The notes under the pieces were generated by a model. That model was given only the letters and a program-made list of their open reading frames with translations, ran no database searches and was not told the origin of the DNA. A stretch of 30,379 nucleotides of DNA from a virus. Below are positions 1 to 30,379 of this stretch, piece by piece. The stretch is taken from the IMG/VR virus record IMGVR_UViG_3300034407_001479, positions 1-30,379 of that record. One strand, 5' to 3'. The first letter of the stretch is position 1; each line of letters opens with the position of its first letter. The position numbers were made by a program, and so were the translations under genes.

Positions 1-111
1 AAATTAAAAGCATTGTTTGTTACAGAATATAATGAAGATGGATCAGTTAAGACTAAAGCTACAATGGACACATTACCAGATGATGAAGATATTAAGGGTT
101 ATAAAAGATAA
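1..111 (+). CDS. partial CDS, C-terminal end of unknown protein
   Basis: An open frame enters from the window edge and ends at TAA 109-111. The 36 visible residues are hydrophilic and end DIKGYKR. The stop overlaps the next ATG by one base (TAATG), the coupling seen throughout this operon. It lies upstream of the lysis genes and downstream, in genome order, of the tail genes at the other end, so it may be the end of a tail or fiber protein. I do not recognise it. Confidence 0.6.
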   Translation, partial: KLKALFVTEYNEDGSVKTKATMDTLPDDEDIKGYKR

Positions 112-305
112 TGGACACTAGAACTATCCATGATGTAGCCGCCGAGATGGAGGCACACGAAAGAGAATGTTCTATCTATAGAGAACATAATAAAATATCA
201 ATAGATAAACTAGAAGCACGAATTAAAAGACTTGAGGTATTGATAATGGGATCAACACTATCTATTATGGGTGTATTGATAACATTAATACTTAAAGTGC
301 TATGA
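111..305 (+). CDS. small XhlA-like membrane protein of the lysis block
   Basis: 64 residues. Residues 1-42 are charged and heptad-like (IDKLEARIKRLEVL), consistent with a short coiled coil. Residues 43-63 form one hydrophobic C-terminal membrane segment. This layout matches the haemolysin XhlA family of phage-associated membrane proteins, which sit beside holin and endolysin genes. The start overlaps the preceding stop (TAATG) and the stop overlaps the next start (ATGA). Position beside a SleB hydrolase and a 3-TM holin supports a role in lysis. Family assignment rests on architecture and context, not on a decisive motif. Confidence 0.7.
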   Translation: MDTRTIHDVAAEMEAHERECSIYREHNKISIDKLEARIKRLEVLIMGSTLSIMGVLITLILKVL

Positions 306-469
306 CAGATGACGAAATAAGATTAACCTACGTAGTAAACTACGATAAAAAAACCAAAAAATTTACTGTATCAATTACGGCATCATCCTTTGATTCTGAA
401 GAAGAAGCGTTTGAGTTTGTTGATATGATGAATACTGATCATGATACATCATATGGGAGAATACACTAA
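302..469 (+). CDS. small hypothetical protein (55 aa)
   Basis: An open frame of 55 residues starts at ATG 302, overlapping the previous stop as ATGA, and ends at TAA 467-469, overlapping the next start as TAATG. It fills exactly the gap between two neighbouring genes. The sequence begins MTDDEIRLTYVVNYDKK, has a beta-strand-like TKKFTVSITAS stretch, and then an acidic SEEEAFEFVDMM segment. No membrane segment or known motif is visible. The double overlap is the main evidence that it is translated. Function unknown. Confidence 0.6.
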   Translation: MTDDEIRLTYVVNYDKKTKKFTVSITASSFDSEEEAFEFVDMMNTDHDTSYGRIH

Positions 470-933
470 TGTTTGTAGATCCGTTAACAGCATTTGCTAC
501 AATTAAATCTGCTCATAGTGTTATTATGCAAGGTGTAAAAATTGGTAAAGATTTACATAAACTAACAGGTTTTATAAGTAAATTTGCAAATGCTGAAGCA
601 CAGTTAGAACACCACTCTAGTAAAAAGGGAAAGAGTATACTTGGTAAGTTTTCGAGTGTTGAGCAAACAGCAATCGAAGCTCACTTACGTAAAGAAGAAG
701 TACGTCGTATGAAAGATGAACTTAAAGATGTAATACTTATACATGGATCACCGGGTCAATGGGAACGATTACAAGCAGAGATAGCTCATGTAAAGAAAGA
801 ACATAAGATGCGTATAAAAAAATTAGAAGCTATAAAAAGAAAAGCTAGAGATAGAATAATTTATTCTGTAGCTATTGTAGTTCTTATTGTATTTCTATAC
901 TATGAGTACCAAATATTAAAGGATTTATTATGA
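469..933 (+). CDS. membrane-anchored coiled-coil protein of the lysis block
   Basis: 154 residues. A soluble N-terminal part (1-60) is followed by a long charged helical region (about 65-128, rich in E, K and R). One membrane segment lies at about 129-150 (IIYSVAIVVLIVFLYYEY) with a very short C-terminal tail, so it looks like a tail-anchored or type II membrane protein. It starts on the previous stop and overlaps the hydrolase start by four bases (ATGA). No enzyme motif is visible. The position suggests a lysis accessory such as a spanin-like or antiholin component, but that is inference. Confidence 0.65.
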   Translation: MFVDPLTAFATIKSAHSVIMQGVKIGKDLHKLTGFISKFANAEAQLEHHSSKKGKSILGKFSSVEQTAIEAHLRKEEVRRMKDELKDVILIHGSPGQWERLQAEIAHVKKEHKMRIKKLEAIKRKARDRIIYSVAIVVLIVFLYYEYQILKDLL

Positions 934-1337
934 CAATGATGACTAAGACATTAGATATTATGGCTAAGACATTATATGGCGAAGCTCGAGGCGAAGGTAT
1001 TGCAGGACAAATTGCTGTAGCTCATGTAATAAATAATCGTTATTTAAAAAATAGTTGGTATGGTTCTTCTATACAAGAGGTGTGTCTTAAAGATTGGCAG
1101 TTTAGTTGTTGGAATGAAGGAGATCCTAATAGAGAAAAGTTAGTTAATCTTAGTAAGTTAGATGCAACCTATCTTAGACTTGTAGGTATTTGTTATTATG
1201 TAATACATAAGGTAATACCCGATCCAACTAATGGTAGTACACATTATCATACTAAAGCAATACACCCTAAGTGGGTTGAGCATAACAAACCAGTTATAGA
1301 AATTGGTGAACATAAATTTTACAATAGTATTTCATGA
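930..1337 (+). CDS. SleB-type cell wall hydrolase (endolysin)
   Basis: 135 residues matching the Hydrolase_2/SleB cell wall hydrolase family, which cleaves peptidoglycan glycan strands. Visible features are the N-terminal MAKTLYGEARGEG motif with the probable catalytic Glu at residue 18, an AVAHVINNRY helix, and QFSCW at 57-61. This is a single-domain protein with no signal peptide, so export would depend on the holin encoded immediately downstream. AAGGA lies about 7 bases before ATG 930; a second in-frame Met at codon 3 or 4 is also possible. It overlaps both neighbours by four bases, giving a translationally coupled lysis operon. Confidence 0.88.
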   Translation: MTMMTKTLDIMAKTLYGEARGEGIAGQIAVAHVINNRYLKNSWYGSSIQEVCLKDWQFSCWNEGDPNREKLVNLSKLDATYLRLVGICYYVIHKVIPDPTNGSTHYHTKAIHPKWVEHNKPVIEIGEHKFYNSIS

Positions 1338-1726
1338 TGTTACCTTTACTTGCACCTATAGCTAAATCAATATTCTCTACTGTAGATAAAGTAATTACAT
1401 CTAAAGCAGAAAAAGAAAAAATTAAAGCTGAGCTACAGCATAAAATTATTACTGGTGATCTTACTGAAATAGAAAATGCCGCTAAGATAGTTCAACTAGA
1501 GGCACAAGGATCTTGGTTACAAAGAAACTGGCGTCCGTTACTTATGCTTACCTTTGCATTCTTAATGGTGTGTCATTGGTTTGGTTGGACAGCGCCTAAT
1601 ATTCCTGAGTCAGTACAAAATTCTTTGTTGGATATTGTCATGATTGGTGTTGGAGGGTATACTCTTGGTAGATCAGGAGAGAAGATAGCAGACAAATGGA
1701 ACAAAAAGACTACGAAAGATTTATAG
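1334..1726 (+). CDS. holin of the 3-TM family
   Basis: 130 residues. An N-terminal hydrophobic stretch (2-20), an amphipathic charged helix (about 22-58), the motif GSWLQRNWRPLLML at 63-76 leading into a membrane segment (70-88), and a third segment (about 97-112) before a basic tail. This order matches the Holin_3TMs family, also found in gene transfer agents. It would form the membrane lesion that releases the SleB hydrolase encoded just upstream. The start overlaps the hydrolase stop by four bases. A further small membrane ORF begins inside its 3' end. Confidence 0.82.
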   Translation: MMLPLLAPIAKSIFSTVDKVITSKAEKEKIKAELQHKIITGDLTEIENAAKIVQLEAQGSWLQRNWRPLLMLTFAFLMVCHWFGWTAPNIPESVQNSLLDIVMIGVGGYTLGRSGEKIADKWNKKTTKDL

Positions 1727-1872
1727 AACTTCTCAAGGCGAGAATTAAGGGCACAGAATGGGTCGTGATGAAGATTCGTGGGCTCTGGCAATCAATCATA
1801 TTAAATATTATGAAATATCCTGTATGGGCTTTATTTGGCTTTCTAGGGCTAATTCTACTTTTATACTGGTAG
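1696..1872 (+). CDS. small membrane peptide nested at the end of the holin gene
   Basis: 58 residues starting at ATG 1696, overlapping the holin gene by 31 bases in another frame. The N-terminal 38 residues are charged and amphipathic (MEQKDYERFIELLKARIK). The C-terminal 20 residues form one membrane segment (WALFGFLGLILLLYW). Its last 12 bases overlap the end of the convergent metallophosphoesterase gene. Holin genes are often paired with a second small membrane product, so an antiholin or lysis regulator is possible. Evidence for translation is the continuous frame and its position only. Confidence 0.55.
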   Translation: MEQKDYERFIELLKARIKGTEWVVMKIRGLWQSIILNIMKYPVWALFGFLGLILLLYW

Positions 1873-2571
1873 TTCTTTAATCCAACGTCCTTTATCATTA
1901 AGAATCATAGGTAATAATTTAGGTACTCCATTAATTATTATACCACAACCTACAATAAAGCGTGTCTTAAAATTTTTTGCATAGTTAAACGCCATGCTTT
2001 TTTGATTTATTAAACAACCTACATTCATAGCAAAGAAAAGATTGTTAGGATTTGCCCACCATTGTATTAAAAACTTCGTGTGATAATGTCCTTGCACAGC
2101 AGACATACCCATTGTCTGTGATACTTTTAAAACATCAGCCGCTCGACCATGTGTAAAAAAAACTTTTTGTTTGTTGCATAAGGTAAGCGTAAGATCATCT
2201 ACCCATTTCCATTTTTTAGTATCTAGGAAATCTGCATATGATTTCATAAACTCTCTACTCATTCCAAATTTTAAACCACGCCTATAAACTAAACTTGAAT
2301 GGTTGGAATCTACTTCAACTACTTCAGGATAAATAGCTTCTAATTCTTTAACATACTTACGTGCAACTTTAAGTTCATGACCTGCCGAGTAAAGGTCTGG
2401 GTCATGACTGTGAAATGATATTGCATGAAAGTCTAACATATCACCAATGTTTACAACGAAGTCAGGTTTATATTCTTTTTTAATTGTTTTTAAAAATTCA
2501 AAAGCATCTTGATGATGATAAGGTATATGTAAATCAGATATTACTAGAACTCTTTTATACATACATAACAT
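1861..2571 (-). CDS. calcineurin-like metallophosphoesterase
   Basis: 236 residues with the ordered metal-binding motifs of calcineurin-like phosphoesterases: SDLHIPYHH (D13, H15), NIGDMLDFHA (D44), DSNHSS (N90, H91), FFTHG (H141) and GHYH (161-164). The family hydrolyses phosphomono- or diesters using two metal ions; substrate here is unknown. The third motif is SNH rather than the usual GNH. It is the last gene of the leftward block and converges on the lysis operon with a 12-base overlap. ATG 2571 is possible, but ATG 2562 (MYKRVLVISDLH) fits the fold boundary equally well and neither has a clear Shine-Dalgarno. Confidence 0.85.
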   Translation of the reverse strand: MLCMYKRVLVISDLHIPYHHQDAFEFLKTIKKEYKPDFVVNIGDMLDFHAISFHSHDPDLYSAGHELKVARKYVKELEAIYPEVVEVDSNHSSLVYRRGLKFGMSREFMKSYADFLDTKKWKWVDDLTLTLCNKQKVFFTHGRAADVLKVSQTMGMSAVQGHYHTKFLIQWWANPNNLFFAMNVGCLINQKSMAFNYAKNFKTRFIVGCGIIINGVPKLLPMILNDKGRWIKELPV

Positions 2572-2613
2572 ATGTACTAAGTATTATATATTGTCAAGCT
2601 ATACACAGTTTAT

Positions 2614-2808
2614 TCACATAGCATAAATTTTGTATTGCTCAATACATTGTGCTGTAATTTTTAATGTATCTGTAGGTACAAAAACTAATTCAAAATATTT
2701 ACTCACAATATTACAAGCAGTTACATCTGCAAATAATTCAAATTGAAATACATAATCGTCACCTGCAAATGTTATAGACATCATTAAAATTAAAATATAC
2801 TCAATCAT
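2614..2808 (-). CDS. small hypothetical protein with hydrophobic N-terminus
   Basis: 64 residues from ATG 2808. The frame is open further upstream, but this start is chosen because it overlaps the stop of the preceding gene by eight bases, as is usual in this block. Residues 1-16 (MIEYILILMMSITFAG) look like a signal peptide or membrane anchor. The remainder is mildly acidic with two Cys and aromatic residues. No family recognised. It could be exported or membrane-bound. Confidence 0.5.
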   Translation of the reverse strand: MIEYILILMMSITFAGDDYVFQFELFADVTACNIVSKYFELVFVPTDTLKITAQCIEQYKIYAM

Positions 2809-2944
2809 TTTCTGTATTGTAGATACTATACATCCAAAGATATTCATCAGGCACTCTTATTTCTAAACCTTTGTGATCTAGTTTACGTTTACCAGTATTT
2901 TTATCTACTATATATCCGTCTTGATCAATTATTTGATATATCAT
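2801..2944 (-). CDS. small hypothetical protein (47 aa)
   Basis: 47 residues, start ATG 2944, stop TGA at 2801-2803. A GGAGG lies ten bases upstream of the ATG. The sequence starts MIYQIIDQDGYIVDKNTGK and ends with an acidic tail. It links the resolvase gene to the 64-residue gene with which it overlaps by eight bases. No known motif. The strong ribosome site and tight packing are the evidence that it is real. Confidence 0.55.
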   Translation of the reverse strand: MIYQIIDQDGYIVDKNTGKRKLDHKGLEIRVPDEYLWMYSIYNTEND

Positions 2945-2963
2945 TGAATCATATCCTCCATAG

Positions 2964-3284
2964 TTAAAGTTCATCTTGTTTTAATATATCAATAAAAAGT
3001 GGTAAGTCCAAGCAAACCATTGTTGTGCCATGGTCTTTGTGTAGGCACAGCAAGTCTGCTCCTGATTTCCATTTCTCTAATGTTTTAAATCCATCACCAT
3101 TTTTTCTAGCTTTAACTTCTACACTTAGTTTATGAAAACGTTCATCTTTTATTTCTATATCATAAGGAAAGTCTGCTATAGCTCCAGACATTGGCTGTCG
3201 CCGTGCTTTGATTCCTGCTTTATTAAACTCTTTTACTAGTTTATGTTCTACTCTATATCCTTTACTCTTACTAAATTTACCCAT
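2964..3284 (-). CDS. Hjc-like Holliday junction resolvase / PD-(D/E)XK nuclease
   Basis: 106 residues with the active-site order of the archaeal Hjc-type junction resolvase fold: SKGYRVEHKL with E13, RRQPMSG with S33, YDIEI with D42, and the VEVKARK signature with E56 and K58. Length matches single-domain resolvases. The expected role is cleavage of four-way junctions or branched DNA before packaging. A GAGG six bases before ATG 3284 sits inside the end of the upstream LexA-like gene, which overlaps by eight bases. The SSB, annealing protein and exonuclease upstream support a recombination role. Substrate preference cannot be told from sequence. Confidence 0.78.
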   Translation of the reverse strand: MGKFSKSKGYRVEHKLVKEFNKAGIKARRQPMSGAIADFPYDIEIKDERFHKLSVEVKARKNGDGFKTLEKWKSGADLLCLHKDHGTTMVCLDLPLFIDILKQDEL

Positions 3285-3480
3285 GTTTTACCTCAAGATT
3301 TCTAGCACCTTCTCCTTTTATTAATTTACCTTTCTTTACCAACTGCACACATATCTTGTGTGCTTGTGAAGGTGAGGCAAAGTCAAGGTGTTCAGCTATT
3401 TCTTTATACGAAGGACTAAATTTATACATATCAATAAATTCAGACACATACGCATATACTCTAGATTCATTTTTTGTCAT
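3277..3480 (-). CDS. LexA-like winged-helix DNA-binding protein
   Basis: 67 residues from ATG 3480, preceded by GGAG eight bases upstream. The sequence resembles the N-terminal DNA-binding domain of LexA: a helix RVYAYVSEFIDMYKFSPS, then YKEIAEHLDFASPSQAHKIC as the helix-turn-helix, then VQLVKKGKLIKGEGARNLEV as the wing. There is no S24 autocleavage peptidase domain, so it cannot self-cleave like LexA. It may be a regulator of the early operon or an architectural DNA-binding protein. It overlaps both neighbours. Confidence 0.75.
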   Translation of the reverse strand: MTKNESRVYAYVSEFIDMYKFSPSYKEIAEHLDFASPSQAHKICVQLVKKGKLIKGEGARNLEVKHG

Positions 3481-3676
3481 GATGTTTTCTCCATTCTTTG
3501 TAGTCGTGCCATGATCCACATTTCATAGCAACAATATTTACATAGTCATGTTTATATTGCTTTTGCACATTTAACCATGTAGTATAATTACACGTTCTCT
3601 GCAAAGGTAGGGCAGGTCGTATATACAACTTGCCCTCCCATTCTAACCATAGAAATACTATGAATGTCTCAAACAT
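3467..3676 (-). CDS. hypothetical protein (69 aa)
   Basis: 69 residues, rich in Trp, Tyr and Cys, with a basic C-terminus (WHDYKEWRKHHDKK). The ATG at 3676 overlaps the SSB stop by one base (TAATG), and the 3' end overlaps the LexA-like gene by 14 bases. Two Cys and several His are present, but no clear zinc motif. I do not recognise a family. Confidence 0.55.
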   Translation of the reverse strand: MFETFIVFLWLEWEGKLYIRPALPLQRTCNYTTWLNVQKQYKHDYVNIVAMKCGSWHDYKEWRKHHDKK

Positions 3677-4092
3677 TATAGAGGTACATCATCATCAAAG
3701 TCAGCTAATGCAGAATCACTAGGTATAGCATTGTTTGCATCAGGACTTTTGATTGCAGATACATTACTTCTATCTCCAAGTAATACCATTCTACTTCCAA
3801 AAGGATCGAGATGTACTTCTGCTTTTTCTCTTTCTTCTCCTGACTCTGTTTGATATTTTCTATATGTTAATCTTCCCTCCAATAAAACACGCTCACCTTT
3901 TTTAGTATAGCGTTGTAGTATGTCTGCAATCTTATCATCCCATACTACTACTTTATGCCAGTCAGTTTGCTTTTCACTAGCTACTGTTCTGTTTGTAGCT
4001 AATGAAAGTATAGCAAACTTTTTGCCTGCTGATGTATTTTTTATCTCAGGATCAGCGCCGAGATTACCAATTAAAGTAATGCAATTATACAT
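3676..4092 (-). CDS. ssb: single-stranded DNA-binding protein (SSB)
   Basis: 138 residues with the bacterial SSB OB-fold pattern: MYNCITLIGNLGADPEI at the N-terminus, FAILSLATNRTV, DWHKVVVWDDKIADIL, and KKGERVLLEGRLTYRKYQ. The C-terminus is acidic (DFDDDVPL), like the SSB tail that recruits partner proteins, though it lacks the terminal Phe of host SSB. The start at 4092 is chosen over an upstream in-frame start because it begins the OB-fold and has AAGGAG eight bases upstream. It should coat single-stranded DNA during replication and recombination. It lies directly after the annealing-protein candidate, overlapping it by eight bases. Confidence 0.93.
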   Translation of the reverse strand: MYNCITLIGNLGADPEIKNTSAGKKFAILSLATNRTVASEKQTDWHKVVVWDDKIADILQRYTKKGERVLLEGRLTYRKYQTESGEEREKAEVHLDPFGSRMVLLGDRSNVSAIKSPDANNAIPSDSALADFDDDVPL

Positions 4093-4678
4093 TAGATAAC
4101 TCCTTCTTTTTAGATTCATATTGTGCTAAAGCCATTTGATACAAACCGGGATTTGATTTCTTTGCTTTAGCAATATTTGTTTTTTGCATTTCATAATAGC
4201 CAGTAACTTGCTTTACAGTTTTGCTACCTTTTATATTACTCATAAATATTTTGATAGCATCATCATCTGCAGATCCAATCTTTTGGTTAGATGTATCTTC
4301 TATCTCATCTTCAGAGTAAACAAAACCATGCAAGCCAACAAGTTTTAGTATGGCTCTATCAACTGCACGTTTCTCTGCTATTGCATATGGATATGCTACC
4401 TTTGAATTCTTAGGACTACATTCTCCGTAGGTAATGACTTTCATTTTGTCATTGTGTGCATAGCATTTTACTACTGCAATACCTTGTGCTGAGTTGGTTT
4501 CTACTTCTACAATGTCATCAATAACAACACCTGCTTTAGCTCCAACAAGCTCACAGTATTTGTGCAACATAATAAGCGTTGCTTTACCTCCACGCTTTAG
4601 TTCCCAGAGTGCGTGTTCGGGTTTCAGATCATACTGTTTAAGTATTTTCTGTACTCTTGGTTCAATATTACCCATCAT
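4085..4678 (-). CDS. putative single-strand annealing protein (Rad52/Erf-like)
   Basis: 197 residues. The central segment YPYAIAEKRAVDRAILKL (97-114), preceded by beta strands (VVKCYAHNDKMKVITYGECSPK), resembles the core helix of Rad52/Erf-type phage annealing proteins. The C-terminal 70 residues are Lys-rich and look flexible. Its place between a YqaJ-type exonuclease and SSB is the classic two-component recombination arrangement, which is a large part of the argument. AGGAGG, inside the end of the exonuclease gene, lies five bases before ATG 4678 and eight before the second Met. Alternative: another DNA-binding replication accessory protein. Confidence 0.55.
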   Translation of the reverse strand: MMGNIEPRVQKILKQYDLKPEHALWELKRGGKATLIMLHKYCELVGAKAGVVIDDIVEVETNSAQGIAVVKCYAHNDKMKVITYGECSPKNSKVAYPYAIAEKRAVDRAILKLVGLHGFVYSEDEIEDTSNQKIGSADDDAIKIFMSNIKGSKTVKQVTGYYEMQKTNIAKAKKSNPGLYQMALAQYESKKKELSNV

Positions 4679-4679
4679 A

Positions 4680-5489
4680 TTAACCTCCTTTGTTTTCTTT
4701 GATGGTTAAATGTCCTGCTTTTGTTCTTGATATTTTAATACCACCACCTTCAGCAAGACGACAGTTGGCAGGTATTAGTTCTTTCAATACCTTACCAACT
4801 GCTCGGTGTTGATCGTATGGAATTTTGGTTTCACGCCAAGTATGTGCATTAGCTACAAACTCATTGTTAGTGTCCATATCAATACGAATCATGTCATTAA
4901 CTTTTATATTGTTCATGTGATTTTGTTGTATGATTTCTGCTTGTATGTCTTCAGGTGGTATGTCTTTTTCTATGTGTTCTTTCCAAAATGTTGCTTCCAT
5001 TTCGTATAGCATTTCAATGTAGTCATTATCTAGTTGTACTTGGCACCACTCATATCTGTTACCATTTCCAAATATTACAGATAGATAAGCTGAATCCATC
5101 ATAGCAACTTGCATATAATGTTGTAGCTGTGGCATATATTTGCGTATAACATTTTCCAAAGTGTTGTTGGCATTGGTATGCTTACACTCTAGGACACACA
5201 TTTTGTCAGCTGTTTCAATCATGCCATCAAGAGTAGCATGGCGAAAATCATCTTTGAAATTTAGATCATGCTGTGTAGCTAGTTTGAAACCTGTTTCACG
5301 TACAAATGTTTTTATATTTAGTTCTTCAGTAAGTATACCTATTTGTACAGGTAACACATCATCCAAGTTTTTTGGTTCTTGACGCCCGGTTTTCTCTAAC
5401 CACAAGCTATGCCAATCTCCCTCCATAATGCGTATTGCATCAGAACCACCAATAGTTTTTGGCCGTTCAACTTTTTTAATTGCTTGCAT
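4680..5489 (-). CDS. YqaJ-type viral recombinase / alkaline exonuclease
   Basis: 269 residues of the YqaJ / lambda-exonuclease-like PD-(D/E)XK group. Motifs in order: GGSD at 14-17, GILTEELN (51-58), ATLDGMI with D88, the VLECKHTN signature with E101 and K103, and MPQLQHYMQV (119-128). The family degrades one strand of duplex ends to give single strands for annealing. AAAGGAG sits seven bases before ATG 5489, inside the end of the upstream gene, whose stop is one base away. The next gene is the annealing-protein candidate. All core catalytic residues appear present. Confidence 0.85.
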   Translation of the reverse strand: MQAIKKVERPKTIGGSDAIRIMEGDWHSLWLEKTGRQEPKNLDDVLPVQIGILTEELNIKTFVRETGFKLATQHDLNFKDDFRHATLDGMIETADKMCVLECKHTNANNTLENVIRKYMPQLQHYMQVAMMDSAYLSVIFGNGNRYEWCQVQLDNDYIEMLYEMEATFWKEHIEKDIPPEDIQAEIIQQNHMNNIKVNDMIRIDMDTNNEFVANAHTWRETKIPYDQHRAVGKVLKELIPANCRLAEGGGIKISRTKAGHLTIKENKGG

Positions 5490-5490
5490 A

Positions 5491-6096
5491 TTATACTCCT
5501 TTCATATCTATTTTATAGCACTCTTGTACTATATTTGCAAACCTTTTTGTTTTTAAATAAGTATTTTCTATGAACAACATTCCGTGTTCGTATGGTGGTT
5601 CATAGATAGCAAGAAAGTCTGCAGGTACAGGCAATCTTCTATACTTATATGTTTTGATTAACTCTAATGTATATTCTTCAATGATACATTGAGGGTACTT
5701 GGCTAAGATTTGTCCGTACATCTTTAACCCAAGTTCGTTAGGTACATCACACCCGAAGGTAGAAGCACACATTTCTATTGCCGTGCCTATATATTTAGGA
5801 TCGGCAGGCAACATAAGTTGTTGACAATGCAACAATGTGCCTCGCAATAGATTGAGATATTGTAATGCTTTGCTTTCTGTAGCTACATACTCATCTACTT
5901 TGTTTTGTTTTATCGCTAATAGCAAACACATTGTTGATTCTTTCACGGCGTTCTTCAGTACCTTGGGAGGTTTGAGCTGTATTGGTCGTGAATTTTTTGG
6001 AACGCAATAACCAAGATCGGAAAGCGTAGTGCCAATCTGATTTAGTTGTTCCATTTGCCCTATAATGGTTGACAAAGATTTTAAGTTCGTTGACAT
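5491..6096 (-). CDS. putative replication accessory protein, possibly helicase-loader-like
   Basis: 201 residues from ATG 6096 (MSTNLKSLSTII), with AAAGG about eight bases upstream; the open frame extends further but without a better start. The segment MYGQILAKYPQCIIEEYTLELI followed by RRLPVPADFLAI resembles the pattern in phage helicase-loader or G39P-like proteins (a yP..v..aL..l helix followed by a P-P-ADF motif). The first half is helical with several Cys. Its 5' part overlaps the helix-turn-helix gene by 206 bases in another frame. The neighbouring HTH protein could be the initiator that it partners. Function is inference from weak motif likeness and position. Confidence 0.6.
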   Translation of the reverse strand: MSTNLKSLSTIIGQMEQLNQIGTTLSDLGYCVPKNSRPIQLKPPKVLKNAVKESTMCLLLAIKQNKVDEYVATESKALQYLNLLRGTLLHCQQLMLPADPKYIGTAIEMCASTFGCDVPNELGLKMYGQILAKYPQCIIEEYTLELIKTYKYRRLPVPADFLAIYEPPYEHGMLFIENTYLKTKRFANIVQECYKIDMKGV

Positions 6097-6373
6097 AATC
6101 GTACCTTTCTCCAAACTCTGCTTTGATCCACTGCTTCGTATCATAACTTGGCTCAAAAGATTTTGGAATTTGAGATTGATAAACATTGAGAATGATATTG
6201 AAGCCGAGCACAGTTATCCATTTACAAAACATTGTACTACTAGGTTGCTTCTTTCCACATTCCCAAAGCGATACTAGAGAATCAGAAACACCAAGGTGTT
6301 CAGCTACAGCAGTAGCTGACATACCTAGATGTTGCCTTCTCTCTTGAAGTTGTTTTACAGTTGATTTATACAT
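5891..6373 (-). CDS. helix-turn-helix protein, possible replication initiator or regulator
   Basis: 160 residues. Residues 5-60 form an HTH_3/Cro-like domain (RRQHLGMSATAVAEHLGVSDSLVSLWECGKKQP). The C-terminal part contains KIFVNHYRANGTTKSDWHYAFRSWLL (97-122), which resembles the F..Y......K.DW...FR.WL signature at the end of many phage replication initiators. The last 30 or so residues are polar and Arg-rich. It starts eight bases inside the preceding gene, with no strong Shine-Dalgarno. Two readings remain: a DNA-binding replication initiator, or a transcriptional regulator of the leftward operon. The overlap with the downstream gene is unusually long. Confidence 0.78.
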   Translation of the reverse strand: MYKSTVKQLQERRQHLGMSATAVAEHLGVSDSLVSLWECGKKQPSSTMFCKWITVLGFNIILNVYQSQIPKSFEPSYDTKQWIKAEFGERYDYVNELKIFVNHYRANGTTKSDWHYAFRSWLLRSKKFTTNTAQTSQGTEERRERINNVFAISDKTKQSR

Positions 6374-6719
6374 TGTTTATGAGTAACTCACATTCTGTGT
6401 ATGACAAATCATCTGCAGCACTTTGTCGTAGTTCAAGAAACTTAGTGTTCTTGAATTTACGTATTGATAATAACAATCTTGCATAATAAGGTTTATGATT
6501 GTTATTAATTTTAAATATTTTATCAGTTGTGTTAATCATAGTCTCCCATCTTACACGATTGATAAGCATTTCACTTGATAGTTTTTTGTGCCCAGTTTGA
6601 ACCATGTCAGATGCAAACTGTAGGTACATACGCCAGACTTTTGGATTATCAAGATGAAAGTCTATAAACTCACACGTGTTTGTAGACTTGTTTATTTTCA
6701 TATCATCTCGATCAATCAT
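6366..6719 (-). CDS. conserved phage protein of the replication block
   Basis: 117 residues from ATG 6719, chosen because AGGAG lies ten bases upstream and the ATG overlaps the previous stop (TAATG). Visible pattern: FHLDNPKVWRMYLQFA, then KLSSEMLINRVRWETM, then FKINNNHKPYYARLLL. I know this combination (NP.V...F..., S...I..R.RW, FKINNN....YAR) from uncharacterised phage proteins near replication genes. It looks mostly helical with a basic surface. No catalytic motif is evident. Function unknown. Confidence 0.7.
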   Translation of the reverse strand: MIDRDDMKINKSTNTCEFIDFHLDNPKVWRMYLQFASDMVQTGHKKLSSEMLINRVRWETMINTTDKIFKINNNHKPYYARLLLSIRKFKNTKFLELRQSAADDLSYTECELLINNV

Positions 6720-6916
6720 TAGTCTTTCTCCTGTGCATATTTGATCCACGTGTCGTACCAGATATCATCACAGAACTTGTGCCAACCATCATTGTTGAAA
6801 TAGGAAAAGTGTTTACGTAAGGGTTCTGCAGAAAACATAAACTCTTTGAATGTTTCTGCCTCGTAACATCTTTGATATAATTCGTTCTCGATATCACGTT
6901 CTTCTGCTTGTGTCAT
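6719..6916 (-). CDS. hypothetical acidic/aromatic small protein (65 aa)
   Basis: 65 residues beginning MTQAEERDIENELYQRCYEA and rich in Trp, Phe and Tyr (HKFCDDIWYDTWIKYAQ). A strong ribosome site, AAAGGAGG, precedes ATG 6916 by five bases and lies inside the end of the zinc-ribbon gene. It overlaps the next gene by one base. No known family. A small inhibitor-type early protein is possible but unsupported. Confidence 0.65.
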   Translation of the reverse strand: MTQAEERDIENELYQRCYEAETFKEFMFSAEPLRKHFSYFNNDGWHKFCDDIWYDTWIKYAQEKD

Positions 6917-6918
6917 TT

Positions 6919-7083
6919 TTACCTCCTTTGGTTTGTTATGACGTTATACATATATTCATAACACGCATTACAGAGTTGTGTCATATCACTTTTGTAATAC
7001 GTGAATGAATACATTTTCTTATAGTTGAAATAGTGATTACACTTATGACAACGTAAAGAACTTTGTTTATTTGTAATTTTCAT
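6919..7083 (-). CDS. small zinc-ribbon peptide (54 aa)
   Basis: 54 residues from ATG 7083 to TAA 6919-6921. Two CxxC knuckles are visible, RCHKC at 11-15 and LCNAC at 37-41, spaced as in a zinc ribbon, with Lys and Tyr-rich segments between and after. This predicts a zinc-stabilised DNA-, RNA- or protein-binding mini-protein. It lies between the DUF932 gene and a gene whose ribosome site overlaps its 3' end. Its own Shine-Dalgarno is weak. The paired knuckles make chance unlikely. Confidence 0.65.
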   Translation of the reverse strand: MKITNKQSSLRCHKCNHYFNYKKMYSFTYYKSDMTQLCNACYEYMYNVITNQRR

Positions 7084-7110
7084 TTGATTAGAATATTACA
7101 AGGTTAATAT

Positions 7111-7965
7111 TTACGCAACTAGTTGTTGCCATTGTTGAGAAGATAATGCTTTAGCTACTTCATCTTCTCTACGTTTACGTATAGCATGACCACGTTCACC
7201 ATCAGTATGTGTAGACCAATAAGTGAGTGCATTGTACAATGCCCATTTTGTTCTACCTAATGATTGAGCTTCACGATCAAAACCTTGAAGTAAGGTTTCA
7301 GTACGTGTTACATTGTAAGGTACTGAATTTGTTGATCTTTTGAAGGTCTTACATAATGTAGATTCCAAAAACTTTTGTACATTGTGTTCATGTAGTTTTG
7401 TTTTACCCCATTCTTGATAATCATTTTCTGATTTCATAAAGAACTCTGTACCTTTGTGAACACGATCTGCTATACTGTTGATGTTTACGTTACTTGTATG
7501 TTTAAATCGTAATGTAGAGGCATTAACGGGTGTTGTACAACCATTTAAACACCATAAACGTAAGCCATCACATATAGTAGCAAATGCCCATGATTGATCA
7601 TATGAGTTAAAGAAGTTTATTCTAAACTTTATGATATCATCTTTTTGTGGTTCAATTACCAAGTCATTGAAAGTAATAGAGCCACGCATTTTTGCACCTG
7701 CTTCATGGATTTGTATTTTTGACTCATAATTTGTAAGACCTGTTTTTTCAACGCCTTCCATTACTCTGTCAACTACATCTTTATGAGATATTGGTTTGTA
7801 TTTACTGCCGTGAATACCTAGAACTTGACCTGTGTCTGTGCGTACACACGCTCTAGCCATAGCACTTGGTACTTTGTAGTTATCTTTACCTACTTGCTGT
7901 TCGGTATTGATTGCTTCCAAATCCACCATTTCTGTGGGGAAGTCATAGTCTAAATTATCTAGCAT
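7111..7965 (-). CDS. DUF932 (phage/plasmid-like) protein
   Basis: 284 residues resembling the DUF932 / phage-plasmid-like family of unknown function. Typical features are the N-terminal strands around VLGIHGSKYKPISHKDVVDRV, the middle FRINFFNSYDQSWAF, the DGLRLWCLNGCTTP segment, and a C-terminal helical part with WALYNALTYWSTH. Proteins of this family are common in early regions of phages and in conjugative plasmids. AAAGGAG precedes ATG 7965 by seven bases. It overlaps the upstream gene by 11 bases. No enzymatic residues can be assigned. Confidence 0.82.
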   Translation of the reverse strand: MLDNLDYDFPTEMVDLEAINTEQQVGKDNYKVPSAMARACVRTDTGQVLGIHGSKYKPISHKDVVDRVMEGVEKTGLTNYESKIQIHEAGAKMRGSITFNDLVIEPQKDDIIKFRINFFNSYDQSWAFATICDGLRLWCLNGCTTPVNASTLRFKHTSNVNINSIADRVHKGTEFFMKSENDYQEWGKTKLHEHNVQKFLESTLCKTFKRSTNSVPYNVTRTETLLQGFDREAQSLGRTKWALYNALTYWSTHTDGERGHAIRKRREDEVAKALSSQQWQQLVA

Positions 7966-8221
7966 GATTACTCCTTTGTTTTATGCATTGATATAAGATA
8001 ATTAAATAGGGAAGAATGGTACGGTGAGATTTTTCTAAGTAATCTTTTTCCCGTGCCATGGTATGTAGTAACTTATCTAGTGTCTTCCCTGCGTCAGCAC
8101 CAGTAAGATTTCTTTGTGCCGCATATAGACGCATAGCTTCGAGCGATTTTACACTACTCTCTATACGTTCTGTATGCTTTACAAATTCTAAGTAAACTTT
8201 ATCAAGATTTTGCATTAGCAT
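7955..8221 (-). CDS. hypothetical helical protein (88 aa)
   Basis: 88 residues (86 if the second ATG, 8215, is used). The sequence is mainly helical with a charged N-terminal two thirds (DKVYLEFVKHTERIESSVKSLEAMR) and a more hydrophobic end (TILPYLIILYQCI). It overlaps the upstream gene by 14-20 bases and the DUF932 gene by 11. No motif recognised. Confidence 0.6.
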   Translation of the reverse strand: MLMQNLDKVYLEFVKHTERIESSVKSLEAMRLYAAQRNLTGADAGKTLDKLLHTMAREKDYLEKSHRTILPYLIILYQCIKQRSNHAR

Positions 8222-8459
8222 TGTCTAATACAAAGTCAATATGTTGGCTGTATTGATCCCATAGTGATTCATCGAAACAGTTATTTTCAAGCATTATTGA
8301 CATATTGTCGAGGTGTTGAAATGCCTCTTGTATTTGGTCGTGCTGAGATTGGGGGAGCTTTGACTCTGCAATCAGCAACTGCACTTTGTAGTTTTTTATT
8401 TTTTGTAAAGTGATTGACTCAATGTGATCAATCTCTTGTTCAATGTAGTGTTTAGACAT
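8202..8459 (-). CDS. hypothetical acidic helical protein (85 aa)
   Basis: 85 residues with AGGAG seven bases before ATG 8459. Sequence starts MSKHYIEQEIDHIESITLQ, is strongly helical, and becomes acidic toward the end (NNCFDESLWDQYSQHIDFVLDN). It is the first gene after a structured 89-base gap that follows the small membrane protein. No family recognised. Confidence 0.65.
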   Translation of the reverse strand: MSKHYIEQEIDHIESITLQKIKNYKVQLLIAESKLPQSQHDQIQEAFQHLDNMSIMLENNCFDESLWDQYSQHIDFVLDNANAKS

Positions 8460-8500
8460 ACGTTCTCCTGTTTTTGGTTACACATCATTGTGAAGCCATA

Positions 8501-8536
8501 GAGCAAGACACTAAGGGGAAGGGGAAAGTCTTGCTC
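8501..8536 (-). other. intergenic stem-loop with pyrimidine-rich loop
   Basis: GAGCAAGAC at 8501-8509 pairs perfectly with GTCTTGCTC at 8528-8536 around an 18-base loop. On the leftward transcript the loop reads TTTCCCCTTCCCCTTAGT. It lies in the 89-base gap between two leftward genes. No T-run follows, so it does not look like an intrinsic terminator. It could be an RNA-processing or stability element, or a protein-binding site. Confidence 0.5.
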
Positions 8537-8548
8537 CACGGGTACACC

Positions 8549-8719
8549 TTATTTATTATTACGTGATGTTACATGAATATCAATAGCTAAGTAAGTTGTG
8601 AATATCCATACAAGTGTTAACATCAACGACAATCCATTGTATGTAGGCATATGCCACAGTGCTAATGGAATGAAAATAATGTTGAGATATAAGCCCAACA
8701 ACGTGCGAAATGTAATCAT
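8549..8719 (-). CDS. small two-TM membrane protein (56 aa)
   Basis: 56 residues from ATG 8719, chosen because GGAGG lies five bases upstream; a longer frame beginning at TTG is less convincing. Two hydrophobic segments (about 2-21 and 29-48) are separated by a short turn (HMPTYNG), with a basic C-terminus (TSRNNK). It is the first gene after the terminator of the 161-residue gene and probably has its own promoter. An early membrane protein, for example a superinfection or host-modifying factor, is possible but unproven. Confidence 0.6.
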   Translation of the reverse strand: MITFRTLLGLYLNIIFIPLALWHMPTYNGLSLMLTLVWIFTTYLAIDIHVTSRNNK

Positions 8720-8793
8720 AATAACCTCCAATGGGGTGATGATAGTGAAAAGGTACCCTCCTAATTTGGGGACACACAAACACTAGCGTTAGT

Positions 8794-8822
8794 ATTACAT
8801 AGGGAGTTACGCAACGTCCCAA
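8794..8822 (-). promoter_or_regulatory. possible sigma70 promoter for the leftward block
   Basis: On the minus strand TTGGGA (8822-8817) and TGTAAT (8799-8794) are separated by 17 bases. Matches to consensus are 4/6 and 5/6. It lies between a terminator and the start of the gene at 8719, where a new transcript would be needed. It also sits in one copy of a 60-base-spaced duplication and overlaps a small hairpin (8802-8820). In AT-rich DNA such matches are common, hence low confidence. Confidence 0.3.
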
Positions 8823-8894
8823 GGATATCGAGGACACTGAATAATACTCTATAATAAAAAAGGGAGTTACGAAACTGCAACTCCCTTTCGAGGA
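8801..8894. repeat. 60-base-spaced duplicated element
   Basis: AGGGAGTTACG occurs at 8801-8811 and again at 8861-8871. TCGAGGA occurs at 8828-8834 and 8888-8894. Both pairs have exactly 60-base spacing, suggesting an old tandem duplication. Each copy can fold: the first as GGGAGTT/AACgTCCC with a bulge (8802-8820), the second as the strong terminator hairpin at 8859-8888. Between the blocks the copies have diverged. Confidence 0.55.
8855..8888 (-). terminator. Rho-independent terminator (leftward)
   Basis: AAAGGGAGTT (8859-8868) pairs with AACTCCCTTT (8879-8888) around a 10-base loop. Read leftward, the stem is followed directly by a T run (8860 to 8855, TTTTTT). It begins nine bases after the stop of the 161-residue gene, so it should end or attenuate transcription from the divergence region before the rest of the leftward block. 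Confidence 0.8.
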
Positions 8895-8896
8895 TG

Positions 8897-9382
8897 TTAC
8901 TTCATTGAATCTCTGAATTGTTTGATTCTTAGAAGTACCTTATCAGAATCTTCAGAAGTCTTTTCATCAGATTTTGTTTGAGGTATGTAACTTTCATTTG
9001 TTACATCTTGAAATACTAATTTAGTAGCTTCAAATATTTCATTGTATCTAGTATGCCAAGCCATGTGATTTTCACATTGAGTAGTCAAATAATCATGTGG
9101 TTGACTTTTTTGTTTACGATCAGCAATCTTTTCTTCAGCTTGCTCCAATGCATACATATGAGAAGATTGGACTGCTTTAGGCAATCTTGTAAGTGCTCTC
9201 AAAATACGTTTGGTTTCACGTGCAATTTCTTGCTCGCCTGCTCCATCATAGTCAGATTTTTTAATGTCTGATAGATCATTAACAAATCCTTCAAATGATT
9301 TTTCTATCAACTCCATGCCTTGTTTAAATAGCTTTTCGTTGAATGTAGTATCGATTACTGTTTTAGTTTTTGCGTTTGTCAT
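8897..9382 (-). CDS. hypothetical early protein, first leftward gene (161 aa)
   Basis: 161 residues, helical and highly charged, with a very strong ribosome site (AAAAAAGGAG) about seven bases before ATG 9382. N-terminal helix TFNEKLFKQGMELIEKSFEG, then a basic middle (ETKRILRALTRLPKAVQ) and an acidic, Ser/Lys-rich C-terminal third. It is the first gene read leftward from the noncoding divergence region and is followed at once by an intrinsic terminator. Those features are typical of an abundant immediate-early product. No family recognised. Confidence 0.75.
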   Translation of the reverse strand: MTNAKTKTVIDTTFNEKLFKQGMELIEKSFEGFVNDLSDIKKSDYDGAGEQEIARETKRILRALTRLPKAVQSSHMYALEQAEEKIADRKQKSQPHDYLTTQCENHMAWHTRYNEIFEATKLVFQDVTNESYIPQTKSDEKTSEDSDKVLLRIKQFRDSMK

Positions 9383-9454
9383 ATGTTCTCCTTTTTTGTT
9401 AAATTAATGACGCCAGTTTTAGATCATGATGCAGAGAAGATGTATATGATTAGT

Positions 9455-9499
9455 GAGAAAAAAAATGCCTGAAATAAACGGATGTTTATTTTTTTTCTC
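9455..9499. repeat. AT-rich nested inverted repeat
   Basis: A 12-base perfect inverted repeat pairs 9455-9466 (GAG, eight A, T) with 9488-9499 (A, eight T, CTC). Inside and partly competing with it is AAATAAAC (9472-9479) / GTTTATTT (9484-9491) with a four-base loop GGAT. Read rightward, the inner hairpin is followed by TTTTTCTC, so it could terminate or pause rightward transcripts. Read leftward, it also ends in a T run. It lies about 75 bases upstream of the first leftward gene. A bidirectional terminator, operator or melting site are the options. Confidence 0.6.
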
Positions 9500-9500
9500 G

Positions 9501-9528
9501 TTGCCCAGAAACTTGTTTCTGATGGCAA
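9501..9528. repeat. 28-bp near-palindrome, operator-like
   Basis: CAGAAAC (9506-9512) and GTTTCTG (9515-9521) form a perfect dyad around TT. It is flanked by TTGCC (9501-9505) and GGCAA (9524-9528), which extend the symmetry with a two-base offset. Such compact dyads are typical of dimeric repressor or initiator binding sites. It lies immediately beside the AT-rich nested repeat. The phage encodes an HTH protein and a LexA-like winged helix, either of which could bind here. Confidence 0.5.
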
Positions 9529-9560
9529 CTCTAACTTGCTTTAGCATATACAACTTCGAA

Positions 9561-9583
9561 CATTATGATCTACTGGCATAATG
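9561..9583. repeat. inverted repeat with overlapping tandem octamer
   Basis: CATTATG (9561-9567) is the exact reverse complement of CATAATG (9577-9583), nine bases apart. The right arm overlaps a tandem near-repeat GGCATAAT (9575-9582) / GGCATTAA (9583-9590). Small repeats of this type occur in operators and iteron-like origins. No function can be assigned. Confidence 0.4.
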
Positions 9584-9709
9584 GCATTAATTTGACCTAA
9601 AAAGGAAGGACATATGACGAACCAAAACTGAACAGTAACTCGATACTACATTCAACTAAAAGCGTCCCCCCATCATAGGCACCCCATTGATAGAGTGTCT
9701 TGCAGGATA

Positions 9710-9731
9710 GGTGTTCCCTCTTTGGAACACC
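9710..9731 (+). repeat. perfect 8-bp hairpin
   Basis: GGTGTTCC (9710-9717) pairs with GGAACACC (9724-9731) around a six-base loop CTCTTT. It is followed one base later by the next stem-loop, so the two could stack in an RNA. No T run follows, so a terminator role is unlikely. Confidence 0.55.
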
Positions 9732-9732
9732 G

Positions 9733-9765
9733 TAAGGACGGTTCTTTGCTAGAGAAGAGTCCTTA
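9733..9765 (+). repeat. two-part stem-loop
   Basis: TAAGGAC (9733-9739) pairs with GTCCTTA (9759-9765). After a 2x2 internal loop, TTCTTT (9742-9747) pairs with AGAGAA (9751-9756), with one G-T pair and a three-base loop. The arrangement of stem, symmetric internal loop and tight terminal loop looks like a folded RNA more than a DNA operator. It ends at the candidate -35 box at 9765. Confidence 0.5.
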
Positions 9766-9794
9766 TGACATGTAGTCGGCGTAATATATATAAT
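9765..9794 (+). promoter_or_regulatory. candidate rightward sigma70 promoter
   Basis: ATGACA (9765-9770) and a perfect TATAAT (9789-9794) are separated by 18 bases. It is the best -10 match in the divergence region. The start point would be near 9801, at the base of the inner stem 9795-9845, so the transcript would begin with a hairpin. It would drive the small terminase gene and downstream cassette with a leader of about 220 bases. Confidence 0.5.
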
Positions 9795-9857
9795 GGATAG
9801 GAGATGTTCGTCAGGGGAATTCAGTCTGTATTCATCTCCGTATCCGTTCGCCGACTA
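9773..9857 (+). repeat. long nested inverted repeat (85 bp)
   Basis: Outer arms TAGTCGGCG (9773-9781) and CGCCGACTA (9849-9857) pair perfectly over nine bases. Inside, GGATA-GGAGATG (9795-9806) pairs with CATCTCC-g-TATCC (9833-9845), 12 pairs with one bulged G. The apical loop is 26 bases (9807-9832). The 5' internal loop (9782-9794) holds the TATAAT box; the 3' side has only GTT. Chance formation of two nested long stems is unlikely. It may act as RNA structure, terminase-binding or packaging site, or operator around the promoter. Confidence 0.65.
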
Positions 9858-9906
9858 TCCGTCTAATTAACTAATATAACGAGTCCATAAGTGGTCCGTA
9901 TGAAAT

Positions 9907-9930
9907 GATTCGGGGGTTCTTTCCCGAATC
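9907..9930 (+). repeat. perfect 8-bp GC-rich hairpin
   Basis: GATTCGGG (9907-9914) pairs with CCCGAATC (9923-9930) around an eight-base loop GGTTCTTT. It is followed after three bases by a second small hairpin (9934-9948). Read rightward, it would lie in the leader of the small terminase mRNA. Confidence 0.55.
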
Positions 9931-9933
9931 TAT

Positions 9934-9951
9934 ACCATCTGTGATGGTTTT
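9934..9951 (+). repeat. small hairpin followed by short T run
   Basis: ACCATC (9934-9939) pairs with GATGGT (9943-9948) around TGT, then TTT (9949-9951). Together with the stronger hairpin just upstream it could attenuate rightward transcripts, although the T run is short. It is followed by AGGAGG (9953-9958). Confidence 0.4.
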
Positions 9952-9964
9952 CAGGAGGATCCCG

Positions 9965-10006
9965 TTGGACACAAACTGGTATGTTGACATTTACGTCGGT
10001 GTCTGA
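9965..10006 (+). CDS. possible leader peptide upstream of the small terminase
   Basis: AGGAGG (9953-9958), among the best ribosome sites on the plus strand, stands six bases before a TTG that opens a 13-codon frame (MDTNWYVDIYVGV) ending at TGA 10004-10006. The same frame also has an ATG at 9944, which gives 20 residues but has no ribosome site of its own. The stop is 18 bases from the small terminase ATG, which itself has only a weak AGAAGAG. This could be a translated leader that couples to or regulates the terminase gene. Very short, so tentative. Confidence 0.3.
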   Translation: MDTNWYVDIYVGV

Positions 10007-10012
10007 TATTAG
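9984..10012 (+). promoter_or_regulatory. possible second rightward promoter
   Basis: A perfect TTGACA (9984-9989) is followed after 17 bases by TATTAG (10007-10012), a weak -10. The start would fall about five bases before ATG 10024, giving a nearly leaderless transcript, which argues against it being the main promoter. It overlaps the possible leader peptide. Confidence 0.25.
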
Positions 10013-10023
10013 AAGAGTTAGTT

Positions 10024-10398
10024 ATGCCAAACATTAAACCAAAGGGAATAACACCACAACAGAAGAAGTTAGTTGATACGCTCGTAGCCACAGGATGTAC
10101 AATCACCGATGCCTCGAAAGTCGCAGGATACAAGGGAAACAGCTCAAGAGTAAGTGCAAGTCGAGCGTTACGTTCCCCAGAGGTACAGCAATATATGTTT
10201 CAAGAGATACAGAAGTCTATTGGAATGTCCGCAGTCAAGGCACAGAGTAAGCTACTGGATCTAGCAAGTGGAGCCAAGTCAGAGTACGTACAGCTTGAGG
10301 CAAGCAAGGACATTCTAGACCGAGCAGGATTCAAAGCACCTGATAAACATCAGCATCTTGTTAAAGGCGACTTCCAGATTAATATAGACCTCAAGTAG
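10024..10398 (+). CDS. terS: terminase small subunit
   Basis: 124 residues resembling the Terminase_2 type small subunit, which recognises phage DNA and starts packaging. Visible pattern: ITPQQKKLVDTLVATGCTITDASKVAGYKGNSS (HTH, about 9-41), then SASRALRSPEVQQYMFQEI, then helices for oligomerisation and a short polar tail ending FQINIDLK. The gene is richer in G+C (about 45-50% in sampled lines) and uses more CAG and AAG codons than the late genes, like the noncoding DNA just upstream. The recognition site may be in or next to this gene. Ribosome site AGAAGAG is weak. Confidence 0.8.
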   Translation: MPNIKPKGITPQQKKLVDTLVATGCTITDASKVAGYKGNSSRVSASRALRSPEVQQYMFQEIQKSIGMSAVKAQSKLLDLASGAKSEYVQLEASKDILDRAGFKAPDKHQHLVKGDFQINIDLK

Positions 10399-10543
10399 CT
10401 CGGTCTGTGGTGTTATGTACTGGCTCACACAAACACATAGGGTACTTCGAAAAAACCACACATGACACACTATATATGTCCTGTCCTCACATTATAGGTT
10501 CAAAAAGCTCGACAAAAATTTTTTTTTCTGTTAAAGTTCGTTC

Positions 10544-10852
10544 ATGCCAAAGACACCTGCATGGACACGGAAAGAAGGTAAGAATCCTAAAGGAGGATTA
10601 AATGCCAAGGGTCGAGCTTCGTATAAAGGTGGTACATTAAAAGCACCAGTAAAACGAGGTGATAATCCAAGGCGTGCATCTTTCTTAGCACGTATGGGTA
10701 ATATGCCTGGGCCTGAAAGAGATAGTAAAGGTAGACCTACTCGTTTACTTTTATCATTGAGGGCGTGGGGAGCATCTAGTAAAGCTGATGCAAGAAGAAA
10801 AGCAAAAGCTATGTCTATTCGTTTAAAAAATAAAAAAAAGAAAGGTAAATAA
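10544..10852 (+). CDS. basic small protein resembling DUF6321
   Basis: 102 residues, strongly basic, ending in a poly-Lys tail (RLKNKKKKGK). The pattern TPAWTRKEGKNPKGGLNAKG, RRASFLARMGNMPGP and KGRPTRLLLSLRAWGASS matches what I know as DUF6321 of marine phages and related viruses; the name is from memory. Function unknown. No strong Shine-Dalgarno precedes ATG 10544. The 145 bases before it (10399-10543) hold no convincing gene. It is the first of a run of small basic genes between the terminase subunits. Confidence 0.75.
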   Translation: MPKTPAWTRKEGKNPKGGLNAKGRASYKGGTLKAPVKRGDNPRRASFLARMGNMPGPERDSKGRPTRLLLSLRAWGASSKADARRKAKAMSIRLKNKKKKGK

Positions 10853-10853
10853 A

Positions 10854-10904
10854 ATGTACGGAAAAAAACCAAAAAAAATGATGAAACCAAAAAAGAAGAA
10901 GTAA
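10854..10904 (+). CDS. 16-residue poly-lysine mini-protein
   Basis: A 16-codon frame begins one base after the preceding stop and ends with a TAATG overlap to the next gene. It encodes a peptide with nine lysines and no acidic residue (MYGKKPKKMMKPKKKK). AT-rich DNA can yield Lys-rich frames by chance. However, the exact fit between two genes and the matching charge of its neighbours favour translation. Function would be nucleic-acid binding, by inference from composition alone. Confidence 0.45.
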   Translation: MYGKKPKKMMKPKKKK

Positions 10905-11095
10905 TGAAAGGCGTACCTCATTACACTAAAGATGGTAAAGAACACAAAGGAGGCACACATAAAATGCCTGATGGATCTTTACATTCTGGTAAGACACATT
11001 CATCTTCTAGTAAAAAATTATTTCATTTAAAAGAACTACCTGCAAAAGTTAAAAGAAAAGTCATGATGTTGACAAAAAAGAAAAAGAAAGGATAA
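10904..11095 (+). CDS. basic His/Lys-rich small protein (63 aa)
   Basis: 63 residues starting MKGVPHYTKDGKEHKGGTHK, with a Gly/His/Lys-rich N-terminal half carrying repeated short HKGGTHKMPDGSLHSGKTHS-type units, then ELPAKVKRKVMMLTKKKKKG. I have seen similar MKGVPHY...GGTHKMPDG...HSG proteins in marine phages but know no function. The start overlaps the mini-gene stop. The six His residues in the first 41 positions could bind metal. Confidence 0.65.
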   Translation: MKGVPHYTKDGKEHKGGTHKMPDGSLHSGKTHSSSSKKLFHLKELPAKVKRKVMMLTKKKKKG

Positions 11096-11102
11096 TAACT
11101 TT

Positions 11103-11573
11103 ATGGTAAATTATTCAAGAATAGCAGGCATGGCAGGTTATGGTAAATCAGCTATGCAAAAAAAGAAAAAAGGTAAGATCGTTACCTCAATGTCAACAAG
11201 AAAGCCATCACTTATGATGAATCCAAGAGGTGGTACTGCAGATGATTTTAGAGCAAAGGGAGGACGTGTAATTGACAAACCGGGAAGAGTTAAACCAAAA
11301 GTGGAAGGAAAGCCTACTCCAAAATCTACTTCAACATCTAAAGATAAAAAAGCGGGGCCGTTAGAAACTAAGATGATTGAAAAAATTAAAAAAATAAAAG
11401 AAGCTAAAAAAGAAGGTAAAGGTGCTCGAATGCAAAAAGGTGAACAAAAATCTTTAATGGAAGCACGAAAAAAAGATCAAGAGAATGCAAAAGAATCACA
11501 AAGAATGACCAAAGCTCAACGTCTTAAAATGATTTTAGCTTTAAGAAAAAAACGTAAACGTGGTCAAAGATAA
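11103..11573 (+). CDS. highly basic protein, Lys/Arg-rich (156 aa)
   Basis: 156 residues dominated by Lys, Arg, Gly and Ser, predicted largely disordered at the N-terminus (MVNYSRIAGMAGYGKSAMQ, then GGTADDFRAKGGRVIDKPGR). A helical Lys/Glu/Arg C-terminal part follows (about 88-156), ending RKKRKRGQR. AAGGA lies about ten bases before ATG 11103. Composition suggests a DNA- or RNA-condensing protein, perhaps packaged or used in head assembly. No family recognised. Confidence 0.65.
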   Translation: MVNYSRIAGMAGYGKSAMQKKKKGKIVTSMSTRKPSLMMNPRGGTADDFRAKGGRVIDKPGRVKPKVEGKPTPKSTSTSKDKKAGPLETKMIEKIKKIKEAKKEGKGARMQKGEQKSLMEARKKDQENAKESQRMTKAQRLKMILALRKKRKRGQR

Positions 11574-11748
11574 AATAAAAAAAAATGAAACAGTAGCCAA
11601 GTCTATGGAAACTGCTCGTCTATCTGAACTACAACTGCATAGACAAAATCAAATAAAACAATATGCAGAATATAAGATGCTCAAAGGTCATTCAAAAGAA
11701 AAAGCATATAAAATGGCAGAGGCACATATCTTAACTAACAATGACTAG
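11560..11748 (+). CDS. small basic helical protein (start uncertain)
   Basis: 62 residues if GTG 11560 is used, overlapping the previous gene by 14 bases; 47 if ATG 11605 is used. Neither has a strong ribosome site. The sequence is helical and basic (LSELQLHRQNQIKQYAEYKMLKGHSKEKAYKMAEAHIL). The KGHSKEKAYKMAEAH stretch resembles a short helix-hairpin-helix-like segment but is not diagnostic. It overlaps the next gene by eight bases. Confidence 0.5.
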   Translation: MVKDKIKKNETVAKSMETARLSELQLHRQNQIKQYAEYKMLKGHSKEKAYKMAEAHILTNND

Positions 11749-11962
11749 GAATTATAAGAAAGAATATAAAAAATTCCAATCATCTTCTTCGTCAAAAAAG
11801 GATAGAGCGTATCGCAACAAATTAAGAAGATTGTTCCTTAAATTGAAAAAAGTAAAAAAAGGTGATAACAAAGATATTGACCATAAAGATGGAAACCCTC
11901 GGAATAACTCTAAAGGTAATATACGAGTGGTCAGTAGAAGAAAGAATAGAGCAAAAAAATGA
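11741..11962 (+). CDS. HNH-like mini-protein (73 aa)
   Basis: 73 very basic residues. The C-terminal part IDHKDGNPRNNSKGNIRVVSRRKNR (46-70) matches the core of HNH endonucleases: His at 48, Asn at 56, Asn at 60 and the following basic helix. The N-terminal part is a Lys/Ser-rich helix, and there is no CxxC zinc pair. HNH proteins beside terminase genes can assist DNA packaging cleavage in some phages. With only the minimal core, it may be a nicking nuclease or a DNA-binding relic. ATG overlaps the previous gene by eight bases and the stop overlaps the next start (ATGA). Confidence 0.65.
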   Translation: MTRNYKKEYKKFQSSSSSKKDRAYRNKLRRLFLKLKKVKKGDNKDIDHKDGNPRNNSKGNIRVVSRRKNRAKK

Positions 11963-12354
11963 GTTCGGCAAAAAAAAGAAATCCAAAACTATGGAAACGT
12001 ATTGTAGCTAGAATAAAAGCACAAGCATCACATGGTACTGCCGCAGGTCAATGGTCAGGCAGAAAAGCACAAGCGGCCGTCAAAGCATATAAAAAATCAG
12101 GTGGTGGATATAGTGGGCCTAAGAAGTCTAGTAACTCGTTATCTAAATGGTCAAAACAAAAGTGGCGTACAAAATCGGGTAAAAAATCTAGTGTTACTGG
12201 AGAAAGATATTTACCATCTAAAGCTATCAAAAGTTTATCATCTAAAGAATATGCTCGTACTTCTGCTAAGAAACGTAAAGATAAAGCTATGGGTAAACAA
12301 TTTAGTAAGCAACCTAAATCTATTGCGCGTAAAGTAAAAAAATATAGAGCATGA
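11959..12354 (+). CDS. basic protein resembling DUF5872
   Basis: 131 residues, rich in Lys and Ser. Recognisable segments are RNPKLWKRIVARIKAQ, GTAAGQWSGRKAQAAVKAYKK, NSLSKWSKQKWRTKSGKKSS and GERYLPSKAIKSLSSKEYA, matching what I recall as DUF5872, shared by marine phages and some large eukaryotic viruses; the name is from memory. Function is unknown. The conserved KW..QKWRTKSGK core suggests a folded nucleic-acid-binding unit. Start and stop overlap its neighbours as ATGA. Confidence 0.72.
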   Translation: MSSAKKRNPKLWKRIVARIKAQASHGTAAGQWSGRKAQAAVKAYKKSGGGYSGPKKSSNSLSKWSKQKWRTKSGKKSSVTGERYLPSKAIKSLSSKEYARTSAKKRKDKAMGKQFSKQPKSIARKVKKYRA

Positions 12355-12545
12355 CAATATTTACTAAATATTCTATTAGAGAAATTAATACATTACGTAC
12401 TGTTGTCAAATCACAACATATGAAACATTATCCAAAAGAGTTTGTAACTGACCATGAAGCTGATAGAATTATAGAATCTTTATCAGAACAAGCTAGAGAA
12501 AAACTATATGAATTGGCTGTAAACTATGGGATCACTAAGTTATAA
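12351..12545 (+). CDS. conserved small protein upstream of terminase large subunit
   Basis: 64 residues, helical, starting MTIFTKYSIREINTLRTVVK. The segment MKHYPKEFVTDHEADRIIESLS resembles a small protein often placed just before the large terminase in related phages (MRHYP....TD.EADR.I..). Unlike its upstream neighbours it is not poly-basic. The terminase ATG lies 20 bases inside its 3' end, so translation of the two is probably coupled. Function unknown. Confidence 0.68.
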   Translation: MTIFTKYSIREINTLRTVVKSQHMKHYPKEFVTDHEADRIIESLSEQAREKLYELAVNYGITKL

Positions 12546-14031
12546 ACCTGATGGTACAACACTAAAAGATTTTCTAAAAGACAATACTTTCTTTAGAGGT
12601 ATACGAGGCCCAGTAGGTTCAGGTAAGTCAGTAGCGTGTTGTATTGAAATAATTAAACGAGCTATAAATCAAAAACCAAATGAACAAGGTATACGGCGTA
12701 CACGTTGGGCAGTAATACGTAATACAAATCCACAATTAAAAACAACTACAATTAAAACATGGCTTGATTGGTTTCCAGAAGAAGACTGGGGAAACTTTAC
12801 ATGGAGCGTTCCATATACACATAAACTTAAAAAAGGTGATATAGACTGTGAAGTTATATTTTTAGCACTTGATAGACCTGAAGATGTTAAAAAGTTATTA
12901 TCATTAGAACTGACAGGAGTGTGGATCAATGAGGCACGAGAGATTCCTAAAAGTATTGTTGATGCTTGTTCTATGCGTGTTGGTCGTTTTCCATCTATGC
13001 GTGATGGTGGTCCAACATGGTATGGTGTTGTTTGTGATACCAACCCCCCTGACTCTGATCATTGGTGGGCAATAATGGCAGGTGAAACTATTATACCCGA
13101 CTATATTAGTAAACAAGAAGCTAAGATGCTTATTAAACCTGACAACTGGAAATTTTTTAATCAACCTTCTGCTATGTTAGAAATAAAAAATAAAAACAAT
13201 GAAATAGAAGAATATCAAAAAAACAAAAATTCTGAAAATCAAAATAATCTTACTGAAAATTATTACTCTAATATTATACGGGGTAAGACTAAATCATGGA
13301 TTGATGTTTATGTTCTTAACAAACTAGGCACAGTAGAAGATGGTAAACCTGTGTATGAGTCATTTAAACATGATGTTCATGTTGCTAAAGGAGAATTAGC
13401 TATTGCTCCATCATTACCTATCTATGTTGGTATTGATTTTGGATTAACACCTGCGTGTGTGTTTGCACAAAAGGTACGCAATAGATGGGTCATATTAGAA
13501 GAACTTGTAGCAGAAGATATGGGTATTGTTCGATTCTCTGATTTAATGAAACAATCTATGTTACGATATCATCCTAGACAATTTTATATATTTGGAGATC
13601 CTGCAGGTGATCATAGAGTACAAACAGATGAATCTACTCCTTTTCAAATACTTAGAGGTAAAGGTATTATGGCACGGCCTGCACCTAGTAATGATGTAGC
13701 ATTACGTATAGAATCAGTTTCCGCTTCATTAAATCGTATGGTTGATGGTGAATCAGGTATTCTAATAGATAAAAGTTGTATAAATATTATACGTGGATTT
13801 TCAGGTGGATATCACTATAGAAGACTTCAAGTATCAGGTGAACGCTATGATGAACGTCCTAATAAAAATAGATTTTCTCATATTCATGATGCATTACAAT
13901 ATTTAATGTTAGGAGCAGGTGAAGGTAGATCGTTGACGATTGGAACAAAATATAGTAAACCTATAATAGCAAAACGTAAATTTGACGTTTTTACTGGTAA
14001 TGCAAAAAATATATACGAAAGGCGAAGATAA
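12526..14031 (+). CDS. terL: terminase large subunit
   Basis: 501 residues. The N-terminal packaging ATPase has a Walker A motif GPVGSGKS (28-35) and a Walker B-like VWINEA (132-137). The C-terminal RNase H-like nuclease has GIDFG (D304), FGDPAG (D358) and HIHDALQY (D455), the usual acidic residues. It drives DNA into the prohead and cuts the concatemer. A Lys/Asn/Glu-rich stretch (about 220-246) looks like a low-complexity linker. The start lies within the preceding gene and no strong ribosome site is seen. Full family length and intact. Confidence 0.95.
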   Translation: MGSLSYKPDGTTLKDFLKDNTFFRGIRGPVGSGKSVACCIEIIKRAINQKPNEQGIRRTRWAVIRNTNPQLKTTTIKTWLDWFPEEDWGNFTWSVPYTHKLKKGDIDCEVIFLALDRPEDVKKLLSLELTGVWINEAREIPKSIVDACSMRVGRFPSMRDGGPTWYGVVCDTNPPDSDHWWAIMAGETIIPDYISKQEAKMLIKPDNWKFFNQPSAMLEIKNKNNEIEEYQKNKNSENQNNLTENYYSNIIRGKTKSWIDVYVLNKLGTVEDGKPVYESFKHDVHVAKGELAIAPSLPIYVGIDFGLTPACVFAQKVRNRWVILEELVAEDMGIVRFSDLMKQSMLRYHPRQFYIFGDPAGDHRVQTDESTPFQILRGKGIMARPAPSNDVALRIESVSASLNRMVDGESGILIDKSCINIIRGFSGGYHYRRLQVSGERYDERPNKNRFSHIHDALQYLMLGAGEGRSLTIGTKYSKPIIAKRKFDVFTGNAKNIYERRR

Positions 14032-14306
14032 TGTGTGTAAGTATACCTAATCCGTTTAGAAGAAAAAAACGCTCTACGCCTGCACCACCACCGCCACCTG
14101 TTGATGGTACTGTAAGAGCACAAAGAGAAATGGCTAGAAAAAAAGAATTAGCTGAACGTGAAAAAATGAAAGAAGAACAATATCAAGATACTCTTTCTAC
14201 ACTTACTGGAAGAAGAGGAAGACGTTCTCTTTTATCAGGTAGAAGAGGTGGAAGAGGTTTTCAAGTTGCCGCAGGTACTACAACAAGAGAAACACTTGGT
14301 GTCTAA
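14031..14306 (+). CDS. small proline/arginine-rich virion-region protein (91 aa)
   Basis: 91 residues between terminase and portal, overlapping both by one base (TAATG). The N-terminal part has a PAPPPPPVDG run (18-27), the middle is a charged helix (AQREMARKKELAEREKMKEEQ) and the end is Gly/Arg-rich (GRRGRRSLLSGRRGGRGF). A similar RGRRSLLSG motif occurs in small proteins at this location in other podoviruses. Role unknown; an assembly factor is plausible. Confidence 0.68.
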   Translation: MCVSIPNPFRRKKRSTPAPPPPPVDGTVRAQREMARKKELAEREKMKEEQYQDTLSTLTGRRGRRSLLSGRRGGRGFQVAAGTTTRETLGV

Positions 14307-15907
14307 TGGTTGTTGATGTTAAACCACAGGCATCTGTAGATTATAGTGCCTCAAAAGTAAAACAACTTCTTGCTCGATATAGAAGGGCTCAAGCAATAAA
14401 AGATCAATGGGTTCCTGTTTTTGAAGATTGTTATGAATATGCATTACCACAAAGAGAATCATTTTATTCTGAAAGTATAGCCAAACGTAGAAGTGAACGT
14501 ATATTTGATGAAACAGCTGTAGTAGGTGTACAAGAGTTTGCCTCAAGACTTCAATCTGGAATCGTTCCCAATTATGCAAGATGGGCAGAATTTACAAGTG
14601 GTACAGAAATACCCGAAAATGAACGTAAAGAAGTAAATGAAACATTAGATGAAGTAACTGAATATGTATTTGAAATTTTACAAAACTCAAACTTTAGCCA
14701 AGAAGTTCATGAAACATTTTTAGATTGTGCAGTAGGCACAGGTTGTTTACTTGTTGAAGAAGGAGATGCAGTACAACCAATAAGATTTAAAGCAATACCA
14801 TTACCACATTTATTATTAGATGCAGGACATGACGATAAGATTGATCATGTATTTAGAGAAAGAAGAATTAAATTTGCACAAATTAAAAGTGCATATCCTG
14901 AAGCTATTATACCACCACGTATGATGGAAGAGATGGGTAAAACACCTGATAAAGAATGTAAGATAATAGAAGTTGTTTATAGAAATTATCAAGCAAAAGA
15001 AGAGGAACACGTATATTGCGTTATTTCAGAACAATATGAAGCAGAACTTTTGTCTAAAACATTTAAAGGTATTGGATCTAATCCATATCTTATTTATAGA
15101 TGGAGTAAATGTGCAGGGGAAGTATATGGTCGAGGGCCATTACAACTTGCTTTGCCTGCAATTAAAACAGCTAACTTAGTAATAGAACTTGTACTAGAGA
15201 ATGCACAAATGGCAATATCAGGTATGTATCAAGTTGAAGATGATGGTGTTATTAATGTAGATAACATACAACTTATTCCGGGAACTATTATACCTAAAGC
15301 AGTTGGAAGTAGTGGTTTAACTCCTGTATCACCTGCAGGTAATTTTCAAATATCTGATTTAGTTTTAAAAGATATGCGTCAAAATATTAAGAAAGCATTG
15401 TATAATGATATGTTGGGTCAGCCTAATCAAAAAACACCTATGTCAGCTACAGAAGTGGCAGAACGTATGGCAGATTTGTCAAGACAAATAGGTGCAGCTT
15501 TTGGAAGATTACAAGCTGAACTAGTTAATCCTGTATTACAAAGAGTAGTATATATTCTTAAAAAACAAGGACGTATTAAAATACCTACTATAAATGGCAG
15601 AGAAATAAAAATACGATCTTCTTCGCCACTTGCACAAGCACAACAACAACAAGATGTTGCTACATTAGATAGATTTATAGGTATGTTGCAAGCTAGATTA
15701 GGGCCATCATTAACCAATGTTCTTATTAAACAAAATGATACTGCTAAATATTTAGCTAGAAAATTAGGTGTTCCTGAAGAGTTAATTCGTTCTGATGAAG
15801 AAATGTCGCAGGGTGCACAGACTATTGGTGCTATGCAACAACAAGCATCAGCACAAGGTATGAATCCTGAAACTGTAACTAATACTTTACAAAACATTTC
15901 TAAGTAG
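14306..15907 (+). CDS. portal protein (T7-type head-tail connector)
   Basis: 533 residues matching the T7-like head-tail connector family. The N-terminal part includes QLLARYRRAQAIKDQWVPVFEDCYEYALP and FDETAVVGVQEFASRLQSGIVP. The middle carries IYRWSKCAGEVYGRGPLQLALPAIKTANLV, and the C-terminal helical part includes KTPMSATEVAERMADLSRQIG and a Gln-rich tail. A 12-mer ring would form the packaging channel and tail attachment site. Length agrees with the family. It starts on the previous stop without its own ribosome site. Confidence 0.93.
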   Translation: MVVDVKPQASVDYSASKVKQLLARYRRAQAIKDQWVPVFEDCYEYALPQRESFYSESIAKRRSERIFDETAVVGVQEFASRLQSGIVPNYARWAEFTSGTEIPENERKEVNETLDEVTEYVFEILQNSNFSQEVHETFLDCAVGTGCLLVEEGDAVQPIRFKAIPLPHLLLDAGHDDKIDHVFRERRIKFAQIKSAYPEAIIPPRMMEEMGKTPDKECKIIEVVYRNYQAKEEEHVYCVISEQYEAELLSKTFKGIGSNPYLIYRWSKCAGEVYGRGPLQLALPAIKTANLVIELVLENAQMAISGMYQVEDDGVINVDNIQLIPGTIIPKAVGSSGLTPVSPAGNFQISDLVLKDMRQNIKKALYNDMLGQPNQKTPMSATEVAERMADLSRQIGAAFGRLQAELVNPVLQRVVYILKKQGRIKIPTINGREIKIRSSSPLAQAQQQQDVATLDRFIGMLQARLGPSLTNVLIKQNDTAKYLARKLGVPEELIRSDEEMSQGAQTIGAMQQQASAQGMNPETVTNTLQNISK

Positions 15908-15919
15908 TATAAATAGAGT

Positions 15920-16207
15920 ATGAACACAAAGCCTAATCGTGTAATAGGGTTAGACAACTTTGAACGAGATCCCTCAGAAGAAGTTAAACTAAACTTTATA
16001 TTTGAACAAGTATTTAAGACACCTGCAGGTGCAGAAGCACTTAGGTATCTTAAACAAATAAGTTTAGAGTCTGTAGCAGGTGGTGAAGTTTCTAACGAAA
16101 GTTTACGACATTTAGAGGGACAACGATATATGGTTGCACTAATCCAAAGACGAGTTAATAAAGGTAAAAGCCAACGTATAGTAAAGGAAAAACAAGATGT
16201 CAGATAA
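15920..16207 (+). CDS. Bbp19-like small phage protein
   Basis: 95 residues with FIFEQVFKTPAGAEALRYLKQI followed by ESLRHLEGQRYMVALIQRRV, the pattern of the Bbp19-like phage domain (TP.G..vL..L ... R..EGqR.lv..I). The family is usually encoded near portal and scaffold genes of podoviruses, with no known function. GAG is just upstream of ATG 15920. It overlaps the scaffold start by 11 bases. Confidence 0.75.
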   Translation: MNTKPNRVIGLDNFERDPSEEVKLNFIFEQVFKTPAGAEALRYLKQISLESVAGGEVSNESLRHLEGQRYMVALIQRRVNKGKSQRIVKEKQDVR

Positions 16208-16973
16208 TACTGAACAACAAGCAGAAGAACAAACACAAACAGAAGAACAACCTACTGAGCAACAACCACAAGAACCACAAAACTTGTCTGAAAGACCGCA
16301 AGATCCTGAACAACAAGCACAAGTAGAAGAACTAATTCTTGGTAAGTTTAAATCGCAAGAAGACCTAGAAAAAGGATATAAAGAGTTAGAAAAGTTTGTT
16401 GGAGGAAATAAAGAACAACTTCGTGATGAAATAATAAATGAGTTATCTGCAGAAGCAGAATCAGAAGTTCCTGAAGAATATGATTTACCATCATTACCTG
16501 AAGGGATTACAGAAGCTGATGTACTAGGCAATCCATTAACAGAATGGTGGAAAAATCATTGTATAGAAAATGCCTATGATCAAGAAATGTTTGAGAATGG
16601 TGTTAATGCATATGTTGATGTAATGAGTAATCAACAAGTAAACTTTGATAATGAGTTTCAAAAATTAGGTGAAAATGCAAATGCTCGTATTGATGCCGCT
16701 GATAACTTTGCACAAAGTTACTTTTCACCTGATCAATATGCACACATTCAAGAAACACTTGGACAAACTGCAGAAGGTATTGAAATTATTGAAACTATTA
16801 TGAATATGAGAAATGAAAACATTTCCTTACAACAACCTACAGAACCTATTAATAAATTAACATTAGATGATGTTCGTTCAATGATGAAAGATCCTCGTTA
16901 CTTTGATCAAAAAGAAAGAGATCCTGCATACGTCAAAAGAGTTGATGATGCATTTAATCGTTTATATAGATGA
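16197..16973 (+). CDS. capsid scaffolding protein
   Basis: 258 residues. The first 45 are Gln/Glu-rich and disordered, followed by GKFKSQEDLEKGYKELEKFVG, a helical acidic middle, and a C-terminal segment LTLDDVRSMMKDPRYFDQKERDPAYVKRVDDAFNRLY. This C-terminal pattern (DPRY....RDPAYV..V...F..LY) is that of T7-like scaffold proteins, which guide capsid shell assembly and leave before packaging. AAGGA lies upstream of ATG 16197. The position between portal and capsid genes agrees. Confidence 0.85.
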   Translation: MSDNTEQQAEEQTQTEEQPTEQQPQEPQNLSERPQDPEQQAQVEELILGKFKSQEDLEKGYKELEKFVGGNKEQLRDEIINELSAEAESEVPEEYDLPSLPEGITEADVLGNPLTEWWKNHCIENAYDQEMFENGVNAYVDVMSNQQVNFDNEFQKLGENANARIDAADNFAQSYFSPDQYAHIQETLGQTAEGIEIIETIMNMRNENISLQQPTEPINKLTLDDVRSMMKDPRYFDQKERDPAYVKRVDDAFNRLYR

Positions 16974-17509
16974 TGTATTACGATCTGTCCGTACCCGAGG
17001 ATGCATTTAGTTTAGCTTCTCGGTTACGGCAACTTGATAAATACGAATTAGCAGTTATGAATTCTGATCCACTTACTGCACTTCTTAATCCATTTAGATT
17101 TGATAGACCAAGAAGTATTACATTTTCTATATACATAGATAATCAAGTTGAAGGTATGTGGGGTTGTTTTCCTAGTAAAAAAAATCCTGCTATAGCCTCA
17201 ATGTGGTTACTTGGATCTGATCGACTTACACGTAGTTATACATGGTTAAAAAGCAATAAACGTATGTTTGCATGGGCAACAAATAGGTATAAAGTCTTAT
17301 ATAATTATATATTAGATGAACATACAAAAAATATAAGATGGCTTAAATGGTTGGGTTTTAAATTTTCTAAGCGTGCACTACTTGTCAAAAACGTAAAATT
17401 ACTGTATTTTTACTATGAGTCTAGTAAGACTCGAGTAGAACCCATAGATGATTTATGTGGCCCTCGTTGGATAACCCAATTTAAATCTGAAAATGGACAA
17501 TTCGATTAA
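16970..17509 (+). CDS. T7 gp13-like protein (GNAT-fold related)
   Basis: 179 residues. Features: EDAFSLASRLRQLDKYEL at the N-terminus, EGMWGCFPSKKNPAIASMWLLGSD in the middle, and NIRWLKWLGFKFSKRALLVK near the end. These match the Gp13-like phage family (DUF2833-type), related in fold to GNAT acetyltransferases; in T7 gp13 is needed for virion morphogenesis. Whether it has acetyltransferase activity is unknown. It overlaps the scaffold stop by four bases. The capsid gene follows after 30 bases that hold its ribosome site and a possible promoter. Confidence 0.78.
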   Translation: MMYYDLSVPEDAFSLASRLRQLDKYELAVMNSDPLTALLNPFRFDRPRSITFSIYIDNQVEGMWGCFPSKKNPAIASMWLLGSDRLTRSYTWLKSNKRMFAWATNRYKVLYNYILDEHTKNIRWLKWLGFKFSKRALLVKNVKLLYFYYESSKTRVEPIDDLCGPRWITQFKSENGQFD

Positions 17510-17521
17510 CTGTAATATTAA
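17494..17521 (+). promoter_or_regulatory. possible promoter for the capsid gene
   Basis: TGGACA (17494-17499, 5/6) and TATTAA (17516-17521, 4/6) are 16 bases apart, with a start point near the ribosome site of the capsid gene. Overlapping it is the 14-base string ATTAACTAATATAA (17517-17530), also found at 9866-9879 in the divergence region. A separate capsid promoter would fit the terminator placed two genes later, but the match is weak. Confidence 0.25.
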
Positions 17522-17539
17522 CTAATATAAGGAGAAATA

Positions 17540-18364
17540 ATGGCTACATCCATTACTACTGCCTTTATTAAGCAGTTTGAAAGTGAAGTCCATATGGCAT
17601 ACCAACGTATGGGTTCTAAATTAAAGAACACAGTAAGACAGCTTAATAACGTAAAAGGCAACCAAGCTAGATTCCAAAAGGTGGGCAAAGGCTCTGCGAC
17701 TGAAAAGTCAAGACACGCTAATGTTCCAACTATGGAAGTTACGCATAATACAGTTGATGTAACTTTATCAGATTTCTATGCGGCAGATTATGTCGATAGA
17801 CTGGATGAGTTGAAGACTAACATTGATGAAAGACAAGTTCTTTCTCAATCAGCCGCTTCTGCACTAGGAAGAAAAACAGATCAACTTATTGTTGATGTGT
17901 TAGATGCAGGATCTAATAGTAACAATATCGTACATGGGTCAGCGGCATTAACACTTGCCAAAGCCCTAACAGTTTACGAAGCATTTGGTGAAGCTGATGT
18001 ACCTGATGATGGACAAAGATACTTTGTAGTATCTCCTGCAGGTTGGGCTGATCTTCTTCAAATCGATCAGTTCTCAAGAGCAGAATATATCGGTGAAGGT
18101 GAATTACCATATGCAGGTGGCTTAACGGCTAAAAGATGGTTAGGATTTATGTGGTTTACATTTTCTGGTTTGTCTATTTCTAGTACAACAAGAGATTGTC
18201 ATGCATATCATAAATCATCCGTTGGTCTTGCTATGGGTTCTGATATCAGAACTGAAGTAAACTACATACCTGAAAAGGTCAGTAATCTAATCACTTCATA
18301 TATGTCTATGGGTGCTGTGATGATTGACAATGATGGTGCGATTGAATGTCAAATAACAGAATAG
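17540..18364 (+). CDS. major capsid protein
   Basis: 274 residues resembling the Phage_capsid_2 family. N-terminus MATSITTAFIKQFESEVHMAYQ, then GSKLKNTVRQLNNVKGNQARFQKVGKG, VDVTLSDFYAADYVDRLDELK, and near the end PEKVSNLITSYMSMGAVMIDNDG. Size is right for an HK97-fold shell protein without a long delta domain, which fits the separate scaffold gene. It has a strong ribosome site (AAGGAG, seven bases before ATG), unlike its overlapping neighbours, as expected for the most abundant protein. Confidence 0.93.
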   Translation: MATSITTAFIKQFESEVHMAYQRMGSKLKNTVRQLNNVKGNQARFQKVGKGSATEKSRHANVPTMEVTHNTVDVTLSDFYAADYVDRLDELKTNIDERQVLSQSAASALGRKTDQLIVDVLDAGSNSNNIVHGSAALTLAKALTVYEAFGEADVPDDGQRYFVVSPAGWADLLQIDQFSRAEYIGEGELPYAGGLTAKRWLGFMWFTFSGLSISSTTRDCHAYHKSSVGLAMGSDIRTEVNYIPEKVSNLITSYMSMGAVMIDNDGAIECQITE

Positions 18365-18374
18365 GAGAAATATT

Positions 18375-18623
18375 ATGGCTTTTACTCAAGCAAACTTAAA
18401 AAAGATTGCAGGTGGTGGAGATCAAAATGTTTATCTCTACAACTCTACAGATGCTATAGCTACTATTATAGGATCTGGATATTTCAATAATGCTACCAAT
18501 CAGCTTAAACAGAATGATGTAATCATGGCTGTTGGGTCAACTGGTGGCACAAGAACAGTAGATGTTGTTGTTGTATCAAGTGCAACAGCGGCGGCTACTG
18601 TAACAACTATTAATGGTACATAG
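18375..18623 (+). CDS. small capsid-associated protein, possibly head decoration
   Basis: 82 residues, uncharged, beta-rich and full of Ala, Thr, Val and Gly (SATAAATVTTINGT at the end). It begins MAFTQANLKKIAGGGDQNVYLYNSTD with AGGAG upstream. Short proteins of this type directly follow the capsid gene in many podoviruses and act as cement or head-fiber proteins. A strong terminator follows, so it is co-expressed with the capsid protein. Role inferred from position and composition. Confidence 0.68.
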   Translation: MAFTQANLKKIAGGGDQNVYLYNSTDAIATIIGSGYFNNATNQLKQNDVIMAVGSTGGTRTVDVVVVSSATAAATVTTINGT

Positions 18624-18626
18624 GGT

Positions 18627-18650
18627 ATTGGGGGAGGTAACTCCCCCAGT
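18627..18650 (+). terminator. hairpin terminator after the capsid genes
   Basis: ATTGGGGGAG (18627-18636) pairs with CTCCCCCAGT (18641-18650) with one G-T pair, closed by a GTAA (GNRA type) tetraloop. It is followed by ATTTATATT, an imperfect U tract. It starts four bases after the stop of the capsid-associated gene and ends nine bases before the tail tubular A start. It probably reduces readthrough into the tail genes or protects the capsid mRNA 3' end. The only GGAGG near the next start lies inside its stem. Confidence 0.75.
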
Positions 18651-18659
18651 ATTTATATT

Positions 18660-19274
18660 ATGGTAAACAAAGTAGATATAGCAAATCAGGCACTTGTACT
18701 TGTAGGTGCTAATATAATTTCTTCATTTAATGACAACAATACTGAATCAGTAGTTGCAAACCAATTATACGAATCAACACTAAAAAATTTATTAACTAAA
18801 GCACGTTGGAGATTTGCAAGTAAACAACAACAACTTTCAAAGAGTGCAACAGATCCATTAGATAAATGGGATTCAGCATATCAAATACCTACAAATGCAT
18901 TGTTAGTACATACACTTACTGTATCAAATGAGGTTATTAAATTTGATAGATATGGTGAATTTTTATATACAAATACAGGAACAAATGATGCTGTAGTTTG
19001 TCATTATACATACCAACCACATGAAAATGAGTTTCCTGACTATTTTACTCAAATAGTTGTTTTTGAACTAGCCAGTTTATTTGCAGGAGCTATAGCAAGA
19101 AACGATAGTCTTTCTACTCTATATCAAAAAAGATCACAAATACAATTACAACAAGCACGTAGCATGGAATCACAAACACAAACTACACGTAAGTTAAATA
19201 CTAGTTTATTAATAGAAGTAAGAAATAGAGGTTCTGCTAATGGGATTACTGCTGTAGTACCAAGTAGTTCTTAA
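18660..19274 (+). CDS. tail tubular protein A (T7 gp11-like)
   Basis: 204 residues with the pattern of T7 gp11-like tail adaptor proteins: VDIANQALVLVGANIISSFNDN, ANQLYESTLKNLLTKARWRFAS, LDKWDSAYQIPTNALLVH, then VVFELASLFAGAIARND. The protein forms the ring joining portal to nozzle. Length fits the family. There is no free ribosome site: the nearest GGAGG is sequestered in the terminator stem. Translation may depend on structure opening. Confidence 0.9.
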   Translation: MVNKVDIANQALVLVGANIISSFNDNNTESVVANQLYESTLKNLLTKARWRFASKQQQLSKSATDPLDKWDSAYQIPTNALLVHTLTVSNEVIKFDRYGEFLYTNTGTNDAVVCHYTYQPHENEFPDYFTQIVVFELASLFAGAIARNDSLSTLYQKRSQIQLQQARSMESQTQTTRKLNTSLLIEVRNRGSANGITAVVPSSS

Positions 19275-19278
19275 TTAT

Positions 19279-21729
19279 ATGGCAATACAAAGGGTTCATC
19301 AAAATAGTTTTTCACGAGGAGAGGTAGATGATACTGTAGTTACACGTACAGATGTAGGTGCATATCAACAAGCATTACGTAAAGCACGTAATGTGTTTTG
19401 TCTTAATCAAGGAGCAGTAGAACGAAGACAAGGTTCATTATATAGAGCAGACCTTGGTGAACAAAGTCGTTTAGAACCTTTTATTTTTTCAGCTGATCAA
19501 GAGTATATATTTGCATTTCAAAATACAAAGTTAAAAATATTTTCTACTAATGGCACACTATTACAAACATTATCTAGTTGTCCGTGGGTTACTGCAGAAT
19601 TATTTGAACTTACATATACACAATCTGGTGATACTATGATTATTTGTCATACAAACTTTAACCCACAAATAATAAAAAGAACAGGAGCTACAACATTTAC
19701 AAGAACTGCTTTTACATTTAAACAATCAACAGATACTACACAGACATTCCAACCTTATTTTAAATTTGCAGATGATGCTGTTACATTAGATATAGATCAA
19801 ACAACACCACAAACTGGTGTAAATTTAGTTACAAGTGCCGCTTACTTTGAAAGCAGTATGGTAGGCAATATAATTAGATATCATGAATCTGAAATAGAAA
19901 TAACTAGTGTAACAAATTCTACTAATGCTGTTGGTGAATTATTACGAAAAGTATCTATTGAACTTAATGAAGATCCTTTACGAACTGAAGAAGGATCAGG
20001 TACTGTTATTGTATTGCATCCACAACATGGATTTTCAAATGGTGCATCTGTAACTATTGAAGGCGCAGAAGCAATATTAAATTCACAAAACACAGGTATT
20101 ACAGAAACACATTTAAATGGAACATTTACTATTACTCTTATTGATGATGATAAATATTCATATACAGCAGGTTCAGGTGATACAGCAGGAGATTCACAAG
20201 ATGGGGGTGGTACAAATGTACGTATTATCGGCCATCCTCCAACACGCACATGGGATGAAGAAGTGTATAATGCATATAATGGGTTTCCAACTACAGCTCG
20301 TTTTCATCAACAAAGATTATTTTTTGCAGGAGGTGCAATACCTGATATTGTTGTTGGGAGTAAACTGGCAGAGTTTTTTAACTTTGATATTGGAGATGCA
20401 GAAGATGTTGATGCAATTCAAATTAATATATCATCAGATGAAGTAAATAGAATATTGCATTTAGTATCAGGTAAAAATTTAGAAATATTTACAACTACAG
20501 GTGAATTTTTTCTTAAACCACAAGTAGGTAGACCAATAACACCAACTGATTTACAAATTGTAAAACAAAGTAGTTTAGGAACAGTACAAAAATGTATGCC
20601 CAGAATATTTGATGGAGCCGCACTATTTATACAACCAAATGGTAAATCTGTTAGAGAATATTTTTATAACTCAGCTAATGAAGAATACACACCAAACCTT
20701 TTAACTGTTCTTTCGCCACAAGCTATTAGTAATCCACAAGATACAGGTATATTAAAATCAACAGGATTGCGTACAGAAATGTTTATGTTATTTGCAAATG
20801 ATGATGGATCACTAGGATGTTTTATGGGTAATAGAGATCAAAAGTTACAAGGATGGGTTATATGGACAACTGATGGTGAATACGAGTCTGTAGCAGGTAT
20901 TACTAAATTTTTATATGCATCTGTAAAAAGAACAATAGATGGTGCTACAAAATATTATTTAGAACAGTTTGGTAATTCACAGTTTGAACTACCAACAGAT
21001 TGTTCTGTAAGTAAAACAATATCTGGAAGTTATCAACCTTATGGTACTGTACTTGTTAATGGAGCAGTTACAAGTAAATCAGCTATTACTATTGATGGTT
21101 GTACGAGCCAACCTTTTGCAGGAGAAACAATAGAAATAGGTTCAACAGAATATGTCATTCAATCTGTTCATGCTACAGGTGTAAGTAATGAATATCAGAT
21201 AACTTTAAATACAACATTATCAGCATCAGATAATGCTTCAGTTACATTTAAAACAAGTAGAACATTTATAGGATTAGATAGCAGTCCTGATCTTACAGCT
21301 AAAGTAGTACACGCAACATCAGGAACTACAGAAGATGATACAATACAATACTATGGTTCTGGTACTGTATCTTCAGCAGGAGTTGTTGTTTTTGATAAAC
21401 CTGCTTCTGCTATAGATATTGGATTGTCATTTGATATTGATATACAAACCTTATCTATAGATGCGGTTCAACCTATAAGAGGTTTAGGAACAACATATGG
21501 ATTACCTAGAAAAATTGGTAAAACTATTATAGAATTATCTCAAACATATGATTTACAAGTTAATAGTAATGATGTACTTCTTACAAATAATGGATTTGAA
21601 ATGGTAGGATTTACAGGAAAAAAAGATGTACATACTCTTGGATATAGTCAAGAACCTTTTGTTACTATATCTCAATCAAAACCAATGCCGTTAAGAATAT
21701 TATCAATAACATCTGAGGTATATTACTAA
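19279..21729 (+). CDS. tail tubular protein B (T7 gp12-like nozzle)
   Basis: 816 residues. N-terminus MAIQRVHQNSFSRGEVDDTVVTRTDVGAYQQALRKARNVFCLNQGAVERRQGS is typical of gp12-like tail nozzle proteins. Around residues 235-300, HPQHGFSNGASVTIEGAE and LNGTFTITLIDDDKYSYT form an inserted beta domain of the E1 FCCH-like type seen in this family. Later, RFHQQRLFFAGG and the C-terminal VQPIRGLGTTYGLPRKIGK also fit. It forms the end of the tail tube and a docking site for fibers. It starts four bases after the previous stop, with no clear ribosome site. Confidence 0.92.
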   Translation: MAIQRVHQNSFSRGEVDDTVVTRTDVGAYQQALRKARNVFCLNQGAVERRQGSLYRADLGEQSRLEPFIFSADQEYIFAFQNTKLKIFSTNGTLLQTLSSCPWVTAELFELTYTQSGDTMIICHTNFNPQIIKRTGATTFTRTAFTFKQSTDTTQTFQPYFKFADDAVTLDIDQTTPQTGVNLVTSAAYFESSMVGNIIRYHESEIEITSVTNSTNAVGELLRKVSIELNEDPLRTEEGSGTVIVLHPQHGFSNGASVTIEGAEAILNSQNTGITETHLNGTFTITLIDDDKYSYTAGSGDTAGDSQDGGGTNVRIIGHPPTRTWDEEVYNAYNGFPTTARFHQQRLFFAGGAIPDIVVGSKLAEFFNFDIGDAEDVDAIQINISSDEVNRILHLVSGKNLEIFTTTGEFFLKPQVGRPITPTDLQIVKQSSLGTVQKCMPRIFDGAALFIQPNGKSVREYFYNSANEEYTPNLLTVLSPQAISNPQDTGILKSTGLRTEMFMLFANDDGSLGCFMGNRDQKLQGWVIWTTDGEYESVAGITKFLYASVKRTIDGATKYYLEQFGNSQFELPTDCSVSKTISGSYQPYGTVLVNGAVTSKSAITIDGCTSQPFAGETIEIGSTEYVIQSVHATGVSNEYQITLNTTLSASDNASVTFKTSRTFIGLDSSPDLTAKVVHATSGTTEDDTIQYYGSGTVSSAGVVVFDKPASAIDIGLSFDIDIQTLSIDAVQPIRGLGTTYGLPRKIGKTIIELSQTYDLQVNSNDVLLTNNGFEMVGFTGKKDVHTLGYSQEPFVTISQSKPMPLRILSITSEVYY

Positions 21730-22238
21730 TGTGTGAACAGTTTTTAAGTGCAGGTTTTAGGGTAGCTCAGTTTTATACTGACTATAAAGCAGAACAATAT
21801 GAAGAAGAATCACTTGCTCGTATGAATGCATATGAAGAACAAGCACTTGCACAACAGAAACAACAAGCACTTGATGCCTCTGAAGCGGCGGCACTAAAAA
21901 CATTAACGCAAATAAATTCACGTAAAAGAGAAGCACAAGCTAATCACTATGCAAATATGGCTCAATTTGGAGCATCTGGAGCTGATATTAATTCTGCATC
22001 GTTCCAAGCATTTTTAAAATCTAATAGAGAAAGAGAACAACGTGATTCTAATTTATTACGATTAATGGGTAGAGAAGAACAACTTACAAAACAGTTAGAA
22101 GCACAGCAGGCAGGTATTGCCCAAGAAGCAGTACAAAGTTCATTTAGATCACAAATGAAAGCACGTAAAATGAGAAGAATAGGTAAAACTATTGGGTTAC
22201 TTTCTGATATTAATTATAGTGGATTAATGGGTGAATAA
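21729..22238 (+). CDS. internal virion protein (gp14-like)
   Basis: 169 residues, almost wholly helical and rich in Ala, Gln, Glu and Arg (EEQALAQQKQQALDASEAAALKTLTQ). It contains the ANMAQFGASGADINSASFQAFL segment seen in gp14-like ejection proteins. Position directly after tail tubular B and before two larger internal proteins follows the T7 order. It would sit in the core above the portal and be injected into the envelope. One-base overlaps (TAATG) with both neighbours. Confidence 0.82.
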   Translation: MCEQFLSAGFRVAQFYTDYKAEQYEEESLARMNAYEEQALAQQKQQALDASEAAALKTLTQINSRKREAQANHYANMAQFGASGADINSASFQAFLKSNREREQRDSNLLRLMGREEQLTKQLEAQQAGIAQEAVQSSFRSQMKARKMRRIGKTIGLLSDINYSGLMGE

Positions 22239-24505
22239 TGGCAATTAGAGAATCACAAAAGGTTACATATGTAGATAAAGTTGGAGTAACTTCACAAACA
22301 GGCAGAGATACTGCTGTTAGGGCTGAAGCAAGAGCACAAGCTGAGTGGAATAAAACTATGGAAACTCAGAGTGAAACTTTAGGTAAACTTGCAAATAAAG
22401 CTGATGAGTTGGCTATGAAAAACTCTATAGAAAACTTACAGTTTGAACAAGAGGAGTATACCTACACAGATGATGATGGACTTGAAACAACAGTAAAGAG
22501 ACCAAAACAATTTAAACCTGATCGGTTTTTTTGGCAACCATCTCAAGATGCTTATGACAAAATGGTTGTAATAAAAATGAAAGAGGATCTTGGTCGTCAG
22601 TTTGAAGAGCAAAGTTTTAAAGTAGCAAGTGATTCACAGACACGTAAACAAACAGCAGATCAATTTCTACAACGTATGCAACCTGTCTATGATCAATATA
22701 TGCAGAATGTACCTTCTCGATTTAGAGAATACCTTAGACCAAAACTAGATGCAAAATTACTGGCAGATCAAAAAAGAGTAAGTAATACATTTAGAGTCCA
22801 ACAAGAAAAAATGATGTTAGATAGTGTAACAGAACAAATAAGTTCTTTTCAAAATAAATATGATGATACAATTATATATAATAAAGAGGCAGGACAAGAA
22901 GCACTAGAAAACCTTAAACAGATACCTGAAGAAGTATCAGGTATTGCAAGACCACTTGTTGCTAAATTGCAAGAAAGAATAAAAAGTTTTGATAAGTTTT
23001 ATGGCAGTTCAGTAGGTGGTGTTACTATACGTGATCTTGCTAATAATATAACTACAGCAGGAGAAACTATAGAAGGTAAGCGTAATATTGTTGCCAATCT
23101 TTCAGCACTGGATGAACTGCTTGATAATACTGGGGATCAAACAATTATGGTTGATGGTAAACCAGTAAAACTGTCGCAAGCTGAATTTAATAATTCTATA
23201 GGAACACTTTCTGAGGGTGAAAAAACTGACATACAAACAGATGTAAGAGCACGCCTAGCAAACCTTACTGGTGATGCAGATAATACAGGTGCTACTTTTA
23301 GTGTACAAGAAGCATTAAGACAACAATTAAAGAATCCAAGACAAACTGTTATTCAATACCAAAGTGATATAAATAAATTATTTAATAAAAATCCTACAGG
23401 ATTTATACAAACAATGGGATTTCAACATGAGTCTGTAGCTGATGCTTTTGCAGATCCACAATTTATAAGTGCTATGGCAAAGACAGGTATTATGCCTGAA
23501 AAAGCAAAAGATGAAATACAATCTTTAATTAATAATGGACATATTCCAACCATAACTGCAGTTTTAGATTCTGCTATGGAAATGCCTTCTGTACAAAAAT
23601 ATATAGATATAAATGATAATATACAAAATATACCTGCAGATTATCAATTTTTGCCAAGATTAGATCCTAAAGTAAATGGTTTATTACGAGCTATAATGGT
23701 AAGACGTATAGTAGATCAAGATATTAATTTTAAAAATGTAATAAATGATTTAAATGAAGCGACAAGTAAAATAAGTAATGAAGATCAAAGCACTTTTAAT
23801 GAAGCTATAAAAGATGCAAACAAAGCAATAAAAGAAAGATTAAATAAAAATTTTGATGGTTTAGGTGATCAAAGTCCTGCTATTTCAAAATATGCAGAAA
23901 CTTTATTAAAGAATGCAACAATATATGATGGAGTTATAAAAACACCAGTTGCATCATTTAAAAATATGGCTAATAAATTTGTTGATTCATTAGAAAAACA
24001 ACAAATAATTGGTAAATCAAGATATAATTATAGACCATCTGATACAGGATCAGGGTATACAACTTATCCATTAGAAAATTTTGTAATAACAGATCCAAAT
24101 AATCCTACTAAAAAAATAAGTGATTGGCATGAAGCTGCTATTAAAACTTTATTAGATAATCCAGATGCTGAGTTGGGTAATAATGTAAAAGTATTTCCTG
24201 TGCAAACAAGTAGAGGTGTACTTACAACTAATCCATTTGATGTAAGTTATTATGTTTTAGATGCAAATGGTAATATACAATATACCGAAGAGGGTAATCC
24301 AATTATTTATCAACCATTTCTTATTAAAGAAGAATTAGATAAAGCCGCACTTTCAGATGCACAAAGTAATTTTGTATTACAAGAAAAAATAAATCACTAT
24401 AATGTAGTAGATAAAGATACACAAGAACTTATACGCAAACAAGAAAAAATAAACCAATCATATTCTGAAGTATTTAGAAAAGCATTACCTAACTATGGCA
24501 ACTAA
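22238..24505 (+). CDS. internal virion protein (gp15-like)
   Basis: 755 residues, long, helical and hydrophilic, with N-terminal VTYVDKVGVTSQTGRDTAVRAEARAQAEWNK and a series of Gln/Lys/Asp-rich helices. Size and order correspond to T7 gp15, the middle component of the ejection apparatus that crosses the periplasm. No enzymatic motif is visible. It overlaps the following gene by 11 bases. Assignment rests on order, size and helical composition. Confidence 0.82.
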   Translation: MAIRESQKVTYVDKVGVTSQTGRDTAVRAEARAQAEWNKTMETQSETLGKLANKADELAMKNSIENLQFEQEEYTYTDDDGLETTVKRPKQFKPDRFFWQPSQDAYDKMVVIKMKEDLGRQFEEQSFKVASDSQTRKQTADQFLQRMQPVYDQYMQNVPSRFREYLRPKLDAKLLADQKRVSNTFRVQQEKMMLDSVTEQISSFQNKYDDTIIYNKEAGQEALENLKQIPEEVSGIARPLVAKLQERIKSFDKFYGSSVGGVTIRDLANNITTAGETIEGKRNIVANLSALDELLDNTGDQTIMVDGKPVKLSQAEFNNSIGTLSEGEKTDIQTDVRARLANLTGDADNTGATFSVQEALRQQLKNPRQTVIQYQSDINKLFNKNPTGFIQTMGFQHESVADAFADPQFISAMAKTGIMPEKAKDEIQSLINNGHIPTITAVLDSAMEMPSVQKYIDINDNIQNIPADYQFLPRLDPKVNGLLRAIMVRRIVDQDINFKNVINDLNEATSKISNEDQSTFNEAIKDANKAIKERLNKNFDGLGDQSPAISKYAETLLKNATIYDGVIKTPVASFKNMANKFVDSLEKQQIIGKSRYNYRPSDTGSGYTTYPLENFVITDPNNPTKKISDWHEAAIKTLLDNPDAELGNNVKVFPVQTSRGVLTTNPFDVSYYVLDANGNIQYTEEGNPIIYQPFLIKEELDKAALSDAQSNFVLQEKINHYNVVDKDTQELIRKQEKINQSYSEVFRKALPNYGN

Positions 24506-27500
24506 TTATAAACCATCTTCCGAGCTTACACCTGATCAAGAACAGTATTTAAAGACCTATAATTTTAATAGATCATTTAGTACACCACTACAACGCTCTA
24601 CTACTATTACACAAAAGAATACATTTGTAGATGATGTGTTTGATCACTATGGTTTATCATGGTTAGGACAACTTGGACAAAGTATTAGTAATCCTGTAAG
24701 TGATGTTTATGATCCACAATATGATCCATTTGAAGATATAAATGGATATGAGCAATATGCAGAAGATTTTGTTGGTATTCGTAATAAAGAACAAGCAGAC
24801 TTTTTAAAACATAAAATAAATAGCAACCAAGCTAGAAGAGATAGACTTGAAGAATCGGGTAGAATACTACCTGCTTTTGCTTCTGCATTTTTAGATCCTA
24901 CAACATATATACCCGTACCATTAGGTATTGGTATGGGATTTGTCAAAGGTGCAGTAAAGGTTGGTGCAGGTGTAGGAGCAATAACGGCGGCAACAGAACC
25001 AATACGTCATGCATTAGATCCTACATCAACAATAGAAGAAACTGCTTCTATGATTGGATTAAGTACACTTACTGGTGGATTACTGGGTGGTACAGTCGGA
25101 GCACTTACTAAATCAGTTGGGCCTAAAGCTACTAAACAAGCACAACCAACATCAACAGAAGAAGCAGTTAACAAATACGATTACGAGCAAAGTCAGAATG
25201 AAGGTATTACTAACTATGATGGTGATGTTTTTATAGACCCTCTTAAAGGTGTAGGTGGTGCCATCATACGATCTGTAAAAGGTATTAAAGATTTTAAGAA
25301 TGCATTAAAATATAAAAAACCAACTATACGTGAATCTATACGTATGCTTGATCCTGAGAATGCAGACAAGATAAAAGTTATAGAGGGAAACACAGGTGCA
25401 CATACATCAAGTGGTGCTTATAGACCTGCATTTATTAACTATGAAAAAAAAACAATAAGAATAGATAGAGAGTATCTTAAACGTCAGTTCTATGATTTGC
25501 CACATACTAAACCAAAAGTAAAAGGTGTAAAAGCATTACCTATAGATACATTTCGTGATGCTGATGAATATGCTGATTTTGTTATGTTACATGAGTATGC
25601 ACATAGTTATATTCGTCGTAATAAAAAAATAAAAGAAACAACAGGTGCATATGAAAATAGAGTAAACAATGAAGCATTACGTTTAATGAAAAAAATACGT
25701 ACATACAATAAGAATGAAAGAATTAAAGTTACACACGTTTCAGGAAAGTTAGCTCGAAGGGATGGGGAAACACTTGATGAGTATAGGGGTAGATTACAAA
25801 AAGAAAGAGAGAAACTTTCTCCTATTCTTACACGTGGTGGTATGAGTCAAGCTATTGAGGAAACATCTATAAACAATCTCAAAGCATCTATAAACTCACG
25901 TATTGCTAGATATAATGAATTAACTAACGAAGTAGAAATAGATGTAGCAAGAGGTAAAGCTATGTTTGAACAGAACAAACATTTACAATATCTTAATAAA
26001 CTAGGCATAAGACCACCAGAGAATATGTTTAAGACAGCTGAAGATTGGATTAACTTTAGTATTCGTAAAGCTGTACACGTTGCACAAACACCACGAGGTA
26101 AATTAAGTTTAGAAGAATATAATCAAAAAATAGTTAAAGAATTAATTAATGATATATATAAAACAAACAAAGCAAAACCTGCTGAAACAAGTGGCATTAA
26201 AGCATTAAGAGTATTTGAAGAAATAAGTAATCTTGGTGGTACAATTAATGCTATAGGTAGAAAAGTAAAAAATAAAAAACTAGCTAACAAATTATCAACA
26301 GCTATGCTTGAACTTATTGGTGATCACGGAACTATGCTTAACATGAACAAACAAGGTATTGCATCTCCTAGTTCTGTTATTATGCGTAAGTTTTTAAATT
26401 ATCATCCTAAATTACGAGATACTCTTAATGCTATGGAAGATGAGTATTTTAAACTAAAAGGTATTGGTACAGGTAAAGGTGCAGGTGCACGTACACTTGC
26501 CCGTGGTGCTTTAGCAGGTAAACAATTTGGTAGCAAAGTAAGTAATATATTAAAAAAAACTAAAGATGGTGAAGTTCCAGAAGAACTAGATATGCGTAAA
26601 TTTAATCAGCTTGTTGGAGAATATCGAGCTAATCCTAAACTTGTACAAGGTTTAGATATGGAAACACAACAAGCAGTAAAGAATGCTTCTATGCATTTTG
26701 GTAAACTTATGGATGAAATAAAAAAAGAGGCATCTAATTTACAAATGTTTAAAAATCAAAATAGTTTTCAAAAAAGCATCAAAGATGCAGAACTCACAGC
26801 ATTACGTATAAATGATATACTTAAAGATACAAAAATTAAATTAGCAAAAGATGATCGAGCTAGACTTAACAAAATGTTAGAAGATAAACAAAACTTTATA
26901 AAATTACGCAAAGATGAAATAGAAGTAGTAGATAACGCAGATTTTGTAAATCCTACAGATGAAAACTATTTTACACGTTTTTGGCGACATGACAGGCTTA
27001 TAGAAAAAGCTGATGAGTTTAAAGCAATACTTAGAAAACATTTTGAACAAAATTATAGCAAACTAATTACAAAAGAAGCTATTGCAAGTAGACGTAAAAA
27101 AGTACAAAAACAAGTTGAAGCACGTGGTGGTGATCCGGAAACTATAATGCGTAGTGCAGATGTAATTAATGCTGAAGTAGATATAGCATATAATAATATA
27201 CTTGAAGGACAAGCTCGATTTGGTGATGTTGATGGTGTACTTGGATATGGTGTTGATCTTGATGGACAATACAAAGTTGGTGCTCGTTCTTTGTTATCAC
27301 GTGATATTGATATACCTAATGCAGATGTAATAGATTTTATTGAAACTGATGCAGAAGTAATATTACGTCATTATGTTGATAGAATGGCTCCTGCTATAGA
27401 AATACACAAAGCATATGGCAGTACACACATGATTGAGTATTTAGCTAATATGGAAATAGATTTAATAGTAGATGGTGTTGATGCTACAAGCAGAGCCAAA

Positions 27501-28901
27501 ATTGTAAATGGTTTTAGAGATGCTAAAGATAATATACTTGGTGTTTTATATTCTGATGATCCTACTACACTTGGTGTACAAGTTGCCGCATCATTACGTA
27601 ATTTAGCAAACTTGGCATTTATGGGTAAAGTTGTATTTAGTGCATTACCTGAATTAGCTAGACCTATTATGGTTAATGGTTTTGCTAGAACATACGAACA
27701 AAGTCTTAAACCATTTGTACAAGGTTTAGATACTTTTAGTAAACATAGTAATATGGATGAGTTAGATTTTCTTGCTCCGATTATAGAAGGCGAGTTAAGT
27801 GGTGCATCTTTACGTTTTGTTTCTGATTCTATAGCTACACAAAACAAAAACTTTGCAGGTATATATAATAAAACTATTGGTCAATGGTTAGAAAGACCAC
27901 AGCAAGCATTTTTTCAAGCTAACTTACTTACACCGTATACCCGTTTAATTAAACGTATTGTCCGTAGAACTAGTATGCATAGGTTTGTAGAAGATTCTAT
28001 GGCACTTGCTAATGGTAAATTAGACAAAGATGGTATAGCACGGCTTGCATCTTATGGTATTGATAAGCGTACAGCTAATACTATTGCACGTATGCCTATA
28101 CAAAAACAAAATGGTACATATTTTTTAGATTCTATGAAATGGGATTCTCTTAAAGGAGGACAACAAGCACGCCGTGCACTACGTGAAGCTATATATACTG
28201 ATATAAATCGTACTATTGTTACACCTATGGCAGGTGATCAGCTTAATATGATGTCAGGTGTACTAAGAATTAATGATGAAGGTATAGCGCAGATGATGGA
28301 CAATCCTATTTTTAAAGCAATAGGATTTCAAAAAACAGAATTAGGTGGAAAAATTAACAATGCGTTTCTTGGTTTGTTATTACAATTTTATTCTTGGGGT
28401 ATAGCTGCAAATAGAAAAGTATTAATATCTATGGTGCAGGGTAGAGATGGTAAATTACCACAAGCTATGGCAGGTATAACTGCGGCAATAGGCATGGGTA
28501 TGATTGCTGATTACACAAAAAACAAAAGATACTATGAAAATAAAGATTTAGGTGAAAAAATAGTAAGAGGTGTAGAATTATCGGGTGTAACTGCTTTACT
28601 AGGTGATGCTAACTTTATGTTAGAAACAACAAGTGGAGGATTTTTTGGTAAGTCAATAGGTGCTAGACCTTTATTAGGTTTAGATAATAGATTTGGTGAT
28701 GCTGATGGCATGGATGCGGCTAAAGAATTTATGGGTTCTGGCCCAAGTATGGTTTATGATCTTATAAATGCATTTACTAACGACAACTTGTCATCTAGCG
28801 AGAAAAAGGTTATGTTAAGAAAGTTGATACCACTTAATAATTTATGGTTATGGGATCAAACATTTAGAGATATGTATAATTCTGCAACAGGAGTTTATTG
28901 A
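24495..28901 (+). CDS. large internal virion protein (gp16-like) with HExxH motif
   Basis: 1468 residues, the largest gene, matching T7 gp16 in order and roughly in size. A Gly/Ala-rich hydrophobic segment (about 140-205) may insert in membranes. Residues 360-375 include VMLHEYAHSYIRR, an HExxH zinc-peptidase-like motif with H366, E367 and H370, preceded by a beta-rich stretch. I see no transglycosylase motif like that in T7 gp16. The rest is long helices. Near the C-terminus LLLQFYSWGIAANRKVL and AGITAAIGMGMIADY are hydrophobic. It would be injected ahead of the DNA, and the peptidase-like domain could act on host wall or envelope proteins, by inference. Confidence 0.85.
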   Translation: MATNYKPSSELTPDQEQYLKTYNFNRSFSTPLQRSTTITQKNTFVDDVFDHYGLSWLGQLGQSISNPVSDVYDPQYDPFEDINGYEQYAEDFVGIRNKEQADFLKHKINSNQARRDRLEESGRILPAFASAFLDPTTYIPVPLGIGMGFVKGAVKVGAGVGAITAATEPIRHALDPTSTIEETASMIGLSTLTGGLLGGTVGALTKSVGPKATKQAQPTSTEEAVNKYDYEQSQNEGITNYDGDVFIDPLKGVGGAIIRSVKGIKDFKNALKYKKPTIRESIRMLDPENADKIKVIEGNTGAHTSSGAYRPAFINYEKKTIRIDREYLKRQFYDLPHTKPKVKGVKALPIDTFRDADEYADFVMLHEYAHSYIRRNKKIKETTGAYENRVNNEALRLMKKIRTYNKNERIKVTHVSGKLARRDGETLDEYRGRLQKEREKLSPILTRGGMSQAIEETSINNLKASINSRIARYNELTNEVEIDVARGKAMFEQNKHLQYLNKLGIRPPENMFKTAEDWINFSIRKAVHVAQTPRGKLSLEEYNQKIVKELINDIYKTNKAKPAETSGIKALRVFEEISNLGGTINAIGRKVKNKKLANKLSTAMLELIGDHGTMLNMNKQGIASPSSVIMRKFLNYHPKLRDTLNAMEDEYFKLKGIGTGKGAGARTLARGALAGKQFGSKVSNILKKTKDGEVPEELDMRKFNQLVGEYRANPKLVQGLDMETQQAVKNASMHFGKLMDEIKKEASNLQMFKNQNSFQKSIKDAELTALRINDILKDTKIKLAKDDRARLNKMLEDKQNFIKLRKDEIEVVDNADFVNPTDENYFTRFWRHDRLIEKADEFKAILRKHFEQNYSKLITKEAIASRRKKVQKQVEARGGDPETIMRSADVINAEVDIAYNNILEGQARFGDVDGVLGYGVDLDGQYKVGARSLLSRDIDIPNADVIDFIETDAEVILRHYVDRMAPAIEIHKAYGSTHMIEYLANMEIDLIVDGVDATSRAKIVNGFRDAKDNILGVLYSDDPTTLGVQVAASLRNLANLAFMGKVVFSALPELARPIMVNGFARTYEQSLKPFVQGLDTFSKHSNMDELDFLAPIIEGELSGASLRFVSDSIATQNKNFAGIYNKTIGQWLERPQQAFFQANLLTPYTRLIKRIVRRTSMHRFVEDSMALANGKLDKDGIARLASYGIDKRTANTIARMPIQKQNGTYFLDSMKWDSLKGGQQARRALREAIYTDINRTIVTPMAGDQLNMMSGVLRINDEGIAQMMDNPIFKAIGFQKTELGGKINNAFLGLLLQFYSWGIAANRKVLISMVQGRDGKLPQAMAGITAAIGMGMIADYTKNKRYYENKDLGEKIVRGVELSGVTALLGDANFMLETTSGGFFGKSIGARPLLGLDNRFGDADGMDAAKEFMGSGPSMVYDLINAFTNDNLSSSEKKVMLRKLIPLNNLWLWDQTFRDMYNSATGVY

Positions 28902-30262
28902 TGACAATACTTAGTGCTAATAACACACCACGAGTTACATATACAGCAACTGCAAGTCAAACTGTATTTACAGTTCCGTTTGAATTTTTTGCTGTAGCTG
29001 ATCTTGTAGTATATGTAGGCACTACACTTGCATCATATAATGCTAACGCAACAACTACTACTACATATAATGTACAACCAACAGCTAGTACATCCGATAG
29101 TGCCTATGAGTTTGGTGCAGGTGGCACAATAACATTTGGATCAGGACAAACAGCAGGTACTAAAATAATTATAATAAGAAGTATAGATGTAGAAAGATCC
29201 ACAGATTTTAGTACAGGATCAAGTTTAGATATTACAGCACTTAATACAGAATTTGATAAACAAACTGCATTAATTGCAGATCAAGAGGGTAGAACAGATC
29301 GTGCTATACGATTGTCAGATAGCGATTCTGTAACTTCTAATTTAAGTATACCAGTAACACGTGCAGATAAAATTATTGGGTTTGATTCTAGTGGAGATTT
29401 AGTTATGTATGCTTCTCCAATAAGTGGTGGTGTTACAATAAATACACTTACTGCAGGAGCAAGTGCTACAGCATCATATGATATAGGAACAGGTGTACTT
29501 ACATTAGGAGTGCCGAGAGGCGATACTGGTGCAACAGGTAATACAGGGCCGCAAGGATCAACAGGATCTACAGGCCCACAAGGAGCAACAGGGCCTACAG
29601 GGCCACAAGGGCCTGCAGGTAGTGGTTTATCTTCTCTTGCTGATGATACCTCTCCACAGTTAGGTGGAGATTTAGATTTAGTAACATTTGATATTGTTAC
29701 TACAAGTAATCGTGATCTTGAATTAGCACCAAATGGAACAGGTCATGTTACAGTAAAAGGTAATACAAATTCTGGTGCAATACAATTTAATTGCGAAAAC
29801 AATTCACATGGACAAATAGTTAAAGCACAGCCACATAGTGCAGGTGTAACAAATGAATTAACTTTACCTGCAGGTGGTAATCAAGAACTTATTGGTGCAT
29901 CTGCTTCACAAACAATTACAAATAAAGTTGCAATAGGTAAAACTGAAACAGCTACAATATCTACTAGCAAAACATTAGACTTTGATACATATCAAAATTT
30001 TATACTTACTTTAGGTAGTGGAGCTAACACATTATCTAATCCTACTACAGAAGCAAGTAATGTAGGGCAAACAGGAGTTATGTTAATTATACAACCAAGT
30101 AGTGGTAGTGCAGGAACAATAAGTTTAGGTACAGATTATGAAACACCTGCATCAGGAGGGTTAACTTTGAGTTCAACTAATAGTGCATATGATGTCGTAC
30201 CTTATATTGTTAAAGCTGATAATTCTATATTGTTAGGTAGTCCTCAACTTGCATTTGGATAA
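28901..30262 (+). CDS. tail fiber protein with collagen-like repeat
   Basis: 453 residues from ATG 28901, preceded by AGGAG and overlapping the previous stop as TGATG. The N-terminal part (RVTYTATASQTVFTVPFEFF ... ALNTEFDKQTALIADQEGRTDRAIRL) is the T7 gp17-like fiber domain that attaches to the tail. A collagen-like stretch of 12 G-X-Y triplets follows (about 207-242), then a Thr/Ser/Gly-rich beta region ending in SPQLAFG. Collagen repeats make a flexible trimeric stalk. The distal part may carry receptor contact or connect to the next protein. No tail chaperone is evident. Confidence 0.88.
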   Translation: MTILSANNTPRVTYTATASQTVFTVPFEFFAVADLVVYVGTTLASYNANATTTTTYNVQPTASTSDSAYEFGAGGTITFGSGQTAGTKIIIIRSIDVERSTDFSTGSSLDITALNTEFDKQTALIADQEGRTDRAIRLSDSDSVTSNLSIPVTRADKIIGFDSSGDLVMYASPISGGVTINTLTAGASATASYDIGTGVLTLGVPRGDTGATGNTGPQGSTGSTGPQGATGPTGPQGPAGSGLSSLADDTSPQLGGDLDLVTFDIVTTSNRDLELAPNGTGHVTVKGNTNSGAIQFNCENNSHGQIVKAQPHSAGVTNELTLPAGGNQELIGASASQTITNKVAIGKTETATISTSKTLDFDTYQNFILTLGSGANTLSNPTTEASNVGQTGVMLIIQPSSGSAGTISLGTDYETPASGGLTLSSTNSAYDVVPYIVKADNSILLGSPQLAFG

Positions 30263-30265
30263 AAT

Positions 30266-30379
30266 ATGTTTAGTAACGAATTATGGAATAAATCTGGAGT
30301 ATCTGCTACATACTCTATAGACCAATCAATTAGGTTTAATCCAGCAGATAGTACTTATATGCAAAGAACTCATGGTGCT
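30266..30379 (+). CDS. partial tail protein, N-terminus
   Basis: A frame opens at ATG 30266, three bases after the fiber stop, and runs off the window with 38 codons. It begins MFSNELWNKSGVSATYSIDQ followed by a RFNPADSTYMQRT segment. This type of N-terminus (FSNELWNK...Y.IDQSIRFN..DS.Y) is known to me from tail fiber or spike-type proteins in marine phages. No ribosome site is obvious, suggesting coupling to the fiber gene. Confidence 0.7.
   Translation, partial: MFSNELWNKSGVSATYSIDQSIRFNPADSTYMQRTHGA

Follow-up and report, generated by a model that had tools for sequence, protein, structure and literature searches.

What kind of element lies between the leftward gene and terS, the gene for the small terminase subunit, where positions 9383-10023 form a 641-base gap without a long reading frame? 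The window, namely the whole stretch of 30,379 nucleotides analyzed here (IMG/VR record IMGVR_UViG_3300034407_001479), belongs to a marine SAR11-type virus, and among isolates Pelagibacter phage EXVC031P Hodr is closest to it (TerS 76%, TerL 81%). The genes recognized in this phage encode TerS (PF03592), TerL, the portal and capsid proteins, a RecE-like exonuclease (RecE/YqaJ), SSB and a RusA-like resolvase. They are arranged in two divergent blocks, both of which start at the junction: the late block runs from 10024 to 30379 and from 1 to 1872, and the early block runs from 9382 to 1861. The same divergent two-block layout, with both blocks starting at the junction, was found in the genome of EXVC031P. 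No Pfam family was found for the protein of the leftward gene, and its relatives are uncharacterized viral proteins only. For the left-gene protein of one relative (L030:2035-2478, - strand) and its homologues, a pair of long helices was predicted (pLDDT 85). The terminator predicted behind the leftward gene implies that this gene forms a unit of its own. In the Hodr-like group, a promoter-like TTGACATTATAGAACAAACAAGTAATAAT is present past the left-gene terminator (about 3060-3150 on the - strand of L152, and in homologues), and thus the early block seems to begin there, with the left gene being separate and having no obvious promoter. On the other side of the junction, the 17-base spacing of the predicted terS promoter is retained in the relatives despite unrelated spacer sequences. 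Downstream of terS, there is a short noncoding gap (10472-10543) with a AAAAATTTTTTTTT run.

An earlier note on this DNA had pointed to at least eight inverted repeats in positions 9455-9951 and to a right part richer in G+C. We found nine repeats there (arms of at least 7 bases, loops of at most 90), compared with 2.2±1.5 and a maximum of 7 in 300 dinucleotide shuffles, and a G+C content of 0.40-0.45 at 9500-10000 against 0.34 for the window, in agreement with both statements. The repeat count alone is not unique, as counts of 8-9 were reached in a few more tiles of the window. What is unique to the region, relative to the rest of the window, is the length and the stability of the folding, with z-scores against shuffles of -9.0 for 9383-9640 and of -5.3 (+ strand) and -4.5 (- strand) for 9640-10023. 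As for the borders of the region, the high density of repeats stood, but the extent did not: the object had been cut, as its left arm begins at 9331 inside the leftward gene and its right end is the terS promoter (Table 1). Altogether, the earlier observation is real, and it was understated.

Table 1. Features in and around the junction between the leftward gene and terS, in window coordinates.
Feature	Position	Strand	Basis
Terminator predicted for the leftward gene: GGGAGTTGCAGTTTCGTAACTCCC followed by a T run on the - strand	8856..8885	-	Sequence
Leftward gene, 161 aa, its start mirrored in the right arm	8897..9382	-	
Left arm: reaches ~52 bases into the leftward gene and includes its start codon and ribosome site	9331..9448	+	Pairing alignment
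Apical loop with nested hairpins 9455-9466/9488-9499 (inside: 9472-9479/9484-9491) and 9500-9505/9524-9529	9449..9544	+	
Right arm: inverted copy, with broken frame, of the region where the leftward gene starts (ribosome site and first codons; AAAAGGAAGG...ATGACGAACCAAAACTGA)	9545..9663	+	Pairing alignment
Hairpin cassettes GGTGTTCC-CTCTTT-GGAACACC (9710-9731) and TAAGGAC...GTCCTTA (9733-9765)	9664..9772	+	blastn: common to L001
Long hairpin TAGTCGGCG (9773-9781)/CGCCGACTA (9849-9857), inner stem around 9794-9847	9773..9880	+	Absent from L001
Three-way-junction module: outer stem GTCCA/TGGAC (9883-9887/9966-9970) and two inner hairpins	9881..9972	+	Covariance model R1
Predicted terS/late promoter TTGACA-17-TATTAG	9984..10012	+	Sequence; consensus scan
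terS, small terminase subunit	10024..10398	+	Pfam PF03592, 38 bits; PHROG terminase small subunit

Positions 9331-9663 make up one quasi-palindrome with 111 aligned positions. Its score of 61.5, against 14.7±2.1 for shuffles, was obtained with our own pairing-alignment program (match +1, mismatch -1, affine gaps, with G·T and A·C scored equally), and it is the sole long quasi-palindrome of the window (next tiles, 23.5; median, 14.5). The helices of the arms are mostly perfect and are interrupted by one-sided bulges. In the window, the mirror pairing is that of ATGACAAACGCAAAAACTAAAACAGTAATCGAT with ATGACGAACCAAAACTGAACAGTAACTCGAT, and the mirrored ATG (9614-9616) opens a reading frame of 5 codons. 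A right arm that mirrors the ribosome site and the first codons of the left gene, with frame-breaking indels, was found in about 20 phages. This rule is independent of the identity of the left gene, being found in L105, L048, L152, L032, L148 and others, the left genes of which have diverged beyond BLAST detection. The start regions of left genes are more paired than control starts (0.67 vs 0.53, p=1e-7), and the value for the window is 0.85. We rejected the sequestration of the terS start as a family-wide rule, because the corresponding value, 0.56 vs 0.53 for control starts, was not significant. The reading phases of the paired codons are mixed, and therefore an in-frame duplicated gene does not explain the pairing; an inverted gene duplication as the sole cause was rejected.

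The quasi-palindrome is followed by a row of hairpin cassettes (9664-9972) that reaches the terS promoter. Whole hairpins have been gained, lost or replaced between close relatives. Since the stretch corresponding to 9773-9977 is swapped for different hairpins in the close relative L001, and cassettes are present in some relatives and missing in others, conservation does not extend to the shape of the fold. The three-way junction at the right end of the row recurs in L048, L013/L087 and L024/L090. A covariance model (R1) was built from junction copies, and the four training sequences fit it by construction. The window scored 79.7 bits with this model, and the copy in L006, which the model had not seen and which is free of the training-set caveat, scored 57 bits with an E-value of 3.5e-10. 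Among the model-found copies, 13 of the 23 pairs were changed on both sides and 90.6% of the cells were paired, compared with 31-50% in slid controls and with 0/500 shuffles. Copies at a second site (L006:891-981, L240:123-186 and L244, those of L240 and L244 found by DNA pattern) lie on the 3' (far) side of the left gene and on the same strand. The inner hairpins of these second-site copies are different but compensated, and the module looks mobile. The alignment fold of the L003 group comprised 103 pairs, 19 of which were changed on both sides, and placed the terS ribosome site in the closing helix. The compensatory changes on which the earlier note had made a structural reading depend are thus present in both the three-way junction and the L003 group. 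We also observed pyrimidine-rich hairpin loops on the terS-sense strand, both in the window (9718-9723, 9741-9748 and 9915-9922) and in L003, L006 and L048; TCTTT loops numbered 6 on the + strand and 0 on the - strand.

Searches with TerS and TerL yielded more than 150 loci. In 61 non-redundant intergenic regions, the mean folding z-score was -6.5 on the + strand and -5.9 on the - strand. A giant quasi-palindrome with z>6, where z is a rough value from 12 shuffles per locus, was found in 43 of the 61 loci, all of marine podoviruses and including the isolate EXVC031P, and extended up to ~1.2 kb. The remaining 18 loci fell below this threshold, and several of them fold as multi-branched structures. 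Among the same 61 loci, the pairing enters the left coding sequence in 24 and terS in 6. The extremes are L129, with 470 aligned positions over 1180 bases and a minimum free energy of -612 kcal/mol on the + strand vs -461 on the - strand, and EXVC031P, with 449 aligned positions over 1087 bases. In the complete genome of EXVC031P the palindrome is unique (137 vs a tile median of 18). Pairing on the scale of a whole genome was rejected, as it reaches no farther than about 1.2-1.5 kb. Further carriers with TerL of at least 60-65% identity are L198 (score 162.5), L224, L197, L214 and L230, and the palindrome was absent from the TerL relatives more distant than about 60-65% identity. The loci that share it differ in G+C content, from 0.34 to 0.49. 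A blastn search of the region against phage records gave no match, as its sequence is not conserved. Likewise, the pair maps within the Hodr-like group agree only partly between relatives, and for this reason we rejected the idea of one fixed fold. We conclude that the fold-back on the terS-sense (+) strand is kept in this phage clade as pairing and not as sequence.

The pairing leaves a mark on the coding sequences. Synonymous-codon shuffles of the left gene abolished it, with observed scores of 98 vs 27.7±7.8 in L152 and 148.5 vs 49.0±8.2 in L129, and synonymous shuffles of terS similarly abolished the pairing between the terS and left coding sequences (46.5 vs 16.4±3.0). The mismatches in the arms are unevenly distributed as well: G·T was counted 97 times vs 19 for A·C, and, by locus, 35 had more G·T and 9 more A·C (p=1e-4). 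The mismatches of the Hodr-like group show no clear excess of G·T; in the loci outside this group, A·C falls short of expectation (6% vs 15%) and G·T surpasses it (27% vs 18%). The same tendency was seen between the window and L001, which are 92% identical over 9383-9772: a pair survived a one-sided change in five cases, each time by way of G·T and never of A·C, while two pairs carry a double compensation and five have been lost. The preference for G·T over A·C points to the terS-sense strand as the molecule that pairs. A mutation bias around a bidirectional origin would be expected to be opposite on the two arms and to cancel. The suggestion of the earlier note that a structured nucleic acid is under selection here is borne out by the structural covariation, the strand-specific wobble bias and the tuning of synonymous sites.

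From these sequence comparisons, we tentatively propose that the element acts as RNA, serving as an antisense-cancelling mimic and an insulator at the early/late junction. Rightward transcripts heading for terS, arising from read-through or from an unmapped upstream start, would first pass over the left-gene start and would carry a stretch antisense to the left gene's ribosome site. Being part of the same RNA, the mirror copy would capture this stretch in cis and so spare the left mRNA from being silenced when transcription runs rightward; the late (terS) unit would be insulated by the hairpin cassettes that follow the mirror copy. A TATAAAG-like + strand motif was rejected as it had no strand excess (6 vs 5). 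Several findings count against the proposal: a consensus scan of the loci gave no consistent + strand promoter to the left of the palindrome; the tolerance of G·T fits a fold in single-stranded DNA as well as one in RNA; in the Hodr-like group, a clear G·T excess is missing and the pair maps turn over between relatives; terS starts are no more buried than control starts; and 18 of the 61 loci fell below z>6. It is more doubtful still, though conceivable, that the element represents a new class of cis element, a self-mimic fold-back in which an inverted, untranslatable copy of a gene start makes transcripts of the opposite direction fold on themselves instead of pairing with the left mRNA, with silent positions of two protein genes tuned accordingly.

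The same + strand fold may instead form in single-stranded DNA, at an opened replication origin or on a displaced strand, and function in initiation or strand switching. We regard this as possible but improbable, and hold with the same reserve that the turnover of hairpins would then reflect the absence of a sequence-specific reader. The junction is the sole divergent point of the two-block genome, in EXVC031P as well, the minimum of the cumulative G+C skew lies nearby (about 6-8 kb), the phage carries recombination genes (RecE/YqaJ, SSB and the RusA-like resolvase), and G·T is compatible with DNA hairpins. However, the skew is confounded by gene direction, neither iterons nor an initiator gene were recognized, and we know of no origin that needs a 1.2-kb fold entering two coding genes. 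Recognition of the locus by TerS as a packaging start (pac) is a considerably weaker candidate. A pac site overlapping terS is seen in many headful phages, and the element adjoins or sometimes enters terS; its occurrence follows the terminase clade, and distant TerL relatives lack it. Its position is nevertheless the sole pointer. No conserved DNA motif was found, and base pairing is, to our knowledge, not a requirement for pac recognition. The possibility raised in the earlier note of a packaging RNA comparable in role to the phi29 pRNA is highly improbable. A structured + strand element does adjoin terS, but the phi29 pRNA always takes the same fold and partners with a packaging motor, and here the phage possesses ordinary TerS and TerL and the overall shape is not conserved among relatives, which leaves such an RNA unsupported.

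Two further alternatives concern the mirror copy itself. Leftward transcripts that begin right of the palindrome might conceal the left gene's start, and translatable mRNA would then come solely from a promoter within the hairpin. The burial of left-gene starts agrees with this, and there is a precedent in the short leader hairpins of T4 gene e, soc and I-TevI, which act on the sense mRNA (PMC3014915, PMC2988022) and, as here, bury a start region at a junction of differently timed transcripts. We nonetheless consider such sequestration unlikely. It predicts wobble on the other strand, and the observed bias is on the + strand, the antisense strand of the gene with the buried start, unlike in the T4 systems; for most loci, the consensus scan found no - strand promoter inside the palindrome or to its right, and a strong one inside it was not found consistently; and the pairing deep into coding sequence, with arms of up to about 500 bases that run into coding genes, would be unnecessary and differs from the T4 hairpins. 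Less plausible than sequestration is a functionless product of quasi-palindrome mutation, in which the left-gene start is copied in inverted form again and again through template switching at a site of fork stalling. Near-exact inverted copies in L105 and L048 and the turnover of pair maps among relatives are in line with this process. It does not easily produce the bias of G·T over A·C, and the synonymous tuning of terS and the left gene in mixed reading phases as well as the covarying cassettes are hard to explain by it.

Comparison with known systems gave no complete counterpart of the element proposed above to act as RNA. Rfam searches with the window and the region returned no match at gathering score or with a meaningful E-value, and nothing relevant was found in the open-access literature on pelagiphage palindromes and terminase-linked structured RNA. 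Thus, we found no described system that explains the fold-back element. The PeSL of T4-type phages are mobile promoter/stem-loop cassettes, and the hairpins studied here resemble them in lying near promoters and in being gained and lost between relatives. In contrast to PeSL, the three-way junction covaries, sits inside a larger fold-back element, and also occurs without an adjoining terS promoter (L006, L240 and L244). The cabRNA of staphylococcal phages, which lies within terS-terL and was found as a trigger of CBASS, is a structured phage RNA from the terminase region with sequences differing between phages (PMC10686824); it is not known to include a giant palindrome or a mirror copy of a neighbouring gene.

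This group of ocean phages retains a long inverted repeat at the only divergent junction of the genome, across a range of G+C contents, and bends protein-coding sequence in doing so. Inverted repeats of such length tend to be unstable and are usually eliminated from genomes. If the element acts as RNA, it would rank with the longest self-paired regulatory RNAs in DNA phages and offer a new means of running divergent, overlapping transcription; if it acts as DNA, it would mark an unusual origin or packaging site. With the isolate EXVC031P, which grows on HTCC1062, the question is directly testable. In the deposited record of this isolate (OQ414635), the title reads EXVC031P Hodr and the locus tags read EXVC032PBaldr, so the depositors may have swapped the two names or used them jointly.
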